The notes beneath the pieces were generated by a model that searched no databases, was not told the DNA's origin, and saw nothing but the letters and a program-made list of their open reading frames with translations. Made by a program: the position numbers and the translations under genes. A stretch of DNA of 64,000 bases from Campylobacter ureolyticus ACS-301-V-Sch3b (GTDB taxonomy: Bacteria; Campylobacterota; Campylobacteria; Campylobacterales; Campylobacteraceae), in the NCBI RefSeq assembly GCF_000413435.1, contig NZ_KE340327.1, forward strand, positions 319,667-383,666, given 5' to 3'. How positions within the stretch are numbered: the first letter of the stretch is position 1; every line of letters begins with the position of its first letter. Positions 1 to 64,000 of the stretch are shown here, one piece after another.

Positions 1-148
1 AATTTGAGTTATTATCTAAATTTAAATTATCCAAATTTTCAGTAGAATTTTATTTATTGCCAGAACTATTATTTGAATTTATTTTGCTTTTATGCTTATT
101 ATTTCTCAGATATTTCTCTTAGTTTTTCTCTTTTTTCATCGCTCAAAT
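1..148 (-). pseudogene. Broken N-terminal copy of the DDEKREKLRE membrane-protein family (runs off the window)
   Basis: Read on the minus strand from a TTG near 148, this begins LSDEKREKLRE and then needs a one-base shift to continue as YLRNNKHKSKI. That matches the start of the intact protein at 31199-32170 (DDEKREKLREYLRNN). A further in-frame stop follows in the Asn/Ser-rich linker. The TTG start and the bases before it (CTAAAAT) are shared with the intact copy. I read it as a decayed paralogue; the remainder lies left of the window, so how much is left of it is unknown. Confidence 0.6.
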
Positions 149-240
149 TTTAGTCTTTTTTGTTTTTATAAAAACTATTTTATTTTAATAGTTTAAATTT
201 TAATACTATTCAAATTTTATCTTATCTTAAATGTTTTTTA

Positions 241-345
241 AAAAAAATTGTTGTTTTTATAATTAAATTTCAAGCTGTTTTTTTCAACGCTTTCTCTACT
301 TATGATTTACTCCTTAAATTAAATTTTTTATCAAAGTCAATAAAA
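241..345. repeat. Diverged repeat of the 3' flank at 30081-30185
   Basis: About 105 bases here closely match 30081-30185, including the stretches AAATTTCAAGCTG and CAACGCTTTCTCTACT, with scattered substitutions and small indels. In the other locus this covers the last codons and downstream flank of the 315-codon reading frame. It indicates duplication of the locus followed by decay. Identity was judged by eye, not computed. Confidence 0.6.
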
Positions 346-386
346 ATAGTATCTAAAACTCTATTTGCTTCTGATTCTCTGCTCAT
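300..386 (-). pseudogene. 28-codon ORF equal to the C-terminal tail of the 30136-31068 protein
   Basis: The ORF starts at ATG 386 with a plausible AAGGA six bases upstream and ends at TAA 300. Its product MSRESEANRVLDTIFIDFD followed by KKFNLRSKS resembles the end of the protein at 30136-31068 (LDIILIDLDKKLNLKSKP). It is either a small gene made from the tail or, more likely, what remains of a deleted copy. A similar MSRES start with a premature stop lies just downstream of the 30136 gene. Function is unknown. Confidence 0.45.
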
Positions 387-402
387 ATTTTTTCCTTTTT
401 AT

Positions 403-1047
403 TTAATATTTAAGTGTTCCCATAATTACAGCATTTTTTTCATCGTAAGATTCAAATTTTTCTGCTAACTCAAAATATTTTTTGCTTAGTTCATCGCTCT
501 TTTTTACAAACTCTGTATCATAAGTATATATTTGAGATAAAATAACGCAAGTCATCTTATCTTCTAAAACTTCACAACCTTTTTCATAATACTTCATTGC
601 TCTGTCAATGTTTTCTTTTGTTTGACCTGCATTATAAAAATAATAATTGCCAAGACGCATACAACCATCCGAGTCGTTACCTTGACAAGCTTTTTCAAGT
701 AAGTTAAACTTTTTTTTGCTATAACCTCCATCACTATTTCCTTGAATACTTGAGTAAATCATCATACATCCATAACCACCACCCAAATCACAATATTTTT
801 GGTATCTCTTGTAAGCTTCATCTATATTTATTTTTTCAAGCCAACCTAAAAGCTCGGTGTGATGAGCACATGCATTATAATCACCATTTTTACATTTTTT
901 CTTTAAAATTTTTGGATTTGTATAACTGATAGAACCTTGTGAATCTTTATATGCAATTTGTTCTTTTTTATGTGCAAAAGCACGAGATAAAACAATTACC
1001 GCAAAAATTATATATAAAATTAATGCGTATTTTTTAAATTTATTCAA
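403..1047 (-). CDS. Sel1-repeat (HCP-like) cysteine-rich protein, probably exported
   Basis: A 214-residue protein with an N-terminal hydrophobic segment (about residues 7-22) that could be a signal peptide or anchor. Cysteines fall in four pairs (52/60, 86/94, 121/129, 158/167), the eight-residue spacing that forms one disulfide per Sel1 repeat in Helicobacter cysteine-rich proteins. The repeats are irregular, and the last one is weak. The start is TTG at 1047, supported by an AAAGGA seven bases upstream; no ATG is available near the N-terminus. Such proteins are scaffold or interaction proteins of the periplasm or exterior, and the partner cannot be read here. It lies next to decayed paired-family copies and just outside the integrated element. 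Confidence 0.75.
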   Translation of the reverse strand: MNKFKKYALILYIIFAVIVLSRAFAHKKEQIAYKDSQGSISYTNPKILKKKCKNGDYNACAHHTELLGWLEKINIDEAYKRYQKYCDLGGGYGCMMIYSSIQGNSDGGYSKKKFNLLEKACQGNDSDGCMRLGNYYFYNAGQTKENIDRAMKYYEKGCEVLEDKMTCVILSQIYTYDTEFVKKSDELSKKYFELAEKFESYDEKNAVIMGTLKY

Positions 1048-1272
1048 AATTTAATCCTTTTGGCAAATAAAACATAAATCTTAAATTTCTGGGATATTGT
1101 ATCAAATTTGGATTTAAAATATTGTTTAGATTAAAACATATTAATTTTTAAATTTAGAAATATTTTATAGTTACAAAACATATTGATAGCTTATGTTTTT
1201 GCATAATACTAGGTGTGATATGAGGCGTATTTTATAAATTTAACTTAAAAATAGCAAAGCCTTAATATTATC

Positions 1273-1289
1273 ACTTGGTGGAGGTGTGC
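1273..1289. repeat. attL core, direct repeat of the tmRNA 3' end
   Basis: ACTTGGTGGAGGTGTGC is identical to 9307-9323. It corresponds to the tmRNA acceptor-stem strand and CCA end. The bases that follow (TCTCTCTAAC) no longer resemble tmRNA, as expected where element sequence begins. Confidence 0.85.
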
Positions 1290-1351
1290 TCTCTCTAACT
1301 GCACCCTTATAACATTGATAATTTGGTAGTTTAAGATTACAAAAAATAAAT

Positions 1352-1374
1352 AACTACCTTAATTACTCCCTTAA
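1352..1374. promoter_or_regulatory. Candidate integrase arm-type sites, left end
   Basis: AACTACCTTAA (1352-1362) and the variant ACTCCCTTAA (1365-1374) lie about 65-85 bp inside the left attachment core. The same 11-mer occurs twice in direct orientation near the right core (9156-9166, 9168-9178). Repeats of this kind near both ends are what a P4-type integrase uses as arm sites. Assignment is by position and repetition only. Confidence 0.45.
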
Positions 1375-1442
1375 TGGCTATAAATAGAATGCAACAAGCC
1401 TAAACATTTTTTTATTAAATTTTAATAGATACTTTTTCTTTG

Positions 1443-1607
1443 TCATTCTGTGATATAAAATAAGTCATAAGCTAGGTTAAACATTTCTTTTGGTATTTCT
1501 TTAGTGTCTTTTATCCTATAAAGATAAAGTTTTTTTCTAAATTCTTTCATAAGTGCCTTATTACCATAGCCAAAGCACTTTTTATCAACTTCAAAATTAG
1601 CTAACAT
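1443..1607 (-). CDS. Small 54-residue protein downstream of AlpA-like gene
   Basis: ATG at 1607 to TGA at 1443 gives a 54-residue basic protein starting MLANFEVDKKCFGYGNKAL. It begins two bases after the stop of the AlpA-like gene, so it is probably translated by coupling; its own ribosome site is weak. It is the last gene before the left attachment site. I do not recognise the family. The tight spacing and the absence of other readable frames here are the only support. Confidence 0.5.
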   Translation of the reverse strand: MLANFEVDKKCFGYGNKALMKEFRKKLYLYRIKDTKEIPKEMFNLAYDLFYITE

Positions 1608-1609
1608 TT

Positions 1610-1819
1610 CTAATCTTTCTTATCGGTTCTTATATCTGTTGTAAAAAACTCATCTACTTCATCAGCTTTAAAAAGCGTAATATTAGCTGTTGGCTTTATA
1701 GTCTTTAATTTGCCACTAGCAACTAACCTCCATACTGTTGGAATTGATACGCTGTATAATTTGGCAACTTGACTAGCTCTTAACATTCTAGGGGTTTGTT
1801 TTGTAATGGTATTTTCCAT
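1610..1819 (-). CDS. AlpA/HTH_17-type DNA-binding regulator (possible excisionase)
   Basis: A 69-residue protein with a winged-helix layout: ASQVAKLYSVSIPTVWRLV (about residues 16-34) is the helix-turn-helix, followed by GKLKTIKPTANITLFKADEVDEFF, the wing and C-terminal helix typical of AlpA and excisionase-type proteins. In P4-like elements and satellites these small proteins activate int or act as directionality factors. It lies near the left attachment site and heads a two-gene unit with the 54-codon gene. A second AlpA-like gene lies at 6516-6770, so one may regulate and the other assist excision; which does what is not visible. Confidence 0.75.
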   Translation of the reverse strand: MENTITKQTPRMLRASQVAKLYSVSIPTVWRLVASGKLKTIKPTANITLFKADEVDEFFTTDIRTDKKD

Positions 1820-1971
1820 TTTAAAAATTCCTTTCTTTTTGTATTTTAGTTAAATCATTTACCGCCTTAAGTTTTCATCATTTTTAAAAAAACTAATGAA
1901 AACAATAATTTTCAATACAAAAAACTACAATAGCCCTATTTAGACGGTTTCTAACTTTCTTTAAAAGTGAA

Positions 1972-1992
1972 TTTAAGGTTCGTAACCTTAAA
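1972..1992. repeat. Perfect 9-bp inverted repeat (operator candidate)
   Basis: TTTAAGGTT and AACCTTAAA flank the three bases CGT. The site is about 150 bp upstream of the AlpA-like start at 1819, in the likely promoter region, so it could be an operator. Nothing in the sequence names the regulator. Confidence 0.45.
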
Positions 1993-2006
1993 GTGTTATA
2001 TTTCTC

Positions 2007-2050
2007 TTAAGAATTGATGAATTTTCATCATTTTTTTACTCAATTCTTAA
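2007..2050. repeat. Nested inverted repeats upstream of AlpA-like gene
   Basis: The outer arms TTAAGAATTGA (2007-2017) and TCAATTCTTAA (2040-2050) enclose an inner pair TGATGAA (2015-2021) and TTCATCA (2024-2030). ATGAAAA/TTTTCAT words recur at 1870-1910. The layout fits a binding site for a dimeric or tetrameric repressor, or a cruciform. Confidence 0.45.
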
Positions 2051-2885
2051 TTTAAGGTAATATCATTTAAACTCATATTGTTTTATTTAATGTTACCTTT
2101 AAAGATGAAATTTTACCGAAAATAAATTAAATTTAGCTTGATTGTTTTTAATTTTTAGGCTCTTTCTCTTTATTGGGTCTAACCTCTCCCCTCTCATCTC
2201 ATTAATAAATCATCTACGCTTACAGCTCTTTTTTTTCCTTTAAAGATAAAAAGGCTTTTTTCTTTTTTAAAGGTTTTAAAGGGTTACTAATAATAAAAGC
2301 TGTTTTTTCCTTACTAGAGATTAAAATTCGCTTTCTTTCCTAAGTATAAAATATAAGTAGTATTATTTATATTATTAATATTATATTATATACTTTGCAA
2401 AAATTTTTTTTTAATTTAAATTAATCACATTTAACCTTTTTTGATTACTAAAGCCATTAAAAAGAGAAATTTATTTTTAGCTATTTAGTAGATGAGTTTT
2501 GAAAAATTTAAAAATTTTCTGTGTAGGATAATATAATAACTTTGTAGAAAAATTAAAGGGTGAGGGGTCTTTATACATAAAGCCTTTAAATACACAACTT
2601 CTAACCTCATCTATTTAAAGTAATATTTAAGTTACATTTTTAATCATTTAAAAAGTTAGCTTTATTTTCGCATAAGGTTTATTAAGTGCTTTTGTAATGG
2701 TAATTGCAACTTGCAAATATTAAAATAAAATCTTTCTCTAGTGGCTAAAATTAGCCGTTTAAAAATGTTTTCCTTTGTGATTAGGTGTCTAATTGATTAA
2801 AATGCGTTTTAAGTGCCTTAGCGTTCGTTTATTAGCGTTTTATTGCTTTTAATGGCTTTTTATTAGCCTTTAAAGAAAAAAGTTG

Positions 2886-3164
2886 CTATTTATTCCAAAG
2901 ATTGCGTTTATAAATGCCTAAAATAACTATCTTGTCATCATCTATTAAGTAAGGTATCACATAGCCTTTAAAAATGAAGTCTCTTATATTCTCATCATTG
3001 AATTTAATTGATTTTCTATTTAGATAAGGCATAAAAGCAATGTTATCAAGCTTTGATTTAAGCTCTTGTTGAAATGCAATAGCTCTGTTAATGCTATCTT
3101 TTGCGATAAAATCACAAATACTATTTAATTCATCAGTAAATCTTTTACTTTCAATTATTAGCAT
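2886..3164 (-). CDS. RelE/ParE-family toxin of a type II toxin-antitoxin pair
   Basis: A 92-residue protein of normal length for RelE/ParE toxins. The N-terminal helical hairpin (about residues 8-45) is followed by strands ending in VIPYLIDDDKIVILGIYKRN, the usual C-terminal sheet with a basic residue near the end. RelE members cleave mRNA at the ribosome and ParE members poison gyrase; this sequence does not decide which. The start overlaps the upstream antitoxin gene by 14 bp, the standard arrangement for co-translation. It lies inside the integrated element, where it would act as a maintenance module. Confidence 0.75.
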   Translation of the reverse strand: MLIIESKRFTDELNSICDFIAKDSINRAIAFQQELKSKLDNIAFMPYLNRKSIKFNDENIRDFIFKGYVIPYLIDDDKIVILGIYKRNLWNK

Positions 3165-3354
3165 TTAGATACTTCCAATTACTGCCTAACGGACTTACTT
3201 TTAATTTTCCGTTTTTATAGTCGTTAATATCCTTTAAAAGCTCATCTTTAATTTTGTCTTGCTTGTCTATTTTGATATTTAAGTTATTAGCACTTATAAA
3301 CTCTAATATTTTATCTATTGCATTTTTATCAGCGTGTAAAGTTATAGTTTGCAT
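3151..3354 (-). CDS. Antitoxin partner of the RelE/ParE-type toxin
   Basis: A 67-residue protein immediately upstream of, and overlapping, the toxin gene. The N-terminus MQTITLHADKNAIDKILEFI looks like a short strand-helix dimerisation segment, and the charged middle with a tail ending SPLGSNWKYLNANN looks like a flexible toxin-binding region. I infer the antitoxin role from position, size and layout; the N-terminal family was not identified. Such pairs normally repress their own promoter, which would lie in 3355-3420. Confidence 0.65.
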   Translation of the reverse strand: MQTITLHADKNAIDKILEFISANNLNIKIDKQDKIKDELLKDINDYKNGKLKVSPLGSNWKYLNANN

Positions 3355-3853
3355 TTTGTAAAACTCCCTTACTTAATTTTTTAGAAGTCTAGCTAAAAAA
3401 TGGTAAATTTTTAATTAGTGGCTTTATCCTTTAAAGGAAAAATCGTTAAAACTCCCTTGTAATGGTGGTTTATAGCTGTGTTAAAGGGGTAGCACAGCTT
3501 AATCCCCTAAAAATGGGTGTTTTAATTAGGTGTGTTAAGGTGTGTTAAAGGCTTAACACAGCTCTTAAACTCGGTGTAATGGGTGTTTGCTTGGGGGGTG
3601 TGTTAAGTTGTGTATTTATATAAAAAACCATCAATACAGCCGATAAAAAAAGAATGAATAATTATAAAAATCTATACATATAAAGATATTTAACACACAC
3701 ATATCACAAAGCCCCTTATTATCGGTGTTAGGAGCTGTGTTAAAGGCTTAACACAGCTTAACACAGCTATGTTTAAAAGCTTTAAAAGTCCCTTTTTATC
3801 GTAATGTATAGTGTGCTACTATGATTAATACAACTAAGCCATTAAAAAAAGAG
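3355..3853. other. Gene-free presumptive replication-origin region of the element
   Basis: There is no coding sequence here. The stretch holds repeated TGTGTTAA/TTAACACA words, palindromes built from them, GC-richer patches unusual for this window and an AT-rich stretch (3612-3700). It lies directly downstream of the helicase gene. Confidence 0.6.
3474..3768. repeat. Iteron cluster based on TGTGTTAA / TTAACACA
   Basis: Copies are visible at 3474-3485 (AGCTGTGTTAAA), 3491-3502 (variant AGCACAGCTTAA), 3531-3538, 3541-3548, 3553-3563, around 3599-3606, a partial TTAACACA near 3690, and 3733-3743, 3748-3758 and 3758-3768 (AGCTGTGTTAA or its complement TTAACACAGCT). Two perfect palindromes form, at 3541-3560 and 3733-3758. 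Directly and inversely repeated words of this kind next to replication genes are typical iterons of plasmid and satellite origins bound by a Rep protein. Confidence 0.65.
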
Positions 3854-5065
3854 TTAAAGAGGTCTGTAAATCTCTAATGAATTTCGCTTTTTTTCATCTG
3901 TTTTCTCAAAAGTTAAAAACTTATTTTTTAGCTTTGGTAAAAACTCCCTTAATGCGTTACCTCCTAAAACTTCTATTCTGTTAAACTTTGCTCTTTCTAG
4001 TATTTTCTCTATAAGGTTTCTTTTGCTTATACCTGCCCTATTTTCGTTTAAAATCTCTTGTATAACCTCTATTGTGTCTAACTCTTTATCACTCATTGAA
4101 TAATCATCATAATCAACGAATTCAAGGTTAAAAGTCATAGTGTCTAATATAAAAGCTTGATTTTTCTCTAGGTTCCTGCTCTTTATTGCCTTTAAAAGGA
4201 TAAGCATTTTATCATCACTTAGCTTTTTAGATGATAAGTGATAAGAATAATCTACACTGTCATTAAATGCAGTTGCTCCCTTGTATAAGCCGTTATTTTC
4301 ATCTTTGTTTAGTGGCTGTTTTGGTTGGTGGTGTAAAAATATAACATTAGCTCCATAATCTCTTAAAGTTTGTAAATCATCTAAATAAGGCTTTACCTTA
4401 TAATCAGCACTTAAATCACCACTTATAAAGTTTCTAGCACTATCAAAGATAAAAAATGTATCATTATAAAAGTCGCTAGGTTTTTGCTCTAAGGGTTTAA
4501 CAAAATCGCTTAATAGCCTATCTTTTTTAAATGGGTTTAACTTCTTTGAGTGTAAATATTTTATTTTATTATCGCTAAACCTTATAATTTTGTCTATTTT
4601 CCTTTTTTTAACAACTTGATTGCCATTGTCGGCATCTAGGTAATAAACCTTTTTAGCAATATTATTTTTTAACATATAAAGGGATAAAAATATCGAAAAA
4701 TAGCTTTTTCCACTTCCAGCCTCTGCGTAAATCATTCCTAAGCTTTGATTAGTAATAAAGCCATTTATAAGCCAACTATCATCAAAGCCCTCTATTTCCT
4801 CGGGTGTAAGTGCAAAGTCATCAATATTATCAGGTGTTAGAGGTATATACTCTTTTTTTCTTTTATTGGCTAAAACGTTGATATTGTTGCTTTCTTTTGG
4901 TATAATAACGTTATCGCGTTTTATCATTTTGCTCCCTTTTTTGTCGGTCAAGGGGGCATTTTTATCATTGCTTACCTCATCGACTTCATCATCTTTATAT
5001 GGGTCAAAAGAATTAATTTCATTTAAAAAATTATGATATTCCTTATTGGTATTACTTATTTTCAT
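3854..5065 (-). CDS. RepA-type (AAA_25/RecA-fold) replicative helicase ATPase
   Basis: A 403-residue protein. Walker A is AEAGSGKS (residues 114-121), Walker B is FFIFDS (204-209), and VIFLHHQPK (241-249) matches the RepA/KaiC-type motif with paired His. The GLYKGATAFNDSVDYSYHL segment resembles the region after that motif in RSF1010 RepA-like hexameric helicases. The first 70 residues are charged and probably flexible. It would load at the adjacent iteron region and unwind the element DNA. The start overlaps the end of the primase-like gene by 14 bp, indicating a replication operon. Confidence 0.8.
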   Translation of the reverse strand: MKISNTNKEYHNFLNEINSFDPYKDDEVDEVSNDKNAPLTDKKGSKMIKRDNVIIPKESNNINVLANKRKKEYIPLTPDNIDDFALTPEEIEGFDDSWLINGFITNQSLGMIYAEAGSGKSYFSIFLSLYMLKNNIAKKVYYLDADNGNQVVKKRKIDKIIRFSDNKIKYLHSKKLNPFKKDRLLSDFVKPLEQKPSDFYNDTFFIFDSARNFISGDLSADYKVKPYLDDLQTLRDYGANVIFLHHQPKQPLNKDENNGLYKGATAFNDSVDYSYHLSSKKLSDDKMLILLKAIKSRNLEKNQAFILDTMTFNLEFVDYDDYSMSDKELDTIEVIQEILNENRAGISKRNLIEKILERAKFNRIEVLGGNALREFLPKLKNKFLTFEKTDEKKRNSLEIYRPL

Positions 5066-6230
5066 TTTTAAAGTCCTTTCCTTTTTTAATTAATATTTCT
5101 TTTATATTTTTTAAAAAATGGCGTGCATTTTCATATAAGAAGTTATCAAGGCTTAATAACATATCTCTTAAATCTTGTTTTATATCTTTTTCGTTTTGTG
5201 TTATGCCCATTAGCCTATAAAAAGAGAAGTTAAAGAAGTCTTTTAGCCTTTCACTTGCTTTATAATCAGCATTTAGGTCTAAAATCTCTTTTTTGTCATA
5301 ATCCACTAAAAAAACAGCCGTTGCATTAGCTCCAAAGCTTTTAACTACTTCTTTAAAGGTGTTATTATCTACATAAGTGTTACTACTTTGTAAAACTATG
5401 TAGTTAAGTCCTAAAGAATGAAATATAAAGCTATCTATTGCGTGAAAACTGATAAAAATATAATCATCAGTTTTAAAGCAATGATGAGATATAAACTTCG
5501 TATCCATTGGGATATTTTTTATCTTATTGCCATTTTTAAACCTTATTTCTTTTGAAAACCACCACTTATCAACTCTGTATTTAAGTAGCCTTAAATGGTT
5601 ATTTTCATCAGTAAATTTTAACTGCACTTCATTATTAAAAAAAGCAATGTATTTAATAAAAGCCTCTTTAAAGTGTAATAAACTTCCTTGAGTGTCTAAG
5701 TAAGTTATAAAGCTACTTCCTAAGTGAGTGTTTAGGAAGTCTTTTATTATCTTAGTTTCATCTTTATATTTAGCGTTTGGCATTATCAAAAGATTATTAG
5801 CCAATCCATTATCAAAGATAATTTTAAGAAAATCATTATTTCTACTTATAACCTCATCGACTTGTAAATTTGGTTCAAATTTTTCTTTTATAGGCTCTTT
5901 AATAGGCTTATTAAGCGATGAGGTTGCAAATGTGTTACTTGGTATAGCTCCCATACCTAAAAAGCCTTTTACATACTCTAAAGCCTCTTTAAAACTCATA
6001 CCTCTATAATTCTGTAAGACATCAATAACATCACCACTAAAACTACCGTTAAAGTCTGTAATTAGTAGTCCATTCTTAGCAATTGAAGCACTTGGGTTTT
6101 TATCATCATCTCTAAGCCTAAAATTGCCTTTAGGAGGAATGTTAAAGCCTTGGCTGTTGAGTATAGCTATAACAATATCTCTGTTTAGCTGTTGCTTAAT
6201 TTCGGCTATTGTTGGATAACTCATTATCAT
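5052..6230 (-). CDS. Primase-like protein (CHC2-like N-terminus, Toprim-like middle)
   Basis: A 392-residue protein. Residues about 15-92 (FRLRDDDKNPSASI, then ITDFNGSFSGDVIDVLQNY) follow the DnaG-type zinc-domain pattern, but the zinc-binding Cys/His residues are absent. Residues about 255-330 resemble a Toprim fold, with VFLVDYDKKE giving the D-x-D pair (310, 312). The usual Toprim Glu is not evident in ISFHAIDSF. It would prime replication of the element together with the RepA-type helicase downstream. The start overlaps the preceding gene by 35 bp; an ATG two codons in is an alternative. Catalytic competence is uncertain. Confidence 0.65.
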   Translation of the reverse strand: MIMSYPTIAEIKQQLNRDIVIAILNSQGFNIPPKGNFRLRDDDKNPSASIAKNGLLITDFNGSFSGDVIDVLQNYRGMSFKEALEYVKGFLGMGAIPSNTFATSSLNKPIKEPIKEKFEPNLQVDEVISRNNDFLKIIFDNGLANNLLIMPNAKYKDETKIIKDFLNTHLGSSFITYLDTQGSLLHFKEAFIKYIAFFNNEVQLKFTDENNHLRLLKYRVDKWWFSKEIRFKNGNKIKNIPMDTKFISHHCFKTDDYIFISFHAIDSFIFHSLGLNYIVLQSSNTYVDNNTFKEVVKSFGANATAVFLVDYDKKEILDLNADYKASERLKDFFNFSFYRLMGITQNEKDIKQDLRDMLLSLDNFLYENARHFLKNIKEILIKKGKDFKNENK

Positions 6231-6519
6231 CCTCCAAAGCTTTGTTAATAATGGCTTCTAAACTATTTCTTACCTTTTTATTTTTATAAAGTTTTTTTAG
6301 CCCTCTTGTTGTAAAGTAAAAAGGGTCTTTATTGTAAGAGATAAAGCCTGTATCTGTTTTAAAGGCTACTTGTCTAACTTTAAAATCAATACCTAAAATT
6401 AGCTTATTAGTATCTATTCCTAAATCTTTTAAATTTGAAAAATCAATTAAAGGATAAGGGCTATTTATATAATCTCTATCTAAAGAGTTGTAATTTTTAA
6501 TTAAAGCTTTAAGGGTCAT
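6196..6519 (-). CDS. Hypothetical 107-residue protein of the replication operon
   Basis: I do not recognise this protein. It is soluble, Lys- and Asn-rich, and contains LGIDFKVRQVAFKTDTGFISY, which could be a small beta domain, followed by a basic helix ending LEAIINKALEDD. It starts within the end of the AlpA-like gene (4-bp overlap) and runs 35 bp into the primase-like gene, so it is certainly in the same operon. A role in replication or its control is inferred from position only. Confidence 0.55.
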   Translation of the reverse strand: MTLKALIKNYNSLDRDYINSPYPLIDFSNLKDLGIDTNKLILGIDFKVRQVAFKTDTGFISYNKDPFYFTTRGLKKLYKNKKVRNSLEAIINKALEDDNELSNNSRN

Positions 6520-6770
6520 TTTTCATCCTTTGAAATTGCTTTACTTTTTTGATGACTTAATAACCAACTATGAATTTGGTCTTTGTTATAAAGTATCTTT
6601 TTCCCTATTTTTACAAATGGTAAAGGGTTTTTACTATTTAACTGCGTTTTTCTCATCCTTAATTTTTCTTGATATGAAATAGCTAACCCTAATTCTTTTT
6701 CTAGCTCTGCAGGGGTAAGCCACTCGGTGCCTAAGCTCTCTTTGCTCGGTAAAGTTGTTAATTCTTGCAT
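6516..6770 (-). CDS. AlpA/HTH_17-type regulator heading the replication operon
   Basis: An 84-residue protein. WLTPAELEKELGLAISYQEK (about residues 17-36) is the first part of a helix-turn-helix, and PFVKIGKKILYNKDQIHSWL (about 51-70) is the wing and closing helix characteristic of AlpA and excisionase-like proteins. It is the first gene of the operon for the 107-residue protein, the primase-like protein and the helicase. In Gram-negative satellites an AlpA-like gene in this place often controls the replication module; that function is inference here. The 207 bp upstream are non-coding and should hold its promoter. Confidence 0.7.
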   Translation of the reverse strand: MQELTTLPSKESLGTEWLTPAELEKELGLAISYQEKLRMRKTQLNSKNPLPFVKIGKKILYNKDQIHSWLLSHQKSKAISKDEK

Positions 6771-6934
6771 TTATTTATCCTATTTAAGTTATTTTGATAA
6801 ACTTTCTAGCTAGTTTCGTTTATTCTGAGTGCATTTTAAAAAGAATTTTAAAAAACAGCAACGCAAAAGTGCTTGTGTTTAATGAGAAAAAAATATAAAA
6901 TTTTTATTGTTGTGTGAGTTTAAAAGTCTTATTT

Positions 6935-6962
6935 TAAGGGGCTTTGCAATAAACACAAAGCC
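6935..6962 (-). terminator. Hairpin after the integrase-unknown gene unit
   Basis: GGCTTTG (6940-6946) and CAAAGCC (6956-6962) form a 7-bp stem with a nine-base loop, 16 bp beyond the stop of the unknown gene at 6978. The run of T after it on the minus strand is poor, so it may be a weak terminator or an operator. The first arm lies in TAAGGGGCTTTG, which recurs inverted at 3707-3718. Confidence 0.4.
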
Positions 6963-6977
6963 ATTTGTGAAAGGTAT

Positions 6978-7739
6978 CTATTTTATTTGAAAATATTTTT
7001 TTATTTTGTTTGCAAGCTCATTCCTTTCTATTGTGTTTACAATATCAACATTATAAATTTTTGCACTTTCTAACACTGAATTTTTAAAATTAGAAATAAT
7101 ATCGCTAATATTTTTATTATAATTTGTCTTAATATCGAAATTTTCTTTTTCTACAAAAGCACCTATTTTTTTAAAATAGTTATTTGCACTTTCATAAAAT
7201 TCCATAAAAGATTTTTGCATTTTATTTTCTAAATTTTCGGTTTCTATTACAATATTACTAACTCCACCAATTGCAAATGTTAACAACTTCATAGCTTCTA
7301 AGTATTTTTCATATCTTATTAAATTTTCACTTTTAGAGTTATCATCAATAATATTTTTAATTTGTGTAATTTTTATAAAAAATAGTGCAAATTCTGAAAC
7401 AACACAAAGGTATCCAATTTCATATTTTTTAAATCTAGTTAATGGTTCAAAATCACTAAAATTTAAATTTTCAGTGTTTCCATTTTTAATATCTATTTCC
7501 ATTTTTCTAAATTCAGATAAAGCATTATTTAAAATATCATCAAATTTATCGTGCTCTACTGCCTTAATATACGTGTCTTCATCCTCTTTTATCCATATGT
7601 TTTCACTATTTATAATATCTTCGTAAAAAATAACCCTTTCTCTCTTACTTAAATTTTTTTTAACTTCTTTAAAAAAATCTAAAACTTGCTTGTCTGTTTC
7701 TTTATCTTTTTGTTCTTTTTGTTCGTAATTGTAAGCCAT
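6978..7739 (-). CDS. Unknown 253-residue protein translationally coupled to the integrase
   Basis: I do not recognise the family. The protein is mostly helical and charged. It has two moderately hydrophobic helices around residues 110-127 (GYLCVVSEFALFFIKI) and 149-165 (MKLLTFAIGGVSNIVI) that could be membrane-associated or a buried core, and Lys/Asn-rich flanks. Its ATG lies two bases after the integrase stop, and the end of int supplies its ribosome site (AGGTGG). It is the only element gene with no recognisable mobility, replication or toxin-antitoxin feature, so it is the best candidate for accessory cargo, for example superinfection exclusion or defence; this is inference from position. 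Confidence 0.6.
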   Translation of the reverse strand: MAYNYEQKEQKDKETDKQVLDFFKEVKKNLSKRERVIFYEDIINSENIWIKEDEDTYIKAVEHDKFDDILNNALSEFRKMEIDIKNGNTENLNFSDFEPLTRFKKYEIGYLCVVSEFALFFIKITQIKNIIDDNSKSENLIRYEKYLEAMKLLTFAIGGVSNIVIETENLENKMQKSFMEFYESANNYFKKIGAFVEKENFDIKTNYNKNISDIISNFKNSVLESAKIYNVDIVNTIERNELANKIKKYFQIK

Positions 7740-7741
7740 TT

Positions 7742-9010
7742 TTAACCACCTATTCCTAAATTCTCTAAATTGTTTAAATAATCACTATACCACTGCATAA
7801 GTTTTAGTTTTGTGTTAAATGTAGCCCTTTGTCGTTCGTATGCTTGTGTTATTTTGTTATTTTCTTTGTGTGCTAATACTTCCTCTATTGTTTTTTCACT
7901 TATCCCTAACCTGTAAAGAGTAGATAAATTCAAAGTGCAAGTTGTTTTAAAAGTAGCTCTAAATCCGTGCGGGGTAGCGACACCTTTATACTTTCCATTA
8001 TTTAGCGTTCTTATAGCTTTGCTTAATGTATCTCTGTTTAAATACCCTGTTTTGGTTGTCATACTAGGGAAAACAAATTTATAATTTTGTGAGTAAATAA
8101 ACTGCTCTTTTAGTATCTTTACAGATTCATCACTTAATGCAGTTGTATGGGATAATCTCATCTTCATATCAGTAGCTACAATATCCCACTTTTTGGCGTT
8201 TAAATCAATATCTTGCCATTTTGCACTTACAATATTAGCGGGTCTATTAGCCGTTAAAAGAAGTAAATAAATTGCTCTTTTAGTTTGTAAGTCCATTGCG
8301 TTATCATATTTCAAATCTTTTATAAAATCAGCTAATAAGTTTTTATCTATAATCGCACTATAACGAGTATCTATCCCTTTGTTCTTATTAAATTTATGTG
8401 AAGTTGGAAATTCATCTTCCAATTTAAAAGCGGGGTTGTAAGTCAAATACCTATCTTTAATGGCTAAATCAAAGATATTTTTTAAATCATTTATTATTCT
8501 ATGTATTGTTTCAAGTCTTGTTGGTTGGTCTGTGTTGTGTTTATTAAAAAGTGGTCTTAACATATCGCTAAGTTTTGATGAGGTTATCTCTTTGCAGTCA
8601 AGCTTTGCTAAATTTGGTAAAGTATAAAGCTCGTGCCTACGCTTGATATTTTTTAAATATTCACTACTAACACTATCTGATTTAATTTTAATAAATCTAT
8701 CATATAAACCCTTAAAAGAGTATTGGTCTTGGTTTGATAAAGCCTCTAAACTAAGCCCAATATTTAGCTTTTTGAGTAAATCAACCGCTTCTTTTCTAGC
8801 TTCATTAACACCATAAATTCCATCTCTAAACTCATTTATTTTTTTAGTTTTATCATTTTTTAACCTTAAAAAAAAGGTTTTTATTCCACTTGGATTTACC
8901 CAAATATAAAGCTCTTTAGGACTTCCAACAACTTTTTTATACTGCCTTAATTTTGGTTTTAACTCCCTTATGTTTTTATCGGTTAAATAAGTTTTTGTTA
9001 CATTTGCCAT
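7742..9010 (-). CDS. int: Tyrosine integrase, P4-type with N-terminal arm-binding domain
   Basis: A 422-residue protein. Residues about 5-90 form the DUF4102-type arm-binding domain seen in P4-like integrases (YLTDKNIRELKPK, WVNPSGIKTFFLRL). Residues 97-195 form the core-binding SAM-like domain and 215-400 the catalytic domain. Catalytic residues are visible: R256 (TANRPAN), K283, H348 and R351 (HGFR), H381 (LAHKENN) and the nucleophile Y391 (QAYERQ). All are present, so the enzyme should be active. It would integrate and excise the element at the tmRNA 3' end about 300 bp away. Confidence 0.92.
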   Translation of the reverse strand: MANVTKTYLTDKNIRELKPKLRQYKKVVGSPKELYIWVNPSGIKTFFLRLKNDKTKKINEFRDGIYGVNEARKEAVDLLKKLNIGLSLEALSNQDQYSFKGLYDRFIKIKSDSVSSEYLKNIKRRHELYTLPNLAKLDCKEITSSKLSDMLRPLFNKHNTDQPTRLETIHRIINDLKNIFDLAIKDRYLTYNPAFKLEDEFPTSHKFNKNKGIDTRYSAIIDKNLLADFIKDLKYDNAMDLQTKRAIYLLLLTANRPANIVSAKWQDIDLNAKKWDIVATDMKMRLSHTTALSDESVKILKEQFIYSQNYKFVFPSMTTKTGYLNRDTLSKAIRTLNNGKYKGVATPHGFRATFKTTCTLNLSTLYRLGISEKTIEEVLAHKENNKITQAYERQRATFNTKLKLMQWYSDYLNNLENLGIGG

Positions 9011-9155
9011 AACTTTACCTTAAATTTATGATTTTTAAAAAAATATAAGAATTAGTTTTTATTTGCTTATAGTTAAGTAAAAAAAATTAGTAGCTAAACA
9101 CTAATTTTAAAATCTCACTTCACGGGTATTTGCTAAACTCCCATAAAAAATTACT

Positions 9156-9178
9156 AACTACCTTAAAAACTACCTTAA
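9156..9178. promoter_or_regulatory. Candidate integrase arm-type sites, right end
   Basis: AACTACCTTAA occurs at 9156-9166 and again at 9168-9178, 12 bp apart in direct orientation, and once at the left end (1352-1362). Spacing of about one helical turn and presence at both ends fit integrase arm binding, though an operator for int is also possible. Confidence 0.5.
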
Positions 9179-9200
9179 TAATTTAGAGTTTATTGTAACA

Positions 9201-9230
9201 TAAAAAGAAGTAAAAAGAAGTAAAAAGAAG
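9201..9230. repeat. Three perfect tandem copies of TAAAAAGAAG
   Basis: The 10-mer is repeated exactly three times with no spacer, between the arm-like sites and the attachment core. Helically phased A-runs may bend the DNA; it could alternatively bind a directionality factor. Confidence 0.6.
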
Positions 9231-9306
9231 TTAAAACATTATTTTAACGGCTTATTGTTTCAACAAAAATAAATCAAAATAACTTAAGAAAACTTAAAAT
9301 AAACTT

Positions 9307-9323
9307 ACTTGGTGGAGGTGTGC
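9307..9323. repeat. attR core within the tmRNA 3' end
   Basis: Identical to 1273-1289 over 17 bp. It covers the CCA end and acceptor strand of the tmRNA gene, which is regenerated intact after integration. Confidence 0.85.
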
Positions 9324-9702
9324 GGTGTCGAACCGCAGTCCAAAAGCAAAAGACCAAAGTCTCTATACATGTTTAGCGAAAGTGAAATTTCGTTTAAGAA
9401 GGCCCACTTTCATTTTGCTAGCAGTTAAAATAACAACTAAGCAAAAAACCAAACTCTTAAACTAAGACAAGAATTTCATCTAAATGCTTGTCAAACATTT
9501 AAACTACACTATTTAAATGACTTGCTACTTTGCCTAAATAGTATCAGCAAATGCAAGGCTCAACTGAACTTACGCTACTTTAGCGTAAGCAGGAGCAAAT
9601 TTAACGTTATTTGCGTTTAATTTTAATTTGAGCTTTTAACGCTTTGCTCAAAGCGACATGCAACCGTGACCGTTTAACTCCTGTCGAAGCCAAGTCACCC
9701 CC
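9310..9702 (-). ncRNA. ssrA: Transfer-messenger RNA (tmRNA)
   Basis: On the minus strand the RNA begins GGGGGTGACTTGGCTTCGAC at 9702 and ends in the T-arm and ACCTCCACCA at 9310. The ends pair as GGGGGUG with CACCUCC (one G-U). An internal tag frame (9614 to 9570) encodes ANNVKFAPAYAKVA and a TAA stop. The RNA is about 393 nt. It rescues stalled ribosomes with SmpB, which is not in this window. The 3' end is the integration target of the adjacent element and has been restored. Confidence 0.95.
9570..9614 (-). other. tmRNA proteolysis-tag reading frame
   Basis: GCA at 9614 is the likely resume codon. The frame reads ANNVKFAPAYAKVA and ends in TAA at 9570. The C. jejuni tag as I remember it ends AYAKAA, so the penultimate Ala is Val here. 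Confidence 0.85.
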
Positions 9703-9717
9703 ATTTAAATGTGCGTA

Positions 9718-9746
9718 ATTCTACATAAAATACTACTTTTTGTCAA
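9718..9746 (-). promoter_or_regulatory. tmRNA promoter
   Basis: On the minus strand a -35-like TTGACA (9746-9741) and a -10-like TAGAAT (9723-9718) are 17 bp apart, 15 bp before the mature tmRNA 5' end. Both boxes are close to the sigma-70 consensus. Confidence 0.75.
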
Positions 9747-9803
9747 ATTTTTATATTATTTTGGTAGAATATACATTTAATTTTAACAAAAAAAAGGGCA
9801 AAA

Positions 9804-10469
9804 ATGAAAAAAACTATTATTTTATCTATTTTATTATCACTTAGTCTAAATGCAAGTGAAAAAACAAGAGATTATTTTAGTGAAGATTTAAATGTTGATG
9901 ATGGGCATCAAGCATTTGTTGAAAACAAATATGAAAAATCAAAAGAAATTTGGACTAAACTTTGTAATGAAAACGATGGCAAAAGCTGTACAAATTTAGC
10001 ATGGCTTTTAGATAATGGTTTAGGTGTAGAAGTTGATAAAGAAGAGGCTATAAGGCTTTACGAAAAAGGCTGTGAATTAGGCAGTGCCGAGGGTTGCTCG
10101 AACATAGCTACAATGTATTTTAAAGGTGAAGTTGTAGAAATGGACTTTGAAAAAGCTTTTAAATACTATGAAAAAGCTTGTGAGTTAAACCACCCTTTAT
10201 CATGTGCGCAAGTTGGATATATGTATGAATTTGGCGATGGTGTAGAAACAAATATCCATAAAACTTTTGAATACTATGATAAATCATGCCAACTTGGATA
10301 TGGTGAAGGATGTACAAATTTAGGAACTCTTTATGCCAATGGAAATGGTGTAAAAATCGATATTGAAAAAGCTGGTGAGTACTTTGCAAAAGGTTGTGAC
10401 TTAGGACATGAGCAAGGTTGCAAATATGAAACACAACTAAAAGAGTTAAAGTTAAAGGGTGAAATTTAA
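9804..10469 (+). CDS. Secreted Sel1-repeat (HcpA-like) cysteine-rich protein
   Basis: A 221-residue protein with a signal peptide ending near LSLNA-SEK (residue 17). Five Sel1 repeats follow, with cysteine pairs at 54/62, 90/98, 126/134, 162/170 and 198/206, an exact 36-residue period. Each repeat has the pattern A..Y.KAC....G..C.N.G. Helicobacter HCP proteins of this build are periplasmic or released scaffolds with one disulfide per repeat. It is followed five bases later by ruvB, so the two may be cotranscribed. A TAGAAT box lies about 40 bp upstream. The binding partner is unknown. Confidence 0.88.
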
Positions 10470-10474
10470 AAGCA

Positions 10475-11488
10475 ATGGACAGAATCGTCGAAATAGAAAA
10501 AGTAAATTTTGAAAAAGAGTATGAAGTAAGCCTAAGACCGCTAAATTTTGATGAATACATAGGCCAGGAAAAAATAAAACAAAATTTAAAAGTTTTTATA
10601 GGCGCTGCAAAAAAAAGAGCTGAGGTTTTGGATCATACTCTTTTTTATGGACCTCCAGGGCTTGGAAAAACAACATTGGCTCATATAATCTCAAATGAAA
10701 TGAATGCAAATATAAAAATAACTGCCGCACCAATGATAGAAAAAGCTGGTGATTTGGCAGCTATTTTAACAAATTTAGAAGAAGGTGATGTTTTATTTAT
10801 AGATGAAATTCACCGCCTAAGCTCGTCTATTGAAGAGATTTTATATCCTGCCATGGAAGATTTTAGACTTGATATTATAATTGGCTCAGGTCCTGCTGCA
10901 CAAACTATCAAAATAGATATCCCAAAATTTACACTAATTGGCGCAACTACTAAAGCTGGTATGATTTCAGCTCCACTTAGAGATAGGTTTGGAATTTCTT
11001 TTAGACTTGAGTTTTACTCACCAGATGAGCTAGCTAGCATAACTCAAAAAGCTTCTTTAAAATTAAATAAAAGCATTGATAAAGATGCATCACTTGAAAT
11101 AGCAAAAAGAAGTCGTGGAACTCCTAGAATAGCACTAAGGCTACTAAAAAGAATAAGAGACTTTGCTGATATAAATGATGAAGAAAACATATCATTAAAT
11201 AGAGCAAAAACTTCACTGGATGAACTTGGAGTAAATGAACTTGGCTTTGATGAGCTTGATTTAAAATATTTGGGAATTTTATTTGAAGCAAATAAAAAAC
11301 CACTTGGATTAAATACAATTTCAGCCGCATTAAGCGAAGATGAAGGAACTATTGAAGATGTAATAGAGCCATATTTGCTTGCAAATAGCTATATACAAAG
11401 AACAGCAAAAGGTAGAATTGCAACTTACAAAAGCTATGAAATGCTTAAAATTCCATACCAAAAAGGACTTTTTGATGAAGACGAGTAA
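10475..11488 (+). CDS. ruvB: Holliday junction branch migration ATPase RuvB
   Basis: A 337-residue protein, the usual length. Walker A is GPPGLGKTT (59-67), Walker B LFIDEIH (107-113), the sensor region [18 protein letters not shown] and the C-terminal winged helix ending near ATYKSYEML. RuvB hexamers with RuvA drive branch migration in recombinational repair. The last 14 bp overlap the start of the downstream permease gene. Confidence 0.97.
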
Positions 11489-12524
11489 ATACTTTTTTGT
11501 AGGTTTTATACTTTTTTTATTTTGTTTTGTGATTTATCTTTTTAACGGTTTTTTGCTTACAATTGCTATTGGGATACTTTTAGCTGTTTCAACTGCAAAT
11601 ATTAATAGATTTTTCCTTAAACTAACAAATGATAAAACTCTACTCTCAGCAACCTCTACAACTCTTGTTTTAGCACTATTTTTTTTAGTGCCATTTATGT
11701 ATGCAGTTATTGAACTTGCAAAATACGCATCAAATTTTGATATGAAAAATACATCTATTGTATTAAATTATATACAAAATTTTAATTTTCACTTGCCTGA
11801 AAAATTTGCATCTTTTGAACCAAAGATAAAAGAATTTATAGCCTCAATAAACATAAATTCCTTAGTAAAACAAGGCGCAACTTATCTTTCTACCATAGGC
11901 AAATCAAGTGCAAAATTTATTGTAGATATGGGTCTTATAATAGCATTTTACTTTTTTGCAAATTTATATGGAAAATCTCTTATGAATTTTTTAAAAGAAA
12001 CTTTGCCAGTTGAGGCTTCACATATAGATTCAATCTCTCATGAAGTAGCAAATACAATGAGTGTTGTTTTATACTCAACCATAGCAACTGCTGTTTTACA
12101 AGGATTTTTATTTGGTGTTTTTCTATCATTTTATGGATATGATGGCTTTTTAATGGGAATTTTATATGCCTTTGCATCACTTGTGCCAATAGTTGGTGGA
12201 GCTTTGATATTTGTGCCAATTAGTATTTATGAATTAGCCAATGGCAATACACTAAATGCAATTATAATATTTTTATATTCAATCATTATGATAGCAACTA
12301 TTGCTGATAACTTTATAAAACCATTAATAATTAGATTCATAAACTCAAAACTTGTAAGTAGCCCTGCTAATATAAATGAGCTTTTAATATTTTTTGCCAT
12401 GCTTGCTGGACTCTCAACATTTGGCTTTTGGGGAATTATCCTAGGGCCTGCAATTGTAACACTATTTATTGCTTCATTAAATTCATACAGAATAATGACA
12501 AAAGAATTTGATAATTTAGACTAA
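11475..12524 (+). CDS. AI-2E family (PerM-type) membrane permease
   Basis: A 349-residue protein starting at ATG 11475 inside the end of ruvB; an upstream extension in the same frame is antisense-like coding of ruvB and has no signal. It has about eight membrane helices in the AI-2E family pattern, with the conserved stretches [23 protein letters not shown] (about 244-262) and [14 protein letters not shown]. Members export various small molecules or ions (for example TqsA for AI-2, or Na+/H+ exchange); the substrate is not predictable. Confidence 0.85.
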
Positions 12525-12684
12525 CTTTAAACTTGTGAAAATTTAATTATTTAATAGTTAAATTTTTACAGTTGTTAAATTTATAGCGTTATAAATTCTA
12601 TTATTTATTAAAATATTATATAAATTTACTAACCAGTCTAAAATGATTATTTTTAAAATTTTAGTTTAAAAGTGTAAAAAAAGT

Positions 12685-12717
12685 AAATTTAGCAAGGAAA
12701 AAAACCTTGCTAAATTT
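12685..12717 (-). terminator. Terminator of the frdCAB operon
   Basis: AAATTTAGCAAGG and CCTTGCTAAATTT form a 13-bp perfect stem around seven A. On the minus strand it is followed by ACTTTTTTTAC. It lies 15 bp after the frdB stop and may also stop transcription coming rightward from the permease gene. Confidence 0.85.
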
Positions 12718-12731
12718 TGTGTAGTAAATTT

Positions 12732-13451
12732 CTACTTCGCACTTGCCATTTTGCGGCGTATAAATGCTATTTGATTTTGTAATGGTAAGTGTTTAGGGCA
12801 AACATCCTCGCATCCTAGAAGCGACATACAGCCAAACACACCACTATCATCTCCGATTAACTCATAAAAGTCCTCATCGGTTCTTTCATCAAGTGGATCT
12901 TGGTGGAATCTTGCTATTCTATTTAGTCCTACAGCTCCTAAAAAGTCACTTCTCATGATGGCTGTTCCACAAGCTGCAACACAAAGCCCACACTCAACAC
13001 ATCTATCAAGCTCAAATGTTTTTTGAGCAAGTTCAGGATCAACTTTTTCTTCAAGTTTTGAGATATCAGTTTGTTTTGTAGTATGTATCCAGCTCTCAAC
13101 TCTTTTATCCATATTTGCCATCCATTTTCCAGTATTTACGCTTAAATCTTTAATTAAGCTAAACACAGGAAGTGGCATAAGCTCAATTACTCCACTCTCA
13201 TAATCTTTTGTTAGAGTTCTACAAGCAAGTTTTGGTTTGCCATTTACAAGCATACCACAGCTTCCACAAATTCCGGCTCTACAAACAAAGTCAAAACTTA
13301 AATCTGGGTCAAATTTCTCTCTTATTTGAGTTAGTGCCACAAACAAAGTCATACCTGAAGTTTCTTCAAGCTCATATGAAGCAAAATGTGGCTTTGAAAT
13401 TTTACTTAAAGGATTATATTTTAATGCTTTTATAATTATTTTTCTACTCAT
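12732..13451 (-). CDS. frdB: Fumarate reductase iron-sulfur subunit FrdB
   Basis: A 239-residue protein from ATG 13451, which overlaps the frdA stop by 8 bp; an earlier TTG would add two residues. The [2Fe-2S] ligands are C57, C62, C65 and C77 ([11 protein letters not shown]), the [4Fe-4S] ligands C151, C154, C157 and C161 ([11 protein letters not shown]), and the [3Fe-4S] ligands C208, C214 and C218 ([11 protein letters not shown]). It passes electrons from the FrdC haems to the FAD of FrdA on the cytoplasmic side of the membrane. All ligands are present. Confidence 0.95.
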
Positions 13452-15450
13452 TTCCAACTCCTACTCTTTCATTTGGTGCTTTAAATTTAGGCTGCAACTC
13501 ATAATGCATTAACGCATCTTGAATTTCATATCTACTCTTTCCTTCTTCTTTCATTTTAGCAACTATTTCATCAACCTCTTTTTGTCTTTTTGCACTATCA
13601 GGGTGCTCAATGATATTTCCTTTTGCACCATAACCTCTAAATTTAGGAGGAATTTCCATTTTCATTATATCAAGCGGCTCATAAGTGATAGTTGGCATTG
13701 TATCGCCCTCTTTCCATGAAGCAAGGGTTCTTTTTAGCCAGTTTGCATCATCTCTTTTTGGATAATCTTCTCTATAGTGAGCTCCTCTACTTTCAGTTCT
13801 ATCAAGCGCACCTTTTGCAACACAAAGTGAAAGTTTAAGCATCATAGGTGTTCTGTATGCATCTTCAAGCTCAGGATTTCCAAATAAAGCTTTATTTTCA
13901 ACTTTTAAATCAAGTGATTTTTTATAAAGTTCTTCAAGTTCTTTTACAGCTTTTTCAAGTCCCTCACCTGTTCTAAAGATAGCAACATTTTCCCACATTA
14001 CTTCTTTCATTTTATTTTTTATCTCATAAACGTTGTATTTGCCATCTTTTTCGACAAGACTTTTTAAATAATCTTCTTCTTTTTTTACAAATTTTTCAAC
14101 ATCTTTTGTGTTTATATCAATATCATGCTCTTTACAATAATCAGCAAAATAATCACCCACTATCATACCAGCTACAACTGTCTCAGCAACTGAGTTTCCA
14201 CCAAGTCTATTAAATCCGTGCATATCCCAACAAGCTGCTTCTCCAGCACTAAATAGTCCTTTTAATGTAGGGCTTTCTCCAGTTGGTTTTGTTTTAATAC
14301 CACCCATTGAATAGTGTTGCATTGGTAAAATTGGAGCCCAACCTTTTCCAATACCATTTTCATCTTTTTCAGTATCTGCTGGATCAATGCCATTGAAAGT
14401 TTCACAAATTTCTTGAACATCTCTTAGGTTTTTCTCTATATGCTCTCTTCCTAATATAGAAATATCTAGCCAAACATGATCACCATAAGGGCTTTTTACA
14501 CCTTTTCCTTTTCTGATGTGTTCCATAATTCTTCTTGAAACAACATCACGGCTAGCAAGTTCTTTTTTCTCAGGCTCATAATCAGGCATAAAACGGTGTC
14601 CATCAACATCTCTTAAAATTCCACCATCACCTCTACAACCTTCGGTTAATAAAATTCCACTTGGAACAATTGGTGTTGGGTGAAACTGAACAGCTTCCAT
14701 ATTTCCAAGTTGTGCAACGCCTGTTTCAAGTGCTATTGCTACACCTATTCCTTCACAAATTGTAGCATTTGTAGTTTGTTTATAAATTCTTCCATAACCA
14801 CCTGTTGCTATTAAAGTTCCTCTAGCAACATAGGCTTCTATTCTACCATCTATTAAATCTCTTACTATAGCACCATAACATCTATTATCTTTATGGATAA
14901 GTGCAATAGCTTCTTTTCTATCTCTTATATCAACGCCGTGTTTTGTACATTCATTCGCAACACCAAAAAGCATTGTATGTCCTGTAGCATCAGCTGTAAA
15001 ACAGGTTCTCCATTTTTTAGTACCACCAAAATCTCTTGAGTGGATTAAGCCATGAACTTCATCTTTTTCAGTGATAGTTGTTTTTTGTGCGTTAATAATC
15101 GCATCTCTATCGCCTTTTGTTATTCTTGTCCAAGGAACACCCCAACTAGCTAGTTCTCTAATTGCTTTTGGTGCTGTTTGAGTAAACATCCTAGCAACTT
15201 GTTGATCACATCCCCAGTCGCTTCCTTTAACTGTATCTTCGAAATGCACATCTTCGTTATCGCCTTCGCTCATTTTTGAATTTGCTAAACTTGCTTGCAT
15301 ACCACCTTGTGCAGCAGCTGAGTGAGATCTTTTAACCGGACAAAGACTTAAAACTATTGTGCTATTTCCTTTTGCAGCAGTTGCCGCAGCAGCTCTAAGA
15401 CCTGCTAAACCACCGCCAATTACTAAAGAATCGCAATATATTATTTTCAT
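13444..15450 (-). CDS. frdA: Fumarate reductase flavoprotein subunit FrdA
   Basis: A 668-residue protein. The dinucleotide fold is [12 protein letters not shown] (about 10-21). The covalent FAD histidine lies in SHSAAAQGG (His about 43). Active-site segments [20 protein letters not shown] and [13 protein letters not shown] are intact, as is HYSMGGIKT. There is no Tat or Sec signal, so this is the cytoplasmic FrdA rather than the periplasmic MfrA type. It interconverts fumarate and succinate; gene order C-A-B and neighbouring lgt match Campylobacter fumarate reductase. Confidence 0.95.
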
Positions 15451-15463
15451 AAATTTCCCTTTC

Positions 15464-16147
15464 TTACTGAGCTATCCAAACAAAATCAGCTATTACTGAA
15501 AGCACAAATAAACAGCCCCAAACTATAAATATAATTTTTTTAACTTTTTGTCTATGAGCTATCATTTCCTCTTTTTTGGCACCATCAATACTTACCCACT
15601 TTACATAAAGTCTATAAACTCCAATGCCAGCATGAACTACAGTAAATAGTAAAAGTGCAAAATAAAATAGATGTAACTGACCAAATCTAAAAGCTGAAAC
15701 CTCGGCTGTAATTTGTTCACCAAAAATAATAGTTATAAGATGCGCACTCGCAAAGAAAAATAATAAAAATCCTGTAATGAATTGAAACCACCATAAAGTA
15801 GTATCGCAGTGATTAAATCTAATTTTGTGAGCTCTAAATGCTCTAAAAGCCGCATAATTTTGCGGAAATTTTCTCATTGCTAAAAACGCATGTAGAACAA
15901 AAACACAAAAGATAAAAAAAGCAATTAAATTTGTAATTTGCCAAATTCCAAAAGGCTCAGCAAAACTTACAATGCCTTCAAAAACACCTTTACCGATGAT
16001 GATAGAACCTGTAAAAAGCATGTGACAGATCATAAAAGCTGCCAAAATAAGTCCAGTGATACTTTGTAACTTATCTTGAAGTGCCGGAATACGGCTCTTT
16101 TTGCCATCAACGGATTTACCTAAAAATCCCTCAATCTTATTTACCAT
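15464..16147 (-). CDS. frdC: Fumarate reductase dihaem cytochrome b subunit FrdC
   Basis: A 227-residue protein with five membrane helices. The four likely haem ligands are H42, H86, H136 and H172, matching the H44/H93/H143/H182 set of Wolinella succinogenes FrdC as I remember it. E64 aligns with the quinone-site Glu66. The residue two before the last haem ligand, Glu180 in W. succinogenes, is Val170 here ([12 protein letters not shown], codons GTA GTT CAT). It oxidises menaquinol and anchors FrdAB. The first gene of frdCAB, it starts 45-50 bp after a TATAAT box. It is shorter than the W. succinogenes protein (256), mainly at the C-terminus. Confidence 0.93.
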
Positions 16148-16195
16148 AAGAACTCCTTTACTAGTAAAATTTTAACTATGTTTCACTATTGTTTA

Positions 16196-16201
16196 ATTAT
16201 A
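16196..16201 (-). promoter_or_regulatory. Promoter -10 box of frdCAB
   Basis: TATAAT on the minus strand, preceded by AAG and lying about 49 bp from the FrdC start. Campylobacter sigma-70 promoters rely mainly on this element. An AAGGAG ribosome site precedes the ATG. Confidence 0.65.
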
Positions 16202-16224
16202 TCTTAAAATTTCTTTTTAATTGC

Positions 16225-17049
16225 TTAAATTTTTTTGATTGTTTGTTTATATTTTTTTAAACGATAATAATAAACAATTACACCTAAAATAAGCATTAAA
16301 AAAGATAAAATTTGCCCCATGCTAAAGCCTACAAATACACCAAGCTGGATATCTGGCTCTCTAAATATTTCACTTATAAATCTCATTAATGAATACAATA
16401 TAACATAAATAGATATTAGCTCTCCATCAAATTTCTTATATTTTTTATAAAAAATTAAAATTATAAAAATTAAAATGCCTTCTAAAAAAGCTTCATAAAG
16501 TTGGCTTGGGTGACGCAAAGCTCCATCCACATAAATTCCCCATGGAACTTCTGTGACTTTACCAAAAAGCTCTTTGTTTAAAAAATTTCCAATTCTTCCA
16601 AAAACATAAGCTAGCGGAACACTTAAAGCCACCAAATCAAGCAAAAGCCATAAATTTTCTTTATACTTTTTACAAAAAATATAAGTAGAAATCACAAAGC
16701 CAATTAAAGCGCCATGATAACTCATGCCACTAATCCCTACAAATTCACCATTATAAAATGGGTTAAAAATTTCCCAAGGATGAGTTAAATAAAAAATTTG
16801 CTCATTTGAATAGATAAAAATATATCCAAGTCTTGCACCCAAAATAACACCTATTTCAACAAATATGAAATATTTATCAAGCACTTCATCGCTAAAAGGA
16901 AAATTACTTCTTTTTGCGAAATATTTAGCTAAAAAAAGTGCTAGTAATAGCGCTATAACATACATAAGTCCATACCAATGCACTTTTAGGCCAAAAATTT
17001 CAAATGCCACTGGATCAAAATGGCTATAAATTTCATTCCACCAATTCAT
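16225..17049 (-). CDS. lgt: Prolipoprotein diacylglyceryl transferase
   Basis: A 274-residue membrane protein with seven likely helices. Lgt signature segments are present: [10 protein letters not shown] (catalytic-region His about 122), [15 protein letters not shown] (the Lgt box with its essential Arg) and RHPSQLYEA. It transfers diacylglycerol from phosphatidylglycerol to the lipobox cysteine of prolipoproteins. It lies directly upstream of frdCAB, as in C. jejuni, but is separated by a 77-bp promoter region. Confidence 0.96.
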
Positions 17050-17063
17050 ATTTTTCCAATTTT

Positions 17064-17603
17064 TTAAATTTTAAGCCCTAAAGTAGTTTTTAACATATTT
17101 AAGTAATCTTCTAAAAACCAGCCAAGTGCTTTATAGTAATCACTTTTTGATTTTGTTTTTAAAATTTCACTTAAAGCTCTAAAACTTTCCATAAAATATT
17201 TTGTTAAATAAAGACCTAAAAAATTATGTGTTTTTTCTCCATCATCGCTTTTTAAAATTGCTGCTAAAAATGCAAGCATATTTGCAGCATGGCTTTCATC
17301 TAGCTCTTTAAAAGGTTTTTGATATCTTGCTTTTTCAAAAAACAAACTCATATCTGTTTTACTTATAAGGCAGTAATAATCCATTTTAAAAAACTTTTTT
17401 AAATTATCATAGTCTTTGCAAATTTCACCATAGTCTTCTTTTAAAGCTTTTTGCCAAATTTCATGAGCTGTTTTATTGGATACTGTTTCATTTTGTAAAA
17501 TCCACTTAGGAGCCATTTTTTTAAAATTATCTTCGCTGATAACACCTTTAAAATTTGTAGCAAATATCACACAAATCATCGCATAAAGATCTCTTACTTT
17601 CAT
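17064..17603 (-). CDS. Unknown 179-residue helical protein, possibly TorD-like
   Basis: The family is not firmly recognised. The protein is all-helical and soluble. The segment [18 protein letters not shown] followed by [17 protein letters not shown] resembles the conserved core of TorD/NarJ-type chaperones (an ExxxDH-L-FLA pattern then a FL-HL-W-F helix), which insert molybdenum cofactor or fold redox enzymes. The match is loose and the length is slightly short. It sits 14 bp before lgt and 10 bp after the polymerase gene, in one operon. No molybdoenzyme gene is nearby. Confidence 0.4.
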
Positions 17604-17613
17604 ATTTTTCCTT

Positions 17614-18792
17614 TTAATTTTTAGCTTTTATCTCTTTTGCAAAAAGCAGTGAATTTACACCGTATTTTTCTCGTATAACTTGCACTGCCTTATCTATCTC
17701 AATATCACTTTGTTTTATCTCATTAAAAAGAGTTTTTTCTATATTTTTCTCTTCAACAAAACCACCAACTCCAACACTTATATAAATAATTGGCTTATTT
17801 ATAAACTCATCACATCTTTGAAAAAGCTCATTCATAATTTTATGCAAAACACTTTCATAAAATTTAAACTTATAAGTTAGAGATCTAGTGATAGTAATTT
17901 TATCTAAATATTTTATTTTGAGTTCAAATTTAGTTGGATTTTGACCAAATTTATAGATATCAAAACACAAATATCTACAAAGAATTAAAATTCGCCTTTT
18001 AATCTCATCTCTACTACTTACAGCTTTAAAAGTCCTGCCATGCGAAAAACTCTTTCTTTTTGAGTTTGTTTCGACTATGTTTTTACCATTTCCTATAATG
18101 TTTTCATATAATTTTATACCATTTTTACCAAGTTTTTCAAAAATAAATTTAGACTCTTTTACATCTCCTAGAGTAAAGATACCATACTTATTAAGGCGCT
18201 TTAAAGCGCTTTTTCCAACACCAGGAAATTTAGAAATATCAATATTTTTTAAAGTCGTATCAAGTTCATCTTTTTTTATAAATTTTATACCAAATGGTTT
18301 TGCCAAATCAGTTGCAAGCTTAGCTATAAATTTTGCATCACTTATGCCAATACTTGATGGAAGTTCAAATTTATTTAAAATTTCATTTTGTAAAAATTTG
18401 GCAAATTTTAATGGATCTTTCATAGCATTTGTTCCACTTAAATCCAAAAAAAACTCATCAATACTAAATTGCTCGATATCTGGAGTAAATGTATATAAAA
18501 ATTTATAAAGTTTTTTTGAAAGTTCTTTGTAAAAATGGTGATCTGATTTTACAACTATTAAATTTTTGCAAAGTATTTTAGCTTGTTTTAATACCATAGC
18601 AGACTTTACTCCATACTTTCTAGCCTCATAACTAGCACTTAAAACAACTGAATTGTTTATATCACCACTAGTTTCGCCAAAGTCTTCATTCAGCCCACCT
18701 CCAATAACAGCTACATTTTTACCAATTAAGCTTTTATCTTTTATCCTTGCAGCTGCTACAAAAAAGCAATCTAAATCAATGTGTAAAATCAA
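17614..18792 (-). CDS. Y-family DNA polymerase (DinB/ImpB type)
   Basis: A 392-residue protein. The palm starts HIDLDCFFVAA with the metal-binding D6 and D8 and the steric-gate aromatic at 10-11. The second acidic motif is FSIDEFFLD (about 105). A helix-hairpin-helix thumb follows (KFPGVGKSALKRLNKYGI), then the little-finger domain. It performs error-prone bypass of lesions. It has no beta-clamp tail that I can identify with confidence. It lies 8 bp downstream of ribB. Confidence 0.9.
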   Translation of the reverse strand: MILHIDLDCFFVAAARIKDKSLIGKNVAVIGGGLNEDFGETSGDINNSVVLSASYEARKYGVKSAMVLKQAKILCKNLIVVKSDHHFYKELSKKLYKFLYTFTPDIEQFSIDEFFLDLSGTNAMKDPLKFAKFLQNEILNKFELPSSIGISDAKFIAKLATDLAKPFGIKFIKKDELDTTLKNIDISKFPGVGKSALKRLNKYGIFTLGDVKESKFIFEKLGKNGIKLYENIIGNGKNIVETNSKRKSFSHGRTFKAVSSRDEIKRRILILCRYLCFDIYKFGQNPTKFELKIKYLDKITITRSLTYKFKFYESVLHKIMNELFQRCDEFINKPIIYISVGVGGFVEEKNIEKTLFNEIKQSDIEIDKAVQVIREKYGVNSLLFAKEIKAKN

Positions 18793-18800
18793 ATTTAAAC

Positions 18801-19811
18801 CTATTTATAGCCTATAATATCAAGTCCAAAACCGCTAAGTCCAGCAAAATCTCTATTATGACTTTTACTAATAATATTTATTTTTTCTATTTTTAAATGA
18901 GCTAAGATTTGAGCTCCTATACCATAATCCTTCATAGAGCCATTTTGAAGTGCGTCAAACATTATTAAAACCCCACCCTCGTTTTCTAAAATATCTAAGC
19001 TTCTTTTAAATTCATTAAATTTATCAGTTGTTAAAAACTCATAATCGCTTGAAATTTTATGAAATTTAACATTTGAAGTTTTTGAAATATCTCCAAAAAT
19101 ATAAACTCTTTGAATGTTGTTTTTATGGTCAATTACCTCATAAAACTTAACCTTAATGCCAGCTAATTCTCCATATTTTAATTCGCTAAATTTTATCAAA
19201 GTCTCATTTTTTAGACGGTATTTTACTAAATCAGCCACGCTTACCATGTTTAAATTAAATTTTTTACAAAATTTATCTAAATCATCTCTTCTTGCCATGG
19301 TTCCATCTTCATTTACTATTTCGCAAATTACACTTACTGGGGCAAGTCCAGCAAGTTTGCAAAGATCAATGCTTGCTTCTGTGTGACCAATTCTTTCAAG
19401 CACTCCACCATCTTTTGCAATTAATGGAAAAATATGTCCTGGAAAGACAAAATCATCTTTTGTCGAAGTTGAAAAATTTGTAATTAGCTTTATAGTCATA
19501 TCACGCTCAACTGCACTTACTCCAGTTGTTGCTTTTTTGGCATCAACTGTTATAGTAAAAGCGGTTTCGTGATTTGAAGTATTATCTTTTACCATAAGAT
19601 CAAAACCAAGTTTTTTAGCAATTTCTTTATTAACTGGTGTGCATAAAACTCCTTTTGCGTGAGTTATGGCAAAATTTACTTTCTCAACATCACTAAAAGC
19701 TCCAGCAAAAACTAAGTCTCCTTCATTTTCTCTATCCTCATCATCAACAACTACTATCATTTTCCCATTTTTTATATCTTTTATAGCTTCTTCTATACTC
19801 GCAAAACCCAT
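18801..19811 (-). CDS. ribB: 3,4-dihydroxy-2-butanone 4-phosphate synthase with degenerate GTP cyclohydrolase II domain
   Basis: A 336-residue RibBA-shaped protein. The N-terminal half is a full DHBP synthase: VVDDEDRENEGDL (about 22-34, metal and substrate acids), a catalytic-loop His in ITHAKGVLC and GHTEASIDLCKLAG. The C-terminal half (from about 205) has the GTP cyclohydrolase II outline, but its Cys-x2-GD-x8-Cys-x-Cys zinc site is absent. So only the DHBP step of riboflavin synthesis is expected, and a separate RibA must supply the other precursor. The same arrangement is known in Campylobacter and Helicobacter. Confidence 0.92.
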   Translation of the reverse strand: MGFASIEEAIKDIKNGKMIVVVDDEDRENEGDLVFAGAFSDVEKVNFAITHAKGVLCTPVNKEIAKKLGFDLMVKDNTSNHETAFTITVDAKKATTGVSAVERDMTIKLITNFSTSTKDDFVFPGHIFPLIAKDGGVLERIGHTEASIDLCKLAGLAPVSVICEIVNEDGTMARRDDLDKFCKKFNLNMVSVADLVKYRLKNETLIKFSELKYGELAGIKVKFYEVIDHKNNIQRVYIFGDISKTSNVKFHKISSDYEFLTTDKFNEFKRSLDILENEGGVLIMFDALQNGSMKDYGIGAQILAHLKIEKINIISKSHNRDFAGLSGFGLDIIGYK

Positions 19812-19824
19812 TTTTTTCTCCTTA

Positions 19825-20322
19825 TTATTTTAGTTCTTCAAAACCTAATTGAATTTTTTCATAAATATCTCCAAAAGGCACACCATTTACTCTAACACAG
19901 CCTATTGTAGTTATAAAATTTGTATCCCCATTCCATCTTGGAACTAAATGATAATGCACATGCTGGGCAATCCCTGCTCCTGCTGCACTTCCTAAATTCA
20001 TGCCTATATTTACGCCACTTGCACCGATATATTTTTTTAAGACTTCAACACCTTTTTTAACAAATTTGCTCATTTCAGTCCAAATTTCATCATCTAAACC
20101 CTCAATATTGTCAATATGCTTATAAGGAATTACCATAAAAGCTCCGGGGCTGTATGGATATAAATTCATCACACCAAAACAGTATTTTGCTCTAAAAATA
20201 ACACCATTTTTTTCATCATTTTCTCTACCATTTACAATATCACAAAATACACATTCACTTTTTTTATGACTAAAATATTCGCTTCTCCAAGGAGCGCAAA
20301 GATATTCTAACTTATTGCCCAT
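19825..20322 (-). CDS. HIT family nucleotide hydrolase/transferase
   Basis: A 165-residue protein. The histidine triad is HVHYHLVPRW (H121, H123, H125), with a paired CVFC (C24, C27) near the N-terminus that probably binds zinc, as in HIT/Ap4A phosphorylase-like members. The length and the long N-terminus fit the Ap4A-phosphorylase branch rather than Hint. It probably cleaves dinucleoside polyphosphates or nucleotide adducts in the cytoplasm. It lies between trpC and ribB in a leftward operon. Confidence 0.85.
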   Translation of the reverse strand: MGNKLEYLCAPWRSEYFSHKKSECVFCDIVNGRENDEKNGVIFRAKYCFGVMNLYPYSPGAFMVIPYKHIDNIEGLDDEIWTEMSKFVKKGVEVLKKYIGASGVNIGMNLGSAAGAGIAQHVHYHLVPRWNGDTNFITTIGCVRVNGVPFGDIYEKIQLGFEELK

Positions 20323-20345
20323 TTTAATTCCTTTTTTTTAAAAAA

Positions 20346-21134
20346 TTATTCTAAACCTTTCATTTTTAAAACAGCTTTTTTAACATTGTCTTGTCTCATA
20401 AAAGTTTCACCTATTAAAAATGCATCAACACCGATTTTATGCAATTGTTTTAATTGCTCACTGTCTTTTAGCCCACTTTCAGCAACGATTATTTTATCTT
20501 TTGGAATAAGTGGAATCAAATCAGAACTTAAGCTCATATTCATCTTAAAAGTTTGCAAATCTCTGTGATTTATACCAAATATCTTTGCTCCAGCAAAAAT
20601 AGCATTTTTAACATCTTTTTTATCATGTGTTTCAACCAAAGCCTCAAGCCCTAATCTATGAGCAAATTCAAGCAAATTTTTAAGCTCATTTTTGCTTAGT
20701 GCTTTGGCAATTAATAAAATAAAATCAGCCCCATAAACTAAACTTTCCAAAATTTGATATTCATCAACAATAAAATCTTTTCTTAAAATTGGTATTTTTG
20801 TATAGCGTCTAATTTGTGGGATAAACTCTAAATTTCCTTTGAAATAGTGTGGCTCTGTTAAAACAGAAAAAGCATTTGCTCCACCTTTTTCATACTCTAC
20901 TGCAATATTTACTGGCTCAAAATCATCTCTTATAACGCCTTTACTAGGACTTGCTTTTTTGATTTCAGCTATTATTTTAAATTTATCTTTTTCTTCTGTT
21001 TTTAAAGCAGTTATTACATCTCTTGGGATAAAAGGATTAGCCGAAAGGCTTCTACCAAGAACATCAAAAGGGATATCTTTTTTTCTTTTTTCTAAATCAG
21101 ATTTTGTTTTTTTTAAAATTTCATCAAGTATCAT
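20346..21134 (-). CDS. trpC: Indole-3-glycerol phosphate synthase
   Basis: A 262-residue TIM-barrel protein from ATG 21134, whose ATGA overlaps the stop of the upstream TPR gene; an eight-residue upstream extension is unlikely. Family residues are visible: [15 protein letters not shown] (catalytic Lys), [34 protein letters not shown] and IVAESGL. It closes the indole ring in tryptophan synthesis. No other trp gene is in the window, so the pathway is dispersed. Confidence 0.96.
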
Positions 21135-22393
21135 TTTATATCTCCGCTCTTTAAACACTTATTTATAGCCTCAAGATGCTCTTTTGCCTCGCTACTGTTT
21201 AAAAAATCACTAAATTTATAGCTGATTTGCTTCATAATTTCATCAGCTTTTTTACACTCTTTTAACTTATAATACCCCCAAGCAAGCGAATCTAAATAAT
21301 AAGGAGAATCTGGCTCTTTTAAAAGTGCCTTTTTAACAAGCTCAATGCCTTTTTTATAATCAACATCATGATCAATCAATAAGTATCCATAATAGTTTTC
21401 ATAAGTTGCATTATTTAAGTCTTTAATAGATTTATCAAATTTATCTAAAATCTCTTTTAGTAATTTTTGATTTACATTAGGAGCATTTTTTTCATATAAA
21501 TTCATCGCTTCTAGTGCTAAAAACTCTGTATCATTTGTCTTTTTAAAAAACTCTTTTGATAGTTTTATGGCCTCATCATTTTGTTTTAAAAAACCATATA
21601 ATTCAACTAGCATTTTATTTTTATAGTCATATTTTTTCAACAAATCTACAGCCTTATCATACTCTTCAAAGGTTATGTAAAAACTAAGAATATAGTCTAA
21701 AAATTTGTTATTTTTTGTATCTTCATAAAGCTCTTCGCAAATTTTTACAACCATGTCAAAGTCATTTTGTTGTCTATAAATATCAACTAACATACTACAG
21801 ACTGCCAAAGAACAGCCATTTTCTTTCTTATAGCTTTCTAGCTCTTTTAATGCCTCATCTGTTTGTTTCATACTTAATAAAACTTTTACATATCTTAAAA
21901 AATTTATCTCGTTTTCATCTAACTCATAGGCTTTTTTATAGCTTTTAAAAGTTTCATTTTGCAAATTTAAAACTTCTTCTATTTTTCCTAAAATAATAAA
22001 ACTTCTTGAGCTATTATCTACTTTAGTAAGATTTCTTGCTAAATTTAAAGCTTCATAAAGGCTATTTTTAGATAAAAGATAGGCTATTTTTATCCTTAAA
22101 AACTCATCATCATCTTTTAATACAGTACTTCCTTTTTCAAGATAAAAACCTAAATTTGTAAAATCCTCATAATTATAAAGTATCTTTATAACCTCTTTTA
22201 AATACTCAGGTTTTTTTGTCTTGTCATATAAATATGTAAAAATTGAAACTGAATCTTTTGGGTCTTTTTCTTCTAGTAAAAGCGCTTTAAATACATTTAA
22301 GCTTTCATCGTAAGATTTTGTATCAAAGGCATTTAAATTTACACAAAAAAGTGCTATAAAAAGGCATTTTATAATTGTTTTACACCTATGCAT
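21131..22393 (-). CDS. TPR-repeat protein with N-terminal signal peptide
   Basis: A 420-residue protein. The N-terminus [18 protein letters not shown] is a signal peptide, possibly cleaved after NA. Helical pairs of about 34 residues continue through the protein, and the best TPR consensus is near the end ([20 protein letters not shown], about 370-389). It is probably a periplasmic scaffold. It overlaps the YkgJ-type gene upstream by 25 bp and trpC downstream by 4 bp. Confidence 0.75.
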
Positions 22394-22740
22394 TCTTTCT
22401 CCAATTCATTATAATTTTTCTTGAAATATTCCCAAAACGGAAAAGTTCTGCACTGCTTTGGGCGATATTCATAAATAGAACAATTTAGATTTTTTTCATC
22501 AAAAAAAGCACATTTATAACCATTTTTATAAACGCTTTCTTTTATACTATACCTAACTCCAAATTTTTCTAAATATTTAAATTTAAACTCATCAAAGCTT
22601 AAATTTAAATATTTTGCCAAAGCTTTAATTTCACTTTCATCTATCCAAATATAACCACTTTCTCCAGTGCAGCACTTTCCTTTGCAAATTTCGCATTTTT
22701 TTTCATCAAAGCAATAATTAAACCCATCTTTTTTAATCAT
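22369..22740 (-). CDS. YkgJ-type cysteine-cluster (zinc/iron-binding) protein
   Basis: A 123-residue protein with the YkgJ cysteine pattern: CEICKGKCCTG (about 16-26), then CAFFDEKNLNCSIYEYRPKQCRTFPFWE (about 78-105) and a late Cys (about 117). These small proteins probably bind a metal ion or Fe-S cluster; the biological role is not known. It overlaps the methyltransferase upstream by 8 bp. Confidence 0.82.
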   Translation of the reverse strand: MIKKDGFNYCFDEKKCEICKGKCCTGESGYIWIDESEIKALAKYLNLSFDEFKFKYLEKFGVRYSIKESVYKNGYKCAFFDEKNLNCSIYEYRPKQCRTFPFWEYFKKNYNELEKECIGVKQL

Positions 22741-23443
22741 AATTTTTACCTAAAACAATATCTTTACTTTCTAAATTGGCTTTTTTAAAAAGTTTTAAAG
22801 CCTCTTTTGTATAGCCATTTTCATCACTTAAATAAAATCCCTCATCAACCAAACATAAAGATTTTGAACTTTTCTTTGCCTCTATCAAGGCAATTTTTGC
22901 TTTTTTACCAATTTTTGGATAAATAAATTTGAGTTTTGTCATGCAAAATTTATTTTTTAAAAGTAAATAAGCTACATTCATAAGCTGTTTTGCATCATAA
23001 CAAAATATAAGAGATCCGTGCGATTTAAGATGAGTGCTTGAGTTTTGGATTAAATCACTTAGGCTTAAATTTGATGAATATCTGCTTATATTTAGATGTA
23101 AATTTTCACTTTTTATAACTCCATCGTGATAATATGGTGGATTTGAGATGATTGCATCATATCTTTTATCGCTTTTAAACTCTTTAAAATCAGCAAGAAT
23201 AGTATTTATATCAAGTCTGTTTTTGCCCGAGTTTATTTCACATAATTTTATATTTTCTTTTTGTATGTCCATTAAAGTTAAATTTGCATTTTTTAAATCT
23301 CTTTTTAATAAAAGTCCTAAAACTCCACATCCAGCCCCAACTTCTAAAATATCACCTCTTGGATTAATATCAAAAATAAAATTATAAAGCATGATGGTAT
23401 CACTATTGTAGCGATAGCCATCTTTTAGTTGATAAATTATCAT
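22733..23443 (-). CDS. TrmN6-type N6-adenine methyltransferase (tRNA1Val A37)
   Basis: A 236-residue protein. The SAM-binding motif I is DILEVGAGCGVLGLLL (about 31-46) and the N6-amino methylase motif is SNPPYYHDG (about 99-107). The N-terminal DGYRYNSDTIMLYNF matches the substrate-region signature of TrmN6/YfiC enzymes, which methylate A37 of tRNA-Val. Specificity is inferred from that signature; a HemK-like role is less likely because of length. Confidence 0.8.
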   Translation of the reverse strand: MIIYQLKDGYRYNSDTIMLYNFIFDINPRGDILEVGAGCGVLGLLLKRDLKNANLTLMDIQKENIKLCEINSGKNRLDINTILADFKEFKSDKRYDAIISNPPYYHDGVIKSENLHLNISRYSSNLSLSDLIQNSSTHLKSHGSLIFCYDAKQLMNVAYLLLKNKFCMTKLKFIYPKIGKKAKIALIEAKKSSKSLCLVDEGFYLSDENGYTKEALKLFKKANLESKDIVLGKNYD

Positions 23444-24393
23444 AAAGAGTTTATATGATTTACAATTTTACTTGAGTGATTTAGGGCAAATACTATTGAT
23501 CCGCCATTTTTTGTTATTAAATCACCACCAATATAAAGACCTTTGATATGTGTTTGGCAATTTTCATCAACTATTGGAATACCATTTTCATCTATTTCAA
23601 CATCTGAGTTTTTTAAAAAATCAACCGGAGTTGTGCCACCTATGGCATAAATAACTCTATCATAAACAAACTCTTTGCCATCTTTAAATTTAACAACAAC
23701 TTTTCCCTCTTCATTTTCAAGACTTTCAATATCTGAGTTTAATCTTAAAATAATATTTCCATATCTTTCTTCATGGGCGATATCTTTTAAATTTATCGCA
23801 TTTAATCTTGTAAAATTACTTTTTCTATAAGCAAGTGTTACAATATTATTACTAGAAAGGCTTATAGCATATTCAACAGCTGAATTTCCACCACCTACAA
23901 CTAAAATCTTTTCATGACTTCCGCACTTATCAAGATTAAAATTTACAACGGGATTTAGTGACCTTGGAATTTTATAATCAGGCTTATTAGGTTTTCCCAT
24001 TCTTCCTATTGCAATTATTACTTTTTTAGCGTAATAATGAGCTTTTGGAGCATAAATTTCAAACAATCCATCTTCATTTTTTTTAACTTTTTCAACTTCT
24101 GTATTAAAAAATGCATCAATATCTTCACTATCCAAAAGGGTATCAAAATAGTTTAAAACATCTTCTTTTGTGCCAGTTTCAAACTTTACCATACCTTTTG
24201 TTTCGCTATCTAAGCCCTTATATTCTTTATCAACTCTTTTATTTTCTTTATAAAAAGTTCTTATTGTTTGAGAGTGGTTTGAGCCTTTTTCAAGAAGTAA
24301 GACTTTATTAATTCCACTTATTTTGGCCTCCACAACCGAGGCTAGCCCACACGGTCCGCCACCTATAATGGCAAGGTCATAAATTGTTTGCAT
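23440..24393 (-). CDS. FAD/NAD(P)-dependent reductase, thioredoxin-reductase fold without CxxC
   Basis: A 317-residue two-dinucleotide-fold protein: IIGGGPCGLASV (about 9-20) for FAD and ILVVGGGNSAVEYAI (about 163-177) for NAD(P). YAIGGTTPVDFL and GLYIGGDL close the FAD domain. The redox-active CxxC of thioredoxin reductase is absent, as in YpdA-like disulfide reductases and ferredoxin/flavodoxin reductases. It heads the leftward operon that includes the TrmN-type, YkgJ-type and trpC genes, with an ATGA-type junction to the next gene. The electron acceptor is unknown. Confidence 0.75.
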   Translation of the reverse strand: MQTIYDLAIIGGGPCGLASVVEAKISGINKVLLLEKGSNHSQTIRTFYKENKRVDKEYKGLDSETKGMVKFETGTKEDVLNYFDTLLDSEDIDAFFNTEVEKVKKNEDGLFEIYAPKAHYYAKKVIIAIGRMGKPNKPDYKIPRSLNPVVNFNLDKCGSHEKILVVGGGNSAVEYAISLSSNNIVTLAYRKSNFTRLNAINLKDIAHEERYGNIILRLNSDIESLENEEGKVVVKFKDGKEFVYDRVIYAIGGTTPVDFLKNSDVEIDENGIPIVDENCQTHIKGLYIGGDLITKNGGSIVFALNHSSKIVNHINSL

Positions 24394-24533
24394 AATATTA
24401 CCTTTTTGTAAATCATTTTAAAGCTATATTATAATACCATTTTGATAAACAAATGCAAATATCCAAAGTCATTTTTACCAAATTAAATAAAATGTAAAAA
24501 ATAGTAATAATAGCTTTAATATTTTATTTAAAT
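24394..24533. other. Intergenic region after rnpB, no gene
   Basis: About 140 bp of AT-rich sequence between the 3' end of RNase P RNA and the reductase start. It should contain the reductase promoter; no distinct box was chosen. Confidence 0.4.
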
Positions 24534-24860
24534 TTCGGTGCAACTATAAGCCGAGTTCTGTTTTTCAAACGATCATTTATCTAGACTAAATTTTACAATT
24601 TAGTTCAAGCGAAGGGTTTTATTCTAAGATTAAACCATCCCTTCTTGCTGCAAGTTGGGTTTGCAAAGCCGTTGATGTTACCAAAAACGCTGGTAGGCTC
24701 TTACCCCACCATTTCACCTTTTCCACCTCATCAAAATAAAGTGGTAGTTTACTTTCTGTTGCACTATCCCTTGGGTTACCCCAGCCATTCGTTAAATGGA
24801 ACTACATCTTAGAGCAGCTCGGACTTTCCTCGTATTAACGCGATCGTTCATTGCACCGAA
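24534..24860 (-). ncRNA. rnpB: RNase P RNA (type A)
   Basis: On the minus strand the conserved 5' region reads GAGGAAAGTCCGAGCTGCTC, and the 3' region reads GAACTCGGCTTATAGTTGCA. The P1 stem pairs CGGTGCAA (24858-24851) with TTGCACCG (24543-24536). The conserved core GGGGTAACCCAAGGGATAGT is near 24770. Ends are estimated from P1, giving about 327 nt. The RNA is the catalytic part of the tRNA 5' processing enzyme. Confidence 0.93.
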
Positions 24861-24895
24861 AGGTTGATTTTAACATATTTTTCCTAAGTTTTGTT

Positions 24896-26233
24896 TTAAC
24901 CTTGTAAAACATCCCTTGCGCATTCTCGTGAATTTTTAATACAATCATTCATAGCAACACCCTTATAGGCGTTTGAGTTTAAATAAAGTCCTTTTATTTG
25001 CCTTATATCTTTAAAAATTTCAGCCACATTTGATAAGTGACCTAAATTATAATTTGGTATGCCTTTTTCGTGTCTTTTTACGTATGTCATTACCGGCTCA
25101 TCAGAAATTCCCATCGTATTTCTTATGCCAAGTCTTGCAAGCTCAACTAATGTTTTTTCATCTTTTAAGGCTAGATCTTTATCCCTTTGACCGCCTATCA
25201 TAACGCGAAGTAAAACCTTACCATCAGGTGCTCTATCAAAAAATATCGAGCTATCCCATAAAATTCCCAGCACTGGTTGCTTTGATGAACTTGTTGTTAA
25301 AAGTCCAAAACCTCTTAAAGCGTGATCAAGGTTTTCATATCCAAGCCCAACTACAGAAATAGGAGTGTATTCAATAGCTTTTAGTCTTTTTGAAGTATCT
25401 GGAAGAAGCTTGTTTAAAAGCTCGCAAGTTCTATAAGCAGGAGTTGAAATAATAACTTTATCAAACTCTAAATTTTTATCACCATTTAGTATAAATTTAT
25501 CATCTTTTTTTTCTATTTTTGAAATTTCAAAATTCGTAATAATCTTAGCGTTTGACTTTTTGGCAATTTCCTTTATTAAAGTCTCACATCCACCTTTAAA
25601 ACTCATTAAAACTCCACTTGGAGCAGCACTTTTGGCTCTCATAGCAAGCATTGCTTTTATAAGTCCGCCATATTTTTTTTCCATAGCTGTTATCTTCTCA
25701 AAACTTGCATTAACTGAAATTTTATCAGGACTTGAGCCATAAACTCCTGCAACCATTGGATCTAAAAAAGTTTCAGTTAATTCTTTTCCAACTCTTCTAT
25801 AACCAAACTCTTGCAGTGTTTCTTCCATGTCATCTTTTTTTTGCGGTATAAAATACTCACATGCAACTCTGATTTTTCCAAGTGGCGACATAATCCCACT
25901 TAAAAAGAAATCTTTTGCACTCTCTGGCATTTTATAAAGCTTATCTTTATAAATAAATCTAACTCTTGCATTGTCATTACTCTTTAAAAGTAAATTTTCT
26001 ATGCCTGCATATTTTAAAAGCTCTAAGGTATCAGGTCTATTTGATAAAAAACCATTAGTTCCTTCTTCAACTAAAAACCCTTTTATGTTTTTAGTTCTCA
26101 TTTTTCCACCAAGTTCTTTTTCTTTTTCAAAAACTGTTATATCGTATTTATCACCATCGCTATTACCAAAAAAATTTAGATAAAAAGCTGTTGTTAAGCC
26201 ACTTATCCCTCCGCCGATGACTGCTATTTTCAT
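24896..26233 (-). CDS. Protoporphyrinogen oxidase (HemY/PPOX type)
   Basis: A 445-residue protein with the FAD fold at the very N-terminus (IAVIGGGISGLTTAFYL), EEGTNGFLSNRPDTLEL, a C-terminal GLYLNSNAYKGVAMNDCIKN with the GV-x-D FAD contact, and the middle KGGCETLIKEIAKK. Length and motifs match oxygen-dependent-type PPOX, which makes protoporphyrin IX; the coproporphyrinogen oxidase variant (HemY of Gram-positives) is an alternative. It probably acts at the membrane surface. It is upstream of rnpB with 35 bp between. Confidence 0.85.
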   Translation of the reverse strand: MKIAVIGGGISGLTTAFYLNFFGNSDGDKYDITVFEKEKELGGKMRTKNIKGFLVEEGTNGFLSNRPDTLELLKYAGIENLLLKSNDNARVRFIYKDKLYKMPESAKDFFLSGIMSPLGKIRVACEYFIPQKKDDMEETLQEFGYRRVGKELTETFLDPMVAGVYGSSPDKISVNASFEKITAMEKKYGGLIKAMLAMRAKSAAPSGVLMSFKGGCETLIKEIAKKSNAKIITNFEISKIEKKDDKFILNGDKNLEFDKVIISTPAYRTCELLNKLLPDTSKRLKAIEYTPISVVGLGYENLDHALRGFGLLTTSSSKQPVLGILWDSSIFFDRAPDGKVLLRVMIGGQRDKDLALKDEKTLVELARLGIRNTMGISDEPVMTYVKRHEKGIPNYNLGHLSNVAEIFKDIRQIKGLYLNSNAYKGVAMNDCIKNSRECARDVLQG

Positions 26234-26288
26234 ACTCTCTCCTTGTAAATTTAAACCTTATATTACAATAAATTTATAAAAACTTGAC

Positions 26289-27416
26289 TTAATCAAAAAT
26301 TTCTTTATGCAAAATCTCTCTTAAAACCACAGTTGCATAACTTCCTTTTGTAAGTTCAAAACTCATGCTAAATTGAGCTAATTCAGGTGTGTATTTATAA
26401 CTAACATTTTTTAAAAAACACCATGCAAAACGCCTACTTCCATTCATTTTTTCAATAAATTTAAATGAAGGATGATAAATTTCATCTTCTATATTTTTAG
26501 CTAAATCTTCACTGTAAAAAGCTTTATTTCCAGGAAGCAAGCCAAAAGGAGTAATATCGCGCTTTAAAAATCTTTCAACCTCACTTGTTAAATCTTTGCA
26601 TAAAAATAGTTTTCCATGTGGATAATGCCCCAAAACATCACCATTAAAAATCTTGAAAAAATTAGGTTGAAGTTTTAAATCTTTTATAATTTCTTTATCA
26701 AATCCATAAATTTTATTTATTTCATTTTCATTAAAATCTCTTACAAATTTTGAAATTTCAACTCTTTTGCTAAGCCATTTATTAAAAAGATCACTTTGAT
26801 AAGCTGAAATTAAGAAATTTTTAATTTTTGGGTTTTTCATCTTTAAATTTCCACTTAAAATTTCCTCACCCTCTTTTGCATTATCTTCAAATTTACCAAA
26901 TCTTTGAAAGCCAAAATAGTTTGCATAGCCATTTTTATCCAAATTTAAAAGAGCATTTTTAAGCTTTAAAGCATCAACCTCACTAACTTTTTTAAGTCTT
27001 ATAAAAAAACTATTTCCGCTTAAATGACCGATTCTAAGTTTATTTTTATGTGTAAAAGTATCAGTTATTTTTAAACTCTCGTGAGAAAAATTTGCTAAGT
27101 TTTTTTCAAATTTTTTAGGAAGTGAGATAAACTGAGTTGTAAAACCCTCTTTATCTTTAAGTCCTGCATATCCAAAATCCCTCATTTTAACGCCTGAGTA
27201 ATCACTTAAAATATGAAGTGCATCAAAAGTTGTAAGTCCTTTTTTAGCGATATTTAGTATCAAGTGCTCACCCTCACCGCTAAATTCATAAAGTGGAATT
27301 TCTCTAACTACAAAATCATCTGAATTTTTACTAAAATGTACATTTATGGGTGAATGATCAAGAGTGAAAAGTGGTTTAAAAATGCCAATTTCTTGCTCGT
27401 TTTTTATATTTTCCAT
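26289..27416 (-). CDS. truD: tRNA pseudouridine(13) synthase TruD
   Basis: A 375-residue protein. The catalytic motif is [15 protein letters not shown] (about 77-91, Asp in KDK). [14 protein letters not shown] (about 165-178) and [19 protein letters not shown] are conserved TruD segments. It converts U13 of tRNA-Glu to pseudouridine. The start lies 41 bp inside the thiL gene; the next in-frame ATG would remove essential sequence, so the overlap is real. Confidence 0.93.
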
Positions 27417-28200
27417 CTATTGTTTCTCCAAAAATAGTAAGTTTTATCCTAGCTTTTTTAGCCTCGTTTATGATTCTAAATTTGTTTTTTTTACTAAAAC
27501 TAAAAAGCACCTCATACTCTTCACCACTTAAAAACTCGTATTTTTTAAGCTTTTTTATAAATTTAATATTTTTATTTTTTGCGAATTTAGGCAAATCACA
27601 CGCAAGCCCGTCACTTATATCCATAGCTGAGTTTATGAATTTTGATGAGTTGTAAAAAAATTTATCCCTTAAAGTAATATTTCTAAATCGTGAGTTTTTT
27701 CCAAGAATTTTATAGTTTTTCGCACATCTTTGAAGCGTTTTAAGTCCTTTTAGACTTTCTCCTAAATTCCCTGTAAAAGCTAATAGCTCACCATTTTTAA
27801 GTTTTTTTCTAAAAATTGGTTTTTTCGCATAAGATATAATGCTTACACTAATTCCTAAAATATCGGACTTTACTGTATCTCCACCAATTATCTTAACTCC
27901 GTATTGTTTTGAAATATCTAAAATTCCATTTTTAAGTTCATCAATTTCTTTAAAAGTTATATTTTTAGGAAGCATTAAACCAATTAATGCAAATTTGGGC
28001 TTTGCATTCATCACAATAGCATCGCTTAAATTTACACTCATTGCCTTTTTTCCTATTTCATAAAAGCTTAACCAGCCCATTTTGAAGTGGGAATTTTCCA
28101 AAAATAGATCCTTGCTTAAAACCCATTTTCCAAGCACTGCGCCGTCATCTCCGATAAATTTATTACTAAATTTTGATATTACAAAACTTTCTTTATCCAT
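27376..28200 (-). CDS. thiL: Thiamine-monophosphate kinase
   Basis: A 274-residue protein, slightly short for Thi[11 protein letters not shown] (about 16-25) is the N-terminal metal/ATP-binding loop, [20 protein letters not shown] (about 53-72) is the ATP-binding family core, [10 protein letters not shown] follows (about 111-120) and [16 protein letters not shown] binds substrate. It phosphorylates thiamine phosphate to the active cofactor. No TPP riboswitch was seen upstream; the 85-bp gap to the divergent gene is too short for one. Confidence 0.93.
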
Positions 28201-28255
28201 AACTTATTATTTTATATTAATTTTGATAAAAAACTCTTTATAAGATTAAATTTGA

Positions 28256-28261
28256 TACAAT
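28256..28261 (+). promoter_or_regulatory. Promoter -10 box of the 28286 gene
   Basis: TACAAT preceded by TTGA lies 24 bp before the ATG, in the divergent gap with thiL. AAAGGA precedes the start codon. Confidence 0.5.
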
Positions 28262-28285
28262 TTAACGAAATTTTAAAGGAAAAAT

Positions 28286-29317
28286 ATGGTTGAAATATCG
28301 CTTTTTCGTTTTGATAGAAAAATAGATTCAGAAAGTTATTATAAGCCTTATATTTATGAGGATTTTGAGTTTTTAACTTTAAGAGAGCTTTTACTAGACA
28401 TTAAAAGAAATGATCCATACTTTAAATTTGGAAAAACTGAATTTGTAAAAATAAATGAAAAAATTGTAAATTTGGATGAAAATTTAGATGAAATTTTTAA
28501 AAAAACTGGCAATTTTATAAAAATCTCTGCACTTTGCCAAATTCGCTCTACAAAAGATTTGATAATTAATAATGATGATTTTATAAAAACCTATGATAAA
28601 TTTAGTGAAATTTTAGGCCAAAACGATGAAAAAGAGTTTTTTTTAAAATTAGAGCCTTTGTTTTATTCAAGTAAAATAAGAGAATTTAAAGAGGATTTTT
28701 TAGGAAATTCGGCATTTGTTTTTTCAAACTATCTAATAGAAAAATTTCCTTGTAAAAAGGATGAAATTTTAAATTTAATCAAAAATGAAATAATCTATTA
28801 TATAAAACCACAATTTTTACTAAAAGATCCTTTTAAAACCGATGAGATCATAAAAAATCTAGCTAAAATGTTAAATTTCAATTTCTCAAAAAAAGAGAAT
28901 ATGGTAAGCGATGAAGAGATAAAAAATGCAACAAAAAAAGTTGATTTTTCAAAATTTAATATTGCTGTGTATAATGATGAAAATTTGCAAAATTTGGTTA
29001 AAGTTGTAGCAAATTTAGTTAATTTTGAGCTTGAAAATGAAAATATCGGATATGATATTTTAAAATTTGATAAAAAAGTTGCTTTAAATTTGGCAGGTGA
29101 AATTTTATTTAACGCTTATGATAGTGGGGCTGATTTTTTACTAGTAAATGATAAAAGAGCTTTTTATATGTTTGACACACTTAGTAAAGAGCTTCAAAAA
29201 GCGCAAAATAGAAGTTTAAATAACTTCTATATACTAATGGCAGATGAGTTTTTATCACTTTTAAAAGGTGAAAATATAGAGTTTAAAAATCATAAATTAG
29301 AGGTAAAAATAATATGA
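28286..29317 (+). CDS. Conserved 343-residue protein of unknown function
   Basis: No catalytic motif is evident. The N-terminal 95 residues (LRELLLDIKRNDPYFKFGKT, VKINEKIVNLDENLDEIF) look like an iron-sulfur-protein-like beta-grasp domain without cysteines. The middle is helical and the C-terminal 110 residues form an alternating strand-helix domain containing YDSGADFLLVNDKRAFYMF. I recall Campylobacter proteins of this size labelled DUF5644/HdrB-C, but I cannot verify that. Its ATG junction overlaps the next SDR gene by 4 bp. Confidence 0.6.
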   Translation: MVEISLFRFDRKIDSESYYKPYIYEDFEFLTLRELLLDIKRNDPYFKFGKTEFVKINEKIVNLDENLDEIFKKTGNFIKISALCQIRSTKDLIINNDDFIKTYDKFSEILGQNDEKEFFLKLEPLFYSSKIREFKEDFLGNSAFVFSNYLIEKFPCKKDEILNLIKNEIIYYIKPQFLLKDPFKTDEIIKNLAKMLNFNFSKKENMVSDEEIKNATKKVDFSKFNIAVYNDENLQNLVKVVANLVNFELENENIGYDILKFDKKVALNLAGEILFNAYDSGADFLLVNDKRAFYMFDTLSKELQKAQNRSLNNFYILMADEFLSLLKGENIEFKNHKLEVKII

Positions 29318-30060
29318 AATTAAAAGATAAAGTCGCTATTATAACTGGTGCAACAAGTGGAATTGGTGCAAAAATATCTGAAACTTTTATAAAAAACGGA
29401 GCTAAAGTTTTAATCATAGCAAGACATAAAAACGAAGAGCTTATTAAAAATCTTGGGAAAAATGCAAAATTTTTTAGCGCTGATATAACAGATGAAAACA
29501 GTGTAAAAGAAATCTATAAATTTGCCATAAAAAGCTTTGGGAAAATTGATATTTTGGTAAACAATGCAGGAATTACAGGTCCGACAAAACCATCATTTGA
29601 ACTTAGCTTTGATGAATGGAGCGAGGTAATAAACTTAAATATAAATGGTACTTTTTTAATGAGTAAATACGCACTTTTAGAAATGATCAAACAAAAAAGT
29701 GGCAATATAGTAAATATCGCCTCCGTTCTTGGAATGGTTGCAAGTGAGGCTTTTAGCGTATATAGCACAAGCAAAGGCGCGATAATAGCCATGACAAAAC
29801 AAGATGCTTTAAGTGTGGCAAAGTTTAATGTAAGAGTTAATTCAATATCTCCTGGAACCATAAAAACTAATGCCGTGGCAAATTTAGAAAAACAAATCGG
29901 AAATGAGGCGTTTGATGAGATGTTTAACAAACCTCATCCACTCGGCGGTGTTGGAAGCGTAGAAGATGTGGCAAATGCAGCGTTATTTTTAGCAAGTGAT
30001 GAAGCAAAGTGGATAACAGGAGCAAATTTAGTCGTTGATGGTGGATTTACAATAAAATGA
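29314..30060 (+). CDS. Short-chain dehydrogenase/reductase (FabG-like)
   Basis: A 248-residue classical SDR: NAD(P) motif TGATSGIGA (about 11-19), NNAG (about 87-90), the catalytic Ser in NIASVLG, YSTSKGA with Tyr and Lys (about 149-153), and the C-terminal GANLVVDGGF. 3-oxoacyl-ACP reductases look like this, but so do many other SDRs. The acid substitution at the end of strand 2 cannot be read safely, so the cofactor is open. It is coupled to the unknown gene upstream. Confidence 0.85.
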   Translation: MKLKDKVAIITGATSGIGAKISETFIKNGAKVLIIARHKNEELIKNLGKNAKFFSADITDENSVKEIYKFAIKSFGKIDILVNNAGITGPTKPSFELSFDEWSEVINLNINGTFLMSKYALLEMIKQKSGNIVNIASVLGMVASEAFSVYSTSKGAIIAMTKQDALSVAKFNVRVNSISPGTIKTNAVANLEKQIGNEAFDEMFNKPHPLGGVGSVEDVANAALFLASDEAKWITGANLVVDGGFTIK

Positions 30061-30080
30061 GTTTATAATTACTATAAAAA

Positions 30081-30185
30081 AATTTGTTGTTTTTTATAGT
30101 TAAATTTCAAGCTGTTTTTTCAACGCTTTCTCTACTCATGGTTTACTCTTTAAATTAAGTTTTTTATCCAAGTCAATAAGAATAA
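30081..30185. repeat. Diverged repeat of 241-345
   Basis: It matches 241-345 and covers the last codons and 3' flank of the 30136 gene. A ten-codon frame MSRESVEKTA with a TGA stop is readable here on the minus strand (near 30141), echoing the MSRES start at 386. Confidence 0.6.
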
Positions 30186-31068
30186 TGTCTAAAAAATATT
30201 TTCTTATTGCTAAATATTCATCAAGACTCATAACCAATATACTAGTTTTGTTTTCTCCATCATCTACAACAATATTGTCAAAAATCAAATCAGGTATGTC
30301 TTTGTCTCTTTTTAAATGCATCAATATACTAGGTAGAAAAAATAAAGAGATTATACCAATAAAAATTAAGATAAATAAATATAAATTTTCTATAAAAATT
30401 TGGATAAAAATCAAAGCAAAGCAAAACAAAACTATAAAAAAAGGTATATTTTGCTTAAAGTTTCCTAAATTATAGTTGTAAAATCCATAGAACATTTGTA
30501 CCGTTTTTTTAATTTTAAGTTTGCTTGATATTTTTATCTCTTTTTGAAATGATTCTTTATAACATACTATTTTATCATTTTTAAATTCTATTATTTTGCC
30601 TTTATTTGGGTCGGTTGCAAGTCTACTAGCAAGAATAATGGCAGCAAAAAAATTAAATATTTTTCTATCCGTAGGAATATCAGCAATAAATAAACTAATA
30701 AAAACTAATACTAAAAAACAAAACCCACGAAAACTAGAAACATCTGGATTATGATTTTTTATAAAAAGCGGTTCTTTATCATAATCTCGCTTATTTGTAG
30801 AATTTGATGAGCTCTTATTTTTATTGAAATTTAAATCATTGTCTGAATTCTTAAAATTTTGTTTTGCGTTGTTTTGCAAATATGATTGATTATTTAAATT
30901 ATCTTTCGAATTGGGTAAGTTGATATTTTTTAAATTTAAGTTTTGATTGTTTATAGTATTATTGTTGCATAAAGTTTGAGAATTTAAATTTTCTTTAGAA
31001 TTTTGTTTTTGTTTGTGAAGCCTATCCAGCGCTTCTTTTATTTTTTTATACTTTTCATCATCCTGCAT
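30136..31068 (-). CDS. Unknown membrane protein with Asn-rich linker, paired family member B
   Basis: A 310-residue protein from ATG 31068; an upstream TTG adding five residues lacks support. It starts QDDEKYKKIKEALDRL, has an Asn/Gln/Ser-rich linker (about 20-95), and then RDYDKEPLFI. Two hydrophobic hairpins follow (about 115-160 and 215-260). The C-terminal cytoplasmic-looking domain ends LDKKLNLKSKP. Its layout parallels the neighbour at 31199-32170 (DDEK start, Asn-rich linker, NYDENPIVI, two membrane segments), so the two are diverged paralogues. Function is unknown. A leader ORF overlaps its start by 11 bp. Confidence 0.6.
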   Translation of the reverse strand: MQDDEKYKKIKEALDRLHKQKQNSKENLNSQTLCNNNTINNQNLNLKNINLPNSKDNLNNQSYLQNNAKQNFKNSDNDLNFNKNKSSSNSTNKRDYDKEPLFIKNHNPDVSSFRGFCFLVLVFISLFIADIPTDRKIFNFFAAIILASRLATDPNKGKIIEFKNDKIVCYKESFQKEIKISSKLKIKKTVQMFYGFYNYNLGNFKQNIPFFIVLFCFALIFIQIFIENLYLFILIFIGIISLFFLPSILMHLKRDKDIPDLIFDNIVVDDGENKTSILVMSLDEYLAIRKYFLDIILIDLDKKLNLKSKP

Positions 31069-31147
31069 TTTTTGCAATCTCAACTGCCGTTAAAGAACTA
31101 TTATTCTCATTGTTTGTTGTGTTATTGTTTTGCGTAGTATCACTCAT
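31058..31147 (-). CDS. 29-codon leader ORF overlapping the paired-family gene B start
   Basis: It starts at ATG 31147 with a strong AGGAGA site five bases upstream and reads MSDTTQNNNTTNNENNSSLT then AVEIAKNAG before TGA. It ends 8-11 bases past the ATG of the 310-residue gene, so that gene is probably translated by coupling. Losing one A from the A6 run in GCAAAAAATGC would fuse the frames into a single protein continuing AKMQDDEK. It is either a true leader, a broken first exon of an originally longer protein, or a slippage-controlled switch. Confidence 0.5.
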   Translation of the reverse strand: MSDTTQNNNTTNNENNSSLTAVEIAKNAG

Positions 31148-31198
31148 ACTATCTCCTTTTTAAATTTTATTATCAATGTTTGACTATAAGTCCAAATT

Positions 31199-32170
31199 TT
31201 AATCTAAACTAAAAAATCTCCTAAGTTTCTTTTTAAAAGTATCTTTTGGAATTTCTGTATCACTAAAATCATCGCTCCAAATTTCGTTTTTATCTTGAAA
31301 CCAACCGTCATTTTGAATATGTGGGATAAATTTTGTTTTGTTTTCTATCTCAATATTTAGCGATTGAAAATATTGTAAAAGTTCGTTGTATTCTTTCGTT
31401 GAATAGACATTTACTAAAAGATAATTTCTATTTTTGCACCTAATGACAAAATTCTTTTTAAGTAGCCAAAGTGGTTCATTTGCTTTTTTTAGTTTGTAAA
31501 ATTTATAAGGCAAGGCAAAAAGCATATACAAAATAAAATGTCTCATATAAAGCACTATTTTACCAATATGAACGCCTATGCTCGATTTTTTGTATAGCTC
31601 ATAAGGTGTGAAATAATGAAATCTGCCGTAATTTGACTGCAATTCGCAAACCACGCAAAAATACACCTTTTCTAAATTTAATGCAGGGTTTGGAATAGTT
31701 TTGTTTTCGCTTATGTATTTATTTTTAGAAAATAAATCAGAAATTATATAATCTCTTGTGCTTGTGATTGATTGTTTTGTGAAAGAAAAGTAGCTTTTGT
31801 TTTGTTGTTTGTATTCTTTCATTGTTATGAAATTTTTTATAGAAACAAATACGAGATAGACAGCAATAAATAAACCAAATATATTTCTATTGGTAAAATT
31901 ATCTGCAAAAATTACAATATAAGCAAAAAACAATAAGCCAAATAAGGACAAAAACCAAAATAGATAAAACAATGAAAACACCGAAAAATCACCTATTACA
32001 ATCGGATTTTCATCATAATTTCGCAAATTTAATTTTTTAAAATTTGATTTGTTTTCTAAATTTTTATTAGAATTCTCTTTATTATCAGAGCTATTGCCTA
32101 AATTCACTCTATTTTTAGGTCTATTGTTTCTAAGATACTCTCTAAGTTTTTCTCTTTTTTCATCATCCAA
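31199..32170 (-). CDS. Unknown membrane protein with Asn-rich linker, paired family member A
   Basis: A 323-residue protein starting at TTG 32170 with AAAAGG seven bases upstream; no ATG alternative exists because an in-frame TAA precedes. It begins DDEKREKLREYLRNN, then an Asn-rich linker, then NLRNYDENPIVIGDFS, two hydrophobic helices (about 68-115) and a further hydrophobic stretch near 200-225 between long soluble regions. It is a paralogue in layout of 30136-31068, and a broken copy lies at 1-148. I cannot assign a function. Confidence 0.6.
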   Translation of the reverse strand: MDDEKREKLREYLRNNRPKNRVNLGNSSDNKENSNKNLENKSNFKKLNLRNYDENPIVIGDFSVFSLFYLFWFLSLFGLLFFAYIVIFADNFTNRNIFGLFIAVYLVFVSIKNFITMKEYKQQNKSYFSFTKQSITSTRDYIISDLFSKNKYISENKTIPNPALNLEKVYFCVVCELQSNYGRFHYFTPYELYKKSSIGVHIGKIVLYMRHFILYMLFALPYKFYKLKKANEPLWLLKKNFVIRCKNRNYLLVNVYSTKEYNELLQYFQSLNIEIENKTKFIPHIQNDGWFQDKNEIWSDDFSDTEIPKDTFKKKLRRFFSLD

Positions 32171-32283
32171 ATTTTAGCCTTTTATTACTCAACTAAATGC
32201 TATATTTTATCGTTTAAAAGCTTAAATTAATTTGTTTATTAAAATTTTCGTAAAAGATTATTTCAAGAAAAAACTTAATTTAT

Positions 32284-32309
32284 AAATTTAGGCTAAAAAG
32301 CCTAAATTT
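32284..32309 (-). terminator. Terminator of metK
   Basis: AAATTTAGGC and GCCTAAATTT make a 10-bp stem with a six-base loop, overlapping the metK stop codon by two bases. On the minus strand it is followed by TATAAATTAAGTTTTTTC. Confidence 0.7.
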
Positions 32310-33510
32310 ATTTTAATATATTTTTAAAAAACTCTAAACTATCAAGTTTTTCCCATGGATAGTCTGGGTTTCCAACTTGTCCATGAGCTGCAACATTTGC
32401 GTATAAAAAAGTATCTTTACTAGGTTTATCAAGTCCAAATTTATCAGTTATCCACTTTGGAGTTAGAGGGAAATTCTCTAATACAAAATTTGATAAAATT
32501 TCATCGCTAACGCCTTTTACATGCGTTCCCATACAATCAACACTAACTGAAACTGGTCTTGCCACACCAATAGCATAGCTTAACTGAACAATGCATTTTT
32601 TAGCCAAATTTGCAGCAACTATATGCTTTGCGATCCATCTTGCAGCATAAAGTCCACTTCTATCAACTTTTGTATAGTCTTTACTAGACTGTGCTCCACC
32701 ACCAATTGGCGAATATCCACCAAAACTATCAACTATAAGTTTTCTACCGGTTAGTCCGCTATCATGAAGGCTTGAATGATTTACATATCTACCTGTTGGA
32801 TTTATATAAATTATAGTTTCATCTTTATTAAAAAGCTCTTTTGGAAGTCCTGCTTCATCGATCAAACCGCTTATTAACTCCCTAACTTTTTCAATACTCA
32901 TGCTCTCAACACACGGAGCTGAAACAACGATAGTATGTATCTTTAAAGGCTTGCAGTTTTCAAAATTATCTTTTGAGCCGTAATCAAGCGTTACTTGAGT
33001 TTTGATATCAACTCCAAGCTCATGAGGATGAGCTTTTGCATATTCATAAACTTTATCGCATAAAAGTCTAGCATAAGTGATAGCCGCTGGCATAAATTCT
33101 TTTGTTTCATTGCTTGCAAAACCAAACATTATACCTTGATCTCCAGCTCCTATTTCACCTGAGCTTTGATCAACTCCGGTACTTATATCAGGACTTTGTT
33201 CGTTTAAAAATACATGAACTTCGATATCATCTAGGTGAAGACACTGCTCTTTTGTAAAGTGTGGATTTGCACTATAACCTATGTTTAAAAGTGCATTTTT
33301 TACAATATTTTCATAATCACTTTGACTAAATTTTATTTTTGATTTGACTTCACCGCCTATTACTATATGGTTTCCTGCAACGAAAACCTCACTTGCAAGT
33401 CTTGCATCTTTATCTTTTCCTAAAACCTCATCTACAATGCTATCAGCTATAATATCAGCGCATTTATCAGGATGACCAGGACTTACAACTTCTGATGTAA
33501 ATAAATACAT
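32308..33510 (-). CDS. metK: S-adenosylmethionine synthetase
   Basis: A 400-residue protein. The start is ATG 33510, because AAGGAGATTT immediately precedes it; a nine-residue upstream extension in the same frame lacks such a site. MetK motifs: SEVVSPGHPDKCADIIAD (ATP His and metal), GEIGAGDQGIMFGFA, the GGGAQSSKDYTKVDRSGLYA phosphate loop and VSVDCMGTH. It makes SAM, needed by the several methyltransferases in this window. Complete. Confidence 0.97.
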   Translation of the reverse strand: MYLFTSEVVSPGHPDKCADIIADSIVDEVLGKDKDARLASEVFVAGNHIVIGGEVKSKIKFSQSDYENIVKNALLNIGYSANPHFTKEQCLHLDDIEVHVFLNEQSPDISTGVDQSSGEIGAGDQGIMFGFASNETKEFMPAAITYARLLCDKVYEYAKAHPHELGVDIKTQVTLDYGSKDNFENCKPLKIHTIVVSAPCVESMSIEKVRELISGLIDEAGLPKELFNKDETIIYINPTGRYVNHSSLHDSGLTGRKLIVDSFGGYSPIGGGAQSSKDYTKVDRSGLYAARWIAKHIVAANLAKKCIVQLSYAIGVARPVSVSVDCMGTHVKGVSDEILSNFVLENFPLTPKWITDKFGLDKPSKDTFLYANVAAHGQVGNPDYPWEKLDSLEFFKNILK

Positions 33511-33606
33511 AAATCTCCTTAAAAGAAATAATTTCAAATTCTAGCTTTTATTTTTTAAATTATGGTAAATTTGGCAAATTTATCTAGTTTTGTTTTATTT
33601 TAAAAC

Positions 33607-34305
33607 TCAAATTTCAACCTCAAACTCAGTTTTGCTTTTAATTTCAAGTATCTTTAAATTTTTACAAAAGTTAGCTCCAACATCCATACTATAAACATTA
33701 TTAGGTCGTTTGTGGATTTGATTTATTACGCTTGGTGTGTGTCCGTGATAGATTTCCTTACCAGTAGTATTATAATCCCAAAAACTCTCCCTACTCCAAA
33801 GCACAAAATCCTCATTTTGTTCAACAACTCGCCCATCATATCCAGCATGAACAAAAATATAGCTTTGTGAGATTAAAATATGAGGCATTTTCTCAAGCCA
33901 CTCTTTTAGCCATTTTAAGCTTTCTTCGCCATCTAATCCATGCCAAACACTTTTAAATTTAGGATATTTTCTAAAAGATAACTCTGTATTTTTACCACCG
34001 CTTAATCTCCAAATTCTTTTTATTGCTATATCATTACAAAATCCACCTTTATACATCATAATTTCATGATTTCCAAGGATATGTTTTATTGTATATCCAT
34101 TTTCCATAAGCTCTTTATATTTATAGTATAAATCAGCAGTTTTATTGCCTCTATCGCAACTATCACCTAAAATCACAATTAAATCATCTTTTGTAAATTT
34201 TATCTTTTCAAGCATTTTAATAAACAAATCATAATTTCCATGAAGATCTCCAAAAACATAAATTTTATCAAATATATTCTCATCGAAATTTTCTATTTTT
34301 AGCAC
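33607..34305 (-). CDS. Calcineurin-like metallophosphoesterase (PPP-family)
   Basis: A 232-residue protein with the PPP motifs GDLHG (19-23), GDSCDRG (47-53; Cys where Val or Tyr is usual) and GNHE (78-81), later His in VHAGYDG and GHTP. Bacterial relatives are PrpA/PrpB-type protein phosphatases or Ap4A hydrolases; substrate is open. Two metals would be bound by the visible His/Asp/Asn set. It is monocistronic between metK and the divergent nadE. Confidence 0.85.
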   Translation of the reverse strand: MLKIENFDENIFDKIYVFGDLHGNYDLFIKMLEKIKFTKDDLIVILGDSCDRGNKTADLYYKYKELMENGYTIKHILGNHEIMMYKGGFCNDIAIKRIWRLSGGKNTELSFRKYPKFKSVWHGLDGEESLKWLKEWLEKMPHILISQSYIFVHAGYDGRVVEQNEDFVLWSRESFWDYNTTGKEIYHGHTPSVINQIHKRPNNVYSMDVGANFCKNLKILEIKSKTEFEVEI

Positions 34306-34404
34306 ATTTCTTCCTTTATAATTTTTATTATTTTTTATGTTTTATTAAAAATTTTAAATGCAATTGTCGTTATGCTTTAAAGTCATATTTTAACAAAACT
34401 ATGA

Positions 34405-34410
34405 TAAAAT
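34405..34410 (+). promoter_or_regulatory. Promoter -10 box of the nadE operon
   Basis: TAAAAT preceded by ATGA lies 27 bp before ATG 34437. Its position inside an upstream in-frame extension of nadE argues that the downstream ATG is the real start. Confidence 0.5.
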
Positions 34411-34436
34411 ACAACATTATTTATTTTGGAAAAACT

Positions 34437-35213
34437 ATGGATTTTAAAAATTTAGAAAAAGATTTATTGATTTTTTTAGACAAAAACCTAAAAGCCACAG
34501 GTAGAAAAAATTTTATTTTAGGAGTTAGTGGCGGGCTTGATTCAGCTGTTGTTTCTGTGCTTTGTAAAAAGGTAGCTCCAACATATGCAAAAATAATGCC
34601 CACAAACTCATCAAATCAAGCAAATTTAGATGATGCGATAAATCACTGCAAAAAATTTGATATAAACTATGAAATTTGCCCAATTGACAAACTAATAAAA
34701 ACTTATGAAAAAATCTTTTTAAATAAAAAAATCTCTACTCATAGAATTGGAAATTTATCTGCTAGAATTAGAATGATGGTTTTATATGATCTTAGCGAAG
34801 AACTTGATGCTGTCGTTGTAGGAACTTCAAATTTAAGTGAGTTAATGCTTGGATATGGAACTATTTTTGGTGATTTGGCATGTGCATTTAATCCTATTGG
34901 AGAAATTTTTAAAACTGAAATTTTTGAATTTGCCAAATTTTTAAAGATAGATGAAAAAATCATTTCTAAAAAACCATCAGCTGATCTTTTTGAAGGTCAA
35001 AGTGATGAACAAGATCTTGGGTATGATTATGAAACTTTGGATAAAGTACTTAAAAAAATTTATGATGATGGATTAAGCTTTAAAGAACTTTGTGAGATTT
35101 TTGATGAGAGTTTAGTTAAATTTATAACTTCTAAAATAGAGCAAAATAGCTTTAAAAGGCGTATGCCAAAAATTGCAAATATAAGGAAAAGTAGTGCAAA
35201 TACCATTTTTTAG
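34437..35213 (+). CDS. nadE: NAD+ synthase (ammonia-dependent)
   Basis: A 258-residue protein of the single-domain class. The P-loop-type SGGLDS (31-36) binds ATP; ELMLGYGTIFGDLACAFNPIG and SADLFEGQSDEQDLGYDYE are the NadE signatures. There is no glutaminase domain, so ammonia is the nitrogen donor. The start is ATG 34437 preceded by GGAAAA. It is the first gene of a rightward run with lpxK, thrC and kdsB, as in C. jejuni. Confidence 0.95.
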   Translation: MDFKNLEKDLLIFLDKNLKATGRKNFILGVSGGLDSAVVSVLCKKVAPTYAKIMPTNSSNQANLDDAINHCKKFDINYEICPIDKLIKTYEKIFLNKKISTHRIGNLSARIRMMVLYDLSEELDAVVVGTSNLSELMLGYGTIFGDLACAFNPIGEIFKTEIFEFAKFLKIDEKIISKKPSADLFEGQSDEQDLGYDYETLDKVLKKIYDDGLSFKELCEIFDESLVKFITSKIEQNSFKRRMPKIANIRKSSANTIF

Positions 35214-36324
35214 ACCACAAATTACAGATGATGAAAAAAGTAGTATAAATCAAATCTTAGATGATCCAACATTTGATGCGGTACTAAGTTTTGAAAATGA
35301 AGTTAAAAATTTTTTTAACTCCAAATACGCTATTTCTACAAACAACGGCACAACCGCTCAACGCCTTGCTTTAAGAGCTATGGACATAAAAAGAGCAGAT
35401 AAAATAATTTGCTCTGTAAATTCATTCCCAGGCACAGCTGAAGTTATAAGACATTTTGATGCAGAGCCAATTTTTACAGATATTAATGAATCTGATTTTA
35501 ATATGAATATTGAAAGCTTAGAAGCTGTTTTGCAAAAACACAATCATAAAAAATTAAAAGCTATTTTTGTATCTCATATCGCAGGTCAAAGTGCTGATTT
35601 AAATAGTATTTATGAACTTGCTAAAAAATTTGATTTAAAAGTCATAGATGATGCAAGTAACGGCGTAGGAGCTATGTATAATAATGCAAAAATAGGCTCT
35701 ATAAATGACTCATTTATCTCAACTTTTCAGCTAAATCCACAATTTAAAAAAGCAGTTGCAACAGCTGGATTTTTCACAACAAATGATGAAAAAATTGCTT
35801 CAAAAGCAAAACTTATAAGAAATCATGCAATAGTTACAAATACTCAAAAAGATGGAAGTTTGGATTATATTTATGATGTTGTTGATATTGGTGAAAAGTA
35901 TGATTTAAGTGGAGTTTGCGCAGCTTTTGCCTCATCTTGGTTTAAAAAAATACCAAATTTCATAAAAAGGCGAAAAGAAATAGCTCAAATTTATAACGAA
36001 GAGCTTAAAAACTGCCCTCATGTAACTACTCCAGTAGCAAAAAAAGATCACATTTATACTCAATACATCATAAAAATAGATAGAAATAGAGATGATTTTG
36101 CAAGAAAACTAAAAGAAGTCGGAGTAAATGTCTCACTTCATTATATTCCACTTTATTTACTTTCATACTATAAACAAAAATACGGACATAAAGTAAATGA
36201 CTTTCCAATAGCTTTAAAAACTTATCAACAAATTTTATCTTTACCAATTTATGCTGATTTAAGTGATGAAGAGGCACATTATGTCTGCGAAAAAGTAAAA
36301 TTTGTAGCAAGCAAACATGTCTAA
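35194..36324 (+). CDS. DegT/DnrJ/EryC1/StrS-family aminotransferase (atypical)
   Basis: A 376-residue PLP enzyme starting at GTG 35194 with AAGGAA upstream, overlapping nadE by 20 bp. PFFRPQITDDEK, NGTTAQRLAL, PFP-like NSFPGTAEVI, VIDDASNGVGA (D152/D153, ring-N contact) and the candidate Schiff-base lysine K185 or K186 in FQLNPQFKKAVATAGFFTT mark the fold; the usual SFHxxKxxTTGEGG loop is changed. Relatives transaminate nucleotide-sugars for surface glycans. Its setting between nadE and lpxK suggests an envelope sugar, by inference. Confidence 0.82.
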   Translation: MQIPFFRPQITDDEKSSINQILDDPTFDAVLSFENEVKNFFNSKYAISTNNGTTAQRLALRAMDIKRADKIICSVNSFPGTAEVIRHFDAEPIFTDINESDFNMNIESLEAVLQKHNHKKLKAIFVSHIAGQSADLNSIYELAKKFDLKVIDDASNGVGAMYNNAKIGSINDSFISTFQLNPQFKKAVATAGFFTTNDEKIASKAKLIRNHAIVTNTQKDGSLDYIYDVVDIGEKYDLSGVCAAFASSWFKKIPNFIKRRKEIAQIYNEELKNCPHVTTPVAKKDHIYTQYIIKIDRNRDDFARKLKEVGVNVSLHYIPLYLLSYYKQKYGHKVNDFPIALKTYQQILSLPIYADLSDEEAHYVCEKVKFVASKHV

Positions 36325-37231
36325 AAAAAATTTTCACAACTGGGTAAACAAATACTTTTACTCACCAAATTTTTGGCAAAAATTCATTGCAAAACTACTG
36401 CTTCCACTAAGCTATATTTATGCTTTTATAGTAATTATTAAAAAAATTTTAAGCAAAGAAAAAGATCTAAATATAAAAATAATAAGTGTTGGAAATTTAA
36501 TAATTGGAGGAAGTGGAAAAACCCCATTAACGCTTGCACTTTATAAACATTTTAGTAAAAATTATAAAACATTTATAATTTTAAGAGGATATAAAAGATC
36601 TTCTAAAGGCTTAGTTGAAGTTTGCATTGATAATAAAATTTTAGTTGATGTAAAACAAAGTGGTGATGAGGCTATGGAATATGCACTAAATAGCGCAAAT
36701 GTAATAGTTAGCGAAAATAGGATAAATGCAATACAAAAAGCTAAAAGCTTAGGAGCAAATTTAATTATTCTAGATGATGGGTTTTCTAAATTTAATATTA
36801 AGAAATTTAATATTTTACTAAAACCACCGATTAGACCATATTTTAACTTTGCTTTACCAAGTGGAGCTTATAGATATCCACTGTTTTTTTATAAATTTGG
36901 AGACTTTATAGTAGAAAATAGCGAAAACAAAAAGCGCTCTTTTATAGAAAATGAAACTAAAAATATGGTTTTAGTAACCGCAATTGCAAATCCGAAGCGC
37001 TTAAAAGAGCATTTTAATAAATGTATTGGAAAAGAATTTTTCCCAGATCATCATGCTTTTACAAAAGATGAACTTTCTCAAATTTTAGAAAAATATAATG
37101 CAACTTCACTTCTAGTGACAATGAAAGATTATGTTAAAATCAAAGATTTTGGTTTGCCAACTTCAATTATAAAACTTGAAATTTCGCTTAGTCAAACTCT
37201 TATAAAAGCTATTTCAAATTACATAAAGTAA
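36317..37231 (+). CDS. lpxK: Tetraacyldisaccharide 4'-kinase
   Basis: A 304-residue protein with an N-terminal membrane helix (about 22-42) and the Walker A IGGSGKTPL (63-71), then LRGYKRSSKG and a DDGFSKFNI segment that matches the LpxK DDGFQ motif. It adds the 4'-phosphate of lipid A at the inner face of the membrane. It overlaps the aminotransferase by 8 bp. Confidence 0.95.
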   Translation: MSKKNFHNWVNKYFYSPNFWQKFIAKLLLPLSYIYAFIVIIKKILSKEKDLNIKIISVGNLIIGGSGKTPLTLALYKHFSKNYKTFIILRGYKRSSKGLVEVCIDNKILVDVKQSGDEAMEYALNSANVIVSENRINAIQKAKSLGANLIILDDGFSKFNIKKFNILLKPPIRPYFNFALPSGAYRYPLFFYKFGDFIVENSENKKRSFIENETKNMVLVTAIANPKRLKEHFNKCIGKEFFPDHHAFTKDELSQILEKYNATSLLVTMKDYVKIKDFGLPTSIIKLEISLSQTLIKAISNYIK

Positions 37232-37270
37232 GAATATGCTAAAATAAGATAAATTTTTAAAGGAGAAAAA

Positions 37271-37576
37271 ATGGTAATTTTGCAAGTATTGTTTGATTAT
37301 AAAGGCGGTTTTGGCGATGAGATGTATAAAGAGTGTAAAGATTTAGCAAATTCAATAAATCAAGAAAAAGGCTTTTTATGGAAAATTTGGACAGAAAACA
37401 AAGACGATAAAAAAGCTGGTGGAATATATGCATTTGATAATGAAGAAAATGCTAAAAACTATATCACAATGCATAAAAAAAGACTTTCTGATTTTGGTGT
37501 GGCGTCAAATTTCACTTACGAAATTTTAAACACAAACGATGAATTAAGTCAAATTACAAATTTTAAAACAAAATAA
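37271..37576 (+). CDS. YdhR-like putative mono-oxygenase (dimeric alpha-beta barrel)
   Basis: A 101-residue protein: VILQVLFDYKGGFGDEMY, KGFLWKIWTENKDDKKAGGIYAFD-like strands and AKNYITMHKKRLSDFG follow the YdhR family pattern. These are small dimeric barrels with suspected mono-oxygenase function and no proven substrate. A clear AAAGGAG site precedes the ATG. Its stop codon overlaps the argB start by one base. Confidence 0.75.
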   Translation: MVILQVLFDYKGGFGDEMYKECKDLANSINQEKGFLWKIWTENKDDKKAGGIYAFDNEENAKNYITMHKKRLSDFGVASNFTYEILNTNDELSQITNFKTK

Positions 37577-38433
37577 TGCAAAAAAAATTAAAAATGGCAA
37601 AGTCAAGAACAGCTGAGATAATCCTCTCAGCTTTGCCATACATAAGAAAATTCAAAGATAAAATCTTTGTTGTAAAATACGGTGGCTCGGCTCAAATAGA
37701 TGAAGGGCTTAAAAGTGATTTTGCAAAAGATATAGTGCTAATGAGTATGGTTGGCGTAAGGGTTATAGTAGTTCATGGCGGTGGAAAAAGGATAAACTAC
37801 TATCTTGATAAGCTTGGAATAAAAAGCGAGTTTAAAGATGGTCTTAGAGTTACAACAAAAGAGTCTATTGATGTCGTTGAAATGGTACTAAGCGGTCTAA
37901 TAAATAAAGAAATAACTGCACTTTTAAATGAAAATGGTGCAAAAGCAATTGGACTTAGTGGGAAAGATTCGCACCTGCTTAGCTCAAAACCACTTAAAAA
38001 TGGAGCTTATGGCTTTGTTGGAGAGATAAATAGTGTAAATAAAAATATGCTTGATTATATTTTAGATGGTGGATATATACCTGTTATCGCGCCAATTTCA
38101 GTTGGTGAAAATTCACAAAGCTATAATGTAAATGCCGATCTTTGCGCAAGTAGTATCGCAAAATGCATAAAAGCTGATAAGGTTATTTTTCTAACAGACA
38201 CAAAAGGCGTTTTAGATAAAAATGGTGAATTAATAAGCACTTTAAATAGCGATGAAATTCAAAATCTTAAAAATGATGGCACGATAAGTGGAGGCATGAT
38301 ACCAAAAATAGATGCTTGTTTGGAGTGTGTAAAAAATGGTGTAAATGGAGCTCACATCATAGACGGCAGAATTTCTCACTCAATTTTACTTGAAATTTTT
38401 ACAGATACTGGCATAGGAACTTTGGTAAAATGA
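37576..38433 (+). CDS. argB: Acetylglutamate kinase
   Basis: A 285-residue protein. FVVKYGGSAQ (about 31-40) and VIVVHGGGKRINYYL (about 62-76) are the phosphate loops, NADLCASSIA binds N-acetylglutamate, and GTISGGMIPK is near the end. It has the N-terminal extension seen in the arginine-sensitive hexameric class, so feedback control by arginine is plausible. argD is elsewhere in the window (48541). Confidence 0.96.
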   Translation: MQKKLKMAKSRTAEIILSALPYIRKFKDKIFVVKYGGSAQIDEGLKSDFAKDIVLMSMVGVRVIVVHGGGKRINYYLDKLGIKSEFKDGLRVTTKESIDVVEMVLSGLINKEITALLNENGAKAIGLSGKDSHLLSSKPLKNGAYGFVGEINSVNKNMLDYILDGGYIPVIAPISVGENSQSYNVNADLCASSIAKCIKADKVIFLTDTKGVLDKNGELISTLNSDEIQNLKNDGTISGGMIPKIDACLECVKNGVNGAHIIDGRISHSILLEIFTDTGIGTLVK

Positions 38434-38729
38434 TAGTTTTAACAACAGTTTCATCTAAAAAAGAAGCCATTTTCATAGCAAAAAAACTTCTTGATAAAAA
38501 AGCAGCGGCTTGTGTTAATTTTTATAAGATAAAAAGCCTTTATTTTTGGAAAGAAAAACTTCATAAAGAAAAAGAATTTCAACTTATCATAAAAACAAAT
38601 AACTATAAAAAAGTAAAAAAAATTCTTTTAAAACACCATTCTTACGATACACCTGAGATAATATCTCTAAAATTTAATAAAGTATATAAAAAATATAAAA
38701 AATGGATTAAAAATAGCATAAAAGGATAA
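38430..38729 (+). CDS. cutA: CutA-family divalent-ion tolerance protein
   Basis: A 99-residue protein: TTVSSKKEAIFIAKKLLDKK, AACVNFYKIKSLYFWK and FQLIIKTN then YDTPEIISL are the family-wide CutA positions. It forms very stable trimers; the role in copper tolerance is old and disputed. It overlaps argB by 4 bp. Very Lys-rich. Confidence 0.9.
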   Translation: MIVLTTVSSKKEAIFIAKKLLDKKAAACVNFYKIKSLYFWKEKLHKEKEFQLIIKTNNYKKVKKILLKHHSYDTPEIISLKFNKVYKKYKKWIKNSIKG

Positions 38730-38731
38730 AA

Positions 38732-40165
38732 ATGAATTTAACCTCCACAAGAGATAAAACCCAAAGTGTTGCTTTAAGTTATGCACTTTTAAACCCGAGT
38801 GCAAATTTTGGTGGACTTTTTGTTCCCAAAAATTTTCCTAAATTTGATGATGAATTTTTTAAAAAAGCAGTTCATTTAAGCTATAAAGAGCTTGCACTTG
38901 AGATAATTAATAGTTTTGATTTTAATATAGATGAAGAAATTTTTAAACTTGCTTTAAATTCTTATGATAAATTTGATGATAAAAACATTCCATTAAAAAT
39001 AGAAAAAATTAGCGAAAACCTATATATAAATGAGCTGTATCATGGACCTACAAGAGCATTTAAAGATATGGCTTTACAACCTTTTGGCATAATCATAGAT
39101 GAGCTTGCAAAAAAAGATAATAAAAACTATTTAATAATTTGTGCAACAAGTGGTGACACTGGACCAGCCACTTTAAAAGCTTTTGAAAACTCAAAAAATG
39201 TAAAGGTAGTTTGCCTTTATCCATATGAAGGAACAAGCGAAGTTCAAAGACTACAAATGGTAACTTCAAATGATAGAAATTTAAAAGTTATCGGAATAAA
39301 AGGAAATTTTGATGATGCACAAAAAGCTCTTAAAACTTTACTTGGCGATGAGGATTTTAAAAACACATTAAAAAAAGAAAATTTATTTTTAAGTGCTGCA
39401 AATTCTGTAAATTTTGGTCGTATTTTATTTCAAATTATTTATCATTTTTACGATTATGTAAATTTTCTTAAAAACGGCATTTTAAAAGGTAACGAAACAT
39501 TTGACATCATAGTTCCAAGTGGTAATTTTGGAAATGCTTTAGGAGCGTATTATGCTAAAAAAATGGGGGCAAAAATTGGTGTTATAAAAATAGCTTCTAA
39601 TCAAAACAATGTTTTGACAAATCTTTTTAATAATGGAATTTATGATATAAAAAATAAAAGCTTAATTAAAACAATAAGCCCTGCAATGGATATTTTAGTC
39701 TCATCAAATGTTGAGAGGCTTTTATTTGATAAATTTGGAGATATCAAAACAAAAGAATTAATGCAAAATTTAAAAGATAATAAAAGCTATAAAATACCTA
39801 AAATAGAAGGTTTTGAGGCGAAATTTTGCACTGATAAGGAGTGCATAAATTTTATAAAAGAAATTAGTAAAAAAGGAAAATTAATAGATCCACACACTGC
39901 AACTTGTTTTAAATTTACACCAGTTAAAAAACCAACTGTTATAACATCAACTGCTCATTGGGTGAAATTTACACCATCAATGATAAAAGCTATTAAAAAC
40001 GGTGAAGTAAAAGATGAAAAAAATGATATGCTAAATTTAGCAAAAGAGTTTAATGATAAAGTTCCAAATGAAATTTTATCTCTTTTTAGCAATGAAGAAA
40101 AGCATAAAAAAATAGTCGAAAAAGAAGAGATTAAAAATACAATAATAGAGTGGATAAAAAAATGA
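38732..40165 (+). CDS. thrC: Threonine synthase
   Basis: A 477-residue protein of the longer (yeast/E. coli-like) class. STRDKTQSVALSYALL is the usual N-terminus, GPTRAFKDMALQPFG (about 108-122) carries the PLP lysine, ATSGDTGPATLKAF holds the phosphate-binding loop and IVPSGNFGNALG the PLP phosphate site. It converts phosphohomoserine to threonine. Overlaps kdsB by 4 bp. Confidence 0.96.
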   Translation: MNLTSTRDKTQSVALSYALLNPSANFGGLFVPKNFPKFDDEFFKKAVHLSYKELALEIINSFDFNIDEEIFKLALNSYDKFDDKNIPLKIEKISENLYINELYHGPTRAFKDMALQPFGIIIDELAKKDNKNYLIICATSGDTGPATLKAFENSKNVKVVCLYPYEGTSEVQRLQMVTSNDRNLKVIGIKGNFDDAQKALKTLLGDEDFKNTLKKENLFLSAANSVNFGRILFQIIYHFYDYVNFLKNGILKGNETFDIIVPSGNFGNALGAYYAKKMGAKIGVIKIASNQNNVLTNLFNNGIYDIKNKSLIKTISPAMDILVSSNVERLLFDKFGDIKTKELMQNLKDNKSYKIPKIEGFEAKFCTDKECINFIKEISKKGKLIDPHTATCFKFTPVKKPTVITSTAHWVKFTPSMIKAIKNGEVKDEKNDMLNLAKEFNDKVPNEILSLFSNEEKHKKIVEKEEIKNTIIEWIKK

Positions 40166-40884
40166 TAGTAATCCCTGCAAGACTTAAATCAACTCGTTTT
40201 AAAGATAAGATTTTAGCTGATATTGGCGGAGTTCCAATGTTTATAAAAACTGCACAAAATGCTAAAAAAGTTGATGATGTATTAATAGCAGTTGATGAAA
40301 AAAGTATTTTAAATATCGCTTTAAATCACGGCTTTAAGGCTGTTTTAACCTCTACATCACACAATAGTGGAACAGATAGAATTAATGAAGCTGTTTTAAA
40401 AATAGGTTTAAAAGATGATGAGATTATCATCAACCTACAAGGCGATGAGCCGTTTTTTGAAACTGAAAATTTAGCTAAATTTAAAGAATTTGCAAATATT
40501 GCCATAATAAAAAAAGGTTATTTTATGGCAAGTGCGTATAAAAAAATAAGTCAAAGCGATGCAAACAATCCAAATTTAGTAAAAGTTGTTTGCGATAACT
40601 TAAATAATGCAATCTATTTTTCAAGGGCAAAAATTCCATATCCAAGAGAAAGTTTTAATGGCTATAGAGGACATATTGGAATTTATGCTTATAGCGTAAA
40701 AAGCTTAAATGAGTTTTGTGATTTTGATGAAAGCATTTTAGAAAACACAGAAAAACTTGAGCAACTTCGCGCTTTATCAAATGGTAAAAAAATCGCAATG
40801 TGCGAGCTTGTTACTGAAAGCATTGGAATTGATACGAAAGAAGATTTGGAATTGGCACTTAAAAAATTTAAAAGCCAAATTTAG
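40162..40884 (+). CDS. kdsB: CMP-KDO synthetase
   Basis: A 240-residue protein starting at ATG 40162, whose ATGA overlaps the thrC stop; an upstream ATG four codons earlier is less likely. IPARLKSTRFKDK (about 4-16) is the CTP-binding loop and INLQGDEPF (about 92-100) the metal site. It activates KDO for the lipid A inner core, so it works with lpxK four genes upstream. Confidence 0.96.
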   Translation: MIVIPARLKSTRFKDKILADIGGVPMFIKTAQNAKKVDDVLIAVDEKSILNIALNHGFKAVLTSTSHNSGTDRINEAVLKIGLKDDEIIINLQGDEPFFETENLAKFKEFANIAIIKKGYFMASAYKKISQSDANNPNLVKVVCDNLNNAIYFSRAKIPYPRESFNGYRGHIGIYAYSVKSLNEFCDFDESILENTEKLEQLRALSNGKKIAMCELVTESIGIDTKEDLELALKKFKSQI

Positions 40885-40926
40885 CTATTTCTAGATACAG
40901 TTTTATGATATATTAAGGAGAAAGAA

Positions 40927-41313
40927 GTGAAAAAGATTTTAACAATTTTAACTTTTTTTACATTTATTTTAATTGGATGTGGTGGTTCAAGTGCAGAAAA
41001 AACAGCTGTTGATTTTACACAAAAACTTTATACAAGCAACACAAAAACAGTTGTTGATATGCTTTATTTAGGTGATGAAAAACCAACAAAAGCGGATATG
41101 GACTTTGTATTTCAAAAAATTGATTCTGTTTTAGAGCAAAATAAAGCAAAAGCAAAAAAAAGAGGAGGATTTAAAAAAGCTGATGTTATAAAAAAAGACA
41201 TTGATGGAAATACTGCCAGCATTAGAGTCCAAACCACATTTAAAGATGGCTCAACCCAAGCTGACACGATGGATCTTATAAAAATCAATAATAAGTGGAA
41301 GATAAGATTATAA
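40927..41313 (+). CDS. Lipoprotein with DUF4878-like domain
   Basis: A 128-residue protein starting at GTG 40927 with a good AAGGAGAAAG site. The signal ends in LIGC (Cys 18), a lipobox, so it should be processed by Lgt and anchored in a membrane. The rest (TAVDFTQKLYTSNTKTVVDM, then IRVQTTFKDGSTQ and INNKWKIRL) fits the NTF2-like DUF4878 fold. The role is unknown. It overlaps the next gene by 19 bp. Confidence 0.75.
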   Translation: MKKILTILTFFTFILIGCGGSSAEKTAVDFTQKLYTSNTKTVVDMLYLGDEKPTKADMDFVFQKIDSVLEQNKAKAKKRGGFKKADVIKKDIDGNTASIRVQTTFKDGSTQADTMDLIKINNKWKIRL

Positions 41314-41882
41314 AGAAAATATTTCCTTTTTTATTAATATTTTTTATATTAGTAGGTTTTTTTACATATAAAAACACCAAACTAAAAAGTCCTAATTTTA
41401 GCTACATCCCTGAGTTTAAGCTTGGGGATCTTATATTTAGACATGGAAACACAATGGATAGTTTTCTAATAACAAAAGCAAGCGATTTTAAATACTCACA
41501 TGTGGGAGTTATATTATCACTAAATCCTACAAAAGTTATACATTCTCTACCAGATGATTATAAAAATAAAAATGGTGTTATTATAGAAAATTTAGATGAT
41601 TTTTTAGAAAATGCTACTGATTTTGGCGTAGCAAGAGTTAAATTTTTAGACAAAAATAACACTTTAATTTTTCTAAATAATTTAAAATTAAAACTTGGAA
41701 ATAAGTTTTCACTTGATAAAAATGGACTTTACTGCACAACATTTATAGTAAATGAGCTTAATAAATTTAAAGAAATGAATCTTTCATATACAAAGGTAAA
41801 TTTACCACTACTAGAAAAAGAGTATCTTTTTCCAAAAGCAATATGGAATGATGAAAATATAGAAATAATCTATGAAAATTAG
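41295..41882 (+). CDS. YiiX/YebB-like permuted NlpC/P60 hydrolase
   Basis: A 195-residue protein from GTG 41295. A membrane anchor (about 9-25) precedes the fold. GDLIFRHGN, YSHVGVIL (catalytic-region His about 74) and GLYCTTFIVNEL (Cys about 151) give the Cys/His of the permuted NlpC/P60 superfamily, whose members cleave amide bonds in peptidoglycan or lipids. The domain would face the periplasm. Overlap with the lipoprotein gene suggests the two work together. Confidence 0.75.
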   Translation: MEDKIIKKIFPFLLIFFILVGFFTYKNTKLKSPNFSYIPEFKLGDLIFRHGNTMDSFLITKASDFKYSHVGVILSLNPTKVIHSLPDDYKNKNGVIIENLDDFLENATDFGVARVKFLDKNNTLIFLNNLKLKLGNKFSLDKNGLYCTTFIVNELNKFKEMNLSYTKVNLPLLEKEYLFPKAIWNDENIEIIYEN

Positions 41883-41920
41883 ACCTTTAAAAATATAGAA
41901 ATATTTTATAAAACTAGATT

Positions 41921-42814
41921 TTATTTATGTCTTAAAAGATCAATTAGACTTTTTTTAGGATCTTTTCCATCTATTGTTAGTGCAACTTCTCTTGCAATTG
42001 GTGTATATATATTATGCAAATTTGCTAGTTTTAAAATAGCCTTTGAGGTTAAAATCCCCTCAGCAACTTCGCCCAATTCTTCCAAAATTTCATCTATTTT
42101 TTTACCTTGTGCCAAACCAAAGCCTACTCTATAGTTTCTTGATAAATTGCTTGATGCAGTTAAAAACAGATCCCCTGCACCACTAAGCCCTAAAAAAGTT
42201 TCATCTTTTGCACCAAAAAATTTACCAAACCTTGCTATTTCTACAAGACCACGAGAAATTAGACTAGCTCTTGCATTGTTGCCTAAATTTAGCCCATCGC
42301 ATGCTCCACTTGCTATTGCAATGACATTTTTATATGCACCGCAAACTTCAGCTCCTATAACATCATCTGATAAGTAAGCTTTAATATAATATGGAAAAAA
42401 TGAGCAAAACTCTTTTGCTAAGTTATCGTTTTTAGAACTAACTACAACAGCACAAGGAAGTTTTTTTAAAACCTCGCTTGAAAATGACGGCCCTGAAAGA
42501 GTTGCTAAACTATCCTCACCAACAAATTTAGCAAAAATTTCATGTAAAAACTCTCCACTTTTGGCATTTATCCCTTTTGAGGCGACTAAAATTTTTTGGT
42601 TATTATAAACAAAATTTTTCTCAAGCCAAGACTTAGTTATTTGAGATGAAAGACTAAAAACTAAATATTCACATTTTAAAGCTTCTTCTAAACCAACAAA
42701 GTTAGGTATGTCTTTTTTAGTTCTTGAAGTTATAACGCATTCATTTTGAAAGCTAAAAGCATCAAAAAGCGCACTTCCCCATTTTCCAGCTCCAATAACT
42801 GCTATCTTAGCCAT
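41921..42814 (-). CDS. gpsA: Glycerol-3-phosphate dehydrogenase [NAD(P)+]
   Basis: A 297-residue protein from ATG 42814 (MAKIAVIGAG), two codons inside the longest frame. IAVIGAGKWGSAL is the NAD(P) loop, LSGPSFSSEV is the GpsA signature and EVCGAYKNVIAIASG holds the catalytic Lys. It makes sn-glycerol-3-phosphate for phospholipids. It follows gatB by 10 bp. Confidence 0.95.
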   Translation of the reverse strand: MAKIAVIGAGKWGSALFDAFSFQNECVITSRTKKDIPNFVGLEEALKCEYLVFSLSSQITKSWLEKNFVYNNQKILVASKGINAKSGEFLHEIFAKFVGEDSLATLSGPSFSSEVLKKLPCAVVVSSKNDNLAKEFCSFFPYYIKAYLSDDVIGAEVCGAYKNVIAIASGACDGLNLGNNARASLISRGLVEIARFGKFFGAKDETFLGLSGAGDLFLTASSNLSRNYRVGFGLAQGKKIDEILEELGEVAEGILTSKAILKLANLHNIYTPIAREVALTIDGKDPKKSLIDLLRHK

Positions 42815-42823
42815 AAACAAACC

Positions 42824-44248
42824 TTAAAGTTTAGCTTTTAAAAGCTCGTTTACTTTTGCAGGATTAAACGCACCTTTTCCGGCCTTCATAACTTGTCCTA
42901 CAAAAAATCCAAAAAGTTTATCTTTTCCACTTTTGTATTCAGCAACCTTATCACCATTTTTAGATAATACTTCGTCTATAACTGCTAAAATTGAAGCATC
43001 ATCGCTAATTTGCTTTAAGCCAAGCTTATCGATAATATCATTAACTTTTGCATTGTTTTCCATCATATTATCAAGCACATCTTTTGCTGCTTTTTGAGAT
43101 ATAGTATTATCCTCAATTCTTTTTAAAAGTTCACTCATTCTTAAACTATCAACTGGGCTTGTTTCTATAGTTAAACCATTTTTAAGTCTTCCTAAAAGCT
43201 CAACTGTAAGCCAAGTAACACAAAGCTTTGGATCGTGTCCTTTAGAGATCAAATCTTCAAAATAAACAGCCATGGCATAGTCATCAATAATAACTTTTGC
43301 ATCACTTTCTTTTATATCAAGCTTTTCAACATATCTTTTAAGCTTTGCACTAGGAAGCTCAGGTATATTAGTAGCTTCTTTCATCATTTCATCACTTATA
43401 TGAACAGGAAGCAAATCAGGATCTGGGAAATAGCGGTATTCTGCACTATCTTCTTTGCTTCTCATTGATCTAGTTGTCAAATTAGTTGTATCAAAAAGCC
43501 TTGTTTCTTGAACAACTTCACTTTCATATTTGCCATCTTCATAAGCTGCAATTTGGCGATCTACCTCATACTCAATTGCTTTTTGTATAAATCTAAATGA
43601 GTTTAAATTTTTTATCTCAACTCTTGTGCCGTATTTACTCTCACCTTTTGGACGAATACTAACATTAACATCGCATCTAAAGCTTCCTTCTTGCATATTT
43701 GCATCACTTATATTAATAAACCTTAAAATTGAGTGAAGTTTTTTAAGATATGCAACTGCTTCATCACTACTTCTTAAATCAGGCTCGCTAACGATTTCTA
43801 AAAGCGGAGTTCCAGCTCTATTTAAATCAACCAAACTTCTATCTTTTTCGTGGTTGTTTTTACCAGCATCTTCTTCTAAGTGTGCTCTTGTAATGCCTAT
43901 TCGCTTATTGCTTACTTCATCTGTGTCTATATATAACTCTCCATGCTCAACAATAGGAATAGTAAATTGAGAAATTTGATAGGCTTTTGGAAGATCTGGA
44001 TAAAAATAGTTTTTTCTATCAAAAACAGAGTTTTGATTAATCTTTGCATTTACAGCTGTTCCAAAACTAATTGCCTTTTTAACAGCTTCTTTATTTAAAA
44101 CTGGCAAAGCTCCAGGAAGCGCTAAGCAAACTGGACAAACATGAGTGTTTTGTTTATCTCCAAAACTTGTAGAGCAAGAACAAAAAATCTTACTTTTTGT
44201 ATTTAACTGACAATGAACTTCTAAACCGATAACTGTTTCAAATACCAT
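42824..44248 (-). CDS. gatB: Aspartyl/glutamyl-tRNA amidotransferase subunit B
   Basis: A 474-residue protein. [21 protein letters not shown] is the conserved start, a zinc-type CSCS/CPVC set is present (about 22-42), and the [12 protein letters not shown] and [25 protein letters not shown] regions are intact, with the YqeY-like tail domain to the end. It forms GatCAB for Gln-tRNA and Asn-tRNA by transamidation; gatA and gatC are not in the window. Confidence 0.97.
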
Positions 44249-44339
44249 ATAATAATCCTTATAAAATTTCTAATTCGTTATTTTACTATAAAAAGTTTTT
44301 AAATTTGATAAAGTTTTGTAATAAAAAGAATAAAAAAGC

Positions 44340-44367
44340 AAATTTAGCCCAATTTTGAGCTAAATTT
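44340..44367 (-). terminator. Terminator of atpB
   Basis: AAATTTAGC and GCTAAATTT form a 9-bp stem around a ten-base loop 14 bp after the atpB stop, followed on the minus strand by GCTTTTTTATTCTTTTTATT. Confidence 0.8.
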
Positions 44368-44380
44368 TAATAATTTAATT

Positions 44381-45064
44381 TTAATGTTCGTCGATTACAA
44401 CAGCACCTGCTAAATAAACATAACTTAAAACAACGAAAATAAATGTTTGAAGTATAGCCATAAAAGTTAAAAGCGCATAAGGAATCATCGGAACAAACCA
44501 AGGTGCAAGTGTAAGCATAACCAATAAGAATAAATCATCACCTTTTATATTTCCAAACAAACGAAATGACAAAGAAACAACTCTTGAAAGGTGAGAAACT
44601 ATTTCTATTACAAATATAAATGGAGCCATGACTTTTATTGGACCACAAAAACTTTTCATATATCCAAAAAATCCATTTATTTTAACACCTTGATAGTGAT
44701 AATAAAGAAAAACACAAGTTGTAAGAGCTAAGGTTAGATTTAAACTAGCTGTTGGTGCCTCAAAACCAGGAACCATACCAACAATGTTTGCAGTAAAAAT
44801 AACAAGGCCTAAAGTTCCAACAAGTGGTAAATATCTTCTTGCTAACTCATAACTTCCCATTGCATCTTTTCCAATAGAAATAATGCCGTTTATATAAGCT
44901 TCAAAAATATTTTGAGCACCATAAGGCACAAGTTGAAGTGAGTTTGTCGCCATTCTAGCAAGTAAAACAACAATAGCAACTATAAGCAAAAAGTGAAATA
45001 CATAAATAAAAGTATGATTATAAGTAATCAAACTACCAGCAAATAAAAATATATCTTTTAGCAT
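44381..45064 (-). CDS. atpB: ATP synthase F0 subunit a
   Basis: A 227-residue membrane protein with five or six helices. The essential arginine lies in SLSFRLFGNIKGDD (about 165-178), and the helix ending FIFVVLSYVYLAGAVVIDEH is typical. It conducts protons against the c-ring. The gene stands alone, away from the other atp genes, as is usual in this group. Confidence 0.95.
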   Translation of the reverse strand: MLKDIFLFAGSLITYNHTFIYVFHFLLIVAIVVLLARMATNSLQLVPYGAQNIFEAYINGIISIGKDAMGSYELARRYLPLVGTLGLVIFTANIVGMVPGFEAPTASLNLTLALTTCVFLYYHYQGVKINGFFGYMKSFCGPIKVMAPFIFVIEIVSHLSRVVSLSFRLFGNIKGDDLFLLVMLTLAPWFVPMIPYALLTFMAILQTFIFVVLSYVYLAGAVVIDEH

Positions 45065-45137
45065 TCTAACCCCATAAATAAAAATTAATAAGCTATTCTA
45101 CACTATTTTTGGTTAAACAATATTTAAATTTTACTTT

Positions 45138-45896
45138 TTATTTTACAATATCATATAAAATTTTTAAAATTGTCGCACAAACCATGATTAAAAACAGAGT
45201 TTTTATAAATTTTACATCTTTTTTAATCACCATATTTGAACCCATATATCCGCCTATCATCTGCCCAACACCCATTAAAAGCCCAATAAGCCATAAAATA
45301 TGCCCGCCAAATATAAATACTATTAAAGCCACAATATTTGAAGTAAAGTTTAAAATTTTTGTGTTTGCGACAGCTTGTTTCATCGATAGTCCTAAAACAC
45401 CAAGAAATGCAAAAGTCCAAAAACTACCAGTTCCAGGTCCTAAAAATCCATCATAAAATCCTATCAAAAGCCCAAAAATAATAAAAAACGCATTTTTACT
45501 CATCTTTGCTTCTTTCTGGGTTTCGCCTAAATTTGGTGAAAAAATGGTATAAATCACAACAAAAATAAGTAAAATAGGAATTATATAATTTAAAAATTTT
45601 GGATCTATAAAAAGCACACTTATAGTTCCTGTGCAAGCACCAATAAGCGTAAAAATAATACCTATAAAAATCTCTTTAAAATTTATAAAACCTTTTCTAG
45701 TAAAATTTACAGTTGCTGAAAGTGTCCCAAAACATCCTTGAAGTTTATTTGTAGCAAGTGCTGCGTGAGGTGGTACCCCAACTGCCATAAGTGCGGGCAA
45801 ACAAATAAGTCCTCCACCACCAGCAATTGCATCAATAAAACCGCCAATAAAAGCAACTCCAACTAAAATTAAAATTTGCCAAATTTCAAACTCCAT
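45138..45896 (-). CDS. TauE/SafE-family sulfite/sulfonate exporter
   Basis: A 252-residue protein with eight likely helices. FIGGFIDAIAGGGGLICLPAL (about 17-37) and GFYDGFLGPGTGSFWTFAF (about 140-158) are the two family repeats. Members export sulfite, sulfoacetate or similar anions; the substrate is not predictable. It lies 12 bp after the TIGR02757 gene. Confidence 0.9.
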   Translation of the reverse strand: MEFEIWQILILVGVAFIGGFIDAIAGGGGLICLPALMAVGVPPHAALATNKLQGCFGTLSATVNFTRKGFINFKEIFIGIIFTLIGACTGTISVLFIDPKFLNYIIPILLIFVVIYTIFSPNLGETQKEAKMSKNAFFIIFGLLIGFYDGFLGPGTGSFWTFAFLGVLGLSMKQAVANTKILNFTSNIVALIVFIFGGHILWLIGLLMGVGQMIGGYMGSNMVIKKDVKFIKTLFLIMVCATILKILYDIVK

Positions 45897-45908
45897 CTTT
45901 TTCTCCCG

Positions 45909-46670
45909 TTAAATATCTTTTAAAATTTCATCTATTTCACCACTTTGACCAAGCCTATAAAGTCCAAAATCATACTTTATGGGATCATTTTTATCAAATT
46001 CTCTAAGTTTATTAGTTAATTCTAAAACTGCTTCAAAATCATAAGTTTTTCTACTCATTAAACCTAATTTTAAAGAAACTCTGTGAGTGTGAACATCAAG
46101 CGGCATTAATAAATCTTTTTTATCAATACTTTTAAAAAGCCCCAAATCAATGTCTTTATCTCTTACCATCCATCTTAAAAACATATTGTATCTTTTATAA
46201 GGGGATTTTGGTTTTTTATCAAAGTTTTTACCAAAGAAAAACTCATAACCATCGCTTCTATAATTGTTTAGTGAATAAATTGTAGAAATTAAATTATTAA
46301 TACCATAAGCTAAATTTTCGCCTTTTTCAAAGCCTTTTTTTATCAAATTTTCTATATTTTCATCATTTTTAAGTCGCTTTATAGTTATAAATATCTCGGC
46401 AACATCGCGTGAGTTTTGAAACCTATATTTTTTATTTTTATAGAAATTTCTTATTTCATTGTCGTTTTCGTTTAAAAGTTCAAAATTTAAAGAATTTAAA
46501 AATTTAACTATCAATCTAGCATTTCCATAAGCAAATAAAGCACTAATTAATGCGATATTTGGCTCTTTAAACTTAGCAGCAACCCAAAGTGGATCTGGAT
46601 TCGCATATAAATTTTCGTTACAATTTTTAATATCAGCGTGATAATCAAGTAAGGTTTTAAGATTTTGCAT
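45909..46670 (-). CDS. TIGR02757 family protein (DUF2400)
   Basis: A 253-residue protein. NPDPLWVAAKF, LISALFAYGNA, SPYKRYNMFLRWMVRDKDID and MPLDVHTHRVSLKLGL fit the TIGR02757/DUF2400 family, which has an HhH-glycosylase-like all-helical outline and no proven reaction. Its start shares one base with the rsmD stop. Confidence 0.85.
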   Translation of the reverse strand: MQNLKTLLDYHADIKNCNENLYANPDPLWVAAKFKEPNIALISALFAYGNARLIVKFLNSLNFELLNENDNEIRNFYKNKKYRFQNSRDVAEIFITIKRLKNDENIENLIKKGFEKGENLAYGINNLISTIYSLNNYRSDGYEFFFGKNFDKKPKSPYKRYNMFLRWMVRDKDIDLGLFKSIDKKDLLMPLDVHTHRVSLKLGLMSRKTYDFEAVLELTNKLREFDKNDPIKYDFGLYRLGQSGEIDEILKDI

Positions 46671-47245
46671 TAAATTTCTTTTTTAAAATAAGTCATGCTT
46701 GTTTTTCCAAATTTTTTTGATTTAAAAAGTTTAAATTTGCCTATTGTTTCATCAAATTTAACATCGCTATTGTGCTCAATCGCCACTAAAAAAGCATTGT
46801 AATTAGATAAATTTTTTATTGTTTCATACACTTTTTTATAAATATCATCATAGCCATCTCTTATGTCAAATGGTGGATCAAAATAGATTATAAACTCATC
46901 ATTATTTTCTTTTAAAAGAGCTTGCAAGCCGTTAAAACAATCACTGTTAATTGCGATTAAATCACTACTTATACCTTTAAAATTTGATTTTAAAATTTCA
47001 AATGCAGCCTTATCTTTTTCAAAACCATAGCATTTTTTCGCACCATTGCTTAACGCCTCAGCCGCCATTACGCCACTTCCTGCAAACATCTCTATAAATA
47101 CTTTATCTGCAAACTCAAATCTAAAAGTATCAAAAAAAGAGCTTTTAACCAAGCTTTTTGTACTCCTAGTTGTTGTCTTTGAAGGAATTAAGAGTTTTTT
47201 TCCTTTAAATTTTCCGCTGTTTATCTGAGTAAATAATTTATTCAT
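46670..47245 (-). CDS. rsmD: 16S rRNA (guanine966-N2)-methyltransferase
   Basis: A 191-residue protein: INSGKFKGKKLLIP at the N-terminus, VFIEMFAGSGVMAAEALSNG as SAM motif I and YFDPPFDIR as the DPPY-type catalytic motif. It methylates G966 in 30S subunit assembly. It overlaps the small unknown gene upstream by 8 bp. Confidence 0.92.
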   Translation of the reverse strand: MNKLFTQINSGKFKGKKLLIPSKTTTRSTKSLVKSSFFDTFRFEFADKVFIEMFAGSGVMAAEALSNGAKKCYGFEKDKAAFEILKSNFKGISSDLIAINSDCFNGLQALLKENNDEFIIYFDPPFDIRDGYDDIYKKVYETIKNLSNYNAFLVAIEHNSDVKFDETIGKFKLFKSKKFGKTSMTYFKKEI

Positions 47246-47564
47246 AATGCTCTTTTACCAATTTTATTAATTTTGACTTAAACTCATCTACAAGTAGAGA
47301 TATTTTATCTTCTAAATTTTCTTTTAAATTGCTATCTTTAACAATAAAATCAAACTCTTCAAGTGCATACAAAAGATCTTTTTTACTAAAAGGAAGAGTA
47401 AGATATGGTGAATCATCTCCTATATAAAAAACTCTTTTATTGCTTTTTTTGTTTATATCACTTAGGATAAAATCAGCCTCTTCTTCATTTACCAAATAAT
47501 CTTTTAAAAAAATTTCTAAAGTCTTTTGCATAATCAAACATTCACAATTAATCGCAATTTTCAC
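47238..47564 (-). CDS. Hypothetical 108-residue protein upstream of rsmD
   Basis: I do not recognise the family. It begins with a strand-helix (MKIAINCECLIMQKTLEIFL), has VFYIGDDSPYLTLPFSKKDL in the middle and a charged amphipathic C-terminal helix (about 80-106). The layout looks like a receiver-type alpha/beta fold without its usual acid cluster. It is 2 bp from the MidA-type gene and overlaps rsmD, so it is expressed. Confidence 0.6.
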   Translation of the reverse strand: MKIAINCECLIMQKTLEIFLKDYLVNEEEADFILSDINKKSNKRVFYIGDDSPYLTLPFSKKDLLYALEEFDFIVKDSNLKENLEDKISLLVDEFKSKLIKLVKEHYE

Positions 47565-47566
47565 TT

Positions 47567-48535
47567 TTAATATCCTTTGCTAAACTCTATCATTTTAAAT
47601 TTTTCACCCATTTCAATAATCAGTCTTTTAAGCTGCAAAACACCATTTTTATAGGCATTTTCACCAGCATTTTTAAGTAGAGTTTCTAAAATTTCATCTG
47701 CTTTAAAATTTATTAACGCCTTGCTTTGAGAGCAAAAATTCTCAAATTTCACATCTTTAAATTTCAAAAACTCATCTTTAATATTTTTAAAAACAACATT
47801 ATAAGTAATATCACTTTTTTGATAAAATTCTTTTAAATTTTTAATATCAAAAAAATTATAAACTTGATGTTTTGAAAAAACCCTTAAAGTAAAATCATTT
47901 CTTGGTGCAAAATCACCATAATCAAAACTTAAAAATCTAAATTTTTTTGAACTTTGATAAATTTTTAATAAAAATTTATCCAATCCCAAAACAACTTCGC
48001 CTTTTTTAATGCCTTGTTTTTTAGCTAAATCCACAATTTCTTTTGAAGCCGTTTTAAATATAGGTTTAAAATTTTCAATAAACAGCATCTTTTCATTATC
48101 CACAACTTCACATTTAAAAGTATCAAAAAGCTCATTTGATATAAAAAAAGCATTTTTAAACTTAGCTTCTTTAAGGTTTGAAAGATGGTTTAGTTTTACT
48201 TCTTTTCCTATTTTATTTTCAAAATTTGTTTTTTGAATTTTTCTTAAATTTTCAAATGGCTCAACTATGAAAAATTCAAAATTTTTAAGTTTTGTTTTAT
48301 CAAAAGTATAAATTCCTTGGATTATATCACAAATCAAATGCCCTTCGTTTGCGCCTATTTCAACTATTTCAAAGTTTTTATTAAAACTCATTATATATTT
48401 TGCAATACAAATTCCAAAAAAAGAACCCACGCTTACTGAGGTATAAAAATCGCCTTTTTTGCCAATTTTTATACCTTTTTGATAATATCCATCTTTTCTA
48501 AAAAGCCAGCTGTCGATAAATTCACTAAATTTCAT
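47567..48535 (-). CDS. MidA/NDUFAF7-type SAM-dependent methyltransferase
   Basis: A 322-residue protein: KGDFYTSVSVGSFFG at the N-terminus, VEIGANEGHLICDII as SAM motif I, FFISNELFDTFKCEVV matching the family NEFFDALP region, and FLSFDYGDF. NDUFAF7 methylates an arginine of complex I subunit NDUFS2; the target here is not known, and NuoD would be the natural guess. It follows argD by 5 bp. Confidence 0.85.
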   Translation of the reverse strand: MKFSEFIDSWLFRKDGYYQKGIKIGKKGDFYTSVSVGSFFGICIAKYIMSFNKNFEIVEIGANEGHLICDIIQGIYTFDKTKLKNFEFFIVEPFENLRKIQKTNFENKIGKEVKLNHLSNLKEAKFKNAFFISNELFDTFKCEVVDNEKMLFIENFKPIFKTASKEIVDLAKKQGIKKGEVVLGLDKFLLKIYQSSKKFRFLSFDYGDFAPRNDFTLRVFSKHQVYNFFDIKNLKEFYQKSDITYNVVFKNIKDEFLKFKDVKFENFCSQSKALINFKADEILETLLKNAGENAYKNGVLQLKRLIIEMGEKFKMIEFSKGY

Positions 48536-48540
48536 CTAGT

Positions 48541-49701
48541 TTATAAACATTTTAAAGATGTTTTAAATCTTTTAAAGCCCTCTTTGATTTCATCTTTATC
48601 TATATTTAAAGGTGGTAAAAATCTAAGTATATTTGTGCCTGATTTTAGTATCAAAAGTCCATTTTCAAGGCATTTTTTATAAATAATATCTAAATTTTTA
48701 CTATCTTTTAAAACAAGTCCTTGCATAAGACCAAGTCCGGTTCTTTTTTCAAATATTAATGGATAATCTTTGATTATTTCATCTAAATGTTTTTGAAAAT
48801 TTTTAATATTTTTATCAAGATCACCACTTTTTTTAAGTTTTACAAGTTCATTAAGCGTTGTAAGTGCGACATTTGTTACTAAATGATTTCCACCAAAAGT
48901 ACTTCCATGATCTCCAAATGTAAAAATATCTTCTTTGCTTACGCAAGCTCCTATTGGAACACCACCACCAAGTCCTTTGGCAAATGTTATGATATCTGGT
49001 TTGATACCATACTCTTTAGAGGCTACAAACTCACCAGTTCTATATACACCGCACTGAACCTCATCTGTTATTAAAAGTAAATTTCTTTGCTTTAAAACTT
49101 CGCTTAGCTTTGCAACACTATCTTTATCAAGAGCTTTTACACCACCCTCACCTTGAACAAGCTCTATAATAACAGCTACAGTTTTTTCATTAATGTTTTC
49201 TATAATCTCATCAATTGAGTCAAAAAACTTAAATCCATCAGGATATGGTGCAAAATCTTTGGGATGAAATTTATCCTGCCCAGTTAGCTTTAAAGTTGCA
49301 ATTGTTCGGCCGTGAAATGAGTTTTTTAAAGATAAAATTTCATATTTTTTTTCTTTAAAATTTTGGGTGCCGTATTTTCTAGCAAGTTTTATCGCACACT
49401 CATTTGCCTCAGCACCTGAGTTGCAAAAAAACGCGTATGTTTTATAGCCTAGTAATTTTGATATTTTTTTAGCAAGTTTTTCTTGCGTTTCATTTTTATA
49501 TAAATTTGAAGTATGAAGTATTTTTTTACTTTGTTTATTTATAGTTTTTAAAATTTTATCATTTGCATGACCTAAAGAACACACTCCAATTCCAGCTGCA
49601 AAATCAATATAATCTTTACCGTTTTTATCTATTAAAACAGAATTTTTCCCCTCTGTAAAAACTATATCTTCTTTTTTATAATTACTCATTAAATAGCTCA
49701 T
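48541..49701 (-). CDS. argD: Acetylornithine aminotransferase
   Basis: A 386-residue class III aminotransferase. FFCNSGAEANECAIKLARKY (about 91-110) binds PLP phosphate, ITDEVQCGVYRTGEF (211-225) holds the ring-N Asp, and the Schiff-base Lys is K242 in FAKGLGGGVPIGA. It serves arginine synthesis and, in many bacteria, lysine synthesis as DapC. Its ATGA start overlaps the stop of the TRIC-type gene. Confidence 0.95.
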   Translation of the reverse strand: MSYLMSNYKKEDIVFTEGKNSVLIDKNGKDYIDFAAGIGVCSLGHANDKILKTINKQSKKILHTSNLYKNETQEKLAKKISKLLGYKTYAFFCNSGAEANECAIKLARKYGTQNFKEKKYEILSLKNSFHGRTIATLKLTGQDKFHPKDFAPYPDGFKFFDSIDEIIENINEKTVAVIIELVQGEGGVKALDKDSVAKLSEVLKQRNLLLITDEVQCGVYRTGEFVASKEYGIKPDIITFAKGLGGGVPIGACVSKEDIFTFGDHGSTFGGNHLVTNVALTTLNELVKLKKSGDLDKNIKNFQKHLDEIIKDYPLIFEKRTGLGLMQGLVLKDSKNLDIIYKKCLENGLLILKSGTNILRFLPPLNIDKDEIKEGFKRFKTSLKCL

Positions 49702-50318
49702 TTTTCCTCCTCAATTTTTGGTAATCTCCAATTTTTCTTATGTGCAATCATCCTAAAAGCTACACCAAAAGCAAAAAGTATCATTATAAAAAACATATTG
49801 TTTAACCCAACTAAATCCATAAAATAATAAATTAGTCCAGTTACTATACAAACTGTTCCATAAAACCCTGTTTTCATAAACCATGGAACTTCATTATACA
49901 ACATATCTCTAAAAATTCCTCCGCCAACGCCATTTGCAAGGGCTATTAATAAAACTCCAAATATATTGTATCCATACTCTAACGCAACCATTGAGCCAAC
50001 AATTGAAAAGCTAACTATATCTATAGCATCACTCATAACAAAAAGTGTGCTTTTATCAAGACTTTCTCTTTTTGTATGAATTTTAAAAGCCATAGCAAAT
50101 AAAATCACCACCAAAACAATACTTATAGGCATATAGTGAGTAAAAGAATAAACATCTCTACCAACTAAAACATCTCTTAAAATTCCACCACTCAAAGCAG
50201 TTAAAAACGCAGCCATAAAAATGCCAAGTAAATCACACTCTTTTTTAACTCCATATAAATAACCACTAAGTGCTGCTGATGCAATGCCAATATATTCAGT
50301 TAGAAGTAAAGCGGTCAA
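49698..50318 (-). CDS. TRIC/YadS-family (UPF0126) cation channel
   Basis: A 206-residue protein with seven likely helices in two repeats: ALSGGILRDVLVGR (about 41-54) and ANGVGGGIFRDMLYNEVPW (about 127-145) carry the GG-x-RD motifs of prokaryotic TRIC channels. The family forms K+-permeable trimers; the physiology is uncertain. argD is co-translated with it. Confidence 0.9.
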   Translation of the reverse strand: MTALLLTEYIGIASAALSGYLYGVKKECDLLGIFMAAFLTALSGGILRDVLVGRDVYSFTHYMPISIVLVVILFAMAFKIHTKRESLDKSTLFVMSDAIDIVSFSIVGSMVALEYGYNIFGVLLIALANGVGGGIFRDMLYNEVPWFMKTGFYGTVCIVTGLIYYFMDLVGLNNMFFIMILFAFGVAFRMIAHKKNWRLPKIEEEK

Positions 50319-50353
50319 TGTTTTCCTAGTTTTAAAATTTAAAAGATATTTTA

Positions 50354-50372
50354 CACTAAGCTTATAAAACTT
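50354..50372 (-). terminator. Possible hairpin after the M23 peptidase gene
   Basis: ACTAAG and CTTAGT flank an eight-base loop about 90 bp after the M23 stop. The stem is short and there is no strong T-run, so the call is weak. Confidence 0.3.
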
Positions 50373-50462
50373 AGTTTAAATTTTAAAATTCAAGTATAAA
50401 TTTAGTTTTATTACCGTCTGCTTTGCATGAAATTTGTGAAGAAAATGTTAATTTAATAAGCT

Positions 50463-51278
50463 TTACCTATCAAATAGTGCATAATTTATAGCTTCTATAA
50501 ATTTTAAAGGCTCAACACTATTTGCATTTACCATTATTCCAAAATGAAGATGAGGTCCACTTACCCTTCCCGTTGCACCACTAAGTCCGATAACTTCGCC
50601 TTTTTTAACTAAATTTCCAACCTCTACATTAATTTTACTTAAATGATAATATTGTGAATAAATTCCACCACCATGATTAATCACAACTGAATTTCCAGCA
50701 TAAAATCTCTCTTTTGCTATCATTACAACCCCGTCATTAACAGCTTTTATAGGAGTTCCAACGCCAGCTCTAAAATCAGTCCCTGAGTGATAGCTTTTTA
50801 AATTTCCATTAAAAACCCTTGCATTACCAAAATTTGATGTAATGACTGAATTTATAGGAAGTTCGAATTTGGAATTAAATAAAAGTTTGTCTGTTTTTGT
50901 TCTATAAATAGAGTAAGCTTCCTCTCTTTCTTTTTTAATGCGTTTTAAATTTTCTTTATTTGGACTTGCTTTACTGCTTGAAACAGTTATATTTTCTTTT
51001 TTATAACTACCCTCAATGAGTTTAAATTTTATAATTTGTTCGTCGTTATTAAATATATGCCTAACAATAATATCATTTTTATTTCTATAATTTGAACTAA
51101 CAAAAGCTATTTTTTCACCTTTTTTAACAGGATTATCAAGCCAAATGCTTTTTTTATCATTTATAAAAAGTTTTCCTGCAAACTTGCTATCAACTTTTAG
51201 AATTTCAGTTTCTCCATTTATAATCTCGTTTGCATTTAAACTTAGCAAAATAGCTAGTAAAATAATGATTTTCCTCAT
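50463..51278 (-). CDS. Secreted M23-family peptidoglycan endopeptidase
   Basis: A 271-residue protein with a signal peptide (MRKIIILLAILLSLNANE). An Ig-like N-terminal domain (about 20-95) and a basic linker precede the LytM domain. The zinc set is in YHSGTDFRAG (His about 163, Asp 167) and HLHFG (about 246-250). It would cut peptide cross-links in the periplasm and shape the cell, as do Csd/Pgp-type enzymes of this group; which orthologue cannot be decided here. Confidence 0.9.
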   Translation of the reverse strand: MRKIIILLAILLSLNANEIINGETEILKVDSKFAGKLFINDKKSIWLDNPVKKGEKIAFVSSNYRNKNDIIVRHIFNNDEQIIKFKLIEGSYKKENITVSSSKASPNKENLKRIKKEREEAYSIYRTKTDKLLFNSKFELPINSVITSNFGNARVFNGNLKSYHSGTDFRAGVGTPIKAVNDGVVMIAKERFYAGNSVVINHGGGIYSQYYHLSKINVEVGNLVKKGEVIGLSGATGRVSGPHLHFGIMVNANSVEPLKFIEAINYALFDR

Positions 51279-51347
51279 TTTTGCTCCATTTTTATTAAAT
51301 TTATGTTAAATTCTCATCTATTTAAAGACAAAATAAAATTTTATTGT

Positions 51348-51353
51348 TATAAT
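51348..51353 (+). promoter_or_regulatory. Promoter -10 box of the SYLF gene
   Basis: TATAAT, preceded by TTGT, 33 bp before ATG 51387. AAAGGATG is the ribosome site. Confidence 0.65.
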
Positions 51354-51386
51354 AACATAAAACTTTATTTCAAAAGGATGTAGAAT

Positions 51387-52094
51387 ATGAAAAAATTATT
51401 AGTTTTTGCTTTCGCATTTTGCTTAAGCCTTAGTGCAGATGTTTTTCAAAATGAACAAGTTTATGCTGCTGCTAATGTTGTAAAATCTTTTGGTTGTGAT
51501 AACAACAACACAGTTTCTGAAAAATTTCTAGAAAATATTAAAGCTGTTGCAATTATCCCTGATGTAACTAGAACAGGTGTTATTGCTTCAACTCAAAGAG
51601 GAAAAGGTGTATTTTCTATGAGAGATTTAAATGGAAACTGGACACCACCAATTATGATAACATACTCAAGCTTTGGAGCAGGTCCACAAGTAGGAATAGA
51701 ATCAGCTGATATGATACTACTTTTCCAAACAAGCAAATCTTTTAGAGATATTTTTAAAGGACAAGATTTACTTGGCTTAAATGCAGGTGGAACTATCGGA
51801 GAGGGAAGCATGGCAGGAAGAACTACTGATTTGCCTGAAGTTTCAGCTTATATAGTAAAAACTGGTAAAACAAGCGGTGTTTATTTTGGAGCAAGTTTAG
51901 ATTTTGGAAGAATTGTTATAGATGATCAAGCTACAAATGATTATTATGAAAGAATCTATGACTACCAAGATATCTTAAATGGTTCACCAAGAGATTCAAA
52001 ATATACAAAGATGCTTAAACACGCTCTTAATGTATATTTGGCAAATGATAGAGAAAAATTTAGATGCGATATTGATAAATTTATCGTTAAATAA
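51387..52094 (+). CDS. SYLF (Ysc84-type) lipid-binding secreted protein
   Basis: A 235-residue protein with a signal peptide (FAFAFCLSLSADVF). The SYLF domain is visible as IKAVAIIPDVTRTGVIASTQ, GKGVFSMRDLNGNWTPPIMI and DMILLFQTSKSFRDIF, with GASLDFGRIVID. In other organisms the domain binds phosphoinositide-like lipids; bacterial function is unknown. It is probably periplasmic and monocistronic. Confidence 0.9.
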   Translation: MKKLLVFAFAFCLSLSADVFQNEQVYAAANVVKSFGCDNNNTVSEKFLENIKAVAIIPDVTRTGVIASTQRGKGVFSMRDLNGNWTPPIMITYSSFGAGPQVGIESADMILLFQTSKSFRDIFKGQDLLGLNAGGTIGEGSMAGRTTDLPEVSAYIVKTGKTSGVYFGASLDFGRIVIDDQATNDYYERIYDYQDILNGSPRDSKYTKMLKHALNVYLANDREKFRCDIDKFIVK

Positions 52095-52102
52095 AACTTA
52101 AA

Positions 52103-52124
52103 AAGTAGGATTAATCTCCTACTT
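52103..52124 (+). terminator. Terminator of the SYLF gene
   Basis: AAGTAGGA and TCCTACTT form an 8-bp stem with loop TTAATC, followed by AATTTTTAC. Confidence 0.8.
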
Positions 52125-52152
52125 AATTTTTACAAAACACTTTAGACAAAAA

Positions 52153-52178
52153 GCCAAGCATGTTTTAAACTGCTTGGC
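52153..52178 (-). terminator. Terminator of the purU-glyS operon
   Basis: GCCAAGCA and TGCTTGGC form an 8-bp stem around ten bases, 11 bp after the glyS stop. On the minus strand it is followed by TTTTTGTC. Confidence 0.8.
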
Positions 52179-52188
52179 AAAATATATT

Positions 52189-54210
52189 TTAAAAACTTAT
52201 CTCTTTTATATCAGCTACTTTTAAAAATGAATTATAAATTTGACCTATTATTGCAATTCGATTTGCTTTTAAGCTCTCATCATCAACATTTATCATAATT
52301 TCATCGAAAAATTTATCTATTTTTTCTTTTAATCCAAAAAGCTCATTTAAATAACTTTTGCTATCTTTTAAATCAAGTTTTAAAGAGTTAAATGCATTAT
52401 TTAACTCCATTTCGGCATTTTGTGAGATTAAGCTATCATCAACTTTTTTAATTTTTTCATCTTTTATGATATTTGCAAGTCTTTTAAATGTAGAAAAATT
52501 TTCTTTAAAGCTTTCTTTTTTGCTTATTTCATCAAGAGCTAAAATTGAATTATTTAGCTTTTTAATGTCACTTTCACCACTTTTTAAACAAGCATTTATA
52601 ATAGAGATATTTACATCATAAACAGTGTTTAATCTATCAAAAATAAAATCTTGTAAAATTTGAATGTCAAATTTAGTGTAGTTTGGAGAAATTTCTTCTA
52701 AAATTTTATTTAAATTAAAATTTAAATTTTTATTTAAAACTATCTTTATTATACCATTTGCAGACCTTCTTAAAGCGTACGGGTCTTTTGTTCCACTTGG
52801 AATTTTTCCCACTGAAAAAAGCCCCATTAATGAATCGAGCTTAAAGCTAAGTGCAACAATACTACTAAAAATAGAGCTTGGTAACTCACTTTTTTCACCA
52901 TCTGGTAAATATTGCTCTTTTATGGCTTTTACAATATTTTCATTTTCTCCCATTGCCTTTGCATAATAACTTCCCATAATTCCTTGAAGCTCACCAAACT
53001 CATCTACCATCAAAGTTGTAAGATCAGCCTTGCTTAAAATAATTGCTCTTTCTAAAAGTTTTTCATACTCTTTTCCAGCTTCTTTTTCAAGCTCATTTTT
53101 ATAAAATTTTGCCAAATTTAGAGCAATTTTTATCTCTCTTAACTCCTTATCATAAATCGAGCCTAGTTCTTTTATATATAAAACATTTTTTAAACTATCT
53201 GGATTTAGACCGTTTTTAAGATCACTTTGCCAAAAAAACATCGCATCGCTAAGTCTAGCTTTTAAAACTCTTTCATTTCCACTAACAATAAGAGAGTCAT
53301 CATCACAAACTGCATTACTTACAAACACAAAATTGTTAGTTAGTTTGCCATTATTAAAAACCGGGAAATATCTTTGATTTTCCTTCATTGATGTTATTAT
53401 AACTTCATCTGGAACATTTAAAAATTCCTTATCAAACTCCCCTTTTAAAGCAGTTGGATGTTCAGTTATGGCTATTACTTCATTTAACAAATCTCTATCT
53501 TTTTCTATCTCAAATGAATTTGTTTTTTCTAGATTTTTAAACTCGTTTAGTATTTTTTCTTCTCTTTTTTTAGAGTTTAAAATAATGCCATTTTTTGCAA
53601 GTTTTTCGTAGTATTCATCAGCTGATTTAAACTCAACTAAATCATAACCAAAGCTTCTATGCGGATAAAAAGCAAGTTTTGACCTCACGCCATAAATTTG
53701 CATTTCAACATTTTCATTATTCAAACAAACTGCTAACGATCTAATAGGTCTTATGAACTCAAATTCTCCATTACCCCATCTCATCTCTTTTCCAAAATGA
53801 AGCTCTTTTAAAAAGTCATTTATCATATCAGATAAAATTTCTTTTACATCTTTTCCTTTTTGAGTGTACTCATAATATAAAAACTCATCATTGCCTATTT
53901 TTTTAAATCCAAGTTTATCTTCATCTATACCGCATTTTTTAGCAAAACTAACTGCGGCTTTACTCCAAATACCGTCTTTTATAGCTATTCTTTTTGGAGC
54001 ACCGATTTGCTCTACGACTCTATCATCTTGCTTATTTGGAAAATTACTACTATCTAAAACCATTCTTCTAGGAGTAAAATCAAAACTAAAATCAGCCTTT
54101 ATTTCATATTTTTCTAATACTTTTTGCCATTTTGGTAAAATATTTTTATACTCCTTTAAAAAAGGAATTGCTGGGAGTTCTTCAACTCCAATTTCAATCA
54201 ATAATCTCAT
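52189..54210 (-). CDS. glyS: Glycyl-tRNA synthetase beta subunit
   Basis: A 673-residue protein, the usual size. LLIEIGVEELPAIPF at the N-terminus, FIRPIRSLAVCLNNE, GEFDKEFLNVPDEVIITSMKENQRYFPVF and the HD-like SKADLTTLMVDEFGELQGIMG and KDPYALRRSANGIIKI are all family signatures. It forms alpha2beta2 with GlyQ, which is not in this window. Its start is 17 bp inside the 40-codon gene, so it is translated by coupling. Confidence 0.97.
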   Translation of the reverse strand: MRLLIEIGVEELPAIPFLKEYKNILPKWQKVLEKYEIKADFSFDFTPRRMVLDSSNFPNKQDDRVVEQIGAPKRIAIKDGIWSKAAVSFAKKCGIDEDKLGFKKIGNDEFLYYEYTQKGKDVKEILSDMINDFLKELHFGKEMRWGNGEFEFIRPIRSLAVCLNNENVEMQIYGVRSKLAFYPHRSFGYDLVEFKSADEYYEKLAKNGIILNSKKREEKILNEFKNLEKTNSFEIEKDRDLLNEVIAITEHPTALKGEFDKEFLNVPDEVIITSMKENQRYFPVFNNGKLTNNFVFVSNAVCDDDSLIVSGNERVLKARLSDAMFFWQSDLKNGLNPDSLKNVLYIKELGSIYDKELREIKIALNLAKFYKNELEKEAGKEYEKLLERAIILSKADLTTLMVDEFGELQGIMGSYYAKAMGENENIVKAIKEQYLPDGEKSELPSSIFSSIVALSFKLDSLMGLFSVGKIPSGTKDPYALRRSANGIIKIVLNKNLNFNLNKILEEISPNYTKFDIQILQDFIFDRLNTVYDVNISIINACLKSGESDIKKLNNSILALDEISKKESFKENFSTFKRLANIIKDEKIKKVDDSLISQNAEMELNNAFNSLKLDLKDSKSYLNELFGLKEKIDKFFDEIMINVDDESLKANRIAIIGQIYNSFLKVADIKEISF

Positions 54211-54316
54211 CTTTTTTCCTATCTTTATTATTTTTATCTAAAATTTGTTTGTTCATACCAACTATTAAATATACCACAAAAAGTATAAACAATGTAGTTA
54301 TAATAAAATTTATCAT
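54194..54316 (-). CDS. Small 40-residue single-pass membrane protein before glyS
   Basis: ATG 54316 overlaps the stop of the nuclease gene as ATGA, and the TGA at 54194 lies 17 bp inside glyS. The product MINFIITTLFILFVVYLIVG then MNKQILDKNNKDRKKDEIID is one membrane helix (about 3-20) followed by a charged tail, probably cytoplasmic. Coupling on both sides and the clean membrane-helix plus charged-tail design make it a real gene. It is too short for standard annotation. I know no function. Confidence 0.7.
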   Translation of the reverse strand: MINFIITTLFILFVVYLIVGMNKQILDKNNKDRKKDEIID

Positions 54317-55629
54317 TTTACAATAAGCTCCTTACTGCCTTTAAAATTTGTTACAAAAACATTCTCAAAGGTCTGATTTTTACCATTATTTATTTTTTTA
54401 TTAAAACTATGAATTTTAAATTTGCCAAATTTTGTGTTTATATAGCCATTAAAAACATCGCCGTTTATACTTTTTAAAACATCCCCATGTCTTGAATTTA
54501 AAGGATTATCAAGCATAAAATCAGTCAAATTTCTAACTTTTCCTAGTTTCTTTATCTCAAATTTATCAACCTGAAAATTACCATTATGATAATTGGTGCT
54601 GTAAATTTTAACTTCTACTAAATCAGATAGCTCTATATTATTATTTCTACTAAAAAAATAAACACCTCTTTTGTTTTCATCAGCCAAACTAAAGCCAAAT
54701 TTATCTTTATAAACAACAGCTAAGTTTTTTAGCGTTAAAGGAAATAAAACATCATCTTTTTCATAAAAATCATCAATTTTTTTTACATCGCTTATAAAAT
54801 TTGGAGTTTTATATTTAGAGTTTGTAACGATAGTAAAAAACAAAGGATAATGGTCTGAAACATTTAAATTTCTATTAAAATATTTTGAATTATTAAAAAC
54901 ATTAAAGCTATTTTTTTTATAAATTAAATTTGAATCTTTGAAAAAACTTTTACTAAGTAAAATATGATCAATCGCTCGCCCGCTAATATGCGAGCTTTTT
55001 TTAGAAAAAAATGTGCTCCATAAATTTACTAAATTATTATTTTTAGATATTTCTGCAACCAGTGAATTTGGTTTAAATTCCGTATTAAAATCCCCTAAAA
55101 CAATAGCATTTTTAGTATTTTTAGTGAAATTTTCTAAGGCTTTTGCATTTATTTTTCTCTTGTATTCACCATTTTTAAATGTTAGCAAGTGAGTTGTAAA
55201 AACACTAAATTTCTGACCTTCAAATAAAAAATCAGCCTTTAAAATATCCCTTGTTTTAACTTCTGTTATTTTTTTTATAGTTGTGTTATAAAAAGGAATT
55301 TTTGACATTATTCCAACTCCAACTGGAGCTTTTAAATCTTTTGAAAATAAAATATATTTATAACCAGACTCTTTAGCAAGTTCATTTAAAACACCTTTAT
55401 TTTCAATCTCTTGAAGAGCGATAATATCAGCATTTACATCTTTTATAACATTTGAAATATTTTTAAGTTTTGCTCTAAATTTAGCATTATTCCAATTTGT
55501 TTTAAAATCACTATATTCAGTTCCTTGAATAGTTGCGTCAAATAAATTTTCAACATTAAAAGTAGCGATTTTAAGCTCACCAGCAACTAAAAAATAAAAA
55601 CTAAAAATTAAAGTTAAAAATAACCTCAT
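54313..55629 (-). CDS. Exported endonuclease/exonuclease/phosphatase-family protein
   Basis: A 438-residue protein with a signal peptide (LFLTLIFSFYFLVAGE). The DNase-I-like domain has IATFNVENLFD (about 20), IIALQEIEN (about 69-77), AIVLGDFNTEF (about 174-184) and NVSDHYPLFFT (about 263-273). About 150 more residues form an unknown C-terminal domain. It may degrade extracellular DNA or another phosphodiester. ATGA junctions link it to trmL and to the 40-codon gene. Confidence 0.85.
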   Translation of the reverse strand: MRLFLTLIFSFYFLVAGELKIATFNVENLFDATIQGTEYSDFKTNWNNAKFRAKLKNISNVIKDVNADIIALQEIENKGVLNELAKESGYKYILFSKDLKAPVGVGIMSKIPFYNTTIKKITEVKTRDILKADFLFEGQKFSVFTTHLLTFKNGEYKRKINAKALENFTKNTKNAIVLGDFNTEFKPNSLVAEISKNNNLVNLWSTFFSKKSSHISGRAIDHILLSKSFFKDSNLIYKKNSFNVFNNSKYFNRNLNVSDHYPLFFTIVTNSKYKTPNFISDVKKIDDFYEKDDVLFPLTLKNLAVVYKDKFGFSLADENKRGVYFFSRNNNIELSDLVEVKIYSTNYHNGNFQVDKFEIKKLGKVRNLTDFMLDNPLNSRHGDVLKSINGDVFNGYINTKFGKFKIHSFNKKINNGKNQTFENVFVTNFKGSKELIVK

Positions 55630-56093
55630 AAGCTAATCTCGCTAAAATTTTGTCTAATTGCCTCGTAAGCGATTATTCCAACACTCATTGCTAAATTTAA
55701 ACTTCTTCCATTTTTTCCCATTGGAATTGTTATTGCATTTTGCCAATTTCTTTCCATAAGCCACATAGGAAGACCTGTGCTTTCAGCTCCAAAAAGTATA
55801 AAATCCCCATCTTCAAATTTAACGTCAAAATATTTTTTTTTGGCTTTTGTAGTAGCAAAATAAAATTTATTAAATTTATCCTCATGAAATTTTAAAAACT
55901 CATCCAAACTATCCCAAATAATTGGATCAAGCTTCTTCCAGTAGTCTAATCCAGCTCTTCTTACAGCTTTTTCTTCAAGACTAAAAACTGTTGGTTTTAT
56001 GATATGTAAATTTAAATTAGCATTTATACAAAGTCTTCCAATTGCACCTGTATTTTGCGGTATTTGAGGATTGACTAAAACAATATTAAACAT
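55626..56093 (-). CDS. trmL: tRNA (cytidine/uridine 34-2'-O)-methyltransferase TrmL
   Basis: A 155-residue SPOUT enzyme: NIVLVNPQIPQNTGAIGRLC at the N-terminus, ILFGAESTGLP and ITIPMGKNGRSLNLAMSVGI (the knot region). It methylates the wobble base of tRNA-Leu isoacceptors. One-base stop/start overlap with purU. Confidence 0.92.
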   Translation of the reverse strand: MFNIVLVNPQIPQNTGAIGRLCINANLNLHIIKPTVFSLEEKAVRRAGLDYWKKLDPIIWDSLDEFLKFHEDKFNKFYFATTKAKKKYFDVKFEDGDFILFGAESTGLPMWLMERNWQNAITIPMGKNGRSLNLAMSVGIIAYEAIRQNFSEISL

Positions 56094-56932
56094 TAAAAAA
56101 TCACTGTTTTATTATTATAAACAAAAACTCTATCGTCAAATACAAGCTCTAAAGCACTTGCAAGAACATTTTTTTCTACATTTCTACCAGCAACTCTCAT
56201 CTCTTTCCAATTCATTTCATGATTTACTCTAATTATATCTTGAGTAATAATTGGTCCTTCATCAAGATCATCATTTACAAAATGAGCTGTTGCTCCAACT
56301 ATCTTAACACCTCTTTCAAATGCCTGTTTATATGGGTTTGCACCTATAAATGCAGGCAAAAATGAGTGGTGGATATTTATAATTTTCTTTTTATATTCAT
56401 TTACAAAAGTTGGTGATAAAATTCTCATATATTTTGCTAAAACTATATAGTCAATATCATACTCTTTTAAAACTTCTAGTACTTTTTTCTCATGCTCTAA
56501 TCGCTCTAAATCTCCAGCCTCAACACAGTGAAATTTTATACCAAATTTCTCAACCAAATCTCTTAAATCATCATAGTTTGCAATAACAGATAAAATATTT
56601 GCATTAATTTCTTTGCTGTAATTTTTTATTAATAAATCACCAAGACAATGGGTTTCTTTTGTAGCCATAATAACGATATTTTTTTTCTTTGCTTCTATTA
56701 ATTCTATGTGAGCTTTTGAGCCAAGCATCGCACTTAAAAGCCCTGTTAAAGCACACTTATCAATATCTTCATCAGTGTGAATTTCAGCTCTATAAAAAAA
56801 TTTATTAACTTCATGATCTACAAATTCATGGTTTTTAGCTATATTTAAACCAAATTTAAAAATAACATCTGAAATTCTATAAATTAGTCCTTTTTCATCT
56901 TCACTATAAATTTTTAAAATATACTTTTTCAT
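56093..56932 (-). CDS. purU: Formyltetrahydrofolate deformylase
   Basis: A 279-residue protein. An ACT domain covers about 1-75 (LKIYSEDEKGLIYRISDVIF), and the formyl-transfer domain has HHSFLPAFIGANPYKQAFER and GATAHFVNDDLDEGPIITQD with the catalytic Asn/His/Asp set. It releases formate from 10-formyl-THF. In C. jejuni purU lies next to cca, as here. Confidence 0.94.
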   Translation of the reverse strand: MKKYILKIYSEDEKGLIYRISDVIFKFGLNIAKNHEFVDHEVNKFFYRAEIHTDEDIDKCALTGLLSAMLGSKAHIELIEAKKKNIVIMATKETHCLGDLLIKNYSKEINANILSVIANYDDLRDLVEKFGIKFHCVEAGDLERLEHEKKVLEVLKEYDIDYIVLAKYMRILSPTFVNEYKKKIINIHHSFLPAFIGANPYKQAFERGVKIVGATAHFVNDDLDEGPIITQDIIRVNHEMNWKEMRVAGRNVEKNVLASALELVFDDRVFVYNNKTVIF

Positions 56933-57003
56933 GTAATTCCTTATTAAAATAAAGCTGTTATTTTACATAAATTTGGATAAATTTATGCTTTGAAACTCTA
57001 AAA

Positions 57004-58134
57004 TTAAGCCATTTTAGTTAGATTAATTAAAAAATTATCAACCTCTTCTTCTTGCTTTTTTTTAAGTTTTTTACCTATTTCTTCATTTTTAAAACCAGCA
57101 TTTATTATATCTTGTGCTTTTACTTTCGTTTTAAAAACATTATCGTAAATATCTAATTTTTTAGCTTTTTGTATTAAGTCAAAACTATCAAGTCCTAACC
57201 AATTTTTTAAAGGCATTTTAAGCGATATCATAAGCAAATCTTTTAAACTTGGATTTTTTAAATATGGCTCATTTACAATTTTTTTAAACTTAGTATTTAA
57301 ATTTAATCTTTTTAAAACTTTTTCTTTATTTAGGTTTAAAAAATTTAAAAGATTATAGAGAAAATACATCTCATTTTTAATAAATTTTGAGCCATTTTCT
57401 AACTTTTTAGACAAAATCTCAAAATCATTTTTTAAAATTTTAGTTAAAAATAAAAACTCAAAAATATTAAGCTCATAAATAAGCTTTAATCCAACGCTTT
57501 GATATTCTGCTTTAAAAAGCTTAATAAGCTCATTTTGAATTCTATCTCCACTAAGATCATCCAAGCTGATTGTTTTCATTAAATTTAAGCTTTTATTTTC
57601 AACTTTTAAATCAAATCTTGCAGCAAACTGAACAGCTCTTAATACCCTTAAGCTATCTTGGCAAAAGGTATTTTTATCAACAACTTTTAAAATTTTGTTT
57701 TTTAAATCATTAGTTCCATCATAAAAATCTAATATCTCGCCATTAAAGATATTAATCATAATAGAATTGATAGTAAAATCACGCCTTTTTGCAGCTATTT
57801 TTTCATTATTGCAAATTTTAACTTCAAAGCCACAATGTCCGTAGCTTACCTTATTTTCAGTTCTTGGCAGTGATAAATCAAAATTTTTATACTTATAAAC
57901 AAAAAAACTTTTTCCAACACCGCTTGCACCAAGCTTGCTCATTAAAATTTCAAATTCTTGCTCATTTATATCATAAATTTCTATATCAATGTCAAAAGAA
58001 TTAATGCCTAAAAAATAATCTCTTACAAAACCACCTACAAAATACGCTCTTTTAGTGTGTTTTGAAAGTAATTCTTTAATTTTTATAAAATCACTGTTTT
58101 TGGATATCGCTAATTCGTTTATCGATATTTGCAA
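57004..58134 (-). CDS. cca: CCA tRNA nucleotidyltransferase / poly(A) polymerase family
   Basis: A 376-residue class II nucleotidyltransferase. YFVGGFVRDYFLG (31-43), the metal pair D48 and D50 in SFDIDIEIY, AAKRRDFTINSIM and LRVLRAVQFAARFDL (neck) are intact. It repairs or adds the tRNA CCA end; a poly(A) polymerase role is the alternative. It overlaps the upstream gene by 44 bp. Confidence 0.92.
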   Translation of the reverse strand: MQISINELAISKNSDFIKIKELLSKHTKRAYFVGGFVRDYFLGINSFDIDIEIYDINEQEFEILMSKLGASGVGKSFFVYKYKNFDLSLPRTENKVSYGHCGFEVKICNNEKIAAKRRDFTINSIMINIFNGEILDFYDGTNDLKNKILKVVDKNTFCQDSLRVLRAVQFAARFDLKVENKSLNLMKTISLDDLSGDRIQNELIKLFKAEYQSVGLKLIYELNIFEFLFLTKILKNDFEILSKKLENGSKFIKNEMYFLYNLLNFLNLNKEKVLKRLNLNTKFKKIVNEPYLKNPSLKDLLMISLKMPLKNWLGLDSFDLIQKAKKLDIYDNVFKTKVKAQDIINAGFKNEEIGKKLKKKQEEEVDNFLINLTKMA

Positions 58135-58483
58135 GTAAAAACTCCATAAATTTCAAGCTCAACTCAACTCTTGCCTCAATATCGCCTTTATCAAAGCTAT
58201 TAAGCCCTTCAAATAATACTAAAATTCGCTCTTTTATTTTTAGTAAAAATTCTTCTTGGCTTAAAATATTTACTAAATCTTTCTCTTCATGCTCTTTTAA
58301 ATTTTTGCTATCTTCTTCTAGTTTTTGTAAATTTTCATATTCTTTTTTTTCAGCATCATCTATAAAGTCTTTGCTATTTTCATCTTCTTTAAACTCAAGC
58401 TCATCGAAATTTTCATCAAAGTTTAGTTGATTTGAATTTTTTAACTCTTCGATTATTTTTTTAGTGATTTCTTCTATTTTCAT
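58091..58483 (-). CDS. Unknown acidic coiled-coil protein in the position of C. jejuni CiaD
   Basis: A 130-residue protein from ATG 58483 ([14 protein letters not shown]); five extra upstream codons are possible. It is very acidic and helical, with a Glu/Lys/Asp-rich middle (about 25-75) and a C-terminal amphipathic region (about 85-128: LLKIKERILVLFEGLN). From memory, C. jejuni Cj0788 (CiaD, a secreted invasion effector) sits directly before cca and purU, so this is its positional counterpart. Sequence homology was not tested, so function is not claimed. It overlaps cca by 44 bp. Confidence 0.55.
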   Translation of the reverse strand: MKIEEITKKIIEELKNSNQLNFDENFDELEFKEDENSKDFIDDAEKKEYENLQKLEEDSKNLKEHEEKDLVNILSQEEFLLKIKERILVLFEGLNSFDKGDIEARVELSLKFMEFLLANIDKRISDIQKQ

Positions 58484-58707
58484 ATATCCACAAGCCACCT
58501 TTTAAATTTTTCATTATCTTTTTCATCACTGCTTAAAAAAAGCTCTAACATTGGGTTTTTTAATTTTTCTAAGACTCTTTTTAAGCAAAGTTTTGCCCTC
58601 TCATCATCTGGATAATCTTTTAAAATTTCTTCATATATCCTGCTTGCATCTAAAAAAAGTCCTTGAGACTCATAAATCAAGGCTTTTGTAAAATTATCTT
58701 TCATCAT
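58480..58707 (-). CDS. Small TPR-like protein between leuB and the CiaD-position gene
   Basis: A 75-residue protein: [30 protein letters not shown] (about 9-38) is one TPR-like helical pair, and the tail is charged. It overlaps the end of leuB by 14 bp and the next gene by 4 bp. The second Met is an alternative start. Probably a small adaptor; the partner is unknown. Confidence 0.65.
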
Positions 58708-59770
58708 CTGTTATATAATTACTTATGATTGATCCCATATCACCAGTGGTACAAACTTCTTTAGCTTCATAGTTTGCAATATCTTTTGTTCTATATCCAT
58801 CTTTTAAAGCTTTTTTTACTGCTTCTTCTATGGCTTTTGCTGCTTGATGCTCACCAAAAGCATATTTTAGCATCATTGCAGCACTTAAAATTGTAGCGAT
58901 AGGATTTGCAATTCCTTGTTTTGCAATATCTGGCGCACTTCCATGAATTGGTTCAAAAATACCAACTTTGCCCCCAATACTTGCACTTGGAAGTAGTCCA
59001 ATAGAGCCACATATCATACTTGCTTCATCGCTTAAAATATCACCAAATAAATTTTCTGTTAAAAGTACATCAAATTGCTTTGGATCTTTGATAAGCTGCA
59101 TAGCTGCATTATCTACATACATATAATCAAGTCTAACATCTTCATATTTTTTAGCTATATCTGCAACTACTTCACGCCAAAGCTGACTTGTTTCTAAAAC
59201 ATTTGCTTTATCAACTAAAGTTACTTTTTTACTTCTTTTTAAAGCTGCTTCAAAAGCAACTTCTGCAATTCTTTCAATCTCCTCTTTTGAATAAATCATA
59301 GTATTGTATGCATTATTTTCTTCTTTTTTTCTTGGTTGTCCAAAGTAAAGTCCGCCAGTTAATTCTCTAACAACAAGCATATCAACACCTTTTAAAACAT
59401 CAGGTTTTATAGTTGATGCATCAACTAATTCATCAAAAACCATAGCAGGACGAAGGTTTGCAAATGCTCCAAGACCTTTTCTAAGTTTTAAAAGTCCGCT
59501 TTCTGGGCGAAGGTTTCTTTCTAAATTGTCCCACTTAGGTCCGCCAATTGCTCCAAGCAATACGGCATCTGAATTAAGTGCAGTTTCAAGCGTTTCATTG
59601 GGTATTGGATTTCCTAAAACATCTATTGCTTCCCCGCCTAATAAAACATGCTCGTAATTTAACTCAAATTCAAATTTGCTAGAAACCGTATCTAAAACCT
59701 TAATAGCCTCATCAACTATTTCAGGTCCTATTCCATCGCCTTTTATAACACAAATATTATATTTTTTCAC
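58694..59770 (-). CDS. leuB: 3-isopropylmalate dehydrogenase
   Basis: A 358-residue protein: [18 protein letters not shown] at the N-terminus, [18 protein letters not shown] with the substrate arginines, REKTGG-like [20 protein letters not shown] and [19 protein letters not shown] for the metal acids. It carries out the oxidative decarboxylation step of leucine synthesis. It lies 4 bp after leuD. Confidence 0.97.
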
Positions 59771-59773
59771 TTT

Positions 59774-60259
59774 TTATTTCCTTAAAATATTTTCTTTTGC
59801 ATAATTAATTAATCCACCTGATTTTAAAAGTTTTTGCATAAATTCAGGAATTGGTTCAAATTTATACTTTTCATTTTTAGTCAAATTTGTAATCACACCA
59901 TTATTAACATCTATTTTTAATTCATCATTTTCATCGATTTTATCACTTTGTTTACATTCAAGTATTAAAAGTCCTGTATTAAAACTATTTCTATAAAAAA
60001 TTCTTGCAAAAGATTTGGCTATTACAGCGCCTATTCCAGCTGCTTTTAAAGCTATTGGAGCATGCTCTCTGCTACTTCCACAGCCAAAGTTTTCTCCAGC
60101 AACGATAATATCTCCATTTTTAACTTTTTTAGAAAAATCTTTATCTTTATCTTCCATTATATGTGTTGCTAAAATTTTTGGATCTGATGTGTTTAAATAT
60201 CTTGCAGCAATAATTATATCTGTATCAATATTATCTCCAAATTTCCAAACTTTTGCCAT
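59774..60259 (-). CDS. leuD: 3-isopropylmalate dehydratase small subunit
   Basis: A 161-residue short (archaeal/LeuD2-type) subunit: [40 protein letters not shown] and [20 protein letters not shown] are the swivel-domain signatures. It needs a LeuC partner, which is not in the window. It heads the leftward operon. Confidence 0.95.
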
Positions 60260-60371
60260 TTTTTTCCTTCAAAATAAAATTGTAAGCTATGATTTTACCA
60301 AAAAAATATAAACTAGGCTTTAAAATTATTAAATTTTAAAAATAAAGTAAAAATTTGCAACACCGATTATT

Positions 60372-60836
60372 TTGTGGAGTTTTTTAGTAATTGGATTAAG
60401 TGTGGTTTTAATGCTCATTGATCTTAAAACAAAAAACTTAGTTTTGATACACGAATATGTTGGATTAATACTTATTTTAGATATTTTTTTACATTCAATA
60501 ACAAATTTAAAGCCATTTAAAAGCTATTTTACAAAAGAAAAAGGAGCTGTTTTTGGTGCTGTTTTTATCACAATTTGCGTAGTTTTTTATCTGTTTTATC
60601 CACAACCAGAAAAAGTAAAAAAAGGAAAAATTTTAAACGATGTATTGCAAACTTCTCTTAATAAAAGCATTAATGATACACTTTTTTACTTTGATATAAA
60701 TAATAATAGTTTTTCTAAATTTTGTTCTAAAAACAGCTTTGACTGTTCAAATTTAGAAATGAGTTTAAAAGAATTTGCCATTAAAAATTCAAAAAAACCT
60801 AATGAATTAGTAGTTGAAATTTTTACTTTAAAATAA
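60372..60836 (+). CDS. Small membrane protein with DUF4405-like His pair
   Basis: A 154-residue protein starting at TTG 60372 (WSFLVIGLSVVLMLI); an ATG 13 codons later would remove most of the first helix. Two more helices follow: VLIHEYVGLILILDIFLHSI with His at about 27 and 41, spaced as in haem-binding DUF4405 proteins, and GAVFGAVFITICVVFYLFY. The C-terminal half (about 75-154) is soluble. Cytochrome-like function is a guess. Confidence 0.55.
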   Translation: MWSFLVIGLSVVLMLIDLKTKNLVLIHEYVGLILILDIFLHSITNLKPFKSYFTKEKGAVFGAVFITICVVFYLFYPQPEKVKKGKILNDVLQTSLNKSINDTLFYFDINNNSFSKFCSKNSFDCSNLEMSLKEFAIKNSKKPNELVVEIFTLK

Positions 60837-60925
60837 ATTTAAGCTTATTTGTAACAAATTTTCCATTTTTAAGAACAAAAACTGGTAAAAATCATTTTTA
60901 TAGCTGTTTTAAAAACAAAACTTGA

Positions 60926-60931
60926 TAAAAT
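60926..60931 (+). promoter_or_regulatory. Promoter -10 box of the symporter gene
   Basis: TAAAAT preceded by TTGA, 33 bp before ATG 60964; AAAGGAG is the ribosome site. Confidence 0.45.
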
Positions 60932-60963
60932 GAAACGATGAATTCATTTTAAAGGAGTGAGTG

Positions 60964-62262
60964 ATGAAAAAAGTTTTTGGCTGGTATTTTAAATCAAACT
61001 TAGCATATAGAATACTAGGAGCTTTAGTAATTGGCTCTATTATCGGAATGATGGTTCCAAAAGGAGTGATTTTATTTGGAAATACAACTTTACTTAACGT
61101 AATTGCACCATTTGGAGATCTTTTTATAAGACTTTTAAAGATGATAATTGTGCCAATTATTGTAGCTTCTCTTATCATGGGAACAAGTTCAATCGAGCCA
61201 TCAAAACTTGGAAGAGTTGGTGGAAAAGCAGTATTTTTTTACTTTGTAACAACTCTTTTTGCCATTATTATAGGTTTAGCGTGCGCTTTTGTTTTTCATC
61301 CTGGAAGCGGGCTTGATCTAAGCGATGCATCAGTTGCTGTTTCTAAAACTGCGACCGCACCAAGCATTAGTGAAATATTTTTAAGCATAGTTCCTACAAA
61401 CCCAATAAGCTCTATGGCAAATACAGATGTTTTAGCAATAATTTGTTTTTGTATATTCTTTGGTGTTGGCTTAGCCTTTTGCAAAGAAAGCAGTGATGAA
61501 AGAATAAAAAACTCAGCAAATACAGTTTTTAACTTTTTTGATGGTGTTAGTGAAATAATGTTTAAAATGGTGCATTGGATTATGCAATACGCTCCAATAG
61601 GTGTTTTTGCTCTAATGTTTGCTGTGTTTAATAAAAGTGGAGCTGGAGCTTTCTCATCACTTGCAAATGTTACAATAGCACTTTATGTAGGACTTGCACT
61701 TCAAGTAATTTTAGTTTATTGTGGAGTTTGTCTCCTTATGAAACTAAATCCGATTGATTTCATAAAAAAAGTAAAAGATCCAATGCTTACAGCTTTTGTT
61801 ACAAGAAGCTCAAACGCAACTTTGCCTATTTCTATGGATACAGCTGAACATAAAATGGGTGTTCCAAAAGGTGTTTATAGCTTTGTTTTACCTGTTGGAG
61901 CAACTGTAAATATGAATGGAACTACTGTTTATCTTGGAATTTGCTCACTTTTTATAGCAAATGCTTGTGGAATTGATCTAACTATGGGACATTATATAAC
62001 TATTGTTATCACTTCTATATTGGCAGCTATTGGAACAGCAGGAATTCCTGGAGCTGGAGCTATAATGCTTCTTTTAATACTTGAATCAATTGGTCTAAAA
62101 GTTGAAGGAAATGTAGCAATTGCTTATGGTATGATTCTAGGAATAGATGCAGTTTTAGATATGGGAAGAACATCTATGAATGTCGTTGGAGATGTTGTGG
62201 CTTCTATTTGGGTTACTAAAACTGAAGGCGAACTTGATGAAAGCAAATGGGAACACATTTAA
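60964..62262 (+). CDS. Dicarboxylate/amino acid:cation symporter (DAACS family)
   Basis: A 432-residue protein from ATG 60964, since AAAGGAG is placed for it; a GTG one codon earlier is possible. Family elements: LIKMIIVPIIVASLI-like helix 2, the serine-rich VTRSSNATLPISM (about 280-292), PVGATVNMNGTTVY (about 308-321, Na+ site) and GTAGIPGAGAIML. It imports glutamate, aspartate or C4-dicarboxylates with Na+ or H+. Campylobacters use such substrates as carbon and fumarate sources, so a link to frdCAB is plausible. Monocistronic, with its own terminator. Confidence 0.92.
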   Translation: MKKVFGWYFKSNLAYRILGALVIGSIIGMMVPKGVILFGNTTLLNVIAPFGDLFIRLLKMIIVPIIVASLIMGTSSIEPSKLGRVGGKAVFFYFVTTLFAIIIGLACAFVFHPGSGLDLSDASVAVSKTATAPSISEIFLSIVPTNPISSMANTDVLAIICFCIFFGVGLAFCKESSDERIKNSANTVFNFFDGVSEIMFKMVHWIMQYAPIGVFALMFAVFNKSGAGAFSSLANVTIALYVGLALQVILVYCGVCLLMKLNPIDFIKKVKDPMLTAFVTRSSNATLPISMDTAEHKMGVPKGVYSFVLPVGATVNMNGTTVYLGICSLFIANACGIDLTMGHYITIVITSILAAIGTAGIPGAGAIMLLLILESIGLKVEGNVAIAYGMILGIDAVLDMGRTSMNVVGDVVASIWVTKTEGELDESKWEHI

Positions 62263-62290
62263 TTTTTAAGAGGCTTTGTCCTCTTAAAAA
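62263..62290 (+). terminator. Terminator of the symporter gene
   Basis: TTTTTAAGAGG and CCTCTTAAAAA form an 11-bp stem with loop CTTTGT, immediately after the stop codon; TTT follows. Confidence 0.85.
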
Positions 62291-62394
62291 TTTATGAATT
62301 TATTTACGATTTTATATAATAAAATATCTATATTTTAAAAACTATCTTTAAATTTATATAGCTTAATATTATTTTAAGTATTTAACTGATTTTT

Positions 62395-62745
62395 TTAAAA
62401 ACCCCTACCTAAAATCATATAAAAAATTGTGCTAATTGCAATGCTTAAAAGTGCATTTTTAAATCTAATTTGCATGATTAAACACACTAAAACTGATAAA
62501 ATTTCAACTACGTAGTATGAGTTTGAATCAGTTGTTTTTAAAGCATAAAAAACCAAAATTACCATTACAAATAAAGCACTATTTTTTTCTAAATAAATTA
62601 AAGTTTTATTTTGCGATTTATTTTTTAAGAAAAAATATGGCAAAGCTCTAGTTAAAAATGTAGCAACCCCTGCTACAACCATAACACATAAAAGTAACCA
62701 AAGCGAACTATTTGAATCTATTTTTAAATTTATTAAATCCAACAT
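62395..62745 (-). CDS. azlD: AzlD-family branched-chain amino-acid exporter subunit
   Basis: A 116-residue protein, with the start set at ATG 62745 (MLDLINLKID); three codons upstream is an alternative. Three or four helices; VAGVATFLTRALPYFFL (about 22-38) is the AzlD signature. It pairs with AzlC to export branched-chain amino acids and analogues. It overlaps azlC by 38 bp. Confidence 0.88.
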   Translation of the reverse strand: MLDLINLKIDSNSSLWLLLCVMVVAGVATFLTRALPYFFLKNKSQNKTLIYLEKNSALFVMVILVFYALKTTDSNSYYVVEILSVLVCLIMQIRFKNALLSIAISTIFYMILGRGF

Positions 62746-63445
62746 TCTCTCCAAAAAATTCCCTACAGCTTAAAATTATAATAAAACCAACTAAAATGCT
62801 TGCAACTAGCATATACTCTTTTGGTAAAAATAAGCCCAAAATTCCAACCAAAATTGAAATAGCCAAAAGATTAAAATTCATACTGTGTTTAAAGGTTTCA
62901 TAGGCTAAAACTATAAACAAACTTACTAAACAAAACTCTATTCCACTGCTATTAAACTCTATATTTTTGCCTATTAAAATACCAATAATAGTTCCAAATA
63001 TCCAATAAATTTGATTTAAAAAAGGAATTAAAAAGTAAATTTTATCTCTGTTTTTATCACTAATTTCAATAGTTTTTAAAACTGCAAAACTCTCATCTGT
63101 TAGAGCAAATAAAGTATAAAATTTATATTTTAAATTTACAATATCACTCATTAATGAAATTGTATAAAACATGTGGCGTAAATTTAAAAGAAATGTTGCT
63201 ATAAAAACTTCAGCTAAATTTGTCCCAGCACTAAGCAAAGCAACTAACAAAAACTGCCCACTTCCAGCATAAACAAAAAAACTAAAAAGCACTAACACTC
63301 TAGCATCTATATCGCAGCTAACACCCAAAATCGAGTATGCCATACTTAAAGGAATATAACCAAACATAACAGGCAAAGTAAGCTTAAAAATATCTTTGTT
63401 TTTCAATTTTTCCACCAAATTTTTATAAATTTGTGATTTTAACAT
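62708..63445 (-). CDS. azlC: AzlC-family branched-chain amino-acid exporter subunit
   Basis: A 245-residue protein with several helices. LPVMFGYIPLSMAYSILGV (about 24-42), VYAGSGQFLLVALL (about 58-71) and LRHMFYTISL (about 89-98) are the AzlC motifs. AACGCTTCC-like regulators such as AzlB are not nearby. It is divergent from rpoD across a 97-bp gap. Confidence 0.92.
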   Translation of the reverse strand: MLKSQIYKNLVEKLKNKDIFKLTLPVMFGYIPLSMAYSILGVSCDIDARVLVLFSFFVYAGSGQFLLVALLSAGTNLAEVFIATFLLNLRHMFYTISLMSDIVNLKYKFYTLFALTDESFAVLKTIEISDKNRDKIYFLIPFLNQIYWIFGTIIGILIGKNIEFNSSGIEFCLVSLFIVLAYETFKHSMNFNLLAISILVGILGLFLPKEYMLVASILVGFIIILSCREFFGENVGFNKFKNRFK

Positions 63446-63496
63446 AATTTTCCTTAAAAATATATTTCATTTAAGTTATTTTTAATAAAATTTCGG

Positions 63497-63502
63497 TATA
63501 AT
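63497..63502 (+). promoter_or_regulatory. Promoter -10 box of rpoD
   Basis: TATAAT, preceded by TCGG, 40 bp before the rpoD ATG at 63543; AAAGGAG is the ribosome site. Confidence 0.65.
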
Positions 63503-63542
63503 TAATTCTTTTATTGCTACAAACTACAAAGGAGTTTCCCAA

Positions 63543-64000
63543 ATGGCATCAAATACAAAAAAACCACTTACAGCAAAACAATCACTAGAAGAAGTTGAAG
63601 AGCTTTTTAAAGAAAATGAAAAAGGGTATGCAACTTATGAAAAACTTATTAAGCTTTTTGATAAAAGTCCAACCCAAGCAAATACTAAAAAAATAGAGTC
63701 TTTAGCTAAAAAATATAAAGTTACCCTAAAAACCTCAGCTGAAGTTGCGGAAATAAAAAATATCGAAGATGCCAAAAAAAAGGCATTAAAAGCTAAAAAA
63801 TATATAGAAGAAAATTTAGATGAAGAATTTGATATAACAAATGAAACAGAACTTTTAGAATGGGGTAGAAGTGAAAATCCAGTAAGAATGTATTTAAGAG
63901 AAATGGGACAAATTTCACTTCTAACAAAAGAGGAAGAAATTGAAATAAGCAAGCAAATTGAGCTTGGTGAGGATATCATAATAGATGCTTTTTGCTCGGT
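63543..64000 (+). CDS. rpoD: RNA polymerase primary sigma factor RpoD (N-terminal part, runs off the window)
   Basis: About 152 codons are visible from ATG 63543. The Lys-rich region 1.1 (about 1-95) is followed by NPVRMYLREMGQISLLTKEE (about 119-138), the hallmark of sigma-70 region 1.2, and the start of the region leading to 2. The gene continues past 64000, so regions 2-4 cannot be checked. Confidence 0.95.
   Translation, partial: MASNTKKPLTAKQSLEEVEELFKENEKGYATYEKLIKLFDKSPTQANTKKIESLAKKYKVTLKTSAEVAEIKNIEDAKKKALKAKKYIEENLDEEFDITNETELLEWGRSENPVRMYLREMGQISLLTKEEEIEISKQIELGEDIIIDAFCS

What the first reader, a model, noticed from the sequence alone, without database searches (positions are those of the whole stretch)
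1273..9323. Compact 8-kb satellite-like element in the tmRNA gene
The sequence shows a 17-bp duplicated tmRNA end, a full tyrosine integrase, two AlpA-like regulators, a primase-like protein plus RepA-type helicase, an iteron region and a toxin-antitoxin pair, with no capsid, packaging or transfer genes. Phage satellites of other Gram-negatives have this core (integrase, AlpA, primase/rep). I know of no well described satellite of this kind in Campylobacter, so it may be a new family that needs a helper phage.
Basis: partly seen in the sequence, partly recalled or inferred. Interest (0 to 1): 0.7.

Follow-up and report, generated by a model that had tools for sequence, protein, structure and literature searches.

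The report
Helper-dependent island in Campylobacter tmRNA gene
An intact-looking 8-kb mobile DNA element sits in the tmRNA gene of a Campylobacter ureolyticus-like bacterium; it encodes its own integration and copying proteins but no recognised means of moving between cells, so it probably hitchhikes on a phage or a conjugative element, and which of the two is not known.

Summary
Window 1290-9323 is an 8,034-bp insertion at the 3' end of ssrA, bounded by an exact 17-bp repeat; a related genome, G001, has the empty site. It encodes a tyrosine integrase, two AlpA-type regulators, a DnaG-like primase protein, a RepA-type helicase and a ParE-type toxin-antitoxin pair, with a repeat array. No capsid, packaging, relaxase or T4SS family was found.

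The order int / int-adjacent gene / alpA / small gene / primase parallels PICMI satellites, and phage-carried tmRNA islands are published. But 8 of 17 Campylobacterota loci with the same AlpA2 and RepA genes (group A) also carry a relaxase, i.e. are or were mobilizable elements. The primase module is shared with a second set (group B), in which 0 of 11 loci carry that relaxase family. The element is a mosaic of both. No helper is identified, and five viral-contig scans found no close relative.

Best reading: a replicating, helper-dependent 'hitcher' island, phage-type transfer favoured over trans-conjugation but not shown. New variant of a known kind; interest 0.5.

The parts
1273..1289 (.). 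distal copy of the 17-bp att repeat (end of the element)
   Evidence: exact match to 9307-9323
1443..1607 (-). 54-aa protein of unknown function, kin in three group B loci
   Evidence: 36-39% to L041, L148, L155
1610..1819 (-). AlpA1, AlpA/excisionase-type regulator at the distal end
   Evidence: PF12728 33.6 bits, phrog_66 E 3e-7; 40-44% to AlpA of L037, L039, L155 (group B), 26% to L152, but also 37% to a second AlpA of L051 (group A)
2886..3164 (-). ParE-type toxin
   Evidence: PF05016 E 5e-11
3151..3354 (-). likely antitoxin of the ParE pair
   Evidence: overlaps the toxin gene; 37% to the gene before ParE in L047
3464..3770 (.). GTGTTAA/TTAACAC repeat array with inverted pairs, candidate origin
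   Evidence: 9 copies in 3478-3764
3854..5065 (-). RepA-type AAA helicase
   Evidence: PF13481 E 6e-13, phrog_6357 E 2e-39
5052..6224 (-). primase-like protein, DnaG zinc-ribbon-like plus TOPRIM (ORF from 6230; most homologues and a GGAGG site favour the start at 6224)
6196..6519 (-). 107-aa protein between alpA2 and prim (position of PICMI up1)
   Evidence: no Pfam or PHROGs family; overlaps both neighbours
6516..6770 (-). AlpA2, first gene of the alpA2-p107-prim-repA overlapping series
   Evidence: HTH_17 E 6e-4, below cut-off; 31-56% to the AlpA of 17 group A loci
6978..7739 (-). 253-aa protein starting 2 nt after int (position of PICMI iolg/icg)
   Evidence: a gene stands 2 nt after int in L041 and L037 too; it is 30% identical in part in L041, not similar by BLAST in L037
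7742..9010 (-). tyrosine integrase beside the tmRNA
   Evidence: PF00589 E 7e-20; one clade with 11 group A-type integrases, 100/100
9307..9323 (.). tmRNA-side copy of the 17-bp att repeat, in the tmRNA 3' end
9310..9702 (-). tmRNA (ssrA), target gene, intact

Best explanation
A complete, probably functional integrative island that excises and replicates by itself but borrows its transfer: a 'hitcher' element. Shown: precise insertion at ssrA with a 17-bp repeat, an empty site in a related genome, and open reading frames for the ten genes. Inferred: the integrase with AlpA2 (perhaps helped by the int-adjacent p253) excises the circle; alpA2-p107-prim-repA, whose reading frames overlap one another, is switched on as one unit; RepA and the primase-like protein copy the circle, perhaps from the GTGTTAA repeat array; ParE and its partner help to keep it. 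Least certain: the copies are then packaged by a helper phage through a DNA signal alone, as has been suggested for PICMI satellites.
Confidence: 0.5

Rival explanations
1. A relaxase-less integrative mobilizable element (iOriT type): it excises and replicates, and is nicked and transferred in trans by the relaxase and T4SS of a resident conjugative or mobilizable element.
For: AlpA2 and RepA as in 17 loci of which 8 carry a MobA/VirD2-type relaxase, and one integrase clade (100/100) with 11 islands, three of which, L047, L048 and L051, have it; MobC-like genes in L001, L002, L046, L047, L053. iOriT elements are an established class (passages of PMC11389934).
Against: No relaxase or MobC remnant in the element by tblastn. 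Stretches before ten mob genes (three of them placed only roughly) gave 492 short matches to the element against 264 to a shuffled one; the two best lie inside repA, and the best non-coding one (21 bp at 3394-3414, L051) is not among the segments that the mob stretches share with one another. The test is weak: an oriT for another relaxase family would be missed. At least four of the eight relaxase frames are short (181-298 aa), so part of group A may be decayed.
Confidence: 0.27
2. An integrated plasmid-like island with no present means of transfer (stranded or vertically inherited), kept by the toxin-antitoxin pair.
For: RepA helicase, direct repeats and a TA pair are plasmid-like; about 1 kb (1820-2885) without a recognised gene; no transfer gene found.
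Against: The ten ORFs are open; 26 Prim clusters at 76-88% identity argue for continued exchange and selection; no match in the plasmid collection for the DNA or for Prim.
Confidence: 0.2
3. A decayed prophage that lost its late genes.
For: Integrase and AlpA-type genes occur in prophages; a RepA-like protein, 29% identical, lies in phage CAM-P21.
Against: No structural or lysis family among the ten proteins; islands of 5.9 to 13.5 kb between tRNA/tmRNA repeats with a similar core were found in nine loci.
Confidence: 0.03

Closest known systems
PICMI satellites of Vibrionaceae (PMC10803314; passages, sections 10 and 12 read)
   Same: Small island (average 6.7 kb against 8.0 kb); int, a gene overlapping or touching int, alpA, often a small gene, then a primase gene; no identifiable packaging genes; six divergent PICMI elements have two or three alpA genes.
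   Different: PICMIs sit at fis and have a DUF3987/DUF5906 primase; here the site is ssrA and the primase is DnaG/TOPRIM-like with a separate RepA; no helper known.
tmRNA islands I23/I44/I55 of Pseudomonas fluorescens (PMC12595487; abstract and passages)
   Same: Integrase beside tmRNA, short direct repeat at the tmRNA 3' end (14 bp), AlpA gene at the far end, no recognised autonomous transfer genes; I55 is carried by a jumbo phage.
   Different: Those share a region of about 18 kb and carry putative defence systems; no RepA/primase block was mentioned in the passages seen.
PICI EcCIMP1 of E. coli (PMC11773190; three passages)
   Same: Integrase, two AlpA regulators, primase/helicase, no identifiable terminase or capsid-morphogenesis gene.
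   Different: Has a proven helper, phage Kapi1; another host; no sequence link tested here.
Campylobacterota islands with Int-AlpA-RepA and a relaxase (in group A here, e.g. L047, L051, L048)
   Same: Integrase clade (complete rows 40-53% identical), AlpA2, RepA, tRNA sites; a ParE gene in L047 and L051.
   Different: They carry a relaxase; none of the 17 group A stretches gave a Prim hit. Prim-like frames do lie 14-17 kb from RepA, outside those stretches, in three of these genomes, G010, G057 and G101.

Membership tests
PICMI | integrase (PF00589) | tested here: met
   E 7e-20
PICMI | AlpA (PF05930 or PF12728) | tested here: met
   AlpA1 over the PF12728 cut-off; AlpA2 below it
PICMI | DUF3987/DUF5906 primase | tested here: not met
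   no such match in Prim or RepA; four group B proteins do have one or the other
PICMI | integration at fis | tested here: not met
   site is ssrA
PICMI | packaged as concatemer by a helper phage | not testable with these tools
   needs lysates
PICI (Gram-negative) | integrase, AlpA and primase/helicase core | tested here: met
PICI (Gram-negative) | induced and mobilised by a helper phage | not testable with these tools
   no helper known
P4-like satellite | sid, psu, delta, epsilon genes (recalled) | tested here: not met
   no such family in the Pfam or PHROGs scans of the ten proteins
Integrative mobilizable element | integrase, no mating-pair genes | tested here: met
Integrative mobilizable element | relaxase (iMOB) or oriT (iOriT) | tested here: inconclusive
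   relaxase not found; oriT search weak and without a clear match
Prophage | capsid, terminase, tail genes | tested here: not met
   none among ten proteins

The most novel reading that the evidence does not exclude
A Campylobacterota phage-satellite lineage built on the same integrase-AlpA-RepA chassis as mobilizable elements: swapping the mob module for a primase module between alpA and repA would mark a switch of helper from conjugative element to phage, with this element, which has two unlike AlpA genes, as the hybrid.
Probability: 0.25. Interest if true: 0.75.

Novelty: new variant of a known kind. Interest (0 to 1): 0.5.

Why it matters
Small islands without transfer genes are common, and how they move is an open question. 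If phage transfer were shown, this would extend satellites of PICMI-like layout to Campylobacterota and show one chassis serving both conjugative and phage hitchhiking. Searches of the held library for Campylobacter with 'phage satellite' and 'tmRNA', Campylobacterota with 'phage satellites' (no paper), Campylobacter with 'SatelliteFinder' and with 'phage-inducible chromosomal island' (10 of 26 listed), and looser ones listed no paper whose title is about such an element; I saw listings only, and the library lacks most subscription papers.

Tried and rejected
Own assembly: not held. Viral contigs: five scans, no relative of RepA or Prim; none for Int from one sequence, 54 loci at 22-33% identity from an alignment. 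Plasmid collection: no match for the element DNA or Prim; RepA one match at 30%. Phage collection: no Prim match; RepA two at 29%; Int 197 records, all under 60% and 25-29% in the 20 rows shown. PADLOC: hits of AlpA1 to mad1 (E 4e-7), RepA to mad8 (7e-6) and Prim to a DnaG-like model (4e-4), read as shared domains and not as a defence system. Structure of p253: mean pLDDT 41.6, not used. Contig lengths as a sign of circles: 5 of 26 Prim clusters have a longest contig of 7.8-8.5 kb, but none of 23 RepA clusters does (nearest 8,687), so I do not use it. att repeats in relatives: found for L037 (9.7 kb), L040 (5.9), L041 (13.5), L042 (8.6), L048 (10.9), L053 (11.7), L150 (10.1), L153 (10.5), L154 (9.7); none, or only short doubtful ones, for L001, L002, L004, L038, L043, L044, L047, L049, L051, L052, L148, L151, L155; the other loci were not tried. 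AlpA tree: mostly unsupported, used only as a hint. Repeat clusters beside RepA in relatives gave mostly A/T-rich words of other sequence, so the array is not shown to be a family trait.

Rows dropped: group A counts 17 RepA loci with an AlpA2 hit (L001-L005, L038, L040, L042, L045-L053); left out are L043 and L044 (no AlpA2 hit), L006 (contig fragment) and L054-L056 (RepA only). L003 and L046 are much alike; L003, L005 and L045 show no Int hit in the stretch and L050 only a 25% one. The integrase tree has 11 group A rows, L043 among them. Group B counts L037, L039, L041, L148-L155; L155 has no Prim hit, L037 and L039 are near copies. L156 (no hit), L158 and L159 (Prim-like hit, no integrase hit) and the other hits were not counted. 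Ten ORFs of the 113 listed were not put into A4. Searches show only the first 25 of 104 and of 61 families. Fisher test 8/17 against 0/11, P 0.0097; the loci are not independent, and G115 has a relaxase match 2.8 kb outside the fetched stretch L039.
Full report
Observation. The finding is real and its coordinates are exact. The 17-bp sequence at 1273-1289 recurs at 9307-9323 and nowhere else in the window. The right copy is the 3' end of an intact tmRNA gene. The nearest genome held, G001, has one copy, in the 20 kb examined, joining DNA like the left flank (91%) to DNA like the right flank (96%). The insert is therefore 8,034 bp with one repeat. The host is a Campylobacter ureolyticus-like bacterium: the five named near relatives of Prim and the five of RepA are from that species. 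The 60 ORFs of 90 aa or more right of the tmRNA read by eye as ordinary chromosomal genes; no family scan was made of them.

Anatomy. The ten genes are on the minus strand, from the tmRNA outwards: integrase; p253, starting 2 nt later; AlpA2; p107; primase-like protein; RepA-type helicase; a repeat array; antitoxin and ParE toxin; about 1 kb without a recognised gene; AlpA1; a 54-aa protein; the second repeat. alpA2, p107, prim and repA overlap one another. No relaxase, T4SS, capsid, terminase or tail family was found among the ten proteins in Pfam, PHROGs or NCBIfam; PADLOC gave only shared-domain hits.

The repeats. GTGTTAA/TTAACAC occurs nine times within 3478-3764 and five times in the rest of the window; inverted pairs are present. 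The commonest word exceeds every one of 500 shuffles only for 10-mers, equals the highest for 8- and 9-mers, and stays below it for 7-mers. Iterons remain a likely reading, not a proof.

Relatives. A RepA search of 199 genomes hit 38. I fetched wider stretches for 20 places, six named loci and 13 further stretches. Group A: 17 loci with AlpA2 and RepA, the two within 200 nt (hit edges) in 15 of 17. Eleven complete integrases of this type, 40-53% identical to this one, form one clade with it at 100/100. Eight of the 17 loci carry a MobA/VirD2-type relaxase, found by tblastn and by PF03432: L003, L045, L046, L047, L048, L050, L051, L053. At least four of these frames are short. Three of the eight (L047, L048, L051) have a complete integrase of the clade. 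These are, or derive from, mobilizable elements. Group B: 11 loci with the primase module (mostly split into two genes) or its neighbours. Where an integrase hit was found it is 23-29% identical to this one, and the seven B integrases put in the tree fall outside the clade. None of the 11 stretches carries a PF03432 relaxase, and six of their ten genomes have none. For 103 of their proteins from seven loci the 25 families shown include integrases, AlpA, helicases and primases, ParE, transposases and single cargo genes, many PHROGs without known function, and no capsid, packaging or relaxase family. Two B loci have DUF3987 and two B proteins DUF5906, the primase families of the PICMI model.

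Mosaic. This element has the integrase type and AlpA2 of group A, while Prim, the 54-aa protein and p253 find kin only among group B loci in this set. AlpA1 and ParE have kin in both: AlpA1 at 40-44% in L037, L039 and L155 and at 37% in L051; ParE in L047 and L051 as well as in B. RepA is 39-43% identical to three B loci and 30-42% to the A loci, so it does not tell. In 15 of 17 A loci AlpA2 and RepA are neighbours; here p107 and prim lie between them. This fits recombination between the two kinds, or an ancestral state from which each lost a module; the data do not decide. Prim-like frames 14-17 kb from RepA in three group A genomes blur the split and were not resolved.

How it works. Inferred: AlpA-directed excision, RepA and primase-like replication of the circle, upkeep by the TA pair, and transfer through a helper. 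PICMI offers the closest parallel in gene order and in needing no packaging genes. Published tmRNA islands have a similar layout and one travels in a jumbo phage; a two-AlpA PICI lacks identifiable terminase and capsid-morphogenesis genes. Against this stand the group A relaxases and the lack of close relatives in viral contigs. I give about one half to a helper-dependent replicating island with phage-type transfer favoured, about a quarter to trans-conjugation, and a fifth to a stranded island.

Membership. It is not a PICMI (wrong site, wrong primase family), not P4-like, not a prophage, and not a relaxase-bearing IME. It meets the gene core of Gram-negative PICIs, but the helper test could not be made. 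Novelty: a new variant of a known kind.

Noticed in passing
window 5052-6224: The TOPRIM glutamate is lost in 24 of 29 aligned primase-like proteins while the three aspartates are kept.
   Followed up: partly
L002:8531-8852 and 11616-11937: A 322-nt perfect inverted repeat bounds the repressor-AlpA2-RepA-MobC segment of a relative (a MAG); either an invertible segment or an assembly artefact.
   Followed up: partly
window 403-1047 and 9804-10469: Genes that by eye look like Sel1-repeat proteins flank the site; window 1-360 has many matches in G001, so the left stretch belongs to a multi-copy family there.
   Followed up: no
L053 (G005, tmRNA): Another tmRNA island, 11.7 kb between 15-bp repeats, with broken integrase, RepA and relaxase genes: a decayed mobilizable element at the same kind of site.
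   Followed up: partly
L093 (phage CAM-P21): A RepA-like protein, 29% identical, is encoded by a Campylobacter phage.
   Followed up: no
L042:13066-16643, L048:13263-17193, L049:13009-16792: Large genes in group A islands that by eye look like helicase and methyltransferase (possible defence) cargo; no family scan was made.
   Followed up: no
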